This document shows positions 1-61,774 of a stretch of 61,774 bases of DNA, one piece after another. Both the position numbers and the translations under genes were made by a program. Under the pieces are notes generated by a model that saw only the letters and a list, made by a program, of their open reading frames with translations, was not told the DNA's origin and did no database searches. Within the stretch, counting starts at the first letter, position 1. Each line of letters begins with the position of its first letter. Source of the stretch: Actinomycetota bacterium (GTDB taxonomy: Bacteria; Actinomycetota; Actinomycetes; Nanopelagicales; Nanopelagicaceae); assembly GCA_016870715.1 (NCBI GenBank), contig VGAL01000005.1, positions 1-61,774 of the forward strand, in the 5' to 3' direction.

Positions 1-410
<410 letters not shown>

Positions 411-470
411 ATAATATTTTGTTCGCGTCCACTGTGCGGTTCCCGAGATACGGTTGATATCTCAATAGCG

Positions 471-589
471 TTTCGGCGGTCATAGCGAGAGGGAAACACC
501 CGGTCCCATTCCGAACCCGGAAGTTAAGCCTCTCAGCGTCGATGGTACTGCACGGGTGACCTTGTGGGAGAGTAGAACGCCGCCGGACT
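471..589 (+). rRNA. rrf: 5S ribosomal RNA
   Basis: About 118 nt, lying some 60 nt after the 23S end. The terminal helix is visible: CGGCGG at 474-479 pairs with CCGCCG at 580-585. Internal conserved segments (CCCATTCCGAACCCGGAAGTTAAG) are typical of 5S rRNA. It is the last gene of the rRNA operon and is followed by an intrinsic terminator. The ends are uncertain by one or two bases. Confidence 0.96.
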
Positions 590-601
590 TAAATTCGAGA
601 G

Positions 602-633
602 AGGGATGTAGTTTCATACTGCATCCCTTTTTC
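602..633 (+). terminator. Intrinsic terminator of the rRNA operon
   Basis: An 11-bp stem with one mismatch (602-612 with 618-628) encloses a short loop and is followed by a T-run. It lies 13 nt after 5S rRNA and 40 nt before the next gene, so it should end rRNA transcription. Confidence 0.85.
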
Positions 634-673
634 ATTTGTATAGAGCGCAAGAAGAGTAAGAGGAGCATCGATC

Positions 674-1525
674 ATGGATAAATCATCACGATCTGATCGT
701 GCGCGCGATTCGCGCTCCTCCTTGGGAAAAGGGATGGGAAAAGGGAGTGGAAAGCGGGCAGGTGGCTTAAAAAAAAGAACGGGCGCATCGAGTTCCTCAC
801 GTAAGCCAGGCTCTAATCGACCTAAGAGAGTAGAGAATCAAAAAAGAGAAGAACCCCGTCGTCTTGAACCAGAAATCCCACAAGATATCTATAGAGAAGA
901 GATAGATAAACAACTCCTTCACGAACTCTCTTCACTTGCATCCGATAATGCAGAGCAGACTGCACGACACTTATTGGCATTGGTCTATTTCATGCCGGAA
1001 GATCCCGAGAGAGCCTACGCACATGGAGTTGCTGCATCAGCACGGGCAGCACGAGTGGGTCGAGTACGAGAATTAGCAGGGATTGCTGCATATAACGCAG
1101 GTAAATTCGATGTTGCCCTTCGCGAATTGAAAACAGCTTTTCGAATTACCGGAGATCCTTCAATGTGGCCGATGATCTGTGATGCACAACGAGGTTTAGG
1201 TGAGCCTCTTAAAGCTATTGAGTTAACAAAGGCTCCTGAAGCAAAGAAATTGGATAAAGATGGACAGGTAGAACTTCGGATTGTTCTCAGCGGCGCACGT
1301 AGAGACCTTGGAGAGTTTGGTGCCGCGCTCACAGCATTGGAGTGCAAAGAGCTTGGCGAAAAGAATCCCATCTGGTCTGCCCGGTTACGTTATGCATATG
1401 CAGATGTGCTCGAAGTGTTGGGTCGAATCGATGAAGCGGCAGAATGGTTTGAAAAGGCAGCCGCAGTCGATATCAATCAAGAGACTGATGCGCGCGAACG
1501 ATCACTAGCACTTAAGAAAGAATAA
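674..1525 (+). CDS. Tetratricopeptide-repeat protein with basic N-terminus
   Basis: 283 residues. Residues 1 to about 62 are a low-complexity tail rich in Arg, Lys, Ser and Gly. The rest is helical and resembles degenerate TPR units (for example the Ala/Leu-rich pairs around 120-150 and 240-275). A Shine-Dalgarno AGGAG lies about 8 nt before the ATG. Actinobacteria commonly carry a TPR protein (Rv1691 in M. tuberculosis) ahead of the tlyA-nadK-recN block, and this fits that place. TPR domains bind proteins; the basic tail could bind RNA or the ribosome, which is inference. The exact function is unknown. Confidence 0.8.
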   Translation: MDKSSRSDRARDSRSSLGKGMGKGSGKRAGGLKKRTGASSSSRKPGSNRPKRVENQKREEPRRLEPEIPQDIYREEIDKQLLHELSSLASDNAEQTARHLLALVYFMPEDPERAYAHGVAASARAARVGRVRELAGIAAYNAGKFDVALRELKTAFRITGDPSMWPMICDAQRGLGEPLKAIELTKAPEAKKLDKDGQVELRIVLSGARRDLGEFGAALTALECKELGEKNPIWSARLRYAYADVLEVLGRIDEAAEWFEKAAAVDINQETDARERSLALKKE

Positions 1526-1579
1526 TTCTTTTCCACGTAAGCGACAGAACCTGTCACACCTCATCTTCACACTTGCTTC

Positions 1580-1598
1580 CACTGCATTTTTAGCAGTG
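1580..1598 (+). repeat. Small hairpin between the TPR gene and the SSB-like gene
   Basis: CACTGC (1580-1585) and GCAGTG (1593-1598) form a 6-bp stem with a 7-nt A/T-rich loop. No T-run follows the 3' arm, so it is a poor intrinsic terminator. It sits just before the ribosome binding site of the next gene and may be a processing or attenuation structure. No function can be assigned. Confidence 0.35.
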
Positions 1599-1621
1599 TG
1601 GAATTGATTGAAGGAGAGCAC

Positions 1622-1936
1622 ATGACTGTGAAGAGCGCCAAGAACACCAACTCATCCCTTAGGGGCTATAACCAAGTACGCCTGGTCGGGGTGATCGCAT
1701 CTGCAACTACTTCGCGAGAAGGGGTCTTTGCCAGACGATTGGAGATTCCTCAATCTGGCGCGCGAGAGATTTTTGAGTTGGAGTGCGAAAAAGAGGAAAT
1801 TATTGAGGCTTTTCGTTCGATGAAAGTCAGAGAGTGGGTGGAGGTGCGAGGGCGAATCCGCCGAAGGTTCTGGCGAGCAGGTGGAGCTCTCGCATCGCGT
1901 ACCTATATTGAGGTCACCAGCATCTCTCCACGATAG
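1622..1936 (+). CDS. SSB-like OB-fold protein
   Basis: 104 residues from the ATG at 1622, chosen because AAGGAG at 1611-1616 is correctly spaced; a GTG at 1598 would add eight residues. The pattern is that of a single-strand DNA-binding OB fold: a first strand VRLVGVIAS near residue 20, a middle strand before ELECEKEE, then VREWVEVRGRIRRRFWRAGG and a last strand YIEVTSI. It is shorter than housekeeping SSB and lacks the long flexible acidic-tip tail. It may be a minor SSB or a PriB-like accessory protein. The OB fold is fairly sure; nucleic-acid binding is inferred. Confidence 0.65.
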   Translation: MTVKSAKNTNSSLRGYNQVRLVGVIASATTSREGVFARRLEIPQSGAREIFELECEKEEIIEAFRSMKVREWVEVRGRIRRRFWRAGGALASRTYIEVTSISPR

Positions 1937-2011
1937 GCAAGGAGCGCTGCCCGCCCGGCTCCGGTGGCGAGAAAGCGGTAGCGTTAGCCAACCCTAGTGA
2001 ATGGAGCGGTC

Positions 2012-2407
2012 ATGGCAGGTAGCACTGACCTTATTGGCGCTTTTCGTGCATATGCTCAGAAGGCGCTCGGTAATGATTTCAATCCAGAGAAAGCGGCCGC
2101 AGCGCTTAACTCGTGGGTTAAGGAGAGTGGCGATGCCTTGAAGATTCGCATCGAACGCGAGACAGAGCGAGCGGTGAAGAAGCTCGGGCTTGCTAAAGAG
2201 AGTGATCTTCATGCCCTGCAAGAAGAGATTTCAGATTTGCGAAATCAATTGGGTTTAAAGAAAAAGAGCGCCGCCAAGAAGCCCGCTACCCGGCGAGGTA
2301 AATCTGCTACCAAAAAATCTGCTACCAAGAAAGCAGCCAGCAAGAGAAGTGCCCAAAAGAGCCTCCAGAAAAAAGCAAAAAAGACAAAAAAGAAGAGTAA
2401 GGGTTAG
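2012..2407 (+). CDS. Lysine-rich, histone-H1-like tailed helical protein
   Basis: 131 residues from the ATG at 2012, where GGAG at 2003-2006 gives a good ribosome binding site; a GTG at 1997 would add five residues. Residues 1 to about 85 are helical and phasin-like, with a coiled-coil segment near 65-85. From about 88 the chain is almost only Lys, Ala, Ser and Thr, with repeated KKSATKK-type motifs, like the tails of histone H1 or mycobacterial HupB/Lsr2-class proteins. It could be nucleoid-associated or granule-associated. The tail should bind nucleic acid or polyphosphate by charge; this is inference. Confidence 0.6.
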   Translation: MAGSTDLIGAFRAYAQKALGNDFNPEKAAAALNSWVKESGDALKIRIERETERAVKKLGLAKESDLHALQEEISDLRNQLGLKKKSAAKKPATRRGKSATKKSATKKAASKRSAQKSLQKKAKKTKKKSKG

Positions 2408-2409
2408 TG

Positions 2410-2556
2410 ATGAGCGGAGAACTTCCTGAGTCCATTACTTCGATGAGAGAGAAGATTGCCGCGCTCTCTGAAAAAGAGGTAAGCGAACATGTTCTGGCGT
2501 ACGAGGAAATCCATAGTGATCTGCAGCGAGCGCTTTCGGAGATTGAAGGTCTCTAG
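2410..2556 (+). CDS. Conserved small protein upstream of tlyA (Rv1693-like)
   Basis: A 48-residue frame with ATG at 2410 and TAG at 2554-2556. It starts 2 nt after the preceding stop and ends 3 nt before the tlyA start. AAGGG at 2399-2403 can serve as ribosome binding site. The product is acidic and predicted helical (segments IAALSEKEVSEHV and LQRALSEIEGL). M. tuberculosis has a similarly small gene, Rv1693, just before tlyA, so position and size support a real gene. Function unknown. Confidence 0.65.
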   Translation: MSGELPESITSMREKIAALSEKEVSEHVLAYEEIHSDLQRALSEIEGL

Positions 2557-2559
2557 ATA

Positions 2560-3351
2560 ATGGTGCGTTCGCGACTTGATGCAGAGTTGGTTCGACGTGG
2601 TTTGGCGCGTTCGCGCGAAGCGGCAACCGATCTCATCGAGGCACGCGTAGTTTTAGTGGCGGGTATACCTGCAACCAAACCTGCTACCCAAGTAGATGCT
2701 GAGACTTCGATCGCGATTGCTGAAGATAGAGATGAATTTGTCTCTCGAGGTGGCCATAAACTTGCGGGAGCTCTCTCAGTCTTCTCGGAAGTGAAGGTCG
2801 AGGGTAAGCGAGCGTTGGATGCTGGCGCCTCTACCGGAGGTTTTACTGATGTCCTCCTTCGAAATGGGGCACGTCAGGTTATTGCAGTCGATGTGGGATA
2901 TGGTCAATTGGCATGGGAGCTACGACAAGATTCCCGGGTAACAGTTCTTGATCGAACTAACGTTCGCCATCTCACTCTTGAGCAGGTGGGGGCTCCTGTC
3001 GATTTGGTTGTCGCTGATCTCTCCTTCATCTCCCTAACGCTCGTACTTCCCGCACTTGTCGCGGTAACAGATAGCGATGCGGATTTCCTTGTGATGGTGA
3101 AACCACAATTTGAAGTTGGGCGTGAGAAGTTGGGCGCAGGGGGAGTGGTTCGTGATCCTGTCTTGCGTTTATCGGCTATCGAAGAGGTTGCCCGGGCCGC
3201 TTGGGAGATGGGCCTTGGGGTAGTTGGGGTTACTGCAAGTCCACTGCCTGGACCATCGGGAAATGTTGAGTATTTCCTCTGGCTACACAGGGGCGCTCCA
3301 GAGCTCACCCGCGAACGTGCAGCGTTGGCAATCACAGAGGGTCCGCAATGA
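2560..3351 (+). CDS. tlyA: TlyA-family rRNA 2'-O-methyltransferase
   Basis: 263 residues. TlyA methylates the 2'-OH of cytidines in 16S/23S rRNA and governs capreomycin sensitivity. An N-terminal S4 RNA-binding domain (about 1-60: DAELVRRGLARSREAA) is followed by an FtsJ/RrmJ-type methyltransferase. Visible motifs are RGGHKL, the SAM motif DAGASTGGFTDVLL, DLSFISL, VKPQFEVG and GNVEYFLWL, giving the expected Lys-Asp-Lys-Glu catalytic set. It overlaps nadK by 4 nt (ATGA). The order small protein-tlyA-nadK-recN is conserved in actinobacteria. Substrate sites are known from the family, not visible here. Confidence 0.93.
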   Translation: MVRSRLDAELVRRGLARSREAATDLIEARVVLVAGIPATKPATQVDAETSIAIAEDRDEFVSRGGHKLAGALSVFSEVKVEGKRALDAGASTGGFTDVLLRNGARQVIAVDVGYGQLAWELRQDSRVTVLDRTNVRHLTLEQVGAPVDLVVADLSFISLTLVLPALVAVTDSDADFLVMVKPQFEVGREKLGAGGVVRDPVLRLSAIEEVARAAWEMGLGVVGVTASPLPGPSGNVEYFLWLHRGAPELTRERAALAITEGPQ

Positions 3352-4223
3352 ACGAGAACACAGAACGGCGAGTACTTATGCTCCTTCACCCCAAGCGAGA
3401 GAGCGCACTTACAACTGCCCTTGAAATCGCCAGAGGCCTATCAAGTGCGGGAATTTCTGTGGAACATCACCTCAGCAGCGATGGAAGTGGCGTCCCTGAA
3501 ATTGCTCGCTATTCGGGACGTCCCATCAAAGAGTTTGAACTTATCCTGGTTCTTGGCGGCGATGGCACCATGCTTCGCAGCGCCGAGATGAGTTATGGAA
3601 GCACCATTCCGATTTTGGGGATCAATATTGGTCATATGGGTTTTCTTGCGGAAGTAGAACGCCCTTCCAATGCAGAAGTTGTGCGCGCGATAATCTCGAG
3701 AGATTTCGTTTTTGAAGAGCGGATGAGTATCTCCTATGAAATCGAACGACATGGGGCGATAGTCGATTCAGGCTGGGCGCTCAATGAGATCGTTATTGAG
3801 AAAGAGTCTTCTCAAATGGTGGAACTCTTCGTTTTCGTGGACCAGAGACCTCTCTCATTATGGAATTGTGATGGCGTTCTCTGCGCCACGCCCACCGGTT
3901 CAACTGCCTATGCTTTTTCTGCCGGGGGGCCTGTGGTCTGGCCAGACGTTGATGCTCTGGTTTTACTCCCGTTGGCAGCCCATGCGCTATTTGCCAAACC
4001 CATGGTCCTCTCGCCTCGAAGTGAAATTTCAATCTCGGTTCGCTCCGAAAACGCCACGTTAAGTGCTGATGGTTTTCGACATAAGTCCTTACTGAAAGAG
4101 GATTTAATAACGATCACTCGAGATCAACATACCTTTACTCTCGCCCGAATGAATAACGCACCATTTACCAATCGCCTGGTTGCTAAATTTCAATTGCCAG
4201 TTGCTGGGTGGCGTGGAGAGTGA
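3348..4223 (+). CDS. nadK: NAD kinase
   Basis: 291 residues. It phosphorylates NAD+ to NADP+ in the cytosol. The family signature GGDGT is at 70-74, followed by ILGINIGHMGFLAE, and the second conserved block TPTGSTAYAFSAGGP is near 184-198. Length is normal. The ATG overlaps the tlyA stop, so translation is probably coupled, and the 3' end overlaps the recN start by 4 nt. The gene sits in the typical tlyA-nadK-recN operon. Confidence 0.96.
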   Translation: MNENTERRVLMLLHPKRESALTTALEIARGLSSAGISVEHHLSSDGSGVPEIARYSGRPIKEFELILVLGGDGTMLRSAEMSYGSTIPILGINIGHMGFLAEVERPSNAEVVRAIISRDFVFEERMSISYEIERHGAIVDSGWALNEIVIEKESSQMVELFVFVDQRPLSLWNCDGVLCATPTGSTAYAFSAGGPVVWPDVDALVLLPLAAHALFAKPMVLSPRSEISISVRSENATLSADGFRHKSLLKEDLITITRDQHTFTLARMNNAPFTNRLVAKFQLPVAGWRGE

Positions 4224-6022
4224 GTAGTGGCGCTCTCATAGATGTGGAAATTTCCGCACTGGGAGTTATTGAACGCGCTCACTTTTCACCTGGCCCGGGT
4301 TTGACGGTAATCACAGGAGAAACAGGCGCTGGAAAAACGATGATTCTCTCTGCACTTTCGCTCTTAACCGGCGCTCGGGCGGATGCAACTGTCGTACGAA
4401 CTGGAAGCGAGCGCGCCCACATTGTTGGGCGATTCGCAGTCGATGCTCATGTTGCAGAGCGGGTATCCGAGTTGGGCGGAGAGGTGGAGTCTGGTGAAGT
4501 GCTTCTATCGCGCACAGTGACCAGTGAAGGAAAGAGTCGCGCCAATGTGGGTGGAAGTTCTACGACGATCTCAACATTGAGCGATATTGGCGCGGAGTTG
4601 CTCTCCATCCATGGACAGAGCGCTAATTTCACGCTCCTTAAGGCTCATCGCGCACGGGAGATTCTCGATCGTTATGGCGCAAAGCCACTTGCAGATCACT
4701 TAGAGCGTTATAGAGCGCTCTTTCTCCGCTATCGCGAAGTGGTTGAGAGCATCAAATCTTTGGAAGAATTACGAAGCACTCGAGAACGAGAATTGGAACG
4801 GATAACTACATTTCTTACCGATTTTGATCGTGTCAAACCTTTAGCGAACGAGTCTGCACTATTGAAGGAACGTATCCTCGCTCTTGAGAATGTGGATGCC
4901 ACTCGTAGCGCTCTTGCGAGCGCCTTAAATATTCTGGCCGACGATGAGTCAAGCATTTCTGGCCAATTAGCGCTGACAAAACGAGCACTGGACGCCCTTA
5001 ATGATGGAACTACTGTTACTCAAGCGAACCAGGGGTTGATTCGTGAAATTTCGATACTCGTAAACGAGCTCTCCTCATCATTACGGCGTCAAGAGGAGGA
5101 TCTCGATGTTGAGCCAGGAGCGCTTGAAGAGATGCACTCGCGTCGCGCGGAGGTCGTTACCTTAATCAAAAGATATGGACAATCGGGGTTAGATGACCCA
5201 GAGAGCGCTCTCATCGACGAGGCCAAACGGTCACGGCTTCTCTTTGGTCAATTGCAAGAGGGTGATCAAGGTATTGCCGCACTTGAGAGTGAGCGCCAAG
5301 AGTGCGCTAAGAAACTTCTTGACTCCGCAAAAGAATTATCTCGCGTGCGCCAAGAGTATGCCCAGAAATGTGAAGAAGAGATCTCGGTGGAGTTGTCGCA
5401 ATTGGCGATGCCTGCAGCGCGAATATCCATACTTGTGGAGAACATCTCTGAAGGTTTGGCGGTAAATGACGGGGCGCGCACTCGTCTTTGTTCACCACTT
5501 GGCTGTGATGAAGTAACTTTTTTACTCACTCCTCACCTTGGTGCGCAACCATTACCAATCAATAAAGGCGCAAGCGGTGGCGAACTTTCCAGAATCATGT
5601 TGGCAATCGAGGTAGTACTCGCTGGTCGCTCCACCATCCCCACCTATATTTTCGATGAGGTAGATGCGGGAGTGGGTGGGAAGGCAGCGGTCGAGGTCGG
5701 CAGGAGGCTGGCGCGATTAGCTCAACATGCTCAAGTTCTTGTCGTGACCCACTTGCCACAGGTTGCTGCGTGGGCCGATACCCATTACTCCATCAGAAAA
5801 GAGTCCTCAGAGAGTGTCACCAGTAGCGATCTCACGTTGCTGGAGGGGAGTGATCGAACCAACGAATTGGCTCGGATGATGGCAGGTCGCGAGGAGTCGC
5901 CATTGGCCCGAGAGCATGCCGAAGAGCTACTCGCTTTCGTTGCCGCAGAGCAGAAGAGAGTGGGAGGAGCGGGAAGAGTGGGAGGAGCGGGAAGAGTGGG
6001 AGGAGGGAGTAAACGCGCCTGA
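4220..6022 (+). CDS. recN: DNA repair protein RecN
   Basis: About 600 residues, an SMC-like ATPase for double-strand break repair. With the GTG at 4220 (GTGA overlap with nadK) the product starts just before the conserved ISALGVIERA block; a GTG at 4208 would add four residues. Walker A GETGAGKT is at 33-40. A long coiled-coil region spans roughly 160-390. The signature segment NKGASGGELSR and Walker B YIFDEVDAGVGG are near the C-terminus. The last residues are an unusual Gly/Arg repeat encoded by an 18-bp tandem repeat. In mycobacteria steA and mctB follow recN; here pyrG follows directly. Confidence 0.94.
   Translation: MSSGALIDVEISALGVIERAHFSPGPGLTVITGETGAGKTMILSALSLLTGARADATVVRTGSERAHIVGRFAVDAHVAERVSELGGEVESGEVLLSRTVTSEGKSRANVGGSSTTISTLSDIGAELLSIHGQSANFTLLKAHRAREILDRYGAKPLADHLERYRALFLRYREVVESIKSLEELRSTRERELERITTFLTDFDRVKPLANESALLKERILALENVDATRSALASALNILADDESSISGQLALTKRALDALNDGTTVTQANQGLIREISILVNELSSSLRRQEEDLDVEPGALEEMHSRRAEVVTLIKRYGQSGLDDPESALIDEAKRSRLLFGQLQEGDQGIAALESERQECAKKLLDSAKELSRVRQEYAQKCEEEISVELSQLAMPAARISILVENISEGLAVNDGARTRLCSPLGCDEVTFLLTPHLGAQPLPINKGASGGELSRIMLAIEVVLAGRSTIPTYIFDEVDAGVGGKAAVEVGRRLARLAQHAQVLVVTHLPQVAAWADTHYSIRKESSESVTSSDLTLLEGSDRTNELARMMAGREESPLAREHAEELLAFVAAEQKRVGGAGRVGGAGRVGGGSKRA
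5957..6008 (+). repeat. 18-bp tandem repeat in the 3' end of recN
   Basis: Nearly three copies of the unit AGAGTGGGAGGAGCGGGA (5957-5974, 5975-5992, and a partial copy to 6008). The period is a multiple of three, so it keeps frame and encodes a repeated RVGGAG peptide at the RecN C-terminus. The two full copies are identical, which suggests recent slippage and a possible length polymorphism. Confidence 0.9.
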
Positions 6023-7726
<1,704 letters not shown>

Positions 7727-7745
7727 ATAGATTGGCGTTGTTCTG

Positions 7746-8858
7746 ATGATTATTGGTCTGCCTAAAGAGGTAAAAGCTCAAGAATTTAGAGTGGCCCTCA
7801 CTCCTAATGGCGCCGCCGAGTTAGTGAAAAACGGGCACGGGGTAGTTGTTGAAAAGAGCGCCGGAGTGGGTGCGGGTTTCTCAGATGATGATTACAGAAA
7901 TGCCGGCTCACGGATTCTCGATAGTGCGGCAGAGGTGTGGGGTAGTGGCGAAATCATCGTTAAAGTGAAAGAACCATTGCCTTCGGAGTTTCCATTAATG
8001 CGGAAAGAGCAATTACTTTTTACATATCTTCATCTTGCCGCTTCCCGAAGTTGTACCGATGGTTTGTTGCAGAGCGGAATCACCAGCATCGCATATGAAA
8101 CTGTCACCGTTAATGGCCAACTTCCGCTACTTACGCCTATGAGTGAAGTAGCGGGACGACTTGCGCCACAGGTAGGCGCATACGCGTTGCAGAAAGCCTC
8201 CGGAGGTAGCGGAGTACTTCTTGGTGGTGTACCCGGAGTGCGACCTGGTCGAGTGCTAGTACTTGGCGGTGGCGTTGCCGGAACAGAGGCGGCGCGAATT
8301 GCTCATGGGATGGGCGCGCATGTTCAGATTGTTGATAGAAATATTGCGCGGCTGAAAGAGTTGGAAGAGATCTTTGCCGGCAATATCGAGACTATCTATT
8401 CGACAAGCGGCGCGATAGCCGAATTAGCAGTTGAAGCAGATTTAGTAATTGGAGCGGTTTTAATCCGAGGGGATAAGGCGCCTAAACTGATCTCTAATTC
8501 CCTGGTAGCGAAGATGAAACCTGGGAGCGTCTTGGTGGATATCGCTATCGATCAGGGTGGATGTTTCGAGGATTCCAAGCCCACTACCCACGCCGAACCA
8601 ACCTATCCGGTCCATGAGAGCCTCTTTTACTGTGTTGCAAATATGCCCGGAGCAGTGCCTCGGACATCAACTCTTGCGCTTACCAACGCGACCTTGCCTT
8701 ACCTTTTGCAGTTGGCAAATCTGGGTTGGCAAGAAGCGGTGAAGCAGAGCCCTGCGCTTCAAGCAGGTTTGGCTACCCATGATGGCGCGCTTTACTCCCC
8801 AGAAGTTGGACATGCGCTTGGTCTGCCCGTTCGAGATATCCATGAACTTACCTCCTGA
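7746..8858 (+). CDS. ald: Alanine dehydrogenase
   Basis: 370 residues, the usual length. It interconverts L-alanine and pyruvate with NAD(H). The N-terminal substrate domain (GLPKEVKAQEFRVALTP) carries the catalytic region around IIVKVKEP and YLHLAAS. The Rossmann motif VLGGGVAGTEAARIA follows near 177-191, and SVLVDIAIDQGGCFE is the conserved catalytic Asp segment. A Nudix gene often lies between pyrG and xerD in relatives; it is absent here. The 3' end overlaps the xerD start by 17 nt. Confidence 0.95.
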   Translation: MIIGLPKEVKAQEFRVALTPNGAAELVKNGHGVVVEKSAGVGAGFSDDDYRNAGSRILDSAAEVWGSGEIIVKVKEPLPSEFPLMRKEQLLFTYLHLAASRSCTDGLLQSGITSIAYETVTVNGQLPLLTPMSEVAGRLAPQVGAYALQKASGGSGVLLGGVPGVRPGRVLVLGGGVAGTEAARIAHGMGAHVQIVDRNIARLKELEEIFAGNIETIYSTSGAIAELAVEADLVIGAVLIRGDKAPKLISNSLVAKMKPGSVLVDIAIDQGGCFEDSKPTTHAEPTYPVHESLFYCVANMPGAVPRTSTLALTNATLPYLLQLANLGWQEAVKQSPALQAGLATHDGALYSPEVGHALGLPVRDIHELTS

Positions 8859-9750
8859 TGTTGAGGTATTTCTCGATCACCTGACGGTTGAGCGTGGACT
8901 CTCTCGAAATACTTTGCTCGCCTATCGCCGTGATATCACTCGCTATTTCGAGTTCCTCGAAGGACGCGGAAAAGAAATTGCAGAAGCACGTGAGAGCGAT
9001 ATCGAGGATTTTCTCAGCTATCTTCGAAGCGGGGATGGTGAACACTCACCGCTATCGGTCTCATCATCGGCGCGATTGATCATCGCGCTCCGAGGTTTCC
9101 ATAAGTTTTACGCTCGAGAACACGCTCAGGTAGACCCAGCAGCGCAGGTTCGTCCGCCAACGCCGGGAAGGCGTTTGCCGAAAGCCCTTACTGTCGCGGA
9201 AATAGAGGCAATGATTACCGGAGCGGGAGATGGTTCTACCGCCCAATCGTTACGGGATCGCGCCCTCATTGAATTGCTCTATGCAACGGGAGCTCGAGTG
9301 AGCGAGATTGTGAATCTAGAAATAGATCAGATAAGAAAACCACTGACCTCGCTCCGACTCTTTGGTAAGGGCGGTAAAGAGCGAGTTGTTCCTGTGGGCA
9401 CTTTTGCAGGGGAAGCAGTAGATGCCTACGCAGTTCGTGGTCGTCCTGCACTACTGGCGGGAAAAAGTGAACGGAAGTTTTTCTTGAATATGCGAGGCGG
9501 TGGGTTATCGCGACAGAGCGCATGGGAAATCGTGCGGAGCGCAGCAATCAAAGGTGGCGTAACAACCGAACTGAGTCCGCACTCCCTGCGACATTCATTT
9601 GCCACGCACTTGCTCGACGGTGGGGCTGATATTCGTACCGTGCAGGAACTGCTCGGCCACGCGAGCGTAGCAACGACGCAGATCTATACCTTGGTAACAA
9701 TTGACCGGTTGCGCGAGGCATACCTACTCGCCCATCCACGAGCCAAGTAA
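8842..9750 (+). CDS. xerD: Tyrosine recombinase XerD
   Basis: 302 residues from the ATG at 8842, which begins MNLPPDVEVFLDHL as in family members. It resolves chromosome dimers at dif with XerC and FtsK. The N-terminal SAM-like core-binding domain spans about 1-95. The catalytic set is complete: Arg152 (GARVSE), Lys176 (GKGGKERVVP), His247 and Arg250 (HSLRH), His273 (LGHAS) and Tyr282. It lies in the conserved ald-xerD-parA-scpAB order, so this is the chromosomal housekeeping enzyme rather than a mobile-element integrase. Confidence 0.92.
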   Translation: MNLPPDVEVFLDHLTVERGLSRNTLLAYRRDITRYFEFLEGRGKEIAEARESDIEDFLSYLRSGDGEHSPLSVSSSARLIIALRGFHKFYAREHAQVDPAAQVRPPTPGRRLPKALTVAEIEAMITGAGDGSTAQSLRDRALIELLYATGARVSEIVNLEIDQIRKPLTSLRLFGKGGKERVVPVGTFAGEAVDAYAVRGRPALLAGKSERKFFLNMRGGGLSRQSAWEIVRSAAIKGGVTTELSPHSLRHSFATHLLDGGADIRTVQELLGHASVATTQIYTLVTIDRLREAYLLAHPRAK

Positions 9751-9836
9751 GGGCGCTACCTAAACCCAGGGTTCATAGTTGCCTCGCTCAGGAATTGACC
9801 TCTAGGCTCCCGCTACCCAAAAGAGAGGTTTCTCGC

Positions 9837-10733
9837 TTGAGTGCTAAATCGACAAAAGCCGCCCGCATTGAAGATGATGTCGTTTCAGTGCACGAGCTGA
9901 TGAAAGGTCGTTCAAAGAGTATCCCCGTAGCCAAGAAGATTGATCCCAAGGGGAAGCATGGTCCTGCGAAGACCATTGCAGTGGTAAACCAAAAAGGTGG
10001 CGTTGGAAAAACGACGACAACCATCAGTCTGGGAGCGTGTTTGGCTGAACTGGGACGGAAGGTTTTATTGGTGGATTTTGATCCACAAGGTTCGCTCTCC
10101 ATCGGCCTGGGAGTAGTGACCGACGAGTTAGAAAGCTCTATCTACAACCTTTTAATGGATCGCAATGCACAGGTTGATGATGTTCTTCTCAAAACGAGCG
10201 TCCCTGGCATGGATCTGATCCCCAGCGACATCATGCTCTCTGGCGCCGAAATTGGCTTGGTCAACGAGGTTGCAAGAGAGCAGACATTGAAGCGGATTCT
10301 GGCCACGGTTGCACCCGATTACGACGTGATACTTATCGATTGTCAGCCCTCCTTGGGCCTGCTCACGGTGAATGCATTGACCGCTGCAGATCTGGTTCTC
10401 GTACCTCTGCAATGTGAGTATTTCGCGTTACGTGGCTTTAAGTTACTGAAGGAAATTACCTCCAAAATTCAAGAGCGCCTCAATCCTGACCTGAAAATCA
10501 TTGGGATCGTGGCCACGATGTTTGAACGGACGGCACATAGCAAAGAGGTGCTCTCTCGGATTTATGAAGCCTTTCCAGAGCAAGTGTTCGACACAGTTAT
10601 CTCGAAAACAGTTCGATTTAATGAAACGACGGCCGCTGGTGAGCCAATCACCAATTACGCATCATCTTCGACGGGGGCAGCCGCTTACCGTCGACTAGCA
10701 CGGGAAGTTATTGCCCGAGGAGGAACAACATGA
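9837..10733 (+). CDS. ParA/Soj-family chromosome partition ATPase (scpAB-linked)
   Basis: 298 residues from the TTG at 9837, preferred because GAGAGG at 9823-9828 is suitably spaced; a TTG at 9795 would add 14 residues. A basic N-terminal extension precedes the deviant Walker A KGGVGKTT at 53-60. LLVDFDPQGSLSIGLG and DVILIDCQPSLGLLTVNAL are the A' and B motifs. No parB follows; instead comes a ribbon-helix-helix protein and then scpA, as in Streptomyces and Mycobacterium (Rv1708 type). It is therefore the second actinobacterial ParA, not the oriC-linked one. Confidence 0.9.
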   Translation: MSAKSTKAARIEDDVVSVHELMKGRSKSIPVAKKIDPKGKHGPAKTIAVVNQKGGVGKTTTTISLGACLAELGRKVLLVDFDPQGSLSIGLGVVTDELESSIYNLLMDRNAQVDDVLLKTSVPGMDLIPSDIMLSGAEIGLVNEVAREQTLKRILATVAPDYDVILIDCQPSLGLLTVNALTAADLVLVPLQCEYFALRGFKLLKEITSKIQERLNPDLKIIGIVATMFERTAHSKEVLSRIYEAFPEQVFDTVISKTVRFNETTAAGEPITNYASSSTGAAAYRRLAREVIARGGTT

Positions 10734-11140
10734 GTCGACGAGTGAGCCTGCCAGGAGCCGAAGAACTTTTTCGGACCACATCTGCAACGCTGTCAGCAGT
10801 TCCGGCGGCAGTGCCGGAGCGCGAGGGAGAGAGCAAGGCACCAAATTCTGCCCCGCCCCGAGCTGAGAAACCTGCCCCAGTTCGCACAACTGCGCGACGA
10901 CGAGTCTCTCGAAGCACAAGCGCGCCGTCAGGACGTGAACGGCACGAGGAGAAGATAACTGTCTATCTCTCACCAGAAGAACTCTTTGATTTGGAACAGG
11001 CGCGCTTAACGCTCCGCGGAGATATGGGGTTGGCGGTCGACCGAGGACGGATTGTTCGTGAAGCGGTCGCGGTAATTGTGGCCGATCTCGAGGCTAAAGG
11101 AGAGTCGAGCATCCTGGCTCGCAGACTCCGCGGACAGTAA
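10730..11140 (+). CDS. Ribbon-helix-helix-like protein linked to ParA
   Basis: 136 residues, overlapping parA by 4 nt. Residues 1 to about 70 are Ala/Pro/Arg-rich and probably disordered. Residues about 75-130 look like a ribbon-helix-helix fold: a strand EKITVYLSPEEL, a helix FDLEQARLTLR, then IVREAVAVIVADL. A small protein sits in the same place between parA and scpA in Streptomyces. It may be the DNA-binding partner of the ParA ATPase, a CopG/ParG-like role; this is inference from context and fold pattern. Confidence 0.65.
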   Translation: MSRRVSLPGAEELFRTTSATLSAVPAAVPEREGESKAPNSAPPRAEKPAPVRTTARRRVSRSTSAPSGRERHEEKITVYLSPEELFDLEQARLTLRGDMGLAVDRGRIVREAVAVIVADLEAKGESSILARRLRGQ

Positions 11141-11157
11141 TCCGATAACGTGTCCAT

Positions 11158-12033
11158 GTGATTGGCACTCAAGACGATAAAGGGGGAGCTCCTCATAGCG
11201 AGGAGCGAATTCCTGGATTTTCCGTCCGTTTAACTAATTTTGAAGGGCCTTTTGACCTCCTTCTCCAATTAATCGCCCGCCACAAAATGGATGTCACCGA
11301 GGTGGCATTGAGCGTGGTCACCGATGAGTACATCTCCCACATTAAGGCGATGGAAGGGCAGTGGCGCTTAGATGAGGCGACTGAGTTTTTGGTAGTGGCA
11401 GCGACCTTGCTCGACCTGAAAGCCGCGAGAATGCTCCCAACAGGAGAGGTTGATGACGAGGAGGATTTAGCCCTCTTGGAAGCTCGGGACCTTCTCTTTG
11501 CTCGCTTGCTCCAGTACAAGGCTTATAAGGAGATTGCAGCAACTTTCCAGGAGTGGATTGAGAGCGAAACAAAGCGTCACCCCCGAATGGTGGCGTTAGA
11601 CCCCAAATTGGCCGCGCTCCTTCCTGAAGTCCTCATCGGGGTTGGCGCAGAACGGTTCGCGCTCATCGCAACCCGAGCCCTCACCCCAAAAACCCCACCA
11701 GTTTTCAGTATTTCGCACCTTCACAGCCCGGCGGTGAGCGTTCGCGAAGAGGCGCAGCATGTGGTCGCGCACCTTCGGAGAGTGGGGACCGCTACCTTCC
11801 GCGCCCTAACGGCAGATGCCGAGCACACCCTGGTGGTTGTTGCTCGATTTCTTGCCCTCTTGGAGTTGTATAAAGAAGGGGTCCTTCATTTTGCTCAGGT
11901 AACACCCCTAGGCGATCTCCAGATACGCTGGATTGGCAGCGCCGAGGGAGAGGTTGCTGTCACCGATGAATTTGATCTCCCGCCCGTGCTCGAAGAGCGC
12001 GTCGAGAATCCTGCAGAACGAGAGGGCTTGTAA
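11158..12033 (+). CDS. scpA: Segregation and condensation protein A
   Basis: 291 residues. ScpA is the kleisin subunit that bridges SMC heads. The hallmark FEGPFDLLLQLIARHKMD lies at about residues 25-42, with EFLVVAATLLDLKAARMLP next. The C-terminal winged helix is around 205-265. The only in-frame start before the conserved block is the GTG at 11158, and no clear ribosome binding site is seen. scpB follows 4 nt later, giving the scpAB operon. Confidence 0.93.
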   Translation: MIGTQDDKGGAPHSEERIPGFSVRLTNFEGPFDLLLQLIARHKMDVTEVALSVVTDEYISHIKAMEGQWRLDEATEFLVVAATLLDLKAARMLPTGEVDDEEDLALLEARDLLFARLLQYKAYKEIAATFQEWIESETKRHPRMVALDPKLAALLPEVLIGVGAERFALIATRALTPKTPPVFSISHLHSPAVSVREEAQHVVAHLRRVGTATFRALTADAEHTLVVVARFLALLELYKEGVLHFAQVTPLGDLQIRWIGSAEGEVAVTDEFDLPPVLEERVENPAEREGL

Positions 12034-12037
12034 GACG

Positions 12038-12595
12038 ATGGCAGATCGAACGATTGAACGCTCACTGGAGGCCATTTTGATGGTGGTCGATGAGCCAGTG
12101 ACGGAGCTACTTCTTGCTCAAGTGCTTGAGGTACCTACCGATGAAATTCGCGCTCGCCTGCACGCCCTTGCGGAAAGTTACAGCTCCGAAGAGCGAGGTT
12201 TTGAATTGCGAGAGGTGGCAGGAGGGTGGCGTTTTTATAGCCATCCGGAGGCATCCAGCGCCGTTGAACGCTTTGTCTTGGAAGGACAGCAAGCGAAACT
12301 CACTCAAGCGGCTTTAGAGACCTTGGCGGTTATTGCCTACCGACAGCCCGTCTCCCGAGCTCGCGTCTCCGCAATTCGTGGTGTAAATGTGGAAGCGGTA
12401 ATGAAGACGTTAGTCAATCGAGGGTTGGTGGAAGAGGCTGGGATCGAAGGAGAATCTGGTGCGATCTTGTATCAAACGACCGGGTACTTCCTAGAGCGAT
12501 TGGGGATAGCCTCCCTTGCCGACCTTCCAGAGATTGCACCACATCTACCAAATATCGATGCCTTGGATTCGGTCCTCGATACCCTCACTGATTAG
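12038..12595 (+). CDS. scpB: Segregation and condensation protein B
   Basis: 185 residues from the ATG at 12038, four bases after the scpA stop. It forms tandem winged helices that bind ScpA. Typical segments are RSLEAILMVVDEPVTELLLA, FELREVAGGWRFYSHPE, LETLAVIAYRQPVSRARVSAIRGV and GAILYQTTGYFLERLGI. Length is normal. The tail of the gene and the next 30 nt contain a duplicated 11-mer (TGATTAGACCC) and an inverted repeat GGTCCC/GGGACC. Confidence 0.94.
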   Translation: MADRTIERSLEAILMVVDEPVTELLLAQVLEVPTDEIRARLHALAESYSSEERGFELREVAGGWRFYSHPEASSAVERFVLEGQQAKLTQAALETLAVIAYRQPVSRARVSAIRGVNVEAVMKTLVNRGLVEEAGIEGESGAILYQTTGYFLERLGIASLADLPEIAPHLPNIDALDSVLDTLTD

Positions 12596-12641
12596 ACCCT
12601 GATTAGACCCGGTCCCAACGGGACCTCTAGGCTCTTCTGTC

Positions 12642-13370
12642 ATGGAGATACGACTACAGAAGGTGCTCGCTGATGCGGGGGTCGCAAGCCGTCGCAAAGC
12701 TGAAGAGATGATTCTCGATGGCCGAGTAGTTGTTGATGGAAAGGTTATTCGCACTCTCGGAGTGAAAGTGGATCCAGAAAAGTCTAAAGTTGTAGTTGAT
12801 GGTGAAGCAATAAACCAAGTAAAAACCAAGATTTATCTTGCACTCAATAAACCCAGGGGCATTTTATCCACCCTCTCAGACCCTGAGAATAGGCCGCATT
12901 TGGGTGATCTCTTACGAGATAGACAGGAGAGACTCTTCCATGTCGGTCGCTTGGACAAGGAATCTGAAGGGTTGCTGCTGTTGACCAATGATGGGGATTT
13001 GGCTCATCGCGCCACCCATCCTTCCTTCTCGTTACCTAAGAATTATCTGATGGAGTTGAAGGGCAATGTCAGCAAGGAAGTGGCCGAAGCTTTTCGCCAA
13101 GGAATAGAGCTCGAGGATGGAATGGCAAAAGTCGACAAATTAACTGTTCTGCCAGGGCAGGCGGGTAGGACCCTTTTCGACGTGGTGATCCATGATGGTC
13201 GAAATCAGATTTTGCGGAGAATGGCCGGAGCAAAAGAGTTGGTTGTCGAACGCCTCATTCGAATCGGAATGGGTCCGCTGAAATTAGGGGAGCTAACCCC
13301 TGGGAAGTGGCGCGAGATCAAAGGCGCCGAATTGGTTTCCTTACAAAAGGCTTTATCGCTTTATAAATAA
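12642..13370 (+). CDS. rluB: RluB/RsuA-family rRNA pseudouridine synthase
   Basis: 242 residues. An S4 domain (about 2-48: IRLQKVLADAGVASRRKAEEMI) precedes the catalytic domain with GRLDKESEGLLLLTNDG; the catalytic Asp is residue 105. The usual target is a uridine in 23S rRNA (RluB) or 16S (RsuA), and the scpB-rluB-cmk-der context points to RluB. No Shine-Dalgarno is seen. A TAGGCT hexamer (12628-12633) ends 8 nt before the ATG and may drive a near-leaderless mRNA. Confidence 0.9.
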   Translation: MEIRLQKVLADAGVASRRKAEEMILDGRVVVDGKVIRTLGVKVDPEKSKVVVDGEAINQVKTKIYLALNKPRGILSTLSDPENRPHLGDLLRDRQERLFHVGRLDKESEGLLLLTNDGDLAHRATHPSFSLPKNYLMELKGNVSKEVAEAFRQGIELEDGMAKVDKLTVLPGQAGRTLFDVVIHDGRNQILRRMAGAKELVVERLIRIGMGPLKLGELTPGKWREIKGAELVSLQKALSLYK

Positions 13371-13649
13371 CATAATTCGAGAAGCATCGAAAGTGTATTT
13401 ATCGACAGAAATCAAGATGGCAGAACCCAAATAATCGATAAAACTATATTTAAGATGCTCTGACCTGCTAACACCTGTCTCAATTTATCGATTAAGGGGT
13501 TTTGAGGCAAGACGGAATTCGCATAATAGTTGACAAATATATAAATATATATTGCAAGGTTACTTATATATATTAAACTATATATTAATAAATTAATCAA
13601 AAGGTAATTCTAAGGAAGTTACTCCTGACTTGATTTTCGGCTTTTCCCG
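13371..13649. other. AT-rich intergenic region without a gene
   Basis: The longest non-coding stretch in the window. It is strongly A/T-rich, most of all at 13520-13615, which has runs of alternating TA. It holds a consensus-like -35 TTGACA at 13530-13535 without a well-spaced -10. It also starts a cluster of TTATCG motifs (13353, 13399, 13436 on the minus strand, 13495). Frames inside it (for example 13412-13600 on the minus strand) code for low-complexity Ile/Tyr strings and are not credible genes. Confidence 0.8.
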
Positions 13650-13655
13650 TAGACT
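13650..13655 (+). promoter_or_regulatory. -10 element TAGACT for the chorismate mutase gene
   Basis: TAGACT lies exactly 6 nt before the ATG at 13662 (-12 to -7), with no Shine-Dalgarno between. This is the layout of a leaderless mRNA, common in actinobacteria. Confidence 0.65.
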
Positions 13656-13661
13656 AGGGGA

Positions 13662-14024
13662 ATGAGTGTGCGAGCAGTCCGGGGAGCGGTACAGCTCTCA
13701 GCCGACGATCGAGATGAGATGCATCGTGAGGTTGCAGCGCTCTTGGCGGAGGTGCTTGAAGCTAATTCCCTATCGCTCGATTCCGTGATTTCTGCGTTCT
13801 TTACCGTTACCCCAGATTTGGTCAGCGATTTTCCTGCCGCGGCCGCCCGATTGGCGGGCTGGGTAGGGATTCCCCTGATGTGTGCGGTAGAAATTGCCGT
13901 CCCCGGCTCCCTCCCTCGGGTTGTGCGGGCGATGATTCATGTCGAAACCACTCTAGAACGTAGCCAAATAAGCCATATCTATCGCGGCGGCGCTCGCGCT
14001 CTCCGCCCCGATCTCGCGCCATGA
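13662..14024 (+). CDS. aroH: Chorismate mutase, AroH type
   Basis: 120 residues. It rearranges chorismate to prephenate, and the next gene converts prephenate to hydroxyphenylpyruvate. It matches the AroH (trimeric, Bacillus-type) family: VRAVRGAVQL at the N-terminus, SVISAFFTVTPDL, then GIPLMCAVEIAVPGSLPRVV with the conserved Cys and Arg, ending in a short Arg-rich tail. It overlaps tyrA by 4 nt. In this genome the enzyme is next to tyrA, and the pair is inserted between rluB and cmk. Confidence 0.93.
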   Translation: MSVRAVRGAVQLSADDRDEMHREVAALLAEVLEANSLSLDSVISAFFTVTPDLVSDFPAAAARLAGWVGIPLMCAVEIAVPGSLPRVVRAMIHVETTLERSQISHIYRGGARALRPDLAP

Positions 14025-15100
14025 GCGAAAAATGGCTAGTTGAGGTCATTGGGGGAGGCCTCATTGGCACCTCAATAGCCTTGAAAATCGCCAATCATGG
14101 CGGGAAAGTGCGTATCAAAGACGCCAATCCCGGTCATCAAAGAGTCGCAAATGGGCTTATTGGAGAGGCGCTCCTCGCCTCTGACGTGGGCGCGTCATTA
14201 GTGGTAGTTGCTGTTCCGGTGGACATTTCACCACTAGTCATAGCTGAAGCTTTGATTAGCAATCCATCAGCCACAGTTATAGATACAGGGTCCATAAAAA
14301 CTAAAGTTCTACTTGAGGTTGAGAAATTTCTTGCTGCACATTCAGCGAGAAGCGCTCTCTCACGATTCCTTCCGACCCACCCAATGGCCGGTCGCGAGAT
14401 AGCAGGTCCAGAAGGTGCTCGCTCTGACCTCTTCGAGGGGCGCGCCTGGGCTATCACTCCCCATTCTGGGCTTGACTCGACAGCGCTGGCCACTGGGCAG
14501 CTCTTGGTGCGCGAACTAGGAGCTACTTCCTACCTGATATCTCCTGAAGAACATGATCGACAGGTGGCTATGACATCGCACCTGCCCCAACTTCTTGCTA
14601 GCGCTTTGGCTGGAGTTTTGGAGGAACCTTTGGATCTGGCAGGAGCAGGGCTCCGCGATATGACTCGTTTAGCCAGCTCTGACCCTGCGATGTGGCAACC
14701 CATTTTTGAGGCGAACCAGAGCGAATTAATTTCCCTTCTCACTAAAATTAATGAATCGATAAATAAACTTATTAACCAAAACTTTAATCAAGATGCTGTC
14801 TTATCGTTTATGACGCAGGGCGCAAAGGGTGCCGCTCGGGTACCAGGAAAACATGGGGGAGTTCCTCGCAATTACGGCACCTTGAGCGTGGTAATTCCAG
14901 ATGCTCCAGGTGCGCTTGCGCGACTATTTAATCATTGTGCAGCTGCGAAAATTAATATTGAGGACCTCAGAATTGAGCATTCCCCTGGCCAGGAGACTGG
15001 TCTGATCTCGCTCTCGGTAAAGCCTAGCGATTTATCGACTTTAAATGACTATTTATCGATTCAGGGATGGCATAGCACGGTGGTTACTAAAGGCAATTAA
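14021..15100 (+). CDS. tyrA: Prephenate dehydrogenase with C-terminal ACT domain
   Basis: 359 residues. It makes 4-hydroxyphenylpyruvate for tyrosine. The NAD-binding motif GGGLIGT is at 11-17, and the dehydrogenase domain contains LPTHPMAGREIAGP and DRQVAMTSHLPQLLA. An ACT domain (about 288-359, TLSVVIPDAPGALARLF) suggests feedback control by tyrosine. The 3' third is locally A/T-rich and carries four TTATCG motifs, unlike neighbouring genes. Confidence 0.93.
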   Translation: MSEKWLVEVIGGGLIGTSIALKIANHGGKVRIKDANPGHQRVANGLIGEALLASDVGASLVVVAVPVDISPLVIAEALISNPSATVIDTGSIKTKVLLEVEKFLAAHSARSALSRFLPTHPMAGREIAGPEGARSDLFEGRAWAITPHSGLDSTALATGQLLVRELGATSYLISPEEHDRQVAMTSHLPQLLASALAGVLEEPLDLAGAGLRDMTRLASSDPAMWQPIFEANQSELISLLTKINESINKLINQNFNQDAVLSFMTQGAKGAARVPGKHGGVPRNYGTLSVVIPDAPGALARLFNHCAAAKINIEDLRIEHSPGQETGLISLSVKPSDLSTLNDYLSIQGWHSTVVTKGN

Positions 15101-15161
15101 CCGACAAAATAATTTATAAGTTAATTGTTAGACAAACTTTTATGGCAGGGGAGGTGAGCAG

Positions 15162-15842
15162 ATGGTTGTTATCGCAATCGATGGCCCTAGTGGCTCTGGA
15201 AAGTCGAGCGCCTCACGAGCGGTAGCCGCCTTCTTCCATTGGGAATATCTCGATACCGGCGCCCTCTATCGAGCTCTTACCCTCTTTGCCATCGAGCGCG
15301 ATGTGCAGGACTTCTCGCTTATCCCTGAGCTGCTCACCTCGGACTCAATCATGTGGAAGGGAAGCCCAGAGGAACCTCAACTACTTCTCGAAGGCAGAGA
15401 GGTCAACAGCGAGATTCGAAGTGAGAGGGTAACCAAGCGGGTCAGTGAGGTTGCTGCTGATCCTAATGTTCGAAAATTTCTACTTACTCTTCAACGCGCA
15501 ATCATTAATCAAGCACGCTTTGGAATAGTTGTAGAAGGTCGTGATATCGGTACGACAGTGTGGCCTGATGCAGAGTTAAAAATCTTTCTTACTGCAGATT
15601 TAATCGCTCGTGCAGAACGGAGAAACGCAGAATTATCATCACACTTCACCAATAAAGAGATTCAAGATGCTTTAGCAGCCCGAGATGTTGTTGACTCCAA
15701 TCGCTCCACATCGCCGTTGCGCCAGATTGATGAACAGATAATTATTGATGCGACCCACTTCTCATTGGAAGAGGTCGTCAGCGAAATCAAGCGACTCGTA
15801 ATTGAATTAGAGTTAAGCGATGACGGTGAATCACGTGAGTGA
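15162..15842 (+). CDS. cmk: Cytidylate kinase
   Basis: 226 residues. It phosphorylates CMP and dCMP. P-loop GPSGSGKSS is at 8-16, then YLDTGALYRALTL, and GRDIGTTVWPDAELKIFLTA near 126-145. A strong ribosome binding site GGGGAGGTGAG precedes the ATG, unlike many genes here. It overlaps der by 23 nt, and cmk-der is the standard actinobacterial pair. Confidence 0.95.
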   Translation: MVVIAIDGPSGSGKSSASRAVAAFFHWEYLDTGALYRALTLFAIERDVQDFSLIPELLTSDSIMWKGSPEEPQLLLEGREVNSEIRSERVTKRVSEVAADPNVRKFLLTLQRAIINQARFGIVVEGRDIGTTVWPDAELKIFLTADLIARAERRNAELSSHFTNKEIQDALAARDVVDSNRSTSPLRQIDEQIIIDATHFSLEEVVSEIKRLVIELELSDDGESRE

Positions 15843-17154
15843 AGAAACAGGCAATCTGCCTATCGTTACTGTCATAGGTCGCCCCAATGTGGGAAAGTCA
15901 ACTTTGATTAATCGATTGATCGGCCGTCGAGAGGCAATCATCGAAGATCAACCGGGAATTACTCGAGATCGAATTAAATACCCCGCTCAATGGAATGGGC
16001 GGGATTTCATCGTTATGGATACTGGAGGATGGCAGTTAGACCCGCAGCCAGAGTCGATCGCTGCGAGTATTTCTGCTGGCGCTGAACTGGCAATTAAAGA
16101 ATCTGATTTGATTCTTTTCATCATAGATGTATCTGTCGGAGCACTTGACGAGGAAATGGCCTTGGTAAGCGTGATTCGCAAAAGTGGGAAACCAGTTATC
16201 TTGATTGGTAATAAAGCCGATTCACCAGAGGCCGAACTTGCGATTCATGAATTATGGAATTTAGGCTTGGGCGAGCCGGTACCTGTCTCGGCCTTGCACG
16301 GAAGAGGCAGTGGTGATCTTCTTGATCTTGTCGTGTCATCCCTTCCGGTGAGCCCAAATGCACAAGAGGAAGATCACATCAGAAGGGTTGTACTTCTTGG
16401 TCGACCCAATGTTGGTAAATCAAGCCTTCTTAATTCATTGGCAGGTACTGCTCGAGCAATTGTGGATTCCGTTGCGGGGACTACTCGTGACCCGATTGAC
16501 GAAGAGATCGAATTCGGTGGGGAGATTTGGCGTTTCATCGATACTGCAGGTATTCGTAAACACGCTCACCAAGCAAGCGGCACGGAGTATTATGCAATGT
16601 TGCGGACTGAATCAGCGCTTGAGCGTGGAGAGGTTGCAATTCTTGTTATCGATGCCTCCGAGCCAATTGCCGAACAAGATCTTCGCATCATGTCCAAGAT
16701 TGTAGATTCAGGTCGAGCCCTAGTAATTGCCATGAATAAATGGGATTTAGTGGATGAGGATAGGCGAGAGGCTCTGGAACGCGAGAAGGAGAGAGAGCTT
16801 AATCAAGTCGAATGGGCTGAACGGATTAACATCTCTGCTAAGACAGGATGGCATAAAGATCGATTAGCGCCTGCCCTTCGACGCGCATTGGATAGTTGGC
16901 AGATGCGAATCCCAACCTCGAAATTGAATTCATTCCTTGGCGCGCTTATCTCTGCAACACCACCTCCGGTGCGAGGAGGAAAGCAACCAAAGATTCTTTT
17001 TGCTACCCAGCCAAGTACCTGTCCACCTCGGTTTGTCATCTTTGCAAGTGGATTCCTCGAGCCCTCGTATCGACGTTTCATTGAACGGCGACTTCGTGAA
17101 GAGTTCGGTTTTATGGGTTCGCCAGTAGAAGTTTCGGTCCGCATTCGCACCTAA
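15820..17154 (+). CDS. der: Ribosome-assembly GTPase Der (EngA)
   Basis: 444 residues with two GTPase domains in tandem: P-loops GRPNVGKST at 20-28 and GRPNVGKSS at 194-202, each with DTGG/DTAG and NKxD (GNKAD, MNKWD) motifs. A KH-like C-terminal domain follows (about 355-444). Der supports 50S subunit maturation. In-frame GTGs at 15826 and 15835 are other possible starts within the cmk overlap. Confidence 0.96.
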   Translation: MTVNHVSEETGNLPIVTVIGRPNVGKSTLINRLIGRREAIIEDQPGITRDRIKYPAQWNGRDFIVMDTGGWQLDPQPESIAASISAGAELAIKESDLILFIIDVSVGALDEEMALVSVIRKSGKPVILIGNKADSPEAELAIHELWNLGLGEPVPVSALHGRGSGDLLDLVVSSLPVSPNAQEEDHIRRVVLLGRPNVGKSSLLNSLAGTARAIVDSVAGTTRDPIDEEIEFGGEIWRFIDTAGIRKHAHQASGTEYYAMLRTESALERGEVAILVIDASEPIAEQDLRIMSKIVDSGRALVIAMNKWDLVDEDRREALEREKERELNQVEWAERINISAKTGWHKDRLAPALRRALDSWQMRIPTSKLNSFLGALISATPPPVRGGKQPKILFATQPSTCPPRFVIFASGFLEPSYRRFIERRLREEFGFMGSPVEVSVRIRT

Positions 17155-17166
17155 TTCAAGAACGCG

Positions 17167-17172
17167 TAGACT
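17167..17172 (+). promoter_or_regulatory. -10 element for tRNA-Pro
   Basis: TAGACT lies 13 nt before the mature 5' end of tRNA-Pro. The same hexamer serves as apparent -10 for aroH, mshC, trmI and pyrG in this window. No good -35 is visible. Confidence 0.55.
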
Positions 17173-17185
17173 AGAAGGGCACAAC

Positions 17186-17259
17186 CGGGACGTAGCGCAG
17201 CTTGGTAGCGCACCAGGCTGGGGGTCTGGTGGTCGCAGGTTCAAATCCTGTCGTCCCGA
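17186..17259 (+). tRNA. tRNA-Pro (anticodon GGG)
   Basis: A complete cloverleaf of 74 nt. The acceptor stem CGGGACG pairs with CGTCCCG; the D arm contains GCGCAGCTTGGTAGCGC; the anticodon stem CCAGG/TCTGG holds the loop CTGGGGG with anticodon GGG at 17220-17222; the T arm has GGTTCAAATCC. CCA is not encoded. The start codon of the next gene lies only 2 nt beyond the 3' end. Confidence 0.95.
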
Positions 17260-17260
17260 C

Positions 17261-17866
17261 ATGATGTTTGGTTCTGAAAAGATTGAGCGTGCGAGTGTGT
17301 TCACCATTCCCAATCTGCTTACTGTGCTCCGCGCCTTTGGTATCCCACTCTTTTTTTGGGCGTTATTTGATCCTGAAAGAGAGAGAGATTTCCTTGCGAT
17401 TGGAATCTTAGCTCTTGCTGGTCTCACCGACTACCTAGATGGACGTCTTGCTCGCGCGCTCAATCAGAGCTCTCGGTTAGGTGAGCTTCTGGATCCACTA
17501 GTAGATCGCCTTTACATCGCTGCGGTAGTCATCGGGTTAGCGCTTCGGGATGTGATTCCACTCTGGCTGGTCGCGCTCTTACTTCTGCGCGATCTCATAC
17601 TTGCAACGACGCTCCCGGGTCTTTATCGAATAGGCAAAGGTCCATTGCCAGTAACTTTTCTAGGGAAAGCGGCAACGCTCAATCTCCTCTATGCCTTTCC
17701 GTTACTTCTCTTGGGGGAGCAAGGAGGTCTTCTGGGTAGATGGGGCTCGATTTTTGCCTCGGCTTTCGCCGGATGGGGTGTACTTCTATATCTGTTGACC
17801 GGAGCACAATATTGGGTCGAAGCCCGCTCGCAGATTAGAAGAGGCAGCAGTACGGTATCGCCATGA
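17261..17866 (+). CDS. CDP-alcohol phosphatidyltransferase (PgsA-like)
   Basis: 201 residues with several membrane helices. The full family motif is present: Asp57, Asp60-Gly61, Ala64-Arg65, Gly74, Asp78, Asp82. It transfers a phosphatidyl group from CDP-diacylglycerol to an alcohol, probably glycerol phosphate; position before gcvH-garA matches pgsA2 (Rv1822). The ATG at 17261 comes 2 nt after tRNA-Pro; the ATG at 17264 or a GTG at 17297 (before FTIPNLLTVLR) are alternatives. No ribosome binding site is possible outside the tRNA for the first two. Confidence 0.85.
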   Translation: MMFGSEKIERASVFTIPNLLTVLRAFGIPLFFWALFDPERERDFLAIGILALAGLTDYLDGRLARALNQSSRLGELLDPLVDRLYIAAVVIGLALRDVIPLWLVALLLLRDLILATTLPGLYRIGKGPLPVTFLGKAATLNLLYAFPLLLLGEQGGLLGRWGSIFASAFAGWGVLLYLLTGAQYWVEARSQIRRGSSTVSP

Positions 17867-18252
17867 ATGAAATTCCAGCGCACCTGCGATACACCGCTGA
17901 ACATGAATGGGTGGAGCCACTTCCCGAAAACAAAGTACGTGTAGGCATCACTGACTTTGCACAGCGCGCCTTAGGAGACATCGTCTTTGTACTAACTCCA
18001 AAAATTGGTGAGAACGTTCGCGCAGGTGGAGTCTGTGGTGAAGTGGAATCTACAAAGAGCGTGAGCGAGATTTATTCCCCAGTGAATGGAACTATCTCTG
18101 CAATCAACGATGCCGTGGTCGCTAATCCAGAATCGATCAACGCCTCTCCATATGGCAGTGGCTGGCTTTTTGAAATCACCTCCGTCGCAGCTGAAGAAAT
18201 CCAGGGACTTCTGACAGACCAGGGTTATCAGGCGCTCACCTCAGGGGAGTAG
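17863..18252 (+). CDS. gcvH: Glycine cleavage system H protein
   Basis: 129 residues. It carries the aminomethyl group on a lipoyl-lysine between the P and T proteins. The lipoylation site is Lys65 in ESTKSVSE, and LRYTAEHEWV opens the domain. It overlaps the pgsA-like gene by 4 nt. gcvP is 3 kb downstream in the same direction; no gcvT is in the window. Confidence 0.95.
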   Translation: MNEIPAHLRYTAEHEWVEPLPENKVRVGITDFAQRALGDIVFVLTPKIGENVRAGGVCGEVESTKSVSEIYSPVNGTISAINDAVVANPESINASPYGSGWLFEITSVAAEEIQGLLTDQGYQALTSGE

Positions 18253-18253
18253 A

Positions 18254-18296
18254 GGTCAAAAGCGGCCTTGACCGCTGGGCTTTGGTTCCATAGGGT
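18254..18296 (+). promoter_or_regulatory. Promoter of garA-ftsR with inverted repeat over the -35
   Basis: TTGACC (18268-18273), a 17-bp spacer and TAGGGT (18291-18296) make a good sigma-A promoter. The -35 is the right arm of an inverted repeat GGTCAA-N8-TTGACC (18254-18273), a possible operator. The predicted leader is about 50 nt and ends in the ribosome binding site GAGGAGGGGAG. Confidence 0.6.
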
Positions 18297-18355
18297 CGCG
18301 TGTAAAGGTGTACTAGAACCTTAACCGGGAGAGCCAGAGGAGGGGAGTGGGATTA

Positions 18356-18766
18356 ATGTCCGACACAACCTCCATTAAACGCGATGCTCCTACGCCGTTA
18401 CCGAAACGAGCGCTCGATTCACTCACGCCAACCGAGCGGAGCGTCGTTGGTGAATTGGGCGATGGGAGTGCGCTTTTACTGGTGCAGAAGGGGCCAAATG
18501 CTGGAGCGAGATATTTGCTCAATAGCGATCTGGTCACAGTCGGTAGAAATCCAGAGAGCGATATCTTCCTTGATGATGTGACGGTATCTCGGAAACATGC
18601 TGAATTTCATCGATTAGGTAAGAGTTTCTCAGTTGTAGATAGTGGAAGTTTAAATGGCACTTACGTCAACGGGGAATTGGCCGAACGAACTGATCTGGTT
18701 AATGGTGACTCTGTGCAAATAGGTAAGTATCGACTGCTGTTCATGACTAATGGAGGTTCGAAGTGA
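18356..18766 (+). CDS. garA: FHA-domain regulator of the GarA/OdhI type
   Basis: 136 residues from the ATG at 18356 (strong ribosome binding site at 18337-18346). GarA/OdhI binds 2-oxoglutarate dehydrogenase and glutamate enzymes and is switched off when Ser/Thr kinases phosphorylate an N-terminal Thr-Thr. Here the N-terminus reads SDTTS (Thr4, Thr5), like the ETTS kinase site, but closer to the start than usual. The FHA domain has GPNAGARYLL, VGRNPESDIFLDD, VSRKHAEF and GSLNGTYVN. The partners are known for the family; their presence here is inferred. Confidence 0.9.
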   Translation: MSDTTSIKRDAPTPLPKRALDSLTPTERSVVGELGDGSALLLVQKGPNAGARYLLNSDLVTVGRNPESDIFLDDVTVSRKHAEFHRLGKSFSVVDSGSLNGTYVNGELAERTDLVNGDSVQIGKYRLLFMTNGGSK

Positions 18767-19470
18767 GCGTTCCCGCCCGCGCATATTTAAGTATTGGTGA
18801 AGTGCTCGGAAAGCTACGTGGTGAATTTCCCGATGTCACCATCTCGAAAATTCGCTTTCTCGAATCCGAAGGTCTTATTGAGCCCCAGCGAACCCCCTCT
18901 GGATACCGTAAATTCTCACATCACGATGTTGACCGATTGAGATATGTTCTCGGCGCTCAGCGAGATCATTACCTTCCGCTCAAGGTTATTAAGGATCACT
19001 TAGATGCTTTAGACCGCGGTTTGGAACCGCCGGCCCAAGTAGGATCTACTCCACTTGCGCCGCGTGTTGCCACGGTAGATGGCGAGAAATTATTTGGTGA
19101 AAGTAGCGATCTCAAGTTATCTCGTACTGAACTGCTTGAGAGTTCGCAATTGAGTGAGAGTCAATTAGCCGAATTAGAAAGTTATGGACTTATCCAGAGC
19201 AACGGAAAACATTACGATGGTGATGCGCTTGCGATTGCTCGTGCTGTGGCAGAAATCTCTGCTTACGGCATAGAAGCGCGCCATTTACGTCCATTTAAGA
19301 GCGCAGCAGAACGTGAGATTGGGTTAATCGAGCAAGTGATTACACCACTGCTTCGCCAAAAAGGCAGTGATGCGAAAGCGCGCGCTGAGGAGGTTGAGAG
19401 GCAATTGGGTGGATTGACTTTGAAGATCCATGCTGCTCTCGTCAGGACCGGTTTACGTAAAAGTAAGTAG
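18763..19470 (+). CDS. ftsR: MerR-family regulator, FtsR type
   Basis: 235 residues, overlapping garA by 4 nt. An N-terminal MerR winged helix (SIGEVLGKLRGEFPDVTISKIRFLE through SGYRKFSHHDVDRL, about 8-62) is followed by a long C-terminal domain without metal-binding cysteines. The adjacent gene in M. tuberculosis is Rv1828, and the Corynebacterium homologue FtsR activates ftsZ. The role in controlling cell division here is inferred from orthology and gene order. Confidence 0.85.
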   Translation: MSVPARAYLSIGEVLGKLRGEFPDVTISKIRFLESEGLIEPQRTPSGYRKFSHHDVDRLRYVLGAQRDHYLPLKVIKDHLDALDRGLEPPAQVGSTPLAPRVATVDGEKLFGESSDLKLSRTELLESSQLSESQLAELESYGLIQSNGKHYDGDALAIARAVAEISAYGIEARHLRPFKSAAEREIGLIEQVITPLLRQKGSDAKARAEEVERQLGGLTLKIHAALVRTGLRKSK

Positions 19471-19473
19471 GAT
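19468..19473 (+). promoter_or_regulatory. -10 element TAGGAT for the DUF151 gene
   Basis: TAGGAT lies 6 nt before the GTG at 19480 (-12 to -7) and overlaps the ftsR stop codon. No Shine-Dalgarno is present, so a leaderless transcript from inside the operon is likely. Confidence 0.55.
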
Positions 19474-19479
19474 TACAGG

Positions 19480-20004
19480 GTGAGAGATCTACCTGAAGAT
19501 TCGAAGTTATTAGATGTTGTTGGCGTGCGCGTGGAAATGCCTTCGAGTCAGCCAATCGTGTTACTGAGAGAGAGCGAAGGGAAAAGGTATCTTCCTATTT
19601 GGGTGGGAGCAGCAGAGGCAACCGCAATTGCATTCGCGCAACAGGGTGTAGCGCCACCACGCCCACTCACCCACGATTTACTAAAGGATGTCATTGCTGC
19701 TACTGGGAATACCATCAGCAAAATCAACCTCTCGTCGATTAAGGATGGCGTTTTTTACGCAGAACTAATTTTCAGTAATGGAGTAGAGGTTTCGGCTCGC
19801 CCTTCAGATGCAATTGCACTGGCTCTTCGAGCAGGAGCGCCAATCTTCGGTTCAAACGCCCTTCTTGATGAGGTGGGAATTGAGATCAATGAGGGGGAGA
19901 CAGGGGTAGCCGATGAGGGAGCCGGTCAGCAGGGGGCCGAGGGTGAGCTCGAGCGTTTTCGGGAGTTTCTCGACCAGATTGATCCCGAGGATTTTGCCAA
20001 GTAG
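19480..20004 (+). CDS. Bifunctional nuclease-domain (DUF151) protein
   Basis: 174 residues. The BFN/DUF151 domain covers about 8-135: VVGVRVEMPSSQPIVLLRES, LPIWVGAAEATAIAF, RPLTHDLLKDVI and RPSDAIALALRAGAPIF. A Gly/Glu-rich acidic tail follows. Relatives have nuclease activity in some species; the mycobacterial homologue (Rv1829) is in the same place between two MerR regulators. Molecular role in this setting is not known. Confidence 0.85.
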   Translation: MRDLPEDSKLLDVVGVRVEMPSSQPIVLLRESEGKRYLPIWVGAAEATAIAFAQQGVAPPRPLTHDLLKDVIAATGNTISKINLSSIKDGVFYAELIFSNGVEVSARPSDAIALALRAGAPIFGSNALLDEVGIEINEGETGVADEGAGQQGAEGELERFREFLDQIDPEDFAK

Positions 20005-20022
20005 CCCTATCGAACTTTCCGC

Positions 20023-20436
20023 ATGAGGGTTACCCTCAATTCCATGCTTGATCGGCAGATGAAGGTTCTTTTGCGGGTGGGTGCTGCCATCATGGCGCTG
20101 GCAGCGATAACAGCCCTCATCTGGCCAGCAACTCTCGCGAGCGCACTGGGGTTACCGCTAGATCTTGATCCGGAGAGGTTTCTCTGGAGCGTTCGAATAA
20201 GCGCTGGACTCCTACTGCCTCTAGCCGGCTTCATGGCTCTAGCAGCAGCATTCTTTCCGGAGCGAGCGCTCCGTCAGAGCGGAGCTTTAATGATCGCTTT
20301 CGCGCTGATACTTGCTCTTCTCCTCGTGATCGCTCCTACTCCATGGGCGTGGGGGCGGATCGCCTGTATCGCGCTCGCACTCCTTTTCACCCTGCTCTAC
20401 CTCAAGGCCTTGCGCGCGCGCCTCCGCCATCGTTAG
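20023..20436 (+). CDS. Small four-helix membrane protein of unknown function
   Basis: 137 residues with about four hydrophobic segments (near 20-45, 55-80, 85-105 and 110-130) and a basic C-terminus, so it is an inner-membrane protein. ATGs at 20023, 20044 and 20059 are all in frame; no ribosome binding site decides between them. I do not recognise the family. It sits between the DUF151 gene and the second MerR gene, a place usually without an insert in mycobacteria. Confidence 0.6.
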   Translation: MRVTLNSMLDRQMKVLLRVGAAIMALAAITALIWPATLASALGLPLDLDPERFLWSVRISAGLLLPLAGFMALAAAFFPERALRQSGALMIAFALILALLLVIAPTPWAWGRIACIALALLFTLLYLKALRARLRHR

Positions 20437-20443
20437 GAACCTT

Positions 20444-20463
20444 CAACTTGAACTTGAGGTTGA
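20444..20463. promoter_or_regulatory. Imperfect inverted repeat upstream of the MerR gene
   Basis: CAACTTGAACTTGAGGTTGA has outer arms CAAC/GTTG and an internal near-direct repeat of CTTGA. It ends about 25 bp before the -35 of the MerR-type gene at 20542. It could be an operator for that regulator; this is inference. Confidence 0.35.
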
Positions 20464-20487
20464 CCCTCAGGATGTGAGTGTCGCTCC

Positions 20488-20516
20488 TTGAGCGGGCGGT
20501 ACTCCGGATTTAGTAT
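20488..20516 (+). promoter_or_regulatory. Promoter of the second MerR gene
   Basis: TTGAGC (20488-20493), a 17-bp spacer and TAGTAT (20511-20516). The predicted leader is about 20 nt and contains the ribosome binding site GGAGG (20533-20537) for the ATG at 20542. Confidence 0.55.
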
Positions 20517-20541
20517 TAGAGCCTTCTTCCCCGGAGGTCCA

Positions 20542-21072
20542 ATGTCTGAGCAGAAGTCGCCCGAGCAACCCCATAGTTCGCGAGAGATGGCGGGGTATCG
20601 TGGCGCAATTGCCTGCTCGGCAGCCGGCATCTCGTATCGCCAATTGGATTATTGGGCGCGTACTGGACTTGTGGAGCCGAGTATTCGGACCGCTTCGGGT
20701 TCAGGAACCTCGCGTCTCTACAGTTTCCGCGACATCCTCGTCCTCAAAATCGTCAAGCGATTACTCGATACCGGAATCTCACTTCAAAATGTGCGAAGCG
20801 CCGTTGAGCACCTGCGCGCTCGAGGGACAGATAACTTAGCAACGCTCACCTTGATGAGCGATGGCGCCTCAATTTACGAATGTGCCAGCGCCGAAGATGT
20901 GATTGATCTCCTTGCTGGTGGACAGGGTGTCTTTGGTATCGCCATTGGAACAGTCTGGCGAGAGGTTGAGGGAACTCTGGCCCAATTGCCAAGTGAAAAC
21001 CCAGATGGAGTGGACGCAGTGGCTAATGGAAGCGATGAGCTTGCGCTTCGTCGCAATCGAAGAGGGGCATAA
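20542..21072 (+). CDS. MerR-family transcriptional regulator (Rv1830 type)
   Basis: 176 residues from the ATG at 20542, selected by GGAGG 5 nt upstream. The winged helix reads GISYRQLDYWARTGLVEPSIR and SRLYSFRDILVLKIVKRLLDTG, which lacks the usual Cys metal ligands of metal-sensing MerR proteins. It matches the second MerR protein of the actinobacterial gcvH-garA-ftsR-DUF151-MerR-gcvP block, where the M. tuberculosis gene is Rv1830. Its regulon is not evident here. Confidence 0.82.
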   Translation: MSEQKSPEQPHSSREMAGYRGAIACSAAGISYRQLDYWARTGLVEPSIRTASGSGTSRLYSFRDILVLKIVKRLLDTGISLQNVRSAVEHLRARGTDNLATLTLMSDGASIYECASAEDVIDLLAGGQGVFGIAIGTVWREVEGTLAQLPSENPDGVDAVANGSDELALRRNRRGA

Positions 21073-21136
21073 GAGACCGTCATCACACGGGGCACAACAC
21101 GGGGGCCGGGTAACGCCCTTAACGGGTAAATCGCCA

Positions 21137-21142
21137 TAGCAT
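21137..21142 (+). promoter_or_regulatory. -10 element TAGCAT for gcvP
   Basis: TAGCAT ends 6 nt before the ATG at 21149, with no Shine-Dalgarno, so gcvP is predicted to be leaderless. This leaves no room for a glycine riboswitch in its mRNA. Confidence 0.6.
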
Positions 21143-21148
21143 CTGCGC

Positions 21149-24010
21149 ATGCAACAGAGCCGTCCATTTCGTTCTCGCCATATCGGACCATCAGGTACCG
21201 ATCTTGATCACATGCTCCGGTTTTTAAATCTCGCTCACCTTGATGAGTTGATGGAGAAGACTCTTCCTCGTTCAATCAGAACGCTTATGGATGATACGAG
21301 ACTTCCGGAGAGTGTTAGTGAGGGCGAGGTTCTCCAGAAACTCCGCGAGATTGCTTCACTCAATCAGCCGCTGCCTTCGATGATTGGGCTGGGGTATTAC
21401 GACACCGAACTTCCTGCAGTTATTAAGCGCAATGTTCTGGAGAATCCCGCGTGGTACACCGCTTACACCCCCTATCAACCGGAAATTAGCCAAGGGCGTC
21501 TCGAAACGCTCTTTCTCTTCCAGAGCGTTGTCTCCGACTTAACGGGTTTACCGGTCAGCAATGCATCCATGCTCGATGAACCAACAGCAGCTGCAGAAGC
21601 GATGGCGTTAGCGCGCCGTTTGTGGAAGGGGCGAGAGGATGCCCCATTCCTCATTGATAGTGATACTCATCCGCAAACTATTGCCGTTATCACTACTCGC
21701 GCAGAGCCGTTGGGTATTCCAGTCCACGTGATTGATATTTCAGAACCAATACCCGATGGATTTGCCCTTCTCGTGAGTTATCCAGGTAGTGGAGGGCAGG
21801 TGCGCTCTCCTGAGCGTGCGATTGAAGCGATGCGTTCTCGCGATGGTTTCACTATCGCGGCAACTGACCTTTTGGCGTTAACGCTCCTGAAGCCTCCGGG
21901 GGAGTGGGGTTTTGATATCGCTCTTGGCTCCGCGCAACGATTTGGCGTCCCCTTTGGATTTGGTGGGCCACATGCAGGATTTCTTGCTGTCCGTGAAGGA
22001 ATGGAGCGATCCATACCAGGCAGATTGGTGGGAGAGAGCGTTGATGCTCACGGTAATCGTGCGTATCGACTTGCACTCCAAACTCGAGAGCAACATATTC
22101 GACGTGAGAAAGCCACCAGCAATATTTGTACCGCACAAGCTTTACTGGCCAACATATCGGCGCTCTATGCAATGTGGCATGGTCCCGAAGGATTACGAGC
22201 GATTGCTAATCGAGTACATAGCTATGCAGTATCGATAGCACAAAGTGCGAAGAATGCCGGACTTCATGTCACAGATGCAGAGATTTTCGATACTGTCACC
22301 ATTCACAATTGCGAAGCAGAAAAACTTCGCCGCCAAGTACTTGATGAAGGTATCAACATCTGTAAACGTGATGAAAACACAATTTCAATCTCCGTTGACG
22401 AACGAACAACGCGTGAACATTTAGCTGCCCTGGGAAGGGGACTAGGCTTTCTCATTGAAGAGTACGAGGGGAAAGTAGCCTCTGAACTCAAACGCACTTC
22501 GCGTTTCCTGACTCATCCACTCTTTAATAGTAAACAGAATGAAACAGCAATGATGAGGTATCTTCGCTCACTTGCCGATAAGGACCTAGCCTTGGATCGC
22601 ACGATGATTCCATTGGGTTCGTGCACTATGAAACTAAATGCGGCAACAGAGATGGAGTCGATTACCTGGCCAGAGTTTGCCTCCCTGCACCCATTCGCTC
22701 CTGAGGAGCAGACCCGAGGAACGCGAAAAATTATTAACGAACTTTCACAATGGCTCGCGGAAATCACGGGTTACGATGCGATCTCTTTACAACCAAATGC
22801 AGGTTCACAAGGTGAATTTGCAGGGTTGTTAGCTATTCGGGGCTTCCATCGCGCAAACGGGGAGAGCCATCGTGATATTTGCTTGATTCCTTCTAGCGCA
22901 CATGGAACTAATGCAGCCAGCGCTGTGATGGCTGGAATGAAAGTAGTTGTCGTTGCGTGTGATAACGCGGGCAACGTCGACATGGACGATCTGCAATCCA
23001 AGATCACTGAACATCGTGCAAATCTTGCTGCCTTGATGGTCACCTATCCTTCTACTCACGGCGTCTACGAGGATACGATTTCGGAAATCTGTCAGTTGAT
23101 TCATGATGCTGGGGGACAGGTATATGTCGATGGAGCAAACCTCAACGCACTTGTAGGTTTGGCAAAGCCAGGGAAGTTTGGCGCAGATGTATCGCACCTT
23201 AATTTACATAAAACTTTCTGCATTCCTCATGGTGGCGGTGGTCCAGGAGTGGGCCCAATTGGAGTGAAGGCCCATCTGGCTCCACACCTTCCCAACCACC
23301 CTCTTGATAAGAGCGCAGGTCCAGCGTCGGGAGTGGGGCCGATATCGGGCGCGCCTTTCGGCTCAGCAGGAATATTGACCATCCCGTGGAGCTATATCCA
23401 CCTCATGGGAAGCTCTGGCCTTGCCGAAGCAACTCAGATGGCGATTCTCTCGGCAAATTATTTAGCGAAAAAGCTCGATCCGCTCTTTCCTGTTCTCTAT
23501 AAAGGGCGCGAGGGATTTATCGCACATGAGTGCATCATTGACATCAGACCACTCAATAAGAAAGTGGGCGTGAGCGTTGATGACATCGCCAAACGTCTGA
23601 TGGATGCCGGATTTCATGCACCGACTGTCTCATTCCCGGTTGCAGGCACATTGATGATTGAGCCGACTGAATCTGAGGACCTCGCTGAACTCGAGCGATT
23701 CATTGCCGCCCTTGAGGCGATCAGGCGCGAGATTGGTGCCGTCGAAGCAGGGGAGATTGGGATTGAGGACTCTCCACTTCGCCACGCTCCGCATACCGCC
23801 CACTCTCTCCTTCGGGAGGGAACCGTTCGCCATTACCCAGCTCTTCGAGGCGCTTATTTGCGCCCAGAAGATGAAGAAGACGGCGCTCTCACGGGAGCGC
23901 CCAATAAGTATTGGCCACCTGTAGGAAGGATTGATGGGGCGCACGGGGATAGGAATCTCGTTTGCGCCTGCCCACGCCCTGAAGAATTGGCCTTCTCTGG
24001 CTCTCGTTAA
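21149..24010 (+). CDS. gcvP: Glycine dehydrogenase (aminomethyl-transferring), P protein
   Basis: 953 residues, the single-chain form with two aminotransferase-like halves. It decarboxylates glycine and loads the aminomethyl group onto GcvH. The N-terminus has [15 protein letters not shown]; the PLP-binding Lys is residue 688 in [24 protein letters not shown] and [10 protein letters not shown] are typical of the second half. Codon use and content resemble the neighbours. It converges on lnt with a 16-bp gap and no terminator. Confidence 0.97.
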
Positions 24011-24026
24011 CTTGACATAATGTTGC

Positions 24027-25433
24027 TTATCGGCGATATACCCTACGGAACAGAACGAGCCCAACGAGAGCTAACGAGCCATATTCGACCCCTAGCCCAG
24101 TGCTCCCAGCCGGGGTCTGCCCCTCATAAAGCCTAAGTTCGGCAGTCAATGCGCCGGTCGTGTACGGCTCAAGCTCTTTGATGATCTTTCCATGCTCATC
24201 AACCATTGCACTAATCCCTACCGTTGAAATGGAGGCGATATTTCGATGATGTTCCAAGGCGCGACTACGGGTGATTTGAAGTTGCTGCGCCGATTGAGCG
24301 GAACGTCCATAGGTCGCATTATTGGTCTGGGCGATGAATATGTTGCTGACGGTGACCGCTTGCCGGATCAAGTGGTCATCCGCCACTTCGAAACAGATGA
24401 GCGGTGCTATTATGGCTTTATCGACAAAGTGATATTTCCAGGAAGTGCCAGGTTGAAAGTCCTGAACCTGGTTAACCAAGGGCGATACCGCCGCCGCCAA
24501 GGTTCGAAGCGGAATGTACTCGCCAAAAGGCGCTAAATGTTGCTTCTGGTAGATAGAGGCTGCCCCGCCGTCCCGCCAGAGTATGGAGAGGTTCACAGGG
24601 CGATTGAGATTATCTCTGCCGACTGATCCAAAGATAATTGGAGCATTCACTTGTGAGACTAGGCGAGTGATTTCCCCTCGTCCACGTTTGAGAGGATCGA
24701 TATCCGCGCCATCTTCTGGCCAGATATACACATCAGGTGGAACTTCGTTGCTTGCTCTGGAGGCCCGGAGATTCTCATTAGCGTGGTTTTCAAAAACTTT
24801 TCGTACTTGTGTACTGATTTCGTATCCTAATCTCGGAACATTCCCTTGTATCGACGTTATGGTAATCGCGCCATTCGAGGGCAATTGGTAGTGAGGCAGG
24901 AAAGCAAAGATAACAAGAACGGGAATCCAATAAAGTCGAAAGCTAGTGAAAATGCGATAGAGCGCAACTGCAAAAAGCGCCATGAAAAAAGTTCCGCCCG
25001 CGATTCCAATATAGGGAATCAATTCTGAATACGGGGAATCAACCCCCAGATAGCCTGCTCTCCCCCACGCAAATCCACCGAAAGGAAGGCGATTTCTGAA
25101 AAACTCAATTCCAACGTAGAAGCTAGGAAATACCAGCCAGAGATAGCGCGAATTTTTTAGAGCGATGGATAGCGGAAGGTAAAAGAGCGCGCAGAGTATG
25201 GTGAGAAGTATCCAAGGAAGCGATCCCACAAAACTACTTGACCAATAGAGCATGGGCGCAAATAACCCAAGAGCAAAGAGAAATGATTGGACTATTCGAG
25301 CTCTTAGACTCCCATTGATTGTGTGCAAGATGAAGAGTGCAAGCGCTAGTGGAAAGAACCACCAACGTGCAAGAGGTGCAAAACCACCCGATGCGAGGAT
25401 GCCGAGAAGGAAAACCCAGAGGGCTCGAATCAC
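24027..25433 (-). CDS. lnt: Apolipoprotein N-acyltransferase
   Basis: 468 residues. It adds the third acyl chain to lipoproteins. Six or more hydrophobic helices fill about 1-190, then comes a nitrilase-like domain. The catalytic triad is visible: Glu in YIWPEDGAD, Lys in YQKQHLAPFGEY and Cys in LICFEVAD. The GTG start at 25433 lies 6 nt after a TAGAGT hexamer (25440-25445) that overlaps the exonuclease stop, so a leaderless internal promoter is plausible. The lipoprotein cyclophilin at 32892 is one likely substrate. Confidence 0.93.
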   Translation of the reverse strand: MIRALWVFLLGILASGGFAPLARWWFFPLALALFILHTINGSLRARIVQSFLFALGLFAPMLYWSSSFVGSLPWILLTILCALFYLPLSIALKNSRYLWLVFPSFYVGIEFFRNRLPFGGFAWGRAGYLGVDSPYSELIPYIGIAGGTFFMALFAVALYRIFTSFRLYWIPVLVIFAFLPHYQLPSNGAITITSIQGNVPRLGYEISTQVRKVFENHANENLRASRASNEVPPDVYIWPEDGADIDPLKRGRGEITRLVSQVNAPIIFGSVGRDNLNRPVNLSILWRDGGAASIYQKQHLAPFGEYIPLRTLAAAVSPLVNQVQDFQPGTSWKYHFVDKAIIAPLICFEVADDHLIRQAVTVSNIFIAQTNNATYGRSAQSAQQLQITRSRALEHHRNIASISTVGISAMVDEHGKIIKELEPYTTGALTAELRLYEGQTPAGSTGLGVEYGSLALVGLVLFRRVYRR

Positions 25434-25437
25434 CGTT

Positions 25438-26349
25438 CTACTCTAGCGATAAAGCAGAGAGCAGTCTGTTCACGCTCGTTCCAACGCCATATTCGCTGAT
25501 TAATTCATCTAACCGCTTACGATCTGCCACTTGAGTTGGCAGATTTTTGGGAATCGATGGAAGTCGTAAATCGCGAACACAATTAACCACTGGTTCGGCT
25601 CTCTTCAAATAATCGATTCCATCGATGATTTTCTTCGAGAGGTTGGGTCCTAATCGCTGATCATTTCGTGCTGCTGCATCAATCATCTCGGCGACAGAAC
25701 CGAAGAGGGAAGCGATTTTTGCCCCTCCTTTCTCACCGATTCCACGAACACCAGGGAGTCCATCGGAGGGATCCCCTCGCAATAGCGCCATAAGCGAGTA
25801 CCGCTCCCCCGGAATCCCATACCGCGCTGCAATCCAGGAGAGATCCACGAGCTCATGACTGGTGATTCCTTTGGCTAAGTAGGCCACGCGTACTTGTTTT
25901 TCGTCATCAACGAGTTGGAAGAGGTCCCGATCGCCAGTAGCTATCACGATTGATCCAGGTTCTCTAGTAGCCAACGTAGCAATGACATCATCAGCTTCGT
26001 AATCATCAATCCCAACAATTGGCAATCCAATCGCGTCCAATAAATCGAGAATGACCGGAGTTTGACTCTCTAAGTCCACCTCTTCCGCTGCCTTTTCATC
26101 GTCTTGCGTTAAATGGACATCACGATCTGCTTTGTATTCGGGAATCAATTCGGTGCGCCACGAAGGTCGCCAATCGCCATCCAGGCAGGCCACTATTTGG
26201 CGAGGTTGATAGTGAATTGTTAACCGAGACAAGCTATCGAAGAATCCTCTAATCGCATTTACTGGTGCTCCGCTGGGAGAACGTAGCGAATCGGGCATTC
26301 CATAGAAGGCGCGGTACCAGAGCGATGCGCTATCAATCAGAAGAATCAT
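25438..26349 (-). CDS. 5'-3' exonuclease (PolA N-domain family)
   Basis: 303 residues, equivalent to the 5'-nuclease domain of DNA polymerase I without the polymerase. Acidic metal ligands are seen in LLIDSASLWYRAFY, CLDGDWRPSWR, GIDDYEADDVIATLA and ATGDRDLFQL; the helix-hairpin-helix segment is GLPGVRGIGEKGGAKI. It overlaps helY by 4 nt. Actinobacteria keep this nuclease (Rv2090) next to helY. It probably removes RNA primers or flaps; the exact role is inferred. Confidence 0.9.
   Translation of the reverse strand: MILLIDSASLWYRAFYGMPDSLRSPSGAPVNAIRGFFDSLSRLTIHYQPRQIVACLDGDWRPSWRTELIPEYKADRDVHLTQDDEKAAEEVDLESQTPVILDLLDAIGLPIVGIDDYEADDVIATLATREPGSIVIATGDRDLFQLVDDEKQVRVAYLAKGITSHELVDLSWIAARYGIPGERYSLMALLRGDPSDGLPGVRGIGEKGGAKIASLFGSVAEMIDAAARNDQRLGPNLSKKIIDGIDYLKRAEPVVNCVRDLRLPSIPKNLPTQVADRKRLDELISEYGVGTSVNRLLSALSLE
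25440..25445 (-). promoter_or_regulatory. -10 element TAGAGT for lnt
   Basis: On the minus strand TAGAGT ends 6 nt before the lnt GTG and shares a base with the exonuclease stop codon. There is no Shine-Dalgarno. It would give lnt its own leaderless transcript. Confidence 0.5.
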
Positions 26350-29003
26350 CCAACCACCTCTGAGTAGGCGACAACTCCCCTACGTAAAAGGAGAATTCCC
26401 TCGCGCGCTCGCGCGCGAAGTGAAGTTGATGCTTCTGAGATTTGAGTTAATAAGTCGATAAGTTGTTTGACAATCCGCACAAAATCTCCGGCTGGGAGTT
26501 CAGCAAGCTCAAGGGTTTCGGCTAATTCTTGACCACCAGCCCAAGCGAAAATTGCAGCAGCGGCGCCGCCATCAAGGTCTCGCATCGTTTGAACGTGATA
26601 TTTCTGCTCAAGGTATTTCACTTCAAACCACAATTTCTCTATCGCTCGAATTGTGGAAACTACGCGTTTGTTGTTGGCGAGATTGCGATGAGGTTCATCA
26701 GTGCGGGACTCGAAGACGAAAATCGAGAGAACTGCAGTGAACTCTCTAGCAGATAGGTCGTCTAAATAATTTCTTCGAATTGCTTCTGCAAGCACCAAAT
26801 CGGCGTCGGAGTAAATCTTGGCAAGCATCTGACCTTGTTGGGAAACACTCTCACCCTTGAGATAACCAAGTTCATTGAGTACAGAACAGAGCCGATCAAA
26901 AGTTCGAGGGATTACGTTTGTTCTACCCTCAATCTTCGTTCGCAAATCCTCAATCTCTCGCTCCATCCGACTAATTCTCTCTTGGATACGTGCATGTTCT
27001 TCCCGGTCGGGGCAAGCATGGCAAGGATGGGCGCGCATCTGTGCGCGAATCTCGAGCATTTGTTCTGAAACTATTGGCTCGCGTTGATGGGCCTTTAATC
27101 CACTTGACTTATATGCGTTAATCCACACACCTTTATCGCGTGAGTTCTTATGTCCAGTCCCGCCAGGAACCTTTATTCGACCAAGATTCTCTACACCATT
27201 CTGACAATCAGCTGGTGAGATACGGGAAACTTTACGGTCCAAAAACATAACAAGAGGGCGGGCCATCTCGTGGCCACGATCGATAACTAACGCGATGCTT
27301 CCCCCTCCCCTTTTTGCTCCCTTATTGGAAATAGCGAGAACATCGCCACGAGAGACTTGAGCAAGAGTTTCAATCACTTGGGGCAGTTCGGCACGTTTAG
27401 TCGCTCCGCTTCGCTCTAACTTTCGAATCTCATTTCGGAGGGCAAAGTACTCTGTAAAATCTCCTAGATGGCAGGTGCTCTCACCGCCAAGAGACTTGAT
27501 GAACTCCTTATTCTTTGCCACTTGCCGCTCGAGCCCTTGTACCGAATGGTCCGCTTGGAACTGGGCAAAAGAAGACCCAAGGAGCTCGCGTGAGATTTCT
27601 GAGCTCGTGCTGCTCAGCAAATTTACAGCCATGTTGTAAGTGGGATTGAAAGATGACTTGAGCGGAAAGGTTCGAGCAGTCGCAAGACCAGCCAGAGAGG
27701 GGATGTCCACTTCAGGGCTCCAAATCATCACCGCATGACCTTCGATATCAATACCCCGACGCCCTGCGCGCCCCGTTAATTGGGTGAACTCCCCTGGTGA
27801 AATATCTACGTGGCCTTGACCGTTCCACTTGGTTAATCGATCGATAACTACCGATTTCGCCGGCATGTTTACGCCAAGAGCGAGCGTTTCGGTGGCAAAT
27901 ACGACCTTAATCAACCCTTGTTGGAAAAGTTCTTCTATAACTTCCTTAAGCGGGGGAATCAATCCCGCATGGTGGGCAGCTACGCCTTGTTCAAGAGCTT
28001 TTGCCCAATTGAGGAAATTAAGTGGACCATAATCTTCAGGAGAGATTACCTGAGCAACCTCTTCGATTCGTTCCCGAATAATCTCTTTCTCTGATTCGCT
28101 GGTCAGATTGAGATGCAGGCAATGTTTCACCGCTATATCGCAACCTGCTCTACTGAATATAAAGAAAATTGCAGGGAGTAGATTCTCCTTAGCAAGACGT
28201 TCAATGATCGCTTCTTTATGCAAATTCTTGAAGGTGTGCCGATATCTTCGATCGTGAAGATTGCGACTGTAACTCTGAGAAATCTTTACCAGTTCTGAGT
28301 TCACGCTCCAATCATCCTTGAGCAAAGGATAGAGTTCTGGTCCTTGCATCACGTGAAGATGAAGGGGAACGGGCCGGACCTCACTCACGATAACTTTGAT
28401 AGAGCCACGAACCGTTCCTAACCACTCTCCAAATTCTTCGACGTTAGAAACGGTGGCCGAAAGCGAGACAACAGAGATATCTTGCGGCAGATGTATCAGA
28501 ATCTCTTCCCAAACCGCGCCGCGGAACTTATCCCCCAGATAATGGACCTCATCCAGGACCACAAATGCAACATCATGAAGATTCTGAGAGTTTGCATAAA
28601 TCATATTTCGCAAGACTTCAGTGGTCATGACAACGATTTCGCCATCACCATTGATGGAGATATCTCCTGTTAGAAGGCCAACTTTCCTCTCACCATATTT
28701 CTCGGCAAACTCGCTAAATTTCTGGTTACTCAGCGCCTTAATTGGCGTGGTGTAGAAGATTCGCTTGCCTTGGCGTTGCGAAAGGTGGGTTGCGAAGTCG
28801 CCGATGATTGTCTTTCCTGCACCGGTAGGTGCAGCAACGAGAACCCCACTTCCCCGTTCTAACTCCTTGCAAGCTTCAATTTGAAAATCATCGAGAGTGA
28901 AGGACAACCTCTCAATATATTCTGCAAGCGCTGAGTCCCTACCGGTCGCTCTCTTTCGGGAAGCGGCAAATCGTTCGGCCGGAGAAAGCGGACTTTCATC
29001 CAT
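26346..29003 (-). CDS. helY: DEVH-box helicase HelY
   Basis: 885 residues, Ski2/Mtr4-like superfamily 2 helicase. Walker A APTGAGKT is at 58-65, DEVH at 152-155, then SATVSN and QLTGRAGRRG. A Cys-containing insert (CHACPDREEHARIQERI, near 650-670) and a C-terminal helical domain follow, as in the mycobacterial protein (Rv2092c). It probably acts on RNA in processing or decay. It overlaps dagK and the exonuclease by a few bases, so the group is one operon. Confidence 0.93.
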   Translation of the reverse strand: MDESPLSPAERFAASRKRATGRDSALAEYIERLSFTLDDFQIEACKELERGSGVLVAAPTGAGKTIIGDFATHLSQRQGKRIFYTTPIKALSNQKFSEFAEKYGERKVGLLTGDISINGDGEIVVMTTEVLRNMIYANSQNLHDVAFVVLDEVHYLGDKFRGAVWEEILIHLPQDISVVSLSATVSNVEEFGEWLGTVRGSIKVIVSEVRPVPLHLHVMQGPELYPLLKDDWSVNSELVKISQSYSRNLHDRRYRHTFKNLHKEAIIERLAKENLLPAIFFIFSRAGCDIAVKHCLHLNLTSESEKEIIRERIEEVAQVISPEDYGPLNFLNWAKALEQGVAAHHAGLIPPLKEVIEELFQQGLIKVVFATETLALGVNMPAKSVVIDRLTKWNGQGHVDISPGEFTQLTGRAGRRGIDIEGHAVMIWSPEVDIPSLAGLATARTFPLKSSFNPTYNMAVNLLSSTSSEISRELLGSSFAQFQADHSVQGLERQVAKNKEFIKSLGGESTCHLGDFTEYFALRNEIRKLERSGATKRAELPQVIETLAQVSRGDVLAISNKGAKRGGGSIALVIDRGHEMARPLVMFLDRKVSRISPADCQNGVENLGRIKVPGGTGHKNSRDKGVWINAYKSSGLKAHQREPIVSEQMLEIRAQMRAHPCHACPDREEHARIQERISRMEREIEDLRTKIEGRTNVIPRTFDRLCSVLNELGYLKGESVSQQGQMLAKIYSDADLVLAEAIRRNYLDDLSAREFTAVLSIFVFESRTDEPHRNLANNKRVVSTIRAIEKLWFEVKYLEQKYHVQTMRDLDGGAAAAIFAWAGGQELAETLELAELPAGDFVRIVKQLIDLLTQISEASTSLRARAREGILLLRRGVVAYSEVVG

Positions 29004-29883
29004 GATTGACCCAAGTTTTTAAGGCTCCATGCTCCACGGTGATTTCAACGGGTGTTGGCGAAATACGCTCCCCGTCAGCATAAGTTATTGCATCCCCCAC
29101 AACACGAATCATCTTCCCGCGAATAATCTCAACCTGCGGATGCGAGATATGTGTGCCGGAGTAGACCTTCGGGAAGATTCGCAAGAATTCCCCTTTGGGT
29201 ACTCGATGCAAGATCATCACATCTAACAATCCATCGTAAATGCTTGCGTCGGGACAAACCTTCATCCCCCCGCCATATGAAGATCCATTCCCTACCGCAA
29301 TGAGCATTGCTTGAGTCTCGAAGGATTCTCCATCTACATCTACAAGGTAGGTGCGAGGCTTAAATCGTGGTAACTCCTGTACCATGGCCAGGTCATATTT
29401 ACGCTTACCTTTGGGCCAGGACATTCGATTTGCTCGTTCGTTCACGAGGGAATCAAATCCTGTTGAACAAATTGCGCCAAAGCGCCTTCCATTCACTACT
29501 CCAATATCTACAGAGGAAGGATTTTGGGAGAAGAATCGATCGATGTTTTTAATCGGCCGCTTTAGCTCTAAACCGAGCGCACGAGCAAAATCATTGCCCG
29601 TGCCAGCCGGTATCAGTCCCAGCGGAATCTCTGACAAGCCGTTGATGTCTGCGACAGCATTGAGAACATGATGCATCATGCCGTCACCACCAATGACCAG
29701 AAGTCTCTGAAAATCTACGAGGTTCATCCGTTTTAACTCCGTCAGCGATTCTGTAAGTGAATCTGTCGCGATGACTTTGTACTTAGCCCCGAGGAACTCG
29801 AGAAATTCCAAAGTTTCCGAGAGAGCTTTCGCCCCACTTCCCTGCCCTGAAGTGGGATTGGCGATGATGAGGTTAGCTCTCAT
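28996..29883 (-). CDS. dagK: Diacylglycerol/lipid kinase family protein
   Basis: 295 residues from the ATG at 29883, which begins MRANLIIANPTSGQG as in the family; a start at 29973 would run 30 residues into tatC-coding sequence. The kinase signature GGDG, followed by LIPAGTGNDFARALGL, is near 60-102. It phosphorylates diacylglycerol or a related lipid and can recycle lipids left over from Lnt-type acyl transfer, which is inference from context. It overlaps the tatC stop by 11 nt. Confidence 0.9.
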   Translation of the reverse strand: MRANLIIANPTSGQGSGAKALSETLEFLEFLGAKYKVIATDSLTESLTELKRMNLVDFQRLLVIGGDGMMHHVLNAVADINGLSEIPLGLIPAGTGNDFARALGLELKRPIKNIDRFFSQNPSSVDIGVVNGRRFGAICSTGFDSLVNERANRMSWPKGKRKYDLAMVQELPRFKPRTYLVDVDGESFETQAMLIAVGNGSSYGGGMKVCPDASIYDGLLDVMILHRVPKGEFLRIFPKVYSGTHISHPQVEIIRGKMIRVVGDAITYADGERISPTPVEITVEHGALKTWVNHG

Positions 29884-30652
29884 TAAATGCCGAAGATTTC
29901 TTCGCTCGCCTCTTATCGACCAGAATTCCAATGCCTCCAGCAGCAAAGTAGAAACCACAGAGCGGTATGGCAAGGGCCAACATGGTCAGTGGATCTCCAG
30001 TAGGGGTGAAGGCGGCTACAAAGAGAAAGATTGAGAAGACAGCCACTCGCCATGGTTTCAGAATCGCCTTACCAGTTACCGCTCCAGCTGCATTGAGTGC
30101 CAGGAGAAAGATCGGTAATTCAAAGGCGATTCCAAAGAGCAATATCAGTCGAAGAACAAAATCGAGGTAATCATCAAACCGAATGAGGTTCTCCAAATTA
30201 TCTGGAGTAAATCCGAGGAGAACTTTTATCGCGATTGGAAGTATCGAATAGCCAAGAATCACTCCAGCCGCGAAGAAAGGAATGGAAGAGAGAAAAAATA
30301 TGAAAGCCAGCGTTTTCTCTCGTTTCTTTAGCGCTGGAAGTACAAAAGCCCATATTTGATAGAGCCATATTGGTGCCGAAAGAATGACTCCTACTATTAA
30401 TGCAACCTTAATTTGTAAGTTGAGAGGGCCAAGAACCCCCGATACGTAAAGCGCGCTACATGTTTCTAACGTTGTGTCAGGTCCACAAATCGGAACTGCC
30501 AATTTTGTGATTATTTGCGAGTAGAAGAACCAACCTATTGTCGCTAAAGCCAAGACTCCAAGCGCACTTTTGAAAATCCTTTTACGGAGCTCATTGAGAT
30601 GCGCCAATAGTGGCGCTTTCGATTTATCTACTCCTTGCGCCGCAGAAGACAT
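29873..30652 (-). CDS. tatC: Twin-arginine translocase subunit TatC
   Basis: 259 residues with six membrane helices. The N-terminal HLNELRKRI, the Glu-containing second loop and the TPTGDPLTMLALAIP segment near the C-terminus are diagnostic. With TatA it exports folded proteins. An extended basic C-terminus follows (RRAKKS). It lies in the conserved pafC-tatA-tatC-helY run; no tatB is in the window. Confidence 0.96.
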   Translation of the reverse strand: MSSAAQGVDKSKAPLLAHLNELRKRIFKSALGVLALATIGWFFYSQIITKLAVPICGPDTTLETCSALYVSGVLGPLNLQIKVALIVGVILSAPIWLYQIWAFVLPALKKREKTLAFIFFLSSIPFFAAGVILGYSILPIAIKVLLGFTPDNLENLIRFDDYLDFVLRLILLFGIAFELPIFLLALNAAGAVTGKAILKPWRVAVFSIFLFVAAFTPTGDPLTMLALAIPLCGFYFAAGGIGILVDKRRAKKSSAFNES

Positions 30653-30691
30653 AAAGACCCGCCTCTAACTGGTGCACTACGCGCCGGAGAG

Positions 30692-30889
30692 TTATTCCGA
30701 TTTAGGTGGCGAGCTTGGGTTATCCGGATCATTCGGAGATTCAGGATTTTTATCGCTCTTTAATTCACCCTTGAAAATCCGTAGTGAGCGACCAAGTGCT
30801 CGGGCCGAATCAGGAAGACGTTTCGCTCCGAAAAGGAGAATGAGGACCAAGATAACCAACAAGATATGGGTGGGTTCGCGTAAGAACAT
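30692..30889 (-). CDS. tatA: Twin-arginine translocase subunit TatA
   Basis: 65 residues. One N-terminal membrane helix (about 7-20) is followed by the [16 protein letters not shown] amphipathic helix and a charged tail. Length and layout are typical of a minimal TatA. The motif GAGRGIEIF-like consensus is only partly kept. The ribosome binding site GAGAGGGA lies 5-6 nt upstream of the ATG. Confidence 0.93.
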
Positions 30890-30957
30890 AGATATCCCTC
30901 TCTGGCCCCGATGCCTGGCCCTAATGACCGGTCGCGCTGATGCTCATACTTTAGTGG

Positions 30958-31884
30958 TTAACGGTACTTTTGGAGCGTTCGGGTAGCGGCGAGGGCCACC
31001 TGGGCGCGGTGAGAATCAGGGGTCAGAACGCGGAGAGTCCCCCCAGAGGCCAAAACAGCCCGTTCCAACCATCGCGGGTCATAAACGGTAACGGAGCCGG
31101 TAAAGACGTTTCGGTGAGGGTCACGTTTGAGGGAGTCCAACCCCCATTTCTGCATAAACCACGCCCCCTTCTCATCTACCTCAATGCTGACGATGGCGCT
31201 CTCTGGTCCATTGATATCCCTTGAGCCACCGGTTACCTCTCCGTCAACTGATTCAACTTTGAGAACTCGATCCATTCGAAAAAAGCGATGGCGGTGATCT
31301 GAGAGCGAATAACCGATCAAGTAGAGAAAACCGTTTCTCGATTGAATCTCCATTGGCTTGATTCTCAGGGAGAGATTCTCATTGAGCGTCGCAGAGAAAT
31401 ATTCGATATCTAGAAGCGAACCTGATGACTCGATGACACTTTGAATCTCCGGAAGGATGAGTGAACCCTGGTCCTCTAATGGCATCTCGGAATTTTGAGG
31501 TAAATCTAGAGCAAGAAGCGAAGCGATTTTATTTCGAAGCGAAAGTAAAGTTCCTGAATCTGTATGAGGGGTGACCTCAGATAGTTTGGTGATTGCCAAA
31601 AGCAATGCAGCGCCCTCTTGAAACGATATGCGCATCGGACGTTCAAGAGTTTCAGCATTTGCAATCGATATAAAGCCGGAATCGTATGAGACATCAATCA
31701 ATTCAAGATGGGAATACCCAGGTAATCCACATAACCAGATGAGATTGAGATCTGAAATGAGTTCTTTCTCTGATATCCCAAATAATTGCGCAGTCTTTTC
31801 TACCGAAGCACCCGAATTCTTCTGGAGGAAAGGAATCAATTTAAGAAGTCTCGAAAGACGTGCATTACTACTTTTTGCGCTCAT
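30958..31884 (-). CDS. pafC: WYL-domain regulator PafC
   Basis: 308 residues. An N-terminal winged helix (about 1-60) precedes the WYL domain (FLYLIGYSLSDHRHRFFRMDRVLKVE) and a C-terminal WCX extension. PafB and PafC form a complex that activates LexA/RecA-independent DNA-damage genes and probably senses single-stranded nucleic acid. It overlaps pafB by 4 nt. The family name comes from the proteasome locus, although that locus is missing nearby. Confidence 0.9.
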   Translation of the reverse strand: MSAKSSNARLSRLLKLIPFLQKNSGASVEKTAQLFGISEKELISDLNLIWLCGLPGYSHLELIDVSYDSGFISIANAETLERPMRISFQEGAALLLAITKLSEVTPHTDSGTLLSLRNKIASLLALDLPQNSEMPLEDQGSLILPEIQSVIESSGSLLDIEYFSATLNENLSLRIKPMEIQSRNGFLYLIGYSLSDHRHRFFRMDRVLKVESVDGEVTGGSRDINGPESAIVSIEVDEKGAWFMQKWGLDSLKRDPHRNVFTGSVTVYDPRWLERAVLASGGTLRVLTPDSHRAQVALAATRTLQKYR

Positions 31885-32864
31885 AAATGTTGCTCAATTA
31901 TCTTTTCAAGCAAAGAAATAATTTCATCACGTATATCGGTAGGTTCTAATACTTCAACCGCATCGCCAGCCCAAAGAATCTGATCGAGGAGTTCGTTTCT
32001 ATCGATATTCTGCAAGACTAGTTCGCTTCCAACCGGCAACGTATAGTCGGAGATTGAATGGGATCCCCTTGCAACTAGCGGATGCATTGGTGAAATCTCA
32101 CGATGAAGTTTGATTTTCACTTCTCTAATTCGTTCACCACTGAATGAACGGAGAAAACTACTCAAATCAAAGCTTTCAGGCGGTTCGGTAAAAGGAACCT
32201 TTCTATCTGGCTCGATTTCCGAGATCCGATCGATTCGGAAGGTTTTGATTTTCAAATCCTCATGGTCGATTGCGATAAGGTACCAATATCCATTTCTTGA
32301 AGTTAATGAGTGCGGAGAAACTCGTCTCATTCGTTGATTGGTACTTGTTGAATAGTTGAACGCTAGCGAACTCCTCTCCTTAAGCGCTTGCCAAATTGTC
32401 ATTAAAGAATCATTAAGTGGCAATTGCAGGTTCCAGGAATGTGAGTAATCGAGGATCTCTTCTATCGGTATCTCATTCCCACTCAGGAGATTCTGTAGCG
32501 CTCCATTGGTATTAATAGAGGAAGACGATTCATTCAGAACTGCAGTAGCTATGGCGAGCCAGATAGATTCTTCCCTTGTCAGATTTAAATCAGGCATGAA
32601 GTAATCCTGGGAGATGACCTGATAGCCGATTTCATCGTCAAAGAGCGGATCTATTGGCAGTACTTGGACTGAAACGCCCATTTCACGTAATTCATCTTTA
32701 TCTCGCTCAAACATTCGCTCCATGGATTCTGGTGAACCGGAGTACCCAGGGATAGTTTCGAAAATCTCGCTTTTTCGTAGCGGACGTCGAGTTGCGATTA
32801 ACGCCAGGGTGAGATTGAGTAAACGCTCAGTTTTATCGACGCGATCCCCGGCCATGATGAGCAT
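31881..32864 (-). CDS. pafB: WYL-domain regulator PafB
   Basis: 327 residues. The winged helix begins KTERLLNLTLALIATRRPL; the WYL domain carries RNGYWYLIAIDHEDLKIKTFRIDRI. The ATG at 32864 fits a leaderless start: TATTTT ends 7 nt upstream. An ATG at 32855 is an alternative. In most actinobacteria pafA and the proteasome genes lie directly upstream; here the divergent neighbour, 27 bp away, is a cyclophilin gene. Confidence 0.9.
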   Translation of the reverse strand: MLIMAGDRVDKTERLLNLTLALIATRRPLRKSEIFETIPGYSGSPESMERMFERDKDELREMGVSVQVLPIDPLFDDEIGYQVISQDYFMPDLNLTREESIWLAIATAVLNESSSSINTNGALQNLLSGNEIPIEEILDYSHSWNLQLPLNDSLMTIWQALKERSSLAFNYSTSTNQRMRRVSPHSLTSRNGYWYLIAIDHEDLKIKTFRIDRISEIEPDRKVPFTEPPESFDLSSFLRSFSGERIREVKIKLHREISPMHPLVARGSHSISDYTLPVGSELVLQNIDRNELLDQILWAGDAVEVLEPTDIRDEIISLLEKIIEQHL

Positions 32865-32871
32865 CGTAGTA

Positions 32872-32885
32872 AAAATAGATACGAT
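32872..32885. promoter_or_regulatory. Back-to-back leaderless promoters of pafB and the cyclophilin gene
   Basis: Plus strand: TACGAT at 32880-32885, 6 nt before the ATG at 32892. Minus strand: TATTTT at 32872-32877, 7 nt before the ATG at 32864. The two -10 boxes are 2 bp apart, in a gap of only 27 bp. Two polymerases could not bind at once. Confidence 0.55.
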
Positions 32886-32891
32886 AAGCGC

Positions 32892-33653
32892 ATGGATTCA
32901 ACAGCGCCCACCAAAAATAGCACCTCTTTCCCCCGTATCTCCAAGAAAGTTGCGATTGCCCTCTCGCTCGTGGCGCTCTTAGTTACAGCGGGTTGTTCGA
33001 GTGATAGTGATCCGAAGGATGCAGATCCCACCAGTCAGTCAAGTGCGGCAAGTGAATCAACCGCCTCACCATCAGCGAGCGCGGTTCAATCGGTGCCGGA
33101 GTTCTGTGAGCCGACTGATGCGATTGGTCGGGAGATTCTTCCAGTTGGCGCTCCAACCTCTTATCTGGAAGCGAAAAGCTACACGCTCGTCCTCGATACT
33201 AATTGTGGCAATATCGAAATTGCTGCCGATGCGGCAAAAGCTCCCGCAACAGTGACCACGATTGGGTTCTTAGCAAATGCGAAATATTATGATGCGAGCG
33301 TCTGCCATCGATTAACAACAGAGGGCATCTTCGTTCTTCAGTGTGGGGATCCGAGCGCCACGGGAGCAGGTGGACCGGGGTTCACCTTTAAAGATGAGAA
33401 TCTTCCCAGCGCATCAGGGGTTAATTATCCAAAGGGAACTATTGCCATGGCCAATTCTGGCCCCAATACCAATGGCAGTCAGTTCTTTATCGTCTATCAA
33501 GATACGACCTTGCCTCCCAACTACACGATTTGGGGTGAGGTAATTAAAGGTTTAGATATCGTTGAACAAATCGCAGCCAACGGTACAGCCAATGGTCAAT
33601 CGGATGGCTCTCCTAAATACCCCGTAGAAATCCGATCAGCCCGGCTGCTCTGA
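32892..33653 (+). CDS. Lipoprotein cyclophilin-type peptidyl-prolyl isomerase
   Basis: 253 residues. A basic N-region and hydrophobic segment (about 20-31) end in a lipobox with Cys35 (TAGC), so it is an extracytoplasmic lipoprotein. A Ser/Thr/Pro linker follows to about 65, then the cyclophilin domain: VCHRLTTEGIFVLQCGDP, PNTNGSQFFIVYQDT and WGEVIKGLDIVEQI. The catalytic Arg is kept in CHRL. Many relatives have an FKBP here rather than a cyclophilin. Its 3' end overlaps the convergent trmI by 18 nt. Confidence 0.88.
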   Translation: MDSTAPTKNSTSFPRISKKVAIALSLVALLVTAGCSSDSDPKDADPTSQSSAASESTASPSASAVQSVPEFCEPTDAIGREILPVGAPTSYLEAKSYTLVLDTNCGNIEIAADAAKAPATVTTIGFLANAKYYDASVCHRLTTEGIFVLQCGDPSATGAGGPGFTFKDENLPSASGVNYPKGTIAMANSGPNTNGSQFFIVYQDTTLPPNYTIWGEVIKGLDIVEQIAANGTANGQSDGSPKYPVEIRSARLL

Positions 33654-34532
33654 TTCTTCGATTGGGCTTTTTGAACCTCTGCGCCGTGGGCGCGGAGCCT
33701 CGACGCCATAAGCAACTCGTCGCGACCTAACGAGAAAACCTGTATGACCAATCATTCGATTATCAGGTCGTACCGCTAGTGAATCAACGTGCCATCCCCT
33801 GTGAAGGGATTCCCAGGAATACGGTTCGGTGAACCTCCGATCCGCTCGGAGGGCTTCAACCGTGCGCGAGAGCTGTGTAGTAGTCGTGACATAGGCGATA
33901 AACACTCCCCCAGGGCGTAGATATGTTGCGCTCTGTTCCACACATTCCCATGGCGCAAGCATGTCAAGAACTATGCGATCGACAGTGCCCATCTGGATAC
34001 CTGCATGAGAAAAATCCTGCTCTTCAAATGACCCAACTAGAACGCTCCAATTCTTTGGCGATGCTCCGAAAAATAGTTCGATATTTTTTTTAGCGATTTC
34101 CGCGAAGTCGTCGCGTCGTTCAATGCTGATAAGTGCGCCGCTATCTCCAATCGCGCGAAGTAAGGCAATAGAGAGCGCTCCGGAACCCACTCCCGCCTCA
34201 AGCACAATATCGCCCTCGGATATATCGCCATACCCCACAATGTCAGCTGCATCTTTGGGGTAGACGATGGTTGCACCACGTGGCATGGCAAGTATGAAAT
34301 CTTCATAGAGAGGGCGCATCGCAAAATACGGCGTATTAGAGGTGGAGAGAATGAAGGATCCCTCGGGCAAACCTACGCATTGTGCATGTTCGATAATCCC
34401 CTTGTGGCTATGCCAAGAGCCACCTTCCTTCAAGGTAAAGCTGTAGAGCTTGCCCTTCTGGTCGGAAAGTTGGATGCGATCGCCATACTGGAAGAGCCCT
34501 TTTCGTTTTGCCCAACGTTCCCCTGAATCCAT
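33636..34532 (-). CDS. trmI: tRNA (adenine-58-N1)-methyltransferase TrmI
   Basis: 298 residues from the ATG at 34532, which opens MDSGERWAKRKGLFQYGDRIQL. The N-terminal beta domain (about 1-85) is followed by the SAM motif LEAGVGSGALSIALLRAIG and a conserved catalytic Asp in IVLDMLAPWE. It makes m1A58 in tRNA. A TAGACT hexamer ends 7 nt upstream of the ATG. In most actinobacteria arc/mpa, dop, pup and the proteasome genes follow trmI; none is present here. Confidence 0.92.
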   Translation of the reverse strand: MDSGERWAKRKGLFQYGDRIQLSDQKGKLYSFTLKEGGSWHSHKGIIEHAQCVGLPEGSFILSTSNTPYFAMRPLYEDFILAMPRGATIVYPKDAADIVGYGDISEGDIVLEAGVGSGALSIALLRAIGDSGALISIERRDDFAEIAKKNIELFFGASPKNWSVLVGSFEEQDFSHAGIQMGTVDRIVLDMLAPWECVEQSATYLRPGGVFIAYVTTTTQLSRTVEALRADRRFTEPYSWESLHRGWHVDSLAVRPDNRMIGHTGFLVRSRRVAYGVEAPRPRRRGSKSPIEESEQPG

Positions 34533-34539
34533 GTCAGTC

Positions 34540-34549
34540 AGTCTAAGGT
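34540..34549. promoter_or_regulatory. Overlapping divergent -10 elements of trmI and the RecB-like gene
   Basis: Minus strand: TAGACT at 34540-34545, 7 nt before trmI. Plus strand: TAAGGT at 34544-34549, 6 nt before the GTG at 34556. The two hexamers share the same TA step (34544-34545) within a 23-bp gap, so the promoters must exclude each other. Confidence 0.55.
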
Positions 34550-34555
34550 GTCTAT

Positions 34556-35395
34556 GTGAGTGAAGACAAAGAAGGCACCCCAGCATCGATAATCGCGACA
34601 CTTTCACCAAGTCGCGCTAACGACTATCTCAATTGTCCCCTTCTTTATCGTTTCCGGACGATTGATAAGTTGCCTGAACCGCCGAGCATTGATGCGATTC
34701 GCGGCACCCTAGTCCACTCCGTGTTAGAGAAATTATTTACCTTCCCTCGAGCCGAACGGAGCCTTCTGCTTGCAGAATCACAACTATTACCGCTTTGGAG
34801 CGAAATGAAAGAGTCACGTTCCGATGTGCAAGAGTTATTGCCAAAGATGAATGAAGAGGAGTTTTTACTCTCGGGATTCACTCTAGTTAAGAGATATTTT
34901 GATCTTGAGGATCCAACGATTTTCGAACCCGCCGAACTTGAAACGCATGTTGAGGTTGCCCTCAATGAGCACCTCTTGATTCACGGTTATATAGATCGTC
35001 TTGATATTGCTCCTACAGGCGAAATTCGAATCGTCGACTACAAAACTGGGAAAGCACCCGGAATCGGTTTTGAAGAGAAATCCTTCTTCCAGATGAAATT
35101 TTATGCGCTGATACTTTGGCGGACTTTAGGGAAGGTTCCTAAACGTTTACAGATGATCTTTTTAGGAGATGGGAAGGTTCTCACTCAAGATCCATCGGAG
35201 GATGATTTACTCCGCACTCAAACTAAGATCGAGAAGATCGCCTCAGATATAGAGGAATCAAAGAAAAGCGGTAAATGGCAAACGAGAAAATCGCGTCTCT
35301 GTGATTGGTGTGCGCATCAGGGTATTTGTCCGGAATTTGGCGGCACCCCTCCACCTCTTCCTAACGAGAACGGACCAAATTCCATAACGAATTGA
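34556..35395 (+). CDS. RecB/Cas4-like PD-(D/E)XK nuclease with Fe-S cysteines
   Basis: 279 residues from the GTG at 34556. LSPSRANDYLNCPLLYRF at the start and LCDWCAHQGICPEF at the end supply four cysteines that could hold a 4Fe-4S cluster. The nuclease core is HGYIDRLDI followed by IRIVDYKTGKAP, with the Asp and Lys of the active site. Actinobacteria keep this nuclease divergent from trmI. It is a stand-alone gene with no CRISPR nearby, so a repair role is likelier than a Cas4 one. Confidence 0.85.
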   Translation: MSEDKEGTPASIIATLSPSRANDYLNCPLLYRFRTIDKLPEPPSIDAIRGTLVHSVLEKLFTFPRAERSLLLAESQLLPLWSEMKESRSDVQELLPKMNEEEFLLSGFTLVKRYFDLEDPTIFEPAELETHVEVALNEHLLIHGYIDRLDIAPTGEIRIVDYKTGKAPGIGFEEKSFFQMKFYALILWRTLGKVPKRLQMIFLGDGKVLTQDPSEDDLLRTQTKIEKIASDIEESKKSGKWQTRKSRLCDWCAHQGICPEFGGTPPPLPNENGPNSITN

Positions 35396-36026
35396 GTGAA
35401 TGCCCCTCGAGCGAGGCAATGATGGCGCTTTTTTCATGCTCTTGAATCGAAGCAATATGTGGGACAGCGATGACCCAAGCTCCGCTGCTCCGCGCTGCAG
35501 CAACACCGGTCGGAGAATCTTCGATGATCAAGGAGTTATTGATATCTACTTGTAAGAGATTAGCCGCCTTCAAATAAGGGTCTGGATGGGGCTTGCCTCG
35601 CTCCACGTCGTCGGCAGATATCGAGAGCGTGAATGGATGATTCTCTACAGATAACAAAACCGAATCAACCAGCCGGCGCGGACTTGCCGAGACAAGAGCG
35701 CTTGGGAGGTTGAACTCTGAAATTTCGTCTAGCAGAGCGGCGATCCCGGGCATTAGGGATACTTTCCTAAATTTATTGGCCATTCGATCGATTAGTTCTT
35801 TGGAAAACCATTCTGGTTCTTCGCTTCCATCTGCAAGTTCAGACATGTAGCGCCCAACCTTCTCCATTGGCCCGCCCAAACAGAAGAGCTGATCGGTTTC
35901 CCGCCAAGTGACACCGAATTCCGCCATGAGTTCACGCTCGGCTTCCAGCCAATATGGTTCAGTATCAACCAACAGTCCATCCATATCGAGAAAGACTGCA
36001 ACTGGAGTATCGGGGAAAGATTTCAT
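35361..36026 (-). CDS. HAD-superfamily phosphatase (subfamily IA)
   Basis: 221 residues. Motif I DMDGLLVDTE is at about 14-23, with a cap domain after it; motif II is LVSASPRRLV, the Lys is in ERGKPHPDPYL and motif IV is IIEDSPTGVAAARSSG. It resembles beta-phosphoglucomutase-like or sugar-phosphate phosphatases; the substrate is unknown. It overlaps the metH stop by 4 nt at its start, and its 3' end overlaps the convergent RecB-like gene by 35 nt. Confidence 0.85.
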   Translation of the reverse strand: MKSFPDTPVAVFLDMDGLLVDTEPYWLEAERELMAEFGVTWRETDQLFCLGGPMEKVGRYMSELADGSEEPEWFSKELIDRMANKFRKVSLMPGIAALLDEISEFNLPSALVSASPRRLVDSVLLSVENHPFTLSISADDVERGKPHPDPYLKAANLLQVDINNSLIIEDSPTGVAAARSSGAWVIAVPHIASIQEHEKSAIIASLEGHSLNSLWNLVRSR

Positions 36027-39000
36027 GTTGCGTTAAAGTATTTTGCTTCGGGGTGATGAGCGATGATTGCTGATGTGGATTGTTCTGGATGAAGTTGATA
36101 CTCCTCCGACAAGTCCACACCGATGCGTTCTGGTTGGAGGAGTTCACAGAGTTGAACCTGTTGCTCTAAGTCAGGACATGCTGGATATCCGAAGGAATAA
36201 CGCGATCCGCGATATCCCTGGTCAAGAATCTCCCCCAATTGATTGCTATCTTCCCCGCCGAAGCCCAATTCATCGCGAACTCTGGCATGCCAGTACTCTG
36301 CTAACGCTTCAGTGAGTTGGACAGATAGACCGTGCAATTCCAGGTACTCGCGGAAATTATTTTGACCAAACAATTGAGCAGTAGCCTTACTGACCGCCTC
36401 TCCCATCGTTACGACATGGAAGGCGACGACATCGATCTTGCCGCTTGATTTACTGGCATAGAAATCCGATAGGCATAATCTCTTATCGCGGCGCTGTCGG
36501 GGAAAGGTAAAGCGCGTGATCTCGCTTCGAGAATCCAGGTCCTGCGGGTCAAGAATTATCAGATCATTGCCTTCGCTGTAACACGGGAAATAGCCGTAGA
36601 CAACCGCCGCCTCAATCCAGTTATTCACTTGAATATCGTTGAGTAGCGCTCGTAAACGCGGACGTCCCTCCTCCTCGACCATCTCTGTAAAACTCTTCCC
36701 ACCTTTAAGACCCCACTGCCCGACAAAGAGCGCGCGCTCATCAATCATGCTGACGTAATCAGCTAATGGAATACCCTTGACTACGCGTGAACCCCAAAAT
36801 GGTGGGGTAGGAATTGCGTTATCTGCCGATATCGCACTTCGATTGGTATCGATTTCCACTGCACCGTTGGCATCCGAGGTCACTTTGGTCCGACGTTTAC
36901 GTAATTCGGGTAGCGCTGCTCCTGGCTCCCCTCGTTTGATTGCCATTAAACGATCCATCAGTTCCAAACCCTCAAAAGCATCCTTGGCATAGCGAACGGT
37001 TCCAGTGAACTTTTCGGCCAAATCCTGCTCGACGAAGGCACGTGTGAGCGCGGCACCTCCGAGGATTACCGGCCAGCGCTCTGCTAATCCACGGGCGGAA
37101 ATCTCTTCAAGGTTTTCTTTCATGATCACGGTCGATTTCACAAGCAGTCCACTCATCCCAATTACATCGACGCTTTCTTTCTCTGCCTCGTCGATTATTG
37201 TGTTGATAGTTTGCTTGATTCCTATGTTGTAAACGCTATATCCATTGTTGGAAAGGATTATGTCGACAAGATTCTTACCGATGTCGTGAACATCCCCTTT
37301 AACTGTTGCAAGAAGAATCTTTCCGCGCCCAGTGGAATCGGTCTTCTCCATTTTGGGTTCAAGATGTACTACGGCTTTCTTCATCACTTCAGCACTTTGG
37401 AGAACAAATGGCAATTGCATCTCACCCTTGCCAAATAACTCTCCAACGGTCTTCATTCCATCGAGAAGTAAATTATTGATGATGTCCAGGGGCGCAATAC
37501 CTTGAGAGATTGCCAACTCCAGATCATCTTCCAAACCATTTCGTTCGCCATCGATGATTCGTGCCTTCAATCGATCGGTCAGTGGTAGAGCAGCTAATTG
37601 TTCAGCGCGCGAATTACGAGATGCAGAGACTTCAGCCCCCTCGAAATGCGACAAGAACTCTGAGAGAGGGTCGTAGGAAACATTTCCTGTTCCCGAGTCG
37701 TATTCTCGCCGGTCATAGATGAGATCGAGCGCGAGTTTCCGTGAACGTTCATCAATGCGAGCCATCGGTGTGATCTTGGAGGGATGAATGATTGCACTAG
37801 TCAATCCCGCTTCTACCGCTTCATGAAGAAAGATTGAATTGAGCACGATACGGGCCGCTGGATTAAGGCCGAAAGAGACGTTGCTTACGCCAAGCACAGT
37901 CTGAACTTCTGGATATAACTGCCGGATAGATCGGATCGCATTGAGCGTTTCGATTCCATCTTTGCGAGTCTCTTCTTGACCGGTAGCAATCGGGAAAGTT
38001 AAGGCATCGATGAGTATGTCAGAGGTGCGCATCCCCCAGTTCTTCGTTAAATCCTCGATAAGTCGGGTGGCTATCTTTACTTTCCAATCAGAGGTACGTG
38101 CCTGCCCCTCTTCATCTATCGTAAGAGCAACCACAGCGGCGCCGTGTTCTTTGACAAGTGGCATGATTCGCGCAAAACGAGAGTTTGGACCATCCCCATC
38201 TTCATAATTAACTGAATTGATAACTGCGCGTCCACCGAGTCTCTCTAATCCTGCTTGAAGCACAGCGGGTTCGGTTGAATCGAGAACGATGGGCAAGGTA
38301 GAACTGGTCGCAAATAACTCTGCCAGAATCGACATATCTGCAACGCCATCTCGACCCACATAGTCAACGCATAAATCAAGCATGTGGGCACCTTCTCGAA
38401 TCTGCTCCTTACCTATCTCGAGACACTCTTGCCAGTTCTGCTCAAGTAGCGCTTCACGGAAGGCTTTAGACCCATTGGCATTGGTTCTCTCACCTATTGC
38501 CATGTAAGTGTTTTGCTGTCGGAACGAAACATGCTGATAGAGCGAGGCAGCTCCTGGGTCATGAGTGAATGAACGTGAGGGTGAGAGTGAATCTTTGAAT
38601 TTCTTCTCTTTAAAGATCTTGACTACTTGAGCTATGTGTTCGGGTGTGGTTCCACAACAACCGCCAATAATGTTCAGTCCGTAGTCGTTGACAAAAGTTT
38701 CAAGACTCTTTGCCAATTCGGAGGGAGCGAGTGGATAAAACGCCCCCCCATCTTGGAGAACAGGTAAACCAGCATTAGGCATGCATGAAAGCATCGCTGT
38801 CGATGACTTGGAAAGTTGTCGAAGATGTTCGCTCATCTCGGCTGGTCCGGTTGCGCAATTTAGTCCGATGACATCTACTCCCAGAGGTTCTAGGGCAGTT
38901 AGCGCTGCTCCAATCTCACTCCCAAGAAGCATGGTGCCGGTCGTCTCAACGGTTACTTGTGCGATTAATAGAAGATCCTTTCCGGATGATTCGAGAGCGC

Positions 39001-39517
39001 GATGGCAACCATTTATTGCTGCTTTTGTTTGGAGCAAATCTTGCGATGTTTCCACCAAAAGGGCATCAGCGCCGCCATCGATAAGACCGCGCGCACACTC
39101 TTGGTAGGCATCTCGTAGTTTCGAATATGGAGCATGACCGAGCGTTGGCAATTTTGTACCTGGACCTATCGAACCAAATACCCATCTCTGGGATTCACCA
39201 GAGAATTCATCGCAGACCTCGCGTGCTAAGCGCGCTCCAGCCAAAGAAAGCTCGTAGATCCGATCTTCAATCCCATATTCAGCAAGATTGCCGAAGTTAG
39301 CCCCAAAGGTATTGGTTTCAATCCCATCAACTCCGACCGAAAGATAGGCGCGGTGTACCTCTTTCACCATTTCCGGCCTACTGACATTGAGGATTTCATT
39401 GCATCCTTCGTGGCCCTGATAATCATCAAGGGTGGGATTCTGGGCTTGAAGCATCGTGCCCATAGCGCCATCGACGATGACCACCCGTTCTGTGAGGGTT
39501 TCGCGAAGGCTTTTCAT
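36023..39517 (-). CDS. metH: Cobalamin-dependent methionine synthase
   Basis: 1164 residues in four modules. The homocysteine domain ends with the zinc ligands GGCCGT (near 284); the methyltetrahydrofolate domain has IGERTNANGSKAF; the cobalamin domain has GDVHDIGKNLVD with the lower-axial His near residue 744; the C-terminal part is the SAM-dependent reactivation domain. It makes methionine from homocysteine and needs B12, which the cell must make or take up. A TATCCT hexamer ends 7 nt before the ATG, so no B12 riboswitch leader can be fitted in. Confidence 0.96.
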   Translation of the reverse strand: MKSLRETLTERVVIVDGAMGTMLQAQNPTLDDYQGHEGCNEILNVSRPEMVKEVHRAYLSVGVDGIETNTFGANFGNLAEYGIEDRIYELSLAGARLAREVCDEFSGESQRWVFGSIGPGTKLPTLGHAPYSKLRDAYQECARGLIDGGADALLVETSQDLLQTKAAINGCHRALESSGKDLLLIAQVTVETTGTMLLGSEIGAALTALEPLGVDVIGLNCATGPAEMSEHLRQLSKSSTAMLSCMPNAGLPVLQDGGAFYPLAPSELAKSLETFVNDYGLNIIGGCCGTTPEHIAQVVKIFKEKKFKDSLSPSRSFTHDPGAASLYQHVSFRQQNTYMAIGERTNANGSKAFREALLEQNWQECLEIGKEQIREGAHMLDLCVDYVGRDGVADMSILAELFATSSTLPIVLDSTEPAVLQAGLERLGGRAVINSVNYEDGDGPNSRFARIMPLVKEHGAAVVALTIDEEGQARTSDWKVKIATRLIEDLTKNWGMRTSDILIDALTFPIATGQEETRKDGIETLNAIRSIRQLYPEVQTVLGVSNVSFGLNPAARIVLNSIFLHEAVEAGLTSAIIHPSKITPMARIDERSRKLALDLIYDRREYDSGTGNVSYDPLSEFLSHFEGAEVSASRNSRAEQLAALPLTDRLKARIIDGERNGLEDDLELAISQGIAPLDIINNLLLDGMKTVGELFGKGEMQLPFVLQSAEVMKKAVVHLEPKMEKTDSTGRGKILLATVKGDVHDIGKNLVDIILSNNGYSVYNIGIKQTINTIIDEAEKESVDVIGMSGLLVKSTVIMKENLEEISARGLAERWPVILGGAALTRAFVEQDLAEKFTGTVRYAKDAFEGLELMDRLMAIKRGEPGAALPELRKRRTKVTSDANGAVEIDTNRSAISADNAIPTPPFWGSRVVKGIPLADYVSMIDERALFVGQWGLKGGKSFTEMVEEEGRPRLRALLNDIQVNNWIEAAVVYGYFPCYSEGNDLIILDPQDLDSRSEITRFTFPRQRRDKRLCLSDFYASKSSGKIDVVAFHVVTMGEAVSKATAQLFGQNNFREYLELHGLSVQLTEALAEYWHARVRDELGFGGEDSNQLGEILDQGYRGSRYSFGYPACPDLEQQVQLCELLQPERIGVDLSEEYQLHPEQSTSAIIAHHPEAKYFNAT

Positions 39518-39524
39518 TGGAGTA

Positions 39525-39543
39525 AGGATACCTGCTCTAATGT
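39525..39543. promoter_or_regulatory. Divergent leaderless promoters of metH and the PAC2 gene
   Basis: Minus strand: TATCCT at 39525-39530, 7 nt before the metH ATG. Plus strand: TAATGT at 39538-39543, 6 nt before the ATG at 39550. The start codons are separated by 32 bp. Confidence 0.55.
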
Positions 39544-39549
39544 ACCGCT

Positions 39550-40398
39550 ATGGAGATTTACTCCCTCCCCTCGCTGCGGGACCCGATTCTTATCGCCGCA
39601 TTTCAGGGTTGGAATGATGCAGGAGAAGCAGCCTCTAAAGCCCTGGCTCATCTTCTTTCGCTCTGGCCTTCGCAATTGATAGCCGAAGTTGAATCTGAAG
39701 ATTTCTACGATTATCAAGTTAATCGCCCGCAAGTTTTTCTTGATGAAGATGGCGAACGAGAGTTGTCTTGGCCTACAACGACTATCTACGCAGTTAGCGT
39801 CCCTGATTACGATAGAGATTTGATAATCGTTACTGGAGTGGAGCCATCCATGAGATGGCGGAGCTTCGTGGGTGAAATTCTCTCGCTCGGCGAAGACCTT
39901 AATATCTCTCTCGTGGTTTCACTTGGATCGCTCCTTGCCGATGTTCCACACACTCGCCCGATTCCCGTAACGCTCTCAGTGGCAAATTCAACATTAGCGA
40001 AGAAATTCGAGGTTGAGATTAGTCGCTATGAGGGGCCGACCGGAATTCTTGGAGCAATTCAAGATGGTTGCAACGCTCGTGATATAGATTCGGTCTCACT
40101 CTGGGCAGCGATACCGCATTATGTATCAGCACCTCCATGTCCTAAAGCGACACTCGCTCTGATCAATCATCTAGAAGATTTGCTACAGATGAATATCGAT
40201 GAAGGTGAGTTGCCCGATGATGCTCGAGCGTGGGAATTAGGCGCAACTCAAATTACTCAGGAAGATAGTGAGATATCTGAGTATGTGCAATCACTTGAAG
40301 AATCTAAGGATGCCGCCGAACTACCCGAGGCATCAGGTGAATCAATCGCGCGAGAATTCGAGCGTTACTTAAGGCACCGAGGCGAAGAGAAAAAATAG
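39550..40398 (+). CDS. PAC2-family protein
   Basis: 282 residues. PAC2 proteins share a fold with the eukaryotic proteasome-assembly chaperone PAC2. Recognisable segments are AAFQGWNDAGEAASKAL near the N-terminus and the AAIPHYVSAPPCPKATLALINHLEDLL block in the middle. The M. tuberculosis homologue (Rv2125) is also next to metH. Function is not established; a proteasome link is doubtful because no proteasome genes are seen in this window. It ends 8 bp from the convergent mshC. Confidence 0.85.
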   Translation: MEIYSLPSLRDPILIAAFQGWNDAGEAASKALAHLLSLWPSQLIAEVESEDFYDYQVNRPQVFLDEDGERELSWPTTTIYAVSVPDYDRDLIIVTGVEPSMRWRSFVGEILSLGEDLNISLVVSLGSLLADVPHTRPIPVTLSVANSTLAKKFEVEISRYEGPTGILGAIQDGCNARDIDSVSLWAAIPHYVSAPPCPKATLALINHLEDLLQMNIDEGELPDDARAWELGATQITQEDSEISEYVQSLEESKDAAELPEASGESIAREFERYLRHRGEEKK

Positions 40399-40406
40399 CG
40401 TTTTAG

Positions 40407-41645
40407 CTATAGAGCAATTCCCAGAACTCCATCGAGATATCGCGAAAGCTGCCCAATGGCATTGACTGAATCCGATGACTCTGCATGTACGAGAGAATGA
40501 ATGCGATTCTTGGCCCACTCATCAATGAGTGCAAAAGCCTTTGGCGTGTTCAGGTCATCACTAATTGCAGCAGAGATATTCATGATGAGCCCCTCTACAT
40601 GTCCGCCATAGGGGCTAGAAAAGGCTTCGCGCCATAGATTCAATCGCAGTTCGGATTCTGAAAGCAATCGATCGCTCCACTCTCGATCAGCGCGGTAGTG
40701 GCCAGAGAGCAGTGCAATGCGAAGCAACATTGGGTCAATACCTTCATCTCGCATGACCGAAACGAATTTGAGGTTTCCGCGGGATTTACTCATCTTCTCA
40801 CCGTTCAACCCGATCATTCCGGTATGCACGAAACGTCGAGCAAAATCAGCGCCAGCAAGGACTCGGCCCTGCGCTGCGCACATTGAATGGTGTGGAAAAT
40901 GCAGATCGCTTCCTCCCCCTTGGATAGAGATAGGTGCGGTCAGATATTTCAAGGCAATTGCAGTGCATTCGATATGCCATCCAGGTCGTCCCGGCCCGTA
41001 GGGTGATGGCCAACTTGGCTCACCTTCGCGGTGGGCTCGCCAAATTAAACAGTCGAGCGGATTTCTCTTGCCAGACCGATCTGGATCTCCGCCTCGCTCA
41101 GCAAAAATCAGCTTCTGCTCCTCGACAGAAAGAGTGGAATTAGATTTAAAACTACCATCGCTGGAAATGTCAAAATAGAGATCATCTTCAACTCGATATA
41201 TAGCGCCGCGTTTTTCTAGTGAGGCAATTGCTTCAATTACCCAAGGAATAGTCTCAACTGCCCCCAGGTAGTGTTGCGGTGGAAGGACCCTTAGCGCTGT
41301 CATGTCATCTCTGAATAATGCGATTTGGCTCTCGGCCAAATTAGCCCAAGAGACATGATCTCGAGTGGCTCGCTCAAGGAGTGGATCGTCTACATCCGTG
41401 ATGTTTTGGATATAGGAAACGGATTTATCAGTAGCTAGGGAATATCGATGAATAAGATCAAAACTCAAATACGTTGCGGCATGGCCTAAATGGGTTGCAT
41501 CGTAAGGAGTGATACCGCAGACATACATTGAAAGATTGGCTTCTGAAATTTCCTCAATTTGCCGACTTACGCTGTTATAAAGTTTCAAAGTAGGTAGAGA
41601 GCGATTCTCAAGAGGAGGAATGTAACTTGTCGACCAGGCTTTCAC
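40407..41645 (-). CDS. mshC: Mycothiol ligase MshC
   Basis: 412 residues. It joins cysteine to glucosaminyl-inositol in mycothiol synthesis. It resembles cysteinyl-tRNA synthetase: zinc Cys43, the HIGH-like HLGHA at 52-56 after PYDAT, and KMSKS at 284-288. The length, the PYDATHLGHA wording and the short C-terminus distinguish MshC from CysS. The GTG at 41645 lies 6 nt after TAGACT (41652-41657). It is the only mycothiol-pathway gene in the window. Confidence 0.92.
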   Translation of the reverse strand: MKAWSTSYIPPLENRSLPTLKLYNSVSRQIEEISEANLSMYVCGITPYDATHLGHAATYLSFDLIHRYSLATDKSVSYIQNITDVDDPLLERATRDHVSWANLAESQIALFRDDMTALRVLPPQHYLGAVETIPWVIEAIASLEKRGAIYRVEDDLYFDISSDGSFKSNSTLSVEEQKLIFAERGGDPDRSGKRNPLDCLIWRAHREGEPSWPSPYGPGRPGWHIECTAIALKYLTAPISIQGGGSDLHFPHHSMCAAQGRVLAGADFARRFVHTGMIGLNGEKMSKSRGNLKFVSVMRDEGIDPMLLRIALLSGHYRADREWSDRLLSESELRLNLWREAFSSPYGGHVEGLIMNISAAISDDLNTPKAFALIDEWAKNRIHSLVHAESSDSVNAIGQLSRYLDGVLGIAL

Positions 41646-41651
41646 TCCGCC

Positions 41652-41657
41652 AGTCTA
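41652..41657 (-). promoter_or_regulatory. -10 element TAGACT for mshC
   Basis: On the minus strand TAGACT ends 6 nt before the mshC GTG (-12 to -7). No Shine-Dalgarno is seen, so mshC is likely leaderless and transcribed apart from the upstream SCO1664 group. Confidence 0.6.
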
Positions 41658-41701
41658 TCGGGTGAGTACCAAGAGCTTCTGCCCATAATTATAATAACAA
41701 T

Positions 41702-42406
41702 TTAGATGGGTGGCCATGGCACTGCGGGCCAATCTTCAGCCGGAAATGGGAATGCTCCCTCTGCAAGAAGAGTGGTGGCCCGCTGTAGCGTTGCGTGCAA
41801 TTCACGATTACTCAAGAATTCGCTTACCTCACGCGAAAACGAATCAAAATGGGCGACAATGTATTTCACCAATCCAATTTCGTTATCATCAAGTGGCTCG
41901 CCCATCCATTGCCAAAGCACTGTTCGCAATTTATCTTCTTCGTGGAAACAAACACCATGATCACAACCAAAAAGGCGACCATCACTTCTGGGGAGTAGGT
42001 GACCAATCTTTCTATCGGTGTTGTTTACCATTGCATCGAAGAGAACAAATTTACGTAGTCGTTCATCTTGCGATTGAGCCAGATCAATGAGATCTACACT
42101 CTCATCAACATCAATCCACTCTTGAACTGCTCCTAAACCGTACGGGCCATCGCGGAGAATTGTTAGAGGTACAAGATGAAAACCGGCAAATTCACTGAAA
42201 CGAAATGCCGAAACTTCCCTACCGGCTAGCGTTCCATCGGGAAAATCCCATAGCGGTCGCTCCCCTGCGATGGGTTTGTAAATCACATTGACTGTCTCAT
42301 TATTTAGGGTCGCTTGACCAAAGAGTGTGGCATTAGAAGCATCGACTAATCGCCCAGTAATGGAGATCTCCCCTGTAGCGATTACTTCACTAACGTCGAT
42401 AGCCAT
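41702..42406 (-). CDS. SCO1664-family kinase-like protein
   Basis: 234 residues from the ATG at 42406, which has GAGGG 4 nt upstream; earlier starts would run deeper into DUF3090. The fold looks like PI3/4-kinase and HipA relatives: Lys44 in VIYKPIAG, Glu64 in GREVSAF, NNTDRK at 128-133 with Asp131 as the possible catalytic base, and Asp149 in GCDHG as the likely metal ligand. The actual substrate is unknown. It overlaps DUF3090 by 17 nt and is conserved with it across actinobacteria (Rv2133c-Rv2135c). Confidence 0.82.
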   Translation of the reverse strand: MAIDVSEVIATGEISITGRLVDASNATLFGQATLNNETVNVIYKPIAGERPLWDFPDGTLAGREVSAFRFSEFAGFHLVPLTILRDGPYGLGAVQEWIDVDESVDLIDLAQSQDERLRKFVLFDAMVNNTDRKIGHLLPRSDGRLFGCDHGVCFHEEDKLRTVLWQWMGEPLDDNEIGLVKYIVAHFDSFSREVSEFLSNRELHATLQRATTLLAEGAFPFPAEDWPAVPWPPI

Positions 42407-42914
42407 TTGCCCTCGGGCATAGGTGACCGGCGGGATCCAACGGGCTCCCGCAGAATTGACATGGCGGACGACCTGCACCGACTAATGCAAGAGAATCTAC
42501 CGCGAAGGTAAGAGCCTCTTCGATACCTACAGTCACCTGTAAAAGAGGTGGACCCTCCAAAACATCCTCGATGATCTCGCTCTCTTCGCCACCTTGCGCC
42601 TCGATTATCAATTTCTGAGTCTGTGGGTTCCATGTTAACGAGAGCGCAGCTACTCGAAATTCCTCCGCGAAGGGAATGGTGAGTTTGGGCAAGGGGCGAT
42701 TACCGCGTTGAAAATCTTGAGCTTTACCGATCTTAATTTCCTTCATAAGAGCGATGATTCGTTCAGCAAGCACCGCTAATTGACTCTTCTCGAGCGCCAC
42801 TGCGATATTTCTGCGTCCATCTACAGCTTGCAGATAGAAAGTGCGCTCTCCAGGCATTCCTACAGTCGCTGAAACAAATTTCTCTGGAAAAATAAAACCA
42901 TAAATTTCCCTCAT
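42390..42914 (-). CDS. DUF3090 family protein with C-terminal zinc-binding motif
   Basis: 174 residues. The main part is mostly beta. The C-terminus has CQFCGSPLDPAGHLC, a likely zinc ribbon. The gene abuts the phosphatase upstream (stop and start adjacent) and overlaps the kinase-like gene downstream, so the three are co-translated. Its function is not known in any species to my knowledge. Confidence 0.88.
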   Translation of the reverse strand: MREIYGFIFPEKFVSATVGMPGERTFYLQAVDGRRNIAVALEKSQLAVLAERIIALMKEIKIGKAQDFQRGNRPLPKLTIPFAEEFRVAALSLTWNPQTQKLIIEAQGGEESEIIEDVLEGPPLLQVTVGIEEALTFAVDSLALVGAGRPPCQFCGSPLDPAGHLCPRANGYRR

Positions 42915-43601
42915 CTAATTTTTCGCTCCTCCGGAAGAATTGTGTACTTCTCCACCAAGAGTCTTCGCAACCATTCTGCTTAGGCTCTCGGCTAAAGGTT
43001 GTTGAGTCCGATTAAATTGAAGTAAACGCGGACCATCTGCGGAGATCTGTGCAACTGAAATCGAGGCCGGTTCAACCACCAGGCTCTGAAAGTTCCTAAA
43101 ATCCACTTTGAGCACCTGCGCAATCAGAAACTTAATGATGTCTCCGTGGCTGACTACGAGGAAGTTCTCATCTTCGTGGGCAAGGTCAATCAATGATTGA
43201 TAAAAGGATGCAACGCGATCCCACACATCGACAAATCTCTCGCCACTGGGAAAGTGAACGCTTTCGGGATCACCTTGCACCTGTTTCCAGAGGGGTTCTA
43301 AGGCCAGCTCTTCCAATTTCCGACCACTCCACAACCCATAATCCGGTTCGATGATTCGACTATCGCTCTGCACGAAGACACTGCTCCCATATTGAGCGAG
43401 CCAAGGTGCGATCGTTTCGCTACATCGTTCGAGAGGGCTTACGAAAACCCTTTTCAACGGCAAGGGCCCTAGGGTTTCGATGAGCTCTTTGCTCTGCGCT
43501 ACTCCAGTGGGATCTAAGCGAACGCCAGGAGTTTGTCCGGCCAGAATATTTTCAGCATTGGCAACACTTCGCGCGTGGCGAATAAGAATTACTGTTCCCA
43601 A
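42915..43601 (-). CDS. Histidine phosphatase family protein (MSMEG_4193 type)
   Basis: 228 residues from a TTG at 43601, chosen because AGGAGGA precedes it by 5 nt and the start is next to ILIRHARS. RHARS (8-12) holds the phosphorylated His9; VSHGDIIKFL supplies the second His. The family includes phosphoglycerate mutases and phosphatases; the substrate of this subfamily is unknown. It heads the unknown-function cluster phosphatase-DUF3090-SCO1664. Confidence 0.87.
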   Translation of the reverse strand: MGTVILIRHARSVANAENILAGQTPGVRLDPTGVAQSKELIETLGPLPLKRVFVSPLERCSETIAPWLAQYGSSVFVQSDSRIIEPDYGLWSGRKLEELALEPLWKQVQGDPESVHFPSGERFVDVWDRVASFYQSLIDLAHEDENFLVVSHGDIIKFLIAQVLKVDFRNFQSLVVEPASISVAQISADGPRLLQFNRTQQPLAESLSRMVAKTLGGEVHNSSGGAKN

Positions 43602-43678
43602 GGCGCTCCTCCTAGATACTCTCCCACCAGAAACTTCCCTTCAGGGAGATTAGCGAAGATAGTGAGGTCGTGCAGTTA

Positions 43679-44605
43679 ATGGAGATTCGCCAACTGGGTC
43701 GGAGCGGCCTACGCGTCTCTGCGCTTGGCTTAGGCACGATGACTTGGGGTCGAGATACCGATGAGCATGAGGCAGTAGAGCAATTTCGTTCCTTCCTTGA
43801 ATATGGCGGAACTCTCGTCGACACCGCTGCAATATTCGGTGATGGGGATAGCGAACGCGTCATTGGAGGAATGCTCAACACCTTAACTCCCCGCGAATCG
43901 GTGGTGATTTCCAGCAAAGCTGGGATGACGAAAACCGGAGTCAATAATTCGCGAGGAAATCTCTTGAAGGATCTTGATGAATCATTACGCCGTTTACGAA
44001 CTGATTATTTGGATATTTGGATGGTTCAAAGGTGGGATGAGAGTGTTCCACTGGATGAAACTTTAACTGCCCTGGAATTAGCGGTTTCGAGTGGTCGAGT
44101 TCGATATATAGGTATTTCGAATTTCTCCGGCTGGCAAACAGCGCGAGCCTTCACTCTGTTGGAGCGAACAATTCCACTCAGTGTTACGCAGAACGAGTAC
44201 TCACTGCTCAATAGAAGTTCAGAGGATGAGATACTCCCCTGTGCTGCAGAGGTGGGATTAGGCGTTCTGGCATGGTCTCCATTAGGGCGCGGGGTTCTCA
44301 CCGGAAAATACCTCAACGGAGTTCCCGCAGATTCGCGGGGAGCCAGCCCGCATCTTGGTCCATTTGTTTCGCCCTATCTGGAACCTCGATCTCGACAAAT
44401 CGTGCAGGCGGTTTCGATGGCTGCAGATGGCTTGGGGTGCGCCCCACTAGAAATCGCGCTTGCCTGGGTTCGAGATGCTCCCGGCATCTCGTGCGCAATT
44501 GTTGGCGCTCGAAGCGCAGCTCAACTTCGTGGAATCCTTCGGGTAGATGAAATCGAACTTCCGGCCTTGGTCCGTAGCGCACTTGATGATGTGAGTGCAC
44601 AATGA
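43679..44605 (+). CDS. Aldo/keto reductase-like protein lacking catalytic Tyr and His
   Basis: 308 residues from the ATG at 43679; a GTG at 43670 would add three. The TIM-barrel fold of aldo/keto reductases is clear: LGLGTMTWG, VDTA, RYIGISNFSGWQ, VTQNEYSLLNR, WSPLGRGVLTGKY and IVGARSAAQL. The active-site Asp48 and Lys80 are kept, but the catalytic Tyr is Phe53 (AAIFGDG) and the His is Gln117 (WMVQRWD). Normal reductase chemistry is therefore doubtful. It is divergent from the phosphatase gene and overlaps DUF5703 by 4 nt. Confidence 0.85.
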   Translation: MEIRQLGRSGLRVSALGLGTMTWGRDTDEHEAVEQFRSFLEYGGTLVDTAAIFGDGDSERVIGGMLNTLTPRESVVISSKAGMTKTGVNNSRGNLLKDLDESLRRLRTDYLDIWMVQRWDESVPLDETLTALELAVSSGRVRYIGISNFSGWQTARAFTLLERTIPLSVTQNEYSLLNRSSEDEILPCAAEVGLGVLAWSPLGRGVLTGKYLNGVPADSRGASPHLGPFVSPYLEPRSRQIVQAVSMAADGLGCAPLEIALAWVRDAPGISCAIVGARSAAQLRGILRVDEIELPALVRSALDDVSAQ

Positions 44606-44805
44606 TTACCTACGAATATCAACTTATCCGTGTGCCGCGAGGAACTACCAGAGGAGCGGTTCGAACAATGCTGACTGAGTATGCCGAGCGAGAGCGATGG
44701 GTTGTAGATCGAGTCCGTATTTATCCCGATGGGCGTCATTTGGTCCAACTCAAACGGAAGGTTTGGCGCCCCGATTCAGAGGGGCAAGCGCTACCGCCTC
44801 TGTAA
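44602..44805 (+). CDS. DUF5703 family small protein
   Basis: 67 residues, overlapping the aldo/keto reductase-like gene by 4 nt. Compact alpha/beta pattern: YEYQLIRVPRGTTRGAVR, a helix to AERERW, then VVDRVRIYPDGRHLVQLKRKV. The pair with the reductase-like gene is common in actinobacteria. Function unknown. It converges on the M20 gene with a 21-bp gap. Confidence 0.82.
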   Translation: MITYEYQLIRVPRGTTRGAVRTMLTEYAERERWVVDRVRIYPDGRHLVQLKRKVWRPDSEGQALPPL

Positions 44806-44826
44806 ATTCTAAGCGCGAAGGGGAGA

Positions 44827-46140
44827 TTAAGCGCGCTGGAGGAATCGGTCTAACGCCTCTACCCCAAAGTGAATTGCTGAAACAGGTACCCGTTCATTAA
44901 TTCCATGGAAAAGGGCCATGAAATCAAGTTCGGGTGGCAACTTCAGTGGTGAAAATCCATAACCGGCGATTCCTAATTTTGAAAGTCCTTTGTTATCGGT
45001 GCCGCCGCTCATGACATATGGCACTGGTATTCCCTCGGGGTCACAATCCTTAATTGCCGCACACATCGCATCAACTAACTCTCCTGTAAAAGGGAGTTCA
45101 AGTGCGGCGTCGTGAATTATTGGGTTGACCACTACATCAGGTCCAGAAAGTTCCTTGATGGTGGTGATGAATTCTTCTTCATAACCTGGCAGGAAGCGAC
45201 CATCTATCACTGCTTTGGCATGTTGTGGAATGACGTTCTCCTTATATCCCGCTGACAGCATCGTGGGATTGGCCGTGTTTTGAGTGGTCGCGCCAATCAT
45301 CCGCGCCATGGAACCCAATTCGGCGACAATCGGAGCGGGATTTCTCTCATCGAAATCTTTTCCAACTAGTTGCGCTACTTTTGAGAGGAAGATGCGCAAG
45401 GTTTCCGTGATTCGAATAGGCCATTGATGGTTGCCAATCCGAGCCACAGCCTCTGCTACGGCAGTTACAGCATTATCTTTATTGACCATTGAGCCATGAC
45501 CTGCAGTTCCCTGTGCCGAGAGCTCCATCCAGTACATTCCCTTTTCAGAGGTTTCCACTAAGTAGAGTCGTTTTCCATTACTTAATGTTGCCGAAAATCC
45601 TCCTACCTCCGAGATTGCCTCTGTGCACCCTGCAAATGCCTCTGGATGATTCTTCACAATCCAATTGACTCCGTAGGTACCGCCTGCTTCTTCGTCTGCA
45701 AAGAAAGCGAGGACGATATCTCGATCTGGAACGAAACTTCGCTGATGCCAATCTTCGGCAATCGCAAGAATCATCGCGTCCATATCTTTCATATCAACGG
45801 CGCCACGACCCCAAATTTCGCCATCGATGATGTCACCAGACCAGGGATCCTGTCTCCAATCCTTCGCATCCGCGGGGACGGTATCGAGATGGCCATGCAA
45901 CACCAACCCAGGTCGCGTTGAATTACTCCCTTTGATTCGCGCAACGACGCTTACGCGGGTAGGCGCAGATTGGTACACCACCGGATCGAGCCCACACTTT
46001 TTTAAGAACTCTGCAACATATTGCGCGACGGCACGTTCATCGCCGTCCCCGCCTCCATTGTTGACGCTGGGAATTCGAATCAAATCCTGGCAAATTTCTA
46101 CCGCGCGTTCGCCAAGTGCCAGATAGTCGCTCTGCCTCAT
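44827..46140 (-). CDS. M20-family zinc amidohydrolase/dipeptidase
   Basis: 437 residues from the ATG at 46140; a GTG at 46146 adds two. Metal and catalytic motifs are GHLDTVP, GRGAVDMKDM and ADEEAGG, with a dimerisation domain between about 190 and 320. The family hydrolyses dipeptides, acyl-amino acids or related amides; the substrate is not evident. TATAGAAT (46149-46156) upstream is a likely -10. The promoter region has 10-bp tandem repeats. Confidence 0.88.
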   Translation of the reverse strand: MRQSDYLALGERAVEICQDLIRIPSVNNGGGDGDERAVAQYVAEFLKKCGLDPVVYQSAPTRVSVVARIKGSNSTRPGLVLHGHLDTVPADAKDWRQDPWSGDIIDGEIWGRGAVDMKDMDAMILAIAEDWHQRSFVPDRDIVLAFFADEEAGGTYGVNWIVKNHPEAFAGCTEAISEVGGFSATLSNGKRLYLVETSEKGMYWMELSAQGTAGHGSMVNKDNAVTAVAEAVARIGNHQWPIRITETLRIFLSKVAQLVGKDFDERNPAPIVAELGSMARMIGATTQNTANPTMLSAGYKENVIPQHAKAVIDGRFLPGYEEEFITTIKELSGPDVVVNPIIHDAALELPFTGELVDAMCAAIKDCDPEGIPVPYVMSGGTDNKGLSKLGIAGYGFSPLKLPPELDFMALFHGINERVPVSAIHFGVEALDRFLQRA

Positions 46141-46170
46141 GCCCACATCATTCTATACTTTCCCAGACTT

Positions 46171-46210
46171 TTCCTACACTCTCCTACACTCTCCTACACT
46201 CTCCCACACT
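46171..46210. repeat. 10-bp tandem repeat upstream of the M20 gene
   Basis: Four contiguous copies of CTCCTACACT (first TTCCTACACT, last CTCCCACACT), with a decayed copy before them at 46161-46170. The 10-bp period puts each copy on the same face of the helix. It lies 15-55 bp upstream of the likely -10 of the M20 gene. Confidence 0.85.
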
Positions 46211-46261
46211 TGCCTATTCCAATGAGGTCAATACGCCTGGTTTTGATGGGGCGCGATTGCA

Positions 46262-46290
46262 TTGGTAGGCTCAGCGCTCTTGATTATGGA
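46262..46290 (+). promoter_or_regulatory. Promoter of tRNA-Leu
   Basis: TTGGTA (46262-46267), a 17-bp spacer and TATGGA (46285-46290). The predicted start is about 10 nt before the mature tRNA 5' end. Confidence 0.5.
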
Positions 46291-46306
46291 TAAATCAGGG
46301 AACCTG

Positions 46307-46390
46307 GTCCGGGTGGCGGAATTGGCAGACGCGCTAGCTTGAGGTGCTAGTGCCCGAAAGGGCTTCGGGGTTCAAGTCCCCGTTCGGACA
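46307..46390 (+). tRNA. tRNA-Leu (anticodon GAG)
   Basis: 84 nt with a class II variable arm (GTGCCCGAAAGGGCTTC region). The acceptor stem GTCCGGG pairs with TTCGGAC (two G-U pairs). The anticodon stem CTAGC/GCTAG holds the loop TTGAGGT, anticodon GAG at 46341-46343. The T arm has GGTTCAAGTCC. CCA is not encoded. Confidence 0.95.
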
Positions 46391-46417
46391 CATCAGAGTA
46401 AAAACCATTCTTTCAAG

Positions 46418-46423
46418 TAGATT
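46418..46423 (+). promoter_or_regulatory. -10 element TAGATT for the quinone oxidoreductase gene
   Basis: TAGATT ends 7 nt before the GTG at 46431. It supports that start over earlier frames running out of tRNA-Leu, and predicts a leaderless mRNA. Confidence 0.55.
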
Positions 46424-46430
46424 GCTCGGC

Positions 46431-47375
46431 GTGCGGGCGATTCGAATATCCCATCATGGTGGAGCTGAGGCGCTTAGCCTCGAGGAGATTCCACCGCCTA
46501 CTAATACCCCTGTTGATCATCTGAGGCTTCGCGTAGATATTGCCGGGGTCAACTTCATTGATGTCTATCATCGCCGCGGTCAATATCCACTCCCTTTGCC
46601 CTCTGGGATTGGCATTGAAGGAATAGGTACAGCCGAGAATGGCGAACGATACTTCTGGTTGAGCGCGATGGGCTCGTATGCGCAAGAAATTTCTCTCCCA
46701 TTTGGCGCGCTCACACCATTACCTAACAACTCGCTCTCTGATGAAGATCTCCTCCCGTTACTCTGCCAAGGAATGACTGCGCACTACCTAGTGGATTCGG
46801 CATATCCCGTTAGTGAAGGTGATGTTGCGCTGGTTACCGCAGCGGTTGGTGGTGTTGGGCTCATTTTAATTCAATTACTAAAAGCGCGTGGGGCGAAAGT
46901 TATTGCACTCACTTCATCGAAAGAACGAGCAGAGCGGGCGCTCGACCATGGCGCCGATATCGCTGGACTATATGACGAGATGGAGAAAGTAACCCATGAC
47001 CTAACCGGAGACGATGGCGTGAACGTGGTCTACGACTCGGTAGGGAAAGATACCTTTGATCGCTCCTTCGGGTTATTAGGAAATGGTGGAATGTTCGTGC
47101 TCTATGGTGGAGCTAGCGGTCCGGTCCCACCTTTTGATTTGATGCGGCTAAACTCCAAATCTTTAGCGATTCGCAGACCAACGCTCGCTACCTACACTGC
47201 CTCTGTGCCAGAGCGCCTCCGACGTTTGCAGGATTTACTCTCGTTACGGGGACGGGGCTTGCTTCGGTACCCAAGCGCTACAGTCTTTACACTGGCCGAT
47301 GCAGCAAAAGCTCATCTTCTACTTGAATCTCGGCAACACTCCGGGAAGATTGGGTTGGCGCCATGGAAGATCTAG
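46431..47375 (+). CDS. NADPH:quinone oxidoreductase-like protein
   Basis: 314 residues from the GTG at 46431. It belongs to the zinc-free medium-chain reductases: VRAIRISHHGGAEAL, VDIAGVNFIDVYHRRGQYP near 40-60, and the nucleotide motif AAVGGVGLILIQLLKARGAKV. It probably reduces quinones with NADPH; the true substrate is unknown. It overlaps the next small gene by 13 nt. Confidence 0.85.
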   Translation: MRAIRISHHGGAEALSLEEIPPPTNTPVDHLRLRVDIAGVNFIDVYHRRGQYPLPLPSGIGIEGIGTAENGERYFWLSAMGSYAQEISLPFGALTPLPNNSLSDEDLLPLLCQGMTAHYLVDSAYPVSEGDVALVTAAVGGVGLILIQLLKARGAKVIALTSSKERAERALDHGADIAGLYDEMEKVTHDLTGDDGVNVVYDSVGKDTFDRSFGLLGNGGMFVLYGGASGPVPPFDLMRLNSKSLAIRRPTLATYTASVPERLRRLQDLLSLRGRGLLRYPSATVFTLADAAKAHLLLESRQHSGKIGLAPWKI

Positions 47376-47620
47376 CGCGCACAGTCGCGATAATTCTCTT
47401 CTTTCCAGTAATTGCCTCCCCTATAACCTTTCTCTTTACCTGGAAGTTCCATCAACGATGGATTGCCATTGTTGCCATACCGATTTCAATAGTCTCGGCA
47501 ACTCTTGGCACATTTCTTTTACTCAGCGAGATAGGCATCGCCGCTCGTTTCTTTGGACTCTGGGGAGTTCTCTTCGCACTTGCCACGTGGCGAATTATTT
47601 GGAAGCGATATCGAACATGA
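47363..47620 (+). CDS. Small three-helix membrane protein
   Basis: 85 residues with three hydrophobic segments (about 6-26, 32-55 and 60-78) and a basic C-terminus. It is tightly placed: 13-nt overlap with the oxidoreductase and 4-nt overlap (ATGA) with apt, which supports it being real. I do not recognise a family. Confidence 0.6.
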   Translation: MEDLARTVAIILFFPVIASPITFLFTWKFHQRWIAIVAIPISIVSATLGTFLLLSEIGIAARFFGLWGVLFALATWRIIWKRYRT

Positions 47621-48156
47621 TGCTGAAACCGGATTTACAGAGAGCGCGTGAGTTGATTCGCGATATTCCCGATTACCCATCTCCAGGAATCCTCTTTCGA
47701 GATCTGACACCTATGATCGCTGATGCGAAAGCGCTTCGAGCCGTCGTTGATGCGCTCGATGAATATGCGCCCGAAGCAACCCATTTTGCTGGACTGGAGG
47801 CGCGAGGATTTATATTTGCCTCTGCGATGGCTGCACGTTTAGAACGAGGGTGCATTCTCCTCCGAAAGCCAAAAAAATTGCCGCGAGAGAAATTTTCGGT
47901 CTCTTACGATCTCGAATACGGTCAAGATTCGATTGAAATACATAAAGATGCACTAACCGCCGGTGACAAAATCCTCATTGTGGATGATGTGCTTGCGACC
48001 GGAGGTACGCTCTGCGCCGCTATTGAATTACTTGCCATGACGGAGGCAGAAACTTTGGGCAGTGTTGTCGTAGCTGAAATTGGTTTTCTGGAAGGACGTA
48101 AACGAGTTGGTGCAAGATTCCCACACCATAGGGTTCACTCGCTCTTCGCGTTATAG
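47617..48156 (+). CDS. apt: Adenine phosphoribosyltransferase
   Basis: 179 residues from the first of two adjacent ATGs. It converts adenine and PRPP to AMP. YPSPGILFRDLTP is the N-terminal block, GLEARGFIFASAMA the adenine site and ILIVDDVLATGGTLCA the PRPP loop. Length is normal. The NCS2 permease 5 kb downstream could supply its substrate. It converges on the ABC-F gene with an 8-bp gap. Confidence 0.94.
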   Translation: MMLKPDLQRARELIRDIPDYPSPGILFRDLTPMIADAKALRAVVDALDEYAPEATHFAGLEARGFIFASAMAARLERGCILLRKPKKLPREKFSVSYDLEYGQDSIEIHKDALTAGDKILIVDDVLATGGTLCAAIELLAMTEAETLGSVVVAEIGFLEGRKRVGARFPHHRVHSLFAL

Positions 48157-48164
48157 CGTTCTGA

Positions 48165-49763
48165 CTATTCCAATGTGATCAAGTCGTAATAATCATCTCG
48201 CCAAAGATCCTCATCTCCATCAGGCATCAGCAAGACTCGCTCGGGCGCAAGGGCGCTTACCGCCCCTTCATCGTGCGAAACGAGAACAATTGCTCCTTGA
48301 TACTCGCGGAGCGCTCCAAGAATTTCCTCTCGAGATGCCGGATCAAGGTTATTTGTAGGTTCATCAAGAAGCAGTACATTCGCTGCGCTCACAACTAGTT
48401 GCGCTAGCGCCAAACGTGTGCGCTCTCCGCCACTAAGAACTTTGACTGGTTTAAAGACATCATCTCCGCTAAAGAGAAAGGTGCCTAAGACGTTACGTGC
48501 TTCACCTTCGGAGATATCTACCCGAGCTTTGAGCATGTTTGCCAACACGCTCTCCTCATAATTTAAGGATTCATGCTCTTGGGCGTAGTAACCAAGTTTC
48601 AAACCATGGCCTGGTTCAACCCCGCCGGTATCAGGCTCCAACTCGCCGGCCAACATTCGAAGCAGAGTGGTTTTCCCAGCACCATTCAATCCGAGAATCA
48701 CCACTCGCGAACCTTTATCGATTGCTAAATCCACATCGGTAAATACTTCAGTAGAACCATACGACTTACTCAGCTCTTGAGCAGTGAGTGGTGTTTTACC
48801 GCAGGGTGCCGGGGTGGGGAAACGAAGTTTTGCCACCTTGTCTTTAGCACGCTCTCCCTCAGTACTAGCGATGAGTTTTTCGGCCCGTTTAAACATCACT
48901 TGTGCTGCCTTTGCCTTGCTTGCTTTAGCGCGCATTCGTTCACCCTGCTTCTGTAAAATCTCGGCACGCTTCTCGGCAATGGCACGTTCTTTCTTTCTTC
49001 GATGTTCATCTTGCTCTCTGGCAAGGAGATACTTTCTCCATCCCATGTTATATACATCAATCACATTTCGATTGGCGTCGAGATAGAAGATTCGGTTCAC
49101 AACAGTTTCGATGAGGTTCGCGTCGTGACTGATAATTACCAATCCACCAGAGTACTTTCCAAGAAAGTCTCGTAACCAAACTATCGAGTCTGCATCGAGA
49201 TGGTTTGTGGGTTCGTCGAGAAGCAGAGTTTCAGCATTACTAAAAAGTATTCGAGCCAATTCGATTCGTCGACGCTGTCCGCCAGATAATTCAATGAGCT
49301 TTTGCGCAAAAATTTTCTCTGGCAATCCGAGGTTAGTAGCGATTGCTTCAGCCTCAGAAGTTGCGCTATACCCGCCAGCGCTCTGGAACTCCTCCTCGGC
49401 TCGCGCATATCGCTCGAGGACCGTTGCCAATTCATCGCCTTCACTATTTGTCATCTTCTCTTCAAGTGATCGCATCCGCTCCGATATCGCATCCAGGCCT
49501 CGTACCGAAAGAATCCGATTGAGAACCGTTCCTTCTTCATCTCCGGTTCGAGGATCTTGTGGCAAATATCCGATAGTTCCACTCCGATTGACCTGCCCGC
49601 CGGCAGGTAGCGTCTCCCCGGCCAGAACCTTGGCTAGCGTAGATTTTCCAGAACCATTTCTGCCAACTAGACCGATGCGATCACCGTGATTGATTCGAAT
49701 GTTCACTTCGCTCAACAACAATCGAGCACCGGCTCGAAGTTCGAGACTTGCAGTGGAAATCAT
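48165..49763 (-). CDS. ABC-F family ATPase
   Basis: 532 residues from the ATG at 49763 (MISTASLELRAGARLLL); a start at 49835 would add 24 unrelated residues. Two ATPase cassettes: Walker A GRNGSGKST at 34-42 and GLNGAGKTT in the second half, signatures LSGGQRRR and LSGGERTR, and Walker B LLLDEPTNHLD and LLLDEPTNNLD. The linker between them is long and basic. No membrane part. Such proteins act on the ribosome (translation rescue or antibiotic protection); the subclass is not resolved. Confidence 0.9.
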   Translation of the reverse strand: MISTASLELRAGARLLLSEVNIRINHGDRIGLVGRNGSGKSTLAKVLAGETLPAGGQVNRSGTIGYLPQDPRTGDEEGTVLNRILSVRGLDAISERMRSLEEKMTNSEGDELATVLERYARAEEEFQSAGGYSATSEAEAIATNLGLPEKIFAQKLIELSGGQRRRIELARILFSNAETLLLDEPTNHLDADSIVWLRDFLGKYSGGLVIISHDANLIETVVNRIFYLDANRNVIDVYNMGWRKYLLAREQDEHRRKKERAIAEKRAEILQKQGERMRAKASKAKAAQVMFKRAEKLIASTEGERAKDKVAKLRFPTPAPCGKTPLTAQELSKSYGSTEVFTDVDLAIDKGSRVVILGLNGAGKTTLLRMLAGELEPDTGGVEPGHGLKLGYYAQEHESLNYEESVLANMLKARVDISEGEARNVLGTFLFSGDDVFKPVKVLSGGERTRLALAQLVVSAANVLLLDEPTNNLDPASREEILGALREYQGAIVLVSHDEGAVSALAPERVLLMPDGDEDLWRDDYYDLITLE

Positions 49764-49848
49764 GGAGAAGATGCTCTCACGGATTATTCCCGTTAAACTC
49801 CGATTCTGATTGTTCGATAGAAAATAGATGTGCACCCTGGAGGCAATG

Positions 49849-50892
49849 ATGGCCCAAGCTCGTGGTTATGCGGTCCTTACTCCTAAAGCGGATTTGGTTC
49901 CCTTTGAGTTCGAGCGTCGGAACTTACGACCAGGTGATGTGGAAATCACCATTTCCCATGCAGGTATCTGCCACTCCGATATCCATCAGGGGCGCGAAGA
50001 GTGGGGTCAAGCCATCTTTCCTATGGTTCCAGGGCACGAAATTGTCGGGCGAGTAAAGAGCGTTGGCGAGAGGGTTTCGAAGTTTGCTCCCGGCCAACTA
50101 GTCGGAGTTGGAGTTTTTATCGACTCCTGTCGAAAGTGTGAGAACTGCAGAGCGGGTCTACAACAATATTGCGCAGAGGGAATGACCGGCACGTACAACA
50201 CAATTGAACGGGATCGCACCACTGTAGCTTATGGAGGTTACTCCAACTTGATTGTTGTCGATGAGAACTACGTGGTTTCGGTCCCCGAGAATCTCGATCT
50301 AGCAGGTGTTGCGCCATTGATGTGTGCGGGCATCACTCTATATTCACCACTTCGTCATTGGGAGGCTGGGCCTGGCAAGAAGGTGGGCATCATTGGTCTT
50401 GGTGGTCTCGGACATATGGGGGTTAAATTCGCCCACGCTGTGGGTGCGCATGTCACAGTCTTTAGCCACTCCGAACGCAAGAAGAGTGATGCGCTCGAGA
50501 TGGGTGCAGATGACTTTGTCGCAAACCCTAGCGAGGAATATTTCAAGAAGAACGGCAGCTCTTTCGATCTCATACTCAACACGGTTTCAGTTGATGTTGA
50601 CCTTGAAAAATATCTCTCGCTCTTGCGACTTAATGGAACTCTCGTGCTGATTGGGCTACCCGGAAAGCCCTATCAGGTTCCCGCAGGAGTGCTCCTTGGT
50701 AAGCGTCGAAGACTTGCTGGCTCGATGATTGGTGGAGTACCGGAACTCCAAGAGATGTTAAATTTCTGTGGAAGCAATCAGATCGTCAGTGATGTCGAAT
50801 TGATCCAGCCCGATTACATCAATAAAGCCTGGGAGCGCACCGTTGCAAGCGATGTCAAATATCGCTTCGTTATTGATGCCTCTAGTTTCTGA
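49849..50892 (+). CDS. Zinc-dependent alcohol dehydrogenase (cinnamyl-alcohol/YahK type)
   Basis: 347 residues from the ATG at 49849, with GGAGG 5 nt upstream. Catalytic zinc ligands are Cys41 (GICHSD) and His63-Glu64 (PGHE); the structural zinc ligands are Cys94, Cys97, Cys100 and Cys108. The cofactor motif is GLGGLGHMGVKFA. It probably reduces aldehydes with NADPH. The substrate range is unknown. Confidence 0.9.
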   Translation: MAQARGYAVLTPKADLVPFEFERRNLRPGDVEITISHAGICHSDIHQGREEWGQAIFPMVPGHEIVGRVKSVGERVSKFAPGQLVGVGVFIDSCRKCENCRAGLQQYCAEGMTGTYNTIERDRTTVAYGGYSNLIVVDENYVVSVPENLDLAGVAPLMCAGITLYSPLRHWEAGPGKKVGIIGLGGLGHMGVKFAHAVGAHVTVFSHSERKKSDALEMGADDFVANPSEEYFKKNGSSFDLILNTVSVDVDLEKYLSLLRLNGTLVLIGLPGKPYQVPAGVLLGKRRRLAGSMIGGVPELQEMLNFCGSNQIVSDVELIQPDYINKAWERTVASDVKYRFVIDASSF

Positions 50893-50908
50893 GAACCCCA
50901 ACCGGATC

Positions 50909-51634
50909 TCAGAGCACAGTGGTTACTACGGTAGCTAAGATTGGGGCGATAAAGAGCGCGGGTAACATATCCCCGATAGCAATGCTTCTGATATTCAATA
51001 GTTTCAAACCAATCCCGATGAGCAGCAATCCCCCAACGCCGGTGATTGCATCTATCTGGTAATCCTGAAGCACGCTTCCGAGTATCGCGCCGACGGCGCT
51101 CCATGCGCCTTGATAGATAAGTACGCTCAAAGCCGATGCTGCAACACCCCAACCCAGGGCAGCAGCAAAAGCAATGGCTGCGAAACCATCCATAATGCTT
51201 TTGAGAATCAGCAGCTCATTCCCGTTACCTAATCCATCGCTAATACTTCCCAAAATAGCCATTGGACCAATAACGAAGATTAGAGAAGCGGTAACAAAGC
51301 CGGTGACAAAGTCCGAGTCACCTTCACTCGCAAAACGGAGCTTGAGCCGCTCTCCCACTCTGTCTAGTCGCTCCTCTATTCGGAGCAAAGATCCAAGAAC
51401 GCCACCAATGAGTAGCGCGCCAAGGGTAATCAAAATCGGTTTTCCTGAACCTACCGCTTTTACATATGAACTATTCCAAAGAGCAGCACAAGCGCTCGCG
51501 CCACTTATAAAGGTGACTAGACCAAGTGCATCGGTAATCAGAGTTCGCGTCTTGTTGGAAATCTTGGATCCAACTGCTACACCAATGAAGGTTCCTAAAA
51601 GAATAGTGAGAACATTGACAAGCGTTCCAATCAT
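50909..51634 (-). CDS. DUF554 family membrane protein
   Basis: 241 residues with about six to seven membrane segments. It begins GTLVNVLTILLGTFIGVAVG, typical of DUF554 (YdfK-like), and contains GALLIGGVLGSLLRIEERLD and SIMDGFAAIAFAAALG. Function unknown; transport is suggested for the family. It overlaps the uppP stop by 4 nt. Confidence 0.85.
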   Translation of the reverse strand: MIGTLVNVLTILLGTFIGVAVGSKISNKTRTLITDALGLVTFISGASACAALWNSSYVKAVGSGKPILITLGALLIGGVLGSLLRIEERLDRVGERLKLRFASEGDSDFVTGFVTASLIFVIGPMAILGSISDGLGNGNELLILKSIMDGFAAIAFAAALGWGVAASALSVLIYQGAWSAVGAILGSVLQDYQIDAITGVGGLLLIGIGLKLLNIRSIAIGDMLPALFIAPILATVVTTVL

Positions 51635-52497
51635 GAGAATCGCCAGAAAGAAAGCGCGCCGATAATCAGAGAGTAAATCGCAAAAGGATAGAGAGTGTGG
51701 GTTTTAAACCATCGAACTAAGAATGCGATAGAGAGATAGGTGCAGATTGCAGAAACAACTGAACCCACGAGGACTGGACCCAGAATATGAGAGATTTCTG
51801 GGTCGAAGAGTTTTGGAAGCTTCAAAATACTCGCTCCCACTATGACAGGTGTAGCGATAAGGAAAGCAAAATCCGATGCTGCCGAGTGGGATAGGCCTCG
51901 TGCCAAACCTGCTGACATCGTGATTCCAAAACGACTTATTCCTGGAAAGAGCGCAGCTGATTGCGCGATACCAATTACCAATGCTTGGCCATTACCAATC
52001 TTCTCAGTATCGGTAAGCTCCCTGGTAATCCGTGATTTTTTATAGATTTCAATGGCAACAAGTAACAAGCCGTTGAGAAATAGGAAACCACCAACAGCAT
52101 AAGGATCGCTGAAGAGTTCTCCTACTTCATCTTGAAAGAGAATTCCTAACACTCCAACCGGAATGGTGGCCAGAATTATCTTCCAAATTAATTGCTCAGA
52201 GGAATCAAAATTCCGTCGTTTCTGAATGCTAGTGAAGAATGCCTTAATCAGCACGAGCCAACGATTGCGAAAGAACCAAATTAATGTGAGCGAGCTCGCT
52301 AGATGCAGGGCGATGATCATCAACAGATACGGCGACTCCCCAGAGGTCTCATTGGTAAGGAAATCTCTCCAACTTCCTCCAATCCAGGCAGGTACCAGCA
52401 CAGAGTGGCCTAAGCTGGAAATAGGAAATAACTCCGAGAAGCCCTGAAGAATTCCGGTGAGAATCGATTGGAAGTAGGAAACTTCAAGTGATTTCAC
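51631..52497 (-). CDS. uppP: Undecaprenyl-diphosphatase UppP (BacA)
   Basis: 288 residues from the GTG at 52497; an ATG at 52503 would add two. The GTG is preferred because TACCCT (52504-52509) then ends exactly 6 nt upstream. It recycles the cell-wall lipid carrier. The two active-site segments are QGFSELFPISSLGH (the consensus has STGH) and ALFPGISRFG (the consensus has SRSG), so both are slightly divergent. About eight membrane helices. Conserved order with the DUF3090 region is loosened by insertions. Confidence 0.9.
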   Translation of the reverse strand: MKSLEVSYFQSILTGILQGFSELFPISSLGHSVLVPAWIGGSWRDFLTNETSGESPYLLMIIALHLASSLTLIWFFRNRWLVLIKAFFTSIQKRRNFDSSEQLIWKIILATIPVGVLGILFQDEVGELFSDPYAVGGFLFLNGLLLVAIEIYKKSRITRELTDTEKIGNGQALVIGIAQSAALFPGISRFGITMSAGLARGLSHSAASDFAFLIATPVIVGASILKLPKLFDPEISHILGPVLVGSVVSAICTYLSIAFLVRWFKTHTLYPFAIYSLIIGALSFWRFS

Positions 52498-52503
52498 CTT
52501 CAT

Positions 52504-52521
52504 AGGGTACGCGACTACCCT
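52504..52521. promoter_or_regulatory. Mirror-image divergent -10 elements (uppP / YczE-like)
   Basis: AGGGTA-CGCGAC-TACCCT is a perfect inverted repeat with 6-bp arms. Each arm read outward is a TACCCT -10 box: 6 nt before the uppP GTG on the minus strand and 7 nt before the GTG at 52529 on the plus strand. Confidence 0.55.
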
Positions 52522-52528
52522 TGAGAAG

Positions 52529-53185
52529 GTGCGTAGGTTCTTCTCTCACTCGATTCCATATACCCCCTGGCGTGCGAGCCATCAGTGGCAACTTTCTCCT
52601 TCTCGATCTCTGATCTTGACCATTGGACTCGTTATTTTCGGAATCGGTGATGGACTTTTGATCGTCAGCCACCTAGGCAATGCTCCGTGGAGCGTTCTGG
52701 CTCAAGGTCTTTCACTTCGTTTGGGAATTGCGATTGGTTGGGCAACCTTTCTTGTCTCTACCGCAGTCTTACTTCTCTGGATTCCTTTCAAACAACGTCC
52801 AGGAGTAGGAACAGTGGCCAACATTCTCGTCATCGCGATAGCAATTGATCTCACCGTTGCCTGGACCCCGGTCCCTGCCAATCTCGGGCTGCGAATTGCG
52901 CTGGTACTCCTGGGTATCGCGCTCGTTGGTGGAGGTTCAGCGCTCTATCTCACCTGTGGTTTAGGACCGGGGCCCCGGGATGGGCTCATGACTGCAATTC
53001 ACTACTCCAGCGGATTCTCGGTGGCGCGGGTTCGAGCATCGATCGAGGGGTCGGTGCTGGCTCTGGGGTGGCTCCTGGGAGGGCGAGTGGGGTTCGGCAC
53101 TCTCGCCTTTGCGCTGGGTATAGGCGCCTCGATTGCCCTCTGGTTAACCCTGTTAGGACACCTGATCAGAAATACTCCCCAGTAA
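52529..53185 (+). CDS. YczE/YitT-like membrane protein
   Basis: 218 residues with five to six hydrophobic helices. ILTIGLVIFGIGDGLLIVSHLGNAPWSVLAQGLS and GLGPGPRDGLMTAI are typical of the YczE/YyaS/YitT family of unknown membrane proteins. The GTG start is predicted leaderless. It ends 115 nt before the NCS2 permease gene. Confidence 0.8.
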   Translation: MRRFFSHSIPYTPWRASHQWQLSPSRSLILTIGLVIFGIGDGLLIVSHLGNAPWSVLAQGLSLRLGIAIGWATFLVSTAVLLLWIPFKQRPGVGTVANILVIAIAIDLTVAWTPVPANLGLRIALVLLGIALVGGGSALYLTCGLGPGPRDGLMTAIHYSSGFSVARVRASIEGSVLALGWLLGGRVGFGTLAFALGIGASIALWLTLLGHLIRNTPQ

Positions 53186-53300
53186 CTGAAAATTGGCTGA
53201 GCCTGGGGGTAGGTTGAAGGCCTTCCCTCGGTATTCACGAGCCGTCATTTCGTGGCGGGGTCGTAAACACCCCCGAAACCAAAATAGTTGAGAGGGATAC
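53186..53300 (+). promoter_or_regulatory. Structured leader of the NCS2 permease gene (candidate riboswitch)
   Basis: This gap is long for this genome. Helices I can draw by hand: GGGGGT (53205-53210) with ACCCCC (53269-53274); CACGA (53236-53240) with TCGTG (53250-53254); and, excluding the first, GGGG (53257-53260) with CCCC (53271-53274). CCCTC (53225-53229) can cover the ribosome binding site GAGGG (53292-53296). Choice between helices could expose or hide the start site. I do not match it to a known riboswitch class. Confidence 0.45.
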
Positions 53301-54776
53301 ATGCTCGAATCGTTATTCAAGATATCCGAACGGAAATCCTCTGTTGGCCAAGAGATTCGAGGTGGGTTAGTCACATTCTTCACGATGGCATACATCGTGG
53401 CGCTGAACCCCTTGATTCTGGCGACAACAGATGGTGCCGGTCAGTTCATTGGTGGCGGGGATCGAACCAACGCCATCATCATCGTCGCCGCGGGCACCGC
53501 ACTCATCGCTGGTCTCTTGACCATCCTCATGGGCGCAGTTGCCAACTTCCCATTAGCTCTTGCTACTGGTCTAGGTCTCAACACCTTTGTGGCGGTTTCC
53601 ATTGCCAAGAATTCAACCTGGGCGCAAGCGATGGGTTTGGTTCTCATAGAAGGCATAGTGATTTTGATTCTGGTTCTCACCGGTTTCCGCGTCGCGGTCT
53701 TCAAAGCGATTCCCACGCCATTGAAGGTGGCAATCTCTGTCGGTATTGGTCTTTTCATCGCACTGATCGGACTTGTCGATAGCGGCTTCGTACGTCGTAC
53801 GCCAAACGTTGTCTGGGGAAGCGCTAATTCTAAACCTTCGGCAGTGCCGCTCGAGCTCGGCGATGGTGGTCAACTCGTAGGTTGGCCAATCGTGGTCTTC
53901 GCGCTCGGACTTTTCCTCACCATCATTCTGATGGTCCGCAAAGTTAAGGGTGCAATCCTTATTGGAATCGTCGTTTCCACAATACTTGCAATCATCCTTG
54001 AGAGTGCATTCAAGATTGGAAATAGTTTCGTTAGCCCAACAGAATCCAACCCACGTGGATGGGGCCTTAATACTCCAATCATCCCTGATAACCTCGTAGC
54101 AACTCCGCGCTTTGACACGCTCGGACTTGGTTTCGAAGATATCTTCGGAGCGTTCACCAATCCCAAGACCGGTTTCCTTGCCGCTCTTCTCTTAGTCTTC
54201 ACCCTTCTCTTGGCTGACTTCTTCGACACCATGGGAACGATGACAGCTATCGGAAACCAAGCAGGACTCACTGATTCAGAGGGCAACGTTCAGAGCGCTA
54301 ACAAGATTCTTATCGTTGACTCTATTGCTGCCGCAGCAGGTGGCGCAGCCGGAATCTCATCAAACACTTCGTATATCGAATCAGCATCAGGTGTTGGTGA
54401 AGGTGCGCGAACTGGTTTGGCTTCGGTTGTCACTGGTATTTGCTTCCTCCTCACCACTTTCCTTGCTCCATTGGTAGCGGTGATTCCCTACGAGGCTGCA
54501 ACTCCAGCACTTTTGGTCGTTGGATTCCTCATGATGGCGCAAGTTAAGGCAATCGATTGGCAGGATCTAGGAATAGGTATTCCTGCCTTCTTAACAATCA
54601 TCTTAATGCCATTCTCCTACAACATCTCTGTAGGTATTGGAGCTGGCTTCGTCTCTCACGTAGTTATTCGTGCGGTACAAGGTCGTAGCAAAGATGTTCA
54701 TCCATTGCTCTGGGTCACCTCTCTGCTCTTCATGATCTACTTCCTCAGCTCTCCGATTCGTTCGTGGATTGGCTAG
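53301..54776 (+). CDS. NCS2-family nucleobase permease (AzgA type)
   Basis: 491 residues with about 12-14 membrane segments. It imports a purine (adenine, guanine, hypoxanthine) or a related base with protons. The start GGLVTFFTMAYIVALNP, the ATGLGLNTFVA motif and DFFDTMGTMTAIGNQAGL are typical of the AzgA/PbuG group. A ribosome binding site GAGAGGG precedes the ATG. The leader is a candidate regulatory RNA, and apt 5 kb upstream could use the imported base. Confidence 0.9.
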   Translation: MLESLFKISERKSSVGQEIRGGLVTFFTMAYIVALNPLILATTDGAGQFIGGGDRTNAIIIVAAGTALIAGLLTILMGAVANFPLALATGLGLNTFVAVSIAKNSTWAQAMGLVLIEGIVILILVLTGFRVAVFKAIPTPLKVAISVGIGLFIALIGLVDSGFVRRTPNVVWGSANSKPSAVPLELGDGGQLVGWPIVVFALGLFLTIILMVRKVKGAILIGIVVSTILAIILESAFKIGNSFVSPTESNPRGWGLNTPIIPDNLVATPRFDTLGLGFEDIFGAFTNPKTGFLAALLLVFTLLLADFFDTMGTMTAIGNQAGLTDSEGNVQSANKILIVDSIAAAAGGAAGISSNTSYIESASGVGEGARTGLASVVTGICFLLTTFLAPLVAVIPYEAATPALLVVGFLMMAQVKAIDWQDLGIGIPAFLTIILMPFSYNISVGIGAGFVSHVVIRAVQGRSKDVHPLLWVTSLLFMIYFLSSPIRSWIG

Positions 54777-54788
54777 CTAAATAATCGC

Positions 54789-54832
54789 AAAAATCCCCAG
54801 TGTCACCGCAAAGGTGGCACCGGGGATTTTTT
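54789..54832. terminator. Bidirectional intrinsic terminator
   Basis: A long stem: AAAAATCCCC (54789-54798) pairs with GGGGATTTTT, with inner arms CACC/GGTG and loop GCAAA. Runs of A and T on the outer ends make it work for both strands. It serves the NCS2 gene and the convergent ung, whose stop codon (54831-54833) is at its edge. Confidence 0.9.
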
Positions 54833-55469
54833 ATAGTCTCCAATCAATGGGATCAAGACCAGCTTTCATCAAGTAATCATTTACTGAGCTGAAAGGTCGA
54901 GAACCGAAGAAGCCCCGATATGCAGAGAGCGGCGAGGGGTGCGGCGATGCAAAGATGGCGGAGTGCGGAAAACCGTTCTTCTCGGCAGCAACTTGAGCCG
55001 CTTTACCCCAGCAAATTATCGGGATTGAAGGCGCAGATTCTGCACATATCTCCATGAGCGAATCGGTGACCCGTTCCCAACCTAAACCTTGATGAGATAA
55101 CGGCGCCCCAGGGGAAACAGTCAAAATTCGATTGAGTAAGAGAACTCCTACATCAACCCATTTACCCAGATGACCAGTACGTGGCCGAGGAAGGTTAAGG
55201 TCAGATACATACTCTGTAAAAATATTGTGCAAGGAGGGAGGAATCTTCTCTGAATTTTCGGGAATAGAGAAAGCTAATCCTTCAGCCATCCCAGGGGTTG
55301 GGTATGGATCTTGACCCAAAATAATCACACGGACCTTTTCCATGGGAAGTTCCAAGGCGCGAAAGATTTGGTTGCTCTCGGGAAAATATTCCTGAGTTGC
55401 TATTTGACTAAGTAACGAATCAATCAGAGCGCGATGAGGCGCTAGTACTGGTTCCCAACTTGGATGCAC
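54831..55469 (-). CDS. ung: Uracil-DNA glycosylase, family 1
   Basis: 212 residues from the GTG at 55469. It removes uracil from DNA. The catalytic Asp54 is in LGQDPYP (51-57) and the His is in HPSPLSAYRGFF. VLLLNRILTV and IICWGKAAQ are family segments. It lies 9 nt after the ABC ATPase gene in the same operon, and its stop sits in the arm of the terminator. Confidence 0.95.
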   Translation of the reverse strand: MHPSWEPVLAPHRALIDSLLSQIATQEYFPESNQIFRALELPMEKVRVIILGQDPYPTPGMAEGLAFSIPENSEKIPPSLHNIFTEYVSDLNLPRPRTGHLGKWVDVGVLLLNRILTVSPGAPLSHQGLGWERVTDSLMEICAESAPSIPIICWGKAAQVAAEKNGFPHSAIFASPHPSPLSAYRGFFGSRPFSSVNDYLMKAGLDPIDWRL

Positions 55470-55478
55470 GTTCAGAGA

Positions 55479-56255
55479 TCACGCTCGAGCGAACCAACGC
55501 TGACCGTCGTATGCAAGCGAAATAGGGATTCCAAAAGTTGCTGATAACGTATCTGGGGTGAGGGTGCTCATAATCGGCCCTGCGGCAACGATCTGCCCTT
55601 CCCTCATAAGTAATACGTGGGTTGTTCCAAAAGGAATCTCTTCGACATGATGAGTTACCAATATGCTCGTTGGAGAGGAAGGATCGAGAGCCAATGCGGA
55701 GAGTCGCCGCACGAGATCCTCGCGCGCGCCAAGATCCAGTCCTGCCGCTGGTTCATCAAGGATTAGCAGTTCTGGATCGGGCATGAGCGCTCGCGCTATT
55801 TGCACTCGCTTACGCTCCCCTTCGCTCATCGTGTAAAACAATTGATCTTTACGATCCCCCACCCCGAATTGATAAAGTAAGGCCAGTGCACGCGATTCAT
55901 CCCACAAGTCATATAACTCGCGCCATCTCCCGGTAACTGCGTACGCAGCAGTCATCACCACATCTACGGCACGCTCATCCGGTGGGATTCGATCTGAGAG
56001 CGCTGCGCTTGCTAGACCAATTCGGGGGCGCAATTCAAAGATATCTACTCGCCCTAGCCGCTCATCAAGGATCTCGGCGCTGCCTGATGTGGGGTGGAGC
56101 AAGGTTGCAGCAATTTGAATCAATGTGGTCTTTCCGGCCCCATTAGGGCCAAGAATCACCCATCGTTGACCTTCCTCCACGCGCCAGTCGAGCGGATGGA
56201 GAATCTCCTTTGCTCCTCTTCGGAGGGTCACCTGGGCGAAATTAAGCACCGACAC
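55479..56255 (-). CDS. ABC transporter ATP-binding protein (next to serB)
   Basis: 258 residues. Walker A ILGPNGAGKTT is near 34-44, the signature is MSEGERKRVQIARAL, and Walker B is LLILDEPAAGLDLG. There is no permease or binding protein nearby. The same kind of lone ATPase (Rv3041c) is next to serB2 in M. tuberculosis. It resembles ModF/iron-type cassettes; the substrate is unknown. The GTG start has a TAGGTT hexamer 8 nt upstream. Confidence 0.82.
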   Translation of the reverse strand: MSVLNFAQVTLRRGAKEILHPLDWRVEEGQRWVILGPNGAGKTTLIQIAATLLHPTSGSAEILDERLGRVDIFELRPRIGLASAALSDRIPPDERAVDVVMTAAYAVTGRWRELYDLWDESRALALLYQFGVGDRKDQLFYTMSEGERKRVQIARALMPDPELLILDEPAAGLDLGAREDLVRRLSALALDPSSPTSILVTHHVEEIPFGTTHVLLMREGQIVAAGPIMSTLTPDTLSATFGIPISLAYDGQRWFARA

Positions 56256-56330
56256 AAATGGAGAACCTACCGCACGAGGTGGAGTGAAAGTCGCTTCTAG
56301 AACCTGACTCCTGGATGTGGTGGCGAAAGA

Positions 56331-56336
56331 TAACCT
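56331..56336 (+). promoter_or_regulatory. -10 element TAACCT for serB
   Basis: TAACCT ends 6 nt before the ATG at 56343 (-12 to -7), with no Shine-Dalgarno. Predicts a leaderless serB mRNA. Confidence 0.55.
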
Positions 56337-56342
56337 TGAGCC

Positions 56343-57512
56343 ATGAGCACCGTGGTGATTGTCAGTGGCATGGATAGGCCAGGAATCACAGAGGCGCTCC
56401 TCGAGAGTCTAGATGCGATACAGCTGGCTCATGCTATTTCCGATATGGAGCAGGTCATCATTCATGGCCATTTGATTTTGACGCTGGCACTGGAAATCGA
56501 TGCCTCTTCGCGCTCGCTGGCTTTGGATGCGCTCAGCGCGTGCGCGCAAGAACGTGGCCTGGAATTTCGTGCGCAAGAGGGTGATCACCATGCGGAGCCA
56601 GCAGAATCTGAAAACCCTTCAGTTCACATCACTGTTATGGGACAGGAATTAACTGCTGGCACTCTAGGGAAGATCGCGGGAATCGTTCGAGAGCATGGCG
56701 GTAACATCGAGAGAATCTTCAGAATCGCTCATTCCCCCGTTACCGCTCTTGAGTTACTGGTATCCAGCGTCGGAGTCGATCGAATCAAGAAACCTCTCGC
56801 TACATTAGCCAACCAATCGCCGGTGGATATAGGCGTCCAATCCGGGGGCTTACAACGTCGGGCCAAGAAACTAGTAGTGCTTGATGTCGATTCGACGTTG
56901 ATCCAACAAGAAGTCATCGAATTGCTCGCAGCCCAAGCAAATGTCGAAGAGCGAGTCAAAGAGATTACCTCTCGCGCGATGAATGGAGAGTTGGATTTTG
57001 CGCAAGCACTAACCGAAAGAGTCTCGCTTCTTGAAGGTTTGCCCGCCGAGGTAATTGACGAGGTGCGAAAGCAGATAACTCTCACTCCAGGTGCTCGTAC
57101 TTTGGTTCGTACTCTCAAGAAGTTGCATCATAAAGTGGGTATCGTCTCAGGCGGATTCATTGAAGTCATAAAGCCTATTGCCGATGAGTTGGGAATCGAT
57201 TTCATGGCAGCGAATAGGCTGGAAATTATTGATGGAAAGCTCACCGGCAAGGTCCTTGGTGAGATTATCGACCGAGCCGGTAAAGCATCGGCGCTCCGAG
57301 AGTTTGCGGTGCTTGCCGATGTTGACCTCACCGATACCGTTGCAATAGGTGATGGTGCTAATGATTTGGACATGATTGCTTTAGCTGGTTTAGGCGTCGC
57401 CTTCAACGCAAAACCATTAGTGCGCGAATCTGCTGACACTTCGGTAACCACTCCATATTTAGATACCGTATTATATCTCTTAGGTATACCTCGAAATGAA
57501 GTCGCTCAGTAG
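56343..57512 (+). CDS. serB: Phosphoserine phosphatase with N-terminal ACT-like domains
   Basis: 389 residues. Residues about 1-175 form two ACT-like domains (the second with VHITVMGQELTAGTLG), as in mycobacterial SerB2, pointing to serine feedback. The HAD domain begins at motif I DVDSTL (Asp181, Asp183), followed by GIVSGGF, the conserved Lys in RAGKASAL and AIGDGANDLDM. It makes L-serine from phosphoserine. It converges on hisG with one intervening base. Confidence 0.95.
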   Translation: MSTVVIVSGMDRPGITEALLESLDAIQLAHAISDMEQVIIHGHLILTLALEIDASSRSLALDALSACAQERGLEFRAQEGDHHAEPAESENPSVHITVMGQELTAGTLGKIAGIVREHGGNIERIFRIAHSPVTALELLVSSVGVDRIKKPLATLANQSPVDIGVQSGGLQRRAKKLVVLDVDSTLIQQEVIELLAAQANVEERVKEITSRAMNGELDFAQALTERVSLLEGLPAEVIDEVRKQITLTPGARTLVRTLKKLHHKVGIVSGGFIEVIKPIADELGIDFMAANRLEIIDGKLTGKVLGEIIDRAGKASALREFAVLADVDLTDTVAIGDGANDLDMIALAGLGVAFNAKPLVRESADTSVTTPYLDTVLYLLGIPRNEVAQ

Positions 57513-57513
57513 A

Positions 57514-58359
57514 TCAAAGACGACAGGCGTGGATGTCAGTCACCAAAATCCCTCGTGCCCCTAAAGTCCAGAGATCGTCCATGACCCGTTGCGCACTCTT
57601 TCGCGGCACCATTGCTCGGACAGCAGACCAACCTTCTGTGCGTAGCGGCGAAATTGTTGGTGATTCAAATCCCGGTGTGATGGTGCAAGCTTGATCAATC
57701 AAATCACTCTTGATGTCGTAATCCATCAAGACGTATTGACGAGCAATAATCACGCCACTGATTCGACGAATAAGATTGGCCGATTCTTCGCTCTCATCTT
57801 TAGCGCTAATGAGAACAGCCTCGCTCTCAAGGATCGGTTCACCGATAACTGCCAAGCCCGCTTGTCGAAGGGTTGTCCCGGTAGAGACTACATCTGCAAT
57901 AGCGTCGGCAACTCCGAGCTTGATTGAACTCTCTACTGCGCCATCCAGGGGAACGATTTCGGCTTTCACTTTCGAATCCTCTAACGCTTTTGCCAAGATT
58001 CCCGGATATGCCGTAGCAATTCTCTTGCCATTGAGGTCTTTGACAGTGGCGCCCTGGGAGGATGTGACGGGAAGTGCAAATCTAAAGGTGGATCTACCAA
58101 AACCTAATTTCAAAACAATCTCTGCATGTACACCAGAGTCTATGAGTAAATCCTCACCGGTGATACCTAAATCTAGTTCACCTGAAGAAACGTAGATTGC
58201 AATATCTCGTGGACGAAGATAATAAAACTCGATTCCATTTTCAGAATCTATGGTTATGAGATCGCGAGAATCACTCCGTTGGCGATATCCAGCATCATTG
58301 AGGATTCGAACTGATTCATCCGCTAAAGCACCTTTATTTGGAAGAGCGATTTTTAACAT
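57514..58359 (-). CDS. hisG: ATP phosphoribosyltransferase, long form
   Basis: 281 residues, the long HisG with a C-terminal ACT-like regulatory domain (about 210-281), so it needs no HisZ and is inhibited by histidine. It opens KIALPNKGALADESVRIL; the PRPP loop region is DVVSTGTTLRQAG. It is the first step of histidine synthesis. hisE lies 9 nt upstream in the same operon, as in M. tuberculosis (Rv2121c-Rv2122c). Confidence 0.95.
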   Translation of the reverse strand: MLKIALPNKGALADESVRILNDAGYRQRSDSRDLITIDSENGIEFYYLRPRDIAIYVSSGELDLGITGEDLLIDSGVHAEIVLKLGFGRSTFRFALPVTSSQGATVKDLNGKRIATAYPGILAKALEDSKVKAEIVPLDGAVESSIKLGVADAIADVVSTGTTLRQAGLAVIGEPILESEAVLISAKDESEESANLIRRISGVIIARQYVLMDYDIKSDLIDQACTITPGFESPTISPLRTEGWSAVRAMVPRKSAQRVMDDLWTLGARGILVTDIHACRL

Positions 58360-58368
58360 ATGGTGACT

Positions 58369-58638
58369 CTACAATTTTTCATAGACATCTTCGATTTCAA
58401 TCCCACGAGCCAACATTAAAACCTGAAGGTGATAAAGAAGTTGACTGATCTCATTAGCTAAATTCTCATCACTCTCATATTCAGCGGCCATCCACACTTC
58501 GGCAGCTTCTTCAACTATCTTTTTTCCTATCCCATGTACGCCGGATGCAAGTAACTTGCCGGTTGTGCTTGACTGATCGGGACCATCTGTGTAATTTCGG
58601 TCGGACAGTTCATCCCATAAATCGTCAAAACTTTTCAT
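58369..58638 (-). CDS. hisE: Phosphoribosyl-ATP pyrophosphohydrolase
   Basis: 89 residues from the ATG at 58638; an ATG at 58656 would add six, but TACCCT (58645-58650) ends 6 nt before 58638. It carries out the second step of histidine synthesis on the HisG product. The metal-binding helix [16 protein letters not shown] and the segment [17 protein letters not shown] are typical. Stand-alone HisE, not fused to HisI. Confidence 0.94.
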
Positions 58639-58644
58639 AACGCA

Positions 58645-58650
58645 AGGGTA
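58645..58650 (-). promoter_or_regulatory. -10 element TACCCT for hisE-hisG
   Basis: On the minus strand TACCCT ends 6 nt before the hisE ATG. No attenuator leader or Shine-Dalgarno is visible. The same hexamer serves uppP and the YczE-like gene. Confidence 0.6.
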
Positions 58651-58689
58651 ACTCAAGGTTAAGAGCTCATGCGGATGATTTCGCTCGGG

Positions 58690-59349
58690 TTATCTCTGTG
58701 TTGCTAGCTCTCTTAGCAAAGTGACCATTTTTGCAGGATCTTCTGCCTTGTATACAGCCGAGCCAGCCACAAAGGTATCGGCGCCCGCCTCTGTCGCTAC
58801 CTCTATCGTGCTTGGTGAAATTCCACCGTCAACCTGTAGCCAAACCCCTCGATCATTTACTCCTAAACGCTTACGCGCCTGGCGTACTTTTTCCAACATT
58901 TCATTCATGAAACTCTGTCCACCAAAACCTGGTTCCACAGTCATGATCAGAATCATGTCTATTAATCCGATGTAGTCATCAAGAACCGAAAGTGCTGTTC
59001 CAGGTTTTAGAGCGATGCCAACTCGAGAGCCCAATCCATGTACATCTTCGATAATCTGTCGATGATTGATTGCAGCTTCAAAGTGGTAGGTCACGCTCGC
59101 TGAGCCCATCTCTGCAAAACGAGGCGCTGCTTTCTCGGGCTCTATAACCATGAGATGAGAGTCGACTGGAATCGGGCAGTTCTCAATTATTTTTGCCGCT
59201 TTGTCGAAGTCGAAAGTAAAATTTGGAACAAAAATATTGTCCATGATGTCAAGGTGGATCAAATCAGAGACATCTGCAACTCGCGCAATCTCTTCATCTA
59301 ATCGTGAAAAGTCTGCATTGAGAATACTTGGTGTTATTCGCACAGTCAC
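58690..59349 (-). CDS. rpe: Ribulose-phosphate 3-epimerase
   Basis: 219 residues from the GTG at 59349. TIM barrel of the pentose phosphate pathway. Active-site segments are HLDIMDN, DSHLMV, VEPGFGGQSFM and VDGGIS. The usual acid Asp pair is present (in LDIMD and VDGG). TAGGAT (59356-59361) lies 6 nt upstream inside rsmB, so rpe can have its own leaderless transcript. Confidence 0.95.
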   Translation of the reverse strand: MTVRITPSILNADFSRLDEEIARVADVSDLIHLDIMDNIFVPNFTFDFDKAAKIIENCPIPVDSHLMVIEPEKAAPRFAEMGSASVTYHFEAAINHRQIIEDVHGLGSRVGIALKPGTALSVLDDYIGLIDMILIMTVEPGFGGQSFMNEMLEKVRQARKRLGVNDRGVWLQVDGGISPSTIEVATEAGADTFVAGSAVYKAEDPAKMVTLLRELATQR

Positions 59350-59353
59350 AGAT

Positions 59354-60745
59354 TCATCCTATCGCCGCAGAGGGTTTCTTTCGAAAGAGCGCAAGATACA
59401 TTGCATCAGTCCCATGCAAACCTGGCCATAATTGGATATCAAAATTCTCCGCTAATTCCATATTTTTGGGCATGTACTTTCGAGCATCTAAAAGTTCAAG
59501 GTTTTTCTCCTGCTCAAGAAGCCAATCTCTATTCATTGTCGTCTCTTCACCAACAGGTGAGCAAGTTACATACCCTAAGATTCCGCCCGCTGAAAGCAGT
59601 TCTACTGCCGCCTTCATCAACTTTCGCTGCAAATCAGCGAGATCGGCCAATTCTTCTGGTTTTTTTCGGTGCCGTGCATCAGGGCGCCTTCGGAGCGCAC
59701 CTAATCCAGAACATGGCGCATCAAGAAGAATGACCGATGTGCTCCCCGGGCGGATGGGGGCCTTGAGACTATCTGCGATGACAACCTGATCGGTCATGCG
59801 AGTGAGCAGCCCCGCCCTATGTTCAGATATCTCAAGGGCGAGGAAGTTGGCCGAGGAGTGGCCCGCCCAACGACTGAGCAACGCTGCTTTACCCCCTGGC
59901 CCAGCACAGAGATCAACCCAGATGCCAACTTTCGGGCCATCTTCCGGGCCATCTTCCGAGCTAGCCGCCAATGAGAGCGCCTGCGCTACTAAAAAAGAGC
60001 CTTGATCTTGCACCCCGCCGTGGGCGTTACGAATTTCCTCGAATTGCTCAGGGTTACCCTCTAAATATCGGCAGCTCGAGGACCAGTGGCTCTCTTGGCT
60101 ATTAGAGAGCGACTGCCTCGACCACTGATGACCGGGATAGATCACTCCCGTCGTCCGTGGATTGACATTATTTGCTGCCAACTCTCGTTTGACGGACTCC
60201 ATATCCCCTAAACGTTCGAGATATTTCTCCACTATCCATTGTGGATGGGCATATTCGAGTGAGAGCTTCTCTAGTTCATTTAATCCTTCACTCAAGTTAT
60301 CAATCCAAGTTGACTCAGATTTCTCACTGATTCGTCGAGATATCGCATTAACAAACCCTGATGCCGATCCTGACTTATTTCGCACCACCAGCCGGACCGC
60401 TGAATCAACGGCAGCATGCGGCGGGGTTTGTAGCGTGAGTAACTGATGAGCAGTTATTCGAAGGATATTTAACGGGGTTCGATCGATTTTCCCGATTTTT
60501 CGCGATGCGGCGCTCTCAATCACCTTGTCATAGAAGAGGCGTTTACGGAGAGTGCCATAAACAAGTTCGGTGACGAACGCAGCATTTCGTGCTTCGAGTG
60601 GGAATCGTCGTAGCTCGCTTGGTAGCACCAAATTGGCATATCCATCGTGCGCTTCGATTTTCAAAAGCACACCGAGGGCTAAGTTTCTCGACTCAAAGCC
60701 TGAATCAATACGCTCTGGCCTTCGTTTATTCAAATTTCTCGCCAA
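59354..60745 (-). CDS. rsmB: 16S rRNA m5C967 methyltransferase
   Basis: 463 residues. An N-terminal NusB-like domain (about 20-150, ALGVLLKIEAHDGYANLVL) is followed by the methyltransferase: SAM motif LCAGPGGKAALL, DAPCSGLGALRRRPDAR, and the catalytic Cys in YVTCSPVGEE. It overlaps fmt by 20 nt. A 3-nt-period repeat DGPEDGP is seen near 283-290. The fmt-rsmB-rpe order is usual in actinobacteria. Confidence 0.93.
   Translation of the reverse strand: MARNLNKRRPERIDSGFESRNLALGVLLKIEAHDGYANLVLPSELRRFPLEARNAAFVTELVYGTLRKRLFYDKVIESAASRKIGKIDRTPLNILRITAHQLLTLQTPPHAAVDSAVRLVVRNKSGSASGFVNAISRRISEKSESTWIDNLSEGLNELEKLSLEYAHPQWIVEKYLERLGDMESVKRELAANNVNPRTTGVIYPGHQWSRQSLSNSQESHWSSSCRYLEGNPEQFEEIRNAHGGVQDQGSFLVAQALSLAASSEDGPEDGPKVGIWVDLCAGPGGKAALLSRWAGHSSANFLALEISEHRAGLLTRMTDQVVIADSLKAPIRPGSTSVILLDAPCSGLGALRRRPDARHRKKPEELADLADLQRKLMKAAVELLSAGGILGYVTCSPVGEETTMNRDWLLEQEKNLELLDARKYMPKNMELAENFDIQLWPGLHGTDAMYLALFRKKPSAAIG
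59356..59361 (-). promoter_or_regulatory. -10 element TAGGAT for rpe
   Basis: On the minus strand TAGGAT ends 6 nt before the rpe GTG and lies in the last codons of rsmB, overlapping the stop region. It would give an internal leaderless promoter in the fmt-rsmB-rpe operon. Confidence 0.55.
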
Positions 60746-61667
60746 TGCCCAGAGTTACTCCCCGCAACCATTCTTCGCAGGACATTTTTCTTTTCCCGGC
60801 TGGCTGCACCTCAGCAAGACGTATAAATCCAGAGCCAGTGGCCACAAATACACCCGCATCTACTCTGACAATCTCACCTAATGTGAGTGCTGCTCGAGAT
60901 GCAAGCGCTGCTTCATCCTTTTGTTCAGCGCGAATGGCCCGATGAACTAAAAAACGCTCCCCGCGGAAAGAAGTCCAAGCGCTTGGCCTTGGATTAAATG
61001 CCAAAATTTTTCCGACTATTCGATCACTAGATTGACTCCAAGCGATCTTCGCTTCTTCGGTGGAGATCTTTGGAGCTAGCGCCACTCTTCCTACATATTC
61101 ACTTTGCGGGATTGGAGGCTCTCCCTCGCAAATCCTCGACAAAATTACATTAATTTCATTGGCAGCCTCTTTAATGAGAATCTCCCACACCTCTCCAGTT
61201 GTCAATCCAGAGATGGGCACTTCCCTGCTCTGAAAAAAGATCGGACCGGTATCCATTCCTTGGTCGAGTTGAAAAACACTGTATCCAATCATTTCTGCTC
61301 CCGCTTCAATCAACCGTTGTACCGGAGCTGCCCCACGGGCCTGTGGCAAATGTGAGAAGTGAATATTGACCCAACCACGCTTGGGAAGAGTGAGGAGATC
61401 TTCAGGGATCAACTGCCCGAAAGCTACGACCAATGCAACATCTGCAGAGGGTAGAAGGTTGCGAATTCCCTCTAAATTGCTCTCTTCATAGACGCAGAGC
61501 CCACTCTCCCTTGCCCACACGCTTACTGGTGATGGTGAGAGCGCACCACTTCTCCCCCGAGATTTGGGTGGATTCGTTATGACAGAGAGAATTTCAGCTC
61601 CGCTGTGAAACACAGAATCGAAAATTGGTAAAACCAATGACGGAGTGCCAGCGAGTATTACGCGCAC
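60726..61667 (-). CDS. fmt: Methionyl-tRNA formyltransferase
   Basis: 313 residues from the GTG at 61667, which lines up with the usual N-terminus (VRVILAGTP). A GTG at 61733 in the same frame would add 22 residues and is preceded by TATAAA, so the longer form or a leader of about 66 nt are both possible. It formylates Met-tRNAfMet. Active-site segments are NIHFSHLPQARGAAPVQ (Asn and His) and QGMDTGPI (Asp). A C-terminal OB-like domain spans about 195-313. The upstream neighbour lies outside the window. Confidence 0.9.
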   Translation of the reverse strand: MRVILAGTPSLVLPIFDSVFHSGAEILSVITNPPKSRGRSGALSPSPVSVWARESGLCVYEESNLEGIRNLLPSADVALVVAFGQLIPEDLLTLPKRGWVNIHFSHLPQARGAAPVQRLIEAGAEMIGYSVFQLDQGMDTGPIFFQSREVPISGLTTGEVWEILIKEAANEINVILSRICEGEPPIPQSEYVGRVALAPKISTEEAKIAWSQSSDRIVGKILAFNPRPSAWTSFRGERFLVHRAIRAEQKDEAALASRAALTLGEIVRVDAGVFVATGSGFIRLAEVQPAGKRKMSCEEWLRGVTLGIGEKFE

Positions 61668-61774
61668 TAGAGGCCCAGGCCACCAGTTGCGTGTGGTGAA
61701 AACCTTATTTGGGGAGGGTTCAAGCCGAACCACTCACTATCTTTTATATCCTTCAACGCAAGTTTTCTGGTTTC

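Follow-up and report, generated by a model that had tools for sequence, protein, structure and literature searches.

A candidate translational riboswitch on a preQ1 class-I scaffold in the leaders of purine-type permease genes of Nanopelagicaceae

Results

The window (the whole stretch of DNA that was analyzed, 61,774 nucleotides in length) comes from a 1.41-Mb genome whose closest named relatives are acI / Candidatus Nanopelagicaceae / Planktophila MAGs. The acI / Nanopelagicaceae are very abundant lake bacteria. On the forward strand, the 115-nt gap at 53186-53300 to which an earlier note had drawn attention is indeed a leader, lying between a YczE-like gene (52529-53185) and an NCS2 gene (53301-54776). 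It begins right after the stop codon of the upstream gene, which encodes a YczE-type membrane protein (NF052291). The downstream gene encodes an NCS2 permease (PF00860) of the AzgA (adenine/guanine/hypoxanthine) subfamily, and among its relatives, structures have been solved only for the adenine/guanine permeases AZG1 and AZG2 (PDB; E = 1e-49). Just 3' of the permease gene, at 54793-54830, an inverted repeat rich in G/C leads into a run of T (CCCCAGTGTCACC...GGTGGCACCGGGG, TTTTTT), which by eye is probably a terminator and was not called by a pattern scan.

We collected orthologous leaders and obtained 70 distinct ones with a common motif that extends to the ribosome binding site. The leader is a genuine structured RNA. 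It contains three covarying helices, arranged as a 5' H-type pseudoknot of two helices (PK and H2) that abuts a hairpin, P1, with an A-rich tail. Specifically, a pyrimidine element, CUUCCCU (53222-53228), which is conserved in A1, precedes the 5' strand of PK (CGGU, 53229-53232); this strand pairs with GCCG (53241-53244) in the loop of H2, and H2 is formed by CACGA (53236-53240) and UCGUG (53250-53254). P1 consists of CGGGG (53256-53260) and CCCCG (53271-53275) enclosing the loop UCGUAAACAC (53261-53270). The tail AAACCAAAAUAG (53276-53287) leads to the Shine-Dalgarno (SD) region GAGAGGG (53290-53296), the putative expression platform, located 5-11 nt before the ATG at 53301. By automatic parse, the elements run CUUCCC, a CGGY strand, H2 (UGUGA-like) with an RCCG in its loop pairing to CGGY, the abutting P1 (CGGGG/CCCCG) with its loop UCGNAANCAC, a tail of the form CAAAA-Y-(N)-AG, and the SD. 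The earlier note had drawn H2 and the G-run/C-run helix by hand, and both covary across relatives; it had missed the pseudoknot, the conserved loop, and the tail.

Covariation across the leaders was pronounced. In a MAFFT alignment, double-sided changes occurred in 12 of 14 pairs, and the covariation score was 0.294 compared with 0.135 for shuffled alignments (0 of 500 shuffles as good) and at most 0.108 for slid controls. The combined PK and H2 parse beat all 40 dinucleotide shuffles in 55 of 69 leaders, with a mean score of 20.9 versus 5.1. Variants of P1 include CGGGG/CCCCG, ACAUG/CAUGU, CGGUG/CACCG, CGAGG/CCUCG, CGGAG/CUCCG, CCGGG/CCCGG, and CGCUG/CAGCG, whereas its closing G-C pair is retained in 64 of 65 leaders. 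Variants of PK include CGGC/GCCG, AAGGC/GCCUU, AGGGC/GCCCU, CUGG/CCAG, and UGGCU/AGCCA. The motif is conserved, and covaries, across at least 12 genera. Folding of the single leader sequence gave no signal relative to shuffles (z = -0.5 and -0.08), because the structure consists of pseudoknots.

The 5' end of the transcript is expected near 53221-53224, set by a -10-like box. This box, TAGGTT (53210-53215), is a probable promoter element: a TANNNT box stands at the matching distance in 62 of 68 leaders compared with 28% of shuffled ones, and a pattern scan called no consensus sigma-70 site at 53210-53215. The strand GGGGGT (53205-53210), which the earlier note had placed in competition with the P1 G-run for a single C-run, overlaps the conserved box and is therefore probably untranscribed; with the start near 53222, it would lie outside the RNA. 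Its G-run is also lost even within the genus (L085). Thus, of the two mutually exclusive helices that had been proposed, one falls in the promoter. The suggested pairing of CCCTC with GAGGG at the ribosome binding site is possible in this leader and in those of close relatives, yet own pairs were no better than pairs drawn between sequences: in 68 leaders, 445 of 500 between-sequence permutations did as well or better. Pairing of CUUCCC with the ribosome binding site was likewise rejected for lack of covariation, and a generic anti-Shine-Dalgarno role of the pyrimidine element is possible.

Rfam contains no family that matches the leader at its gathering score, in agreement with the claim that no known class was recognizable, yet the RNA is clearly built on a preQ1 class-I core. 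In the window there is a weak match to PreQ1 (RF00522) of 16.1 bits. In a blind run of the PreQ1 model on 101 family genomes, this leader accounted for 23 of the 24 best matches, with E values down to 2.5e-5; the best scored 33.6 bits, and the gathering cut-off of 39 was reached in 0 of the 101. The alignment to the model is in register except for two single-nucleotide deletions. Using the class-I contact residues and type-I structure numbering of PMC11625349, we found that the alpha-site ligand contacts G5 (G53260, the pocket floor), U6 (U53261), C17 (the specificity cytosine, C53270), and A30 (A53283, which would read the minor groove) are present and invariant or nearly so, as are C8, G9, A11, and A12. 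The columns for U6 and for the C just before the P1 3' strand are invariant, and the tail has three invariant A columns that align to the PreQ1 model, including the minor-groove-reading A. Hairpin P1 and its tail make up a preQ1 class-I core. Of the type-I beta-site residues, two (U7 and C31) have been deleted or replaced and the third, U16, is an A; with them the second ligand site of that type has been lost, and the pocket is predicted to be one site with a type I-like ceiling. An AC precedes the P1 3' strand, which is the type II/III signature. P2, formed by the loop with the tail or SD, has only short, partly noncanonical pairs, and loop position 9 varies among C, U, and A.

Some leaders depart from this arrangement. 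By parse, the PK and H2 domain is absent from six, two of which (L030 and L103) retain it with one mismatch. Four (L043, L048, L094, and L096) have a C/U-rich leader in place of the pseudoknot and H2, with CUUCCC directly before P1 and an intact preQ1-like core. Another four (L044, L051, L057, and L095) carry an additional hairpin, about AUCCC...GGGAU, between the aptamer tail and the SD. One MAG holds a degenerate copy (L038:2416-2504) in which the pocket-floor pair G5-C16 is U/U, C7 is U, and A11 is G; it represents either decay or a further ligand variant.

The whole-motif covariance model matched in 168 of 201 family genomes, including 91 of the 99 of high quality, and usually as a single copy; these genomes are kin and not independent, and many loci are duplicated between two genome collections. 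The final model, R2, superseded R1, whose automatically derived structure held just 8 pairs, and E values from the custom models are rough. A core model run over 395 genomes of the class matched in 39, all within the family of the window. Most copies precede an AzgA-type NCS2 permease gene. Others, in genus g8 and one g4 genome, precede a gene for an unrelated NCS1 permease (PF02133; loci L133-L135, L175, L176, L180, L181, L184, and L185), and one genome (G036) has two NCS1-linked copies and no NCS2 gene that we could find. The motif was not found in the NCS1 leaders of g7, g11, and g14. The permeases themselves differ: at residues 34 and 95, motif-bearing permeases depart from their motif-lacking relatives in the TM1 and TM3 motifs. 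Following the TM3 GLGLN, motif-bearing permeases have T (S in one case) where nearly all others have A, and a V in TM1 is replaced by A in most motif-bearing permeases and not in motif-lacking relatives. These changes hint at an altered substrate and are confounded with ancestry.

As to queuosine (Q) metabolism, TGT was found in 178 of 201 family genomes. QueA was not found in the family genomes, and there was no convincing match to QueC; the matches to QueC were weak, short, and inside longer frames, and we took them as other enzymes. The queuosine-salvage hydrolase (PF10343) occurs in three family genomes. YhhQ, the known importer, is absent from most genera of the family, and it adjoins tgt at L112 and L113. 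With TGT present, QueA and a convincing QueC missing, and YhhQ mostly missing, the Q base must be imported, and an importer is needed. YhhQ was rejected as the sole Q transporter, being missing in most genera, although other genera have both YhhQ and the motif. The motif is also present in genera whose YhhQ gene adjoins tgt, and the TGT-bearing genera g6, g7, and g11 are without it. Because TGT is nearly universal in the family, co-occurrence does not discriminate among ligands, and its presence was rejected as a ligand test. Nor does the base-recognition loop of TGT decide the substrate. Family TGTs (L112, L113, L114, L115, and L187), from genomes without QueA, carry GGA(I/L/V)DK, which departs from both the preQ1-type GGLAVGE and the queuine-type GG[LS][AS]G (PMC11570991), so the loop was set aside as a guide.

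Discussion

Our analysis supports the proposal of a regulatory RNA on a purine-type importer gene; the comparison of orthologous leaders, covariation, and Rfam for which the earlier note had called was positive. We would class the leader as a new variant that builds on the preQ1-I scaffold; its control would be translational and OFF. With type I (RF00522; Carnobacterium antarcticum structure) it shares a G-C-floored P1, the loop core CGNAANC, the specificity C, an A-rich tail with the SD directly 3', and possibly the ceiling triple C-A-U. It differs from type I in the loss of the beta-site, in one further loop position that is missing or replaced, in its extra 5' pseudoknot, in its association with AzgA and NCS1 permease genes, and in scoring below the Rfam cut-off. 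With type II (Thermoanaerobacter tengcongensis) it shares a 10-nt loop that starts UCG, an AC preceding the 3' strand of P1, a single site for ligand, and an SD within or adjoining P2. It differs in its ceiling, where A with U or C takes the place of G11-C30, in its weak P2, and in the additional 5' pseudoknot domain. That pseudoknot is an addition to the scaffold, with no counterpart in the preQ1-I types described in the literature examined. The preQ1-III riboswitch resembles the leader in being of the preQ1 class and in containing more than one pseudoknot element, but it has an HLout fold and gave no match at the leader in the Rfam scan. We found no published description of this RNA in a search of the open literature; the acI genome paper scanned for thiamine, FMN, and cobalamin riboswitches only (PMC5301498).

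The translational riboswitch suggested earlier is thus a plausible reading, and we put at about 0.55 the probability of its fuller form: a translational riboswitch on the preQ1-I scaffold that most likely responds to a salvaged 7-deazaguanine, either preQ1 or queuine, which the AzgA-type or NCS1 permease would import. Its basis is the structure, the covariation, the homology to the preQ1-I core, the conservation of the pocket, and the gene association, and from these we infer the ligand, its binding, the OFF direction, and the transported substrate. The transcript would begin just before CUUCCC, and the 5' H-type pseudoknot would stack on P1. A single ligand may rest on the floor of P1, the G5-C16 pair, and form a Watson-Crick pair with C53270 while U53261 and A53283 read its edge. 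Binding would dock the A-rich tail on the P1 loop and draw in the adjacent SD, such that plentiful ligand lowers translation of the permease. The tail runs into the SD (AGGAAGG, AGGAG), which lies 3 nt further on in the genus of the window. Concealment of the SD by ligand-stabilized docking of the tail would follow the same logic as in class-I translational preQ1 switches. Against this reading stand the Rfam score below the cut-off, the A in place of the type-II ceiling G11, the weak P2 pairing, the plain nucleobases that AzgA and NCS1 permeases usually transport, the motif-bearing genera in which YhhQ adjoins tgt, and the TGT-bearing genera that lack the motif.

What the ligand might be is suggested by the genes that the RNA precedes. 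The occurrence of one RNA before two unrelated nucleobase transporter families points to a nucleobase-like ligand. Since a preQ1-like RNA also stands before a second, unrelated importer, the ligand of the leader is probably queuine, preQ1, or guanine, with uptake switched off in response. Among these, a 7-deazaguanine is favored, not strongly, because the genomes keep TGT without QueA and QueC, and guanine is the main rival. Queuine is the finished Q base, an N-substituted preQ1. Compounds of this kind still bind class-I aptamers, about 50-fold more weakly (PMC8494917), so queuine is conceivable. That the scaffold has changed its ligand, to queuine or guanine, and that a purine-type permease has been recruited as its importer is a tentative reading to which we give a little less than an even chance.

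It is also possible, though we hold it to be less likely, that the same fold and mechanism serve guanine (or hypoxanthine), the preQ1-I scaffold having been retuned to a plain purine for feedback on purine uptake. The guanine riboswitch controls pbuG in Firmicutes, and the logic would be the same if the leader gives feedback on a nucleobase permease; that riboswitch is a three-way-junction aptamer with an unrelated fold, and the purine riboswitch junction had no Rfam match at the leader even at E = 10. Both regulated permeases belong to purine/cytosine importer families, the swap to NCS1 is consistent with purine transport, and no Q gene was seen with the motif. Furthermore, the specificity cytosine would pair guanine equally well, and the change of G11 to A and loss of the beta-site amount to a remodeled pocket. 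Against guanine, the motif-bearing permease is altered at its TM1 and TM3 motifs, and the pocket-floor G5, which in solved class-I structures contacts the 7-aminomethyl group (PMC11625349), persists in 64 of 65 leaders while P1 drifts elsewhere.

The remaining explanations do without a small molecule. One is a structured leader that acts through a protein or a ribosome standby site, or as an RNA thermometer, which could accommodate the loss of the PK and H2 domain in some lineages (L043, L048, L094, and L096). Yet the invariant unpaired nucleotides of loop and tail correspond to the nucleotides that touch the ligand in a riboswitch class of solved structure, and the RNA is common to two unrelated transporter families, which make regulation of this sort improbable. 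Least credible by far is chance complementarity in a promoter region with no functional RNA at all: the single-sequence fold is no better than shuffles, but conservation across the genera argues against chance, and covariation has already refuted it.

Taken together, the 7-deazaguanine reading suggests a route by which streamlined cells obtain the Q base. It would also present a two-ligand RNA pocket that has been reduced to a single site and has gained a new domain of structure. Either queuine or guanine, if true, would be a new ligand for the preQ1-I scaffold. If the ligand is guanine, the leader would add a new example of a very small scaffold that has switched ligands; if it is queuine, these lake bacteria would offer a handle on queuine sensing by RNA.
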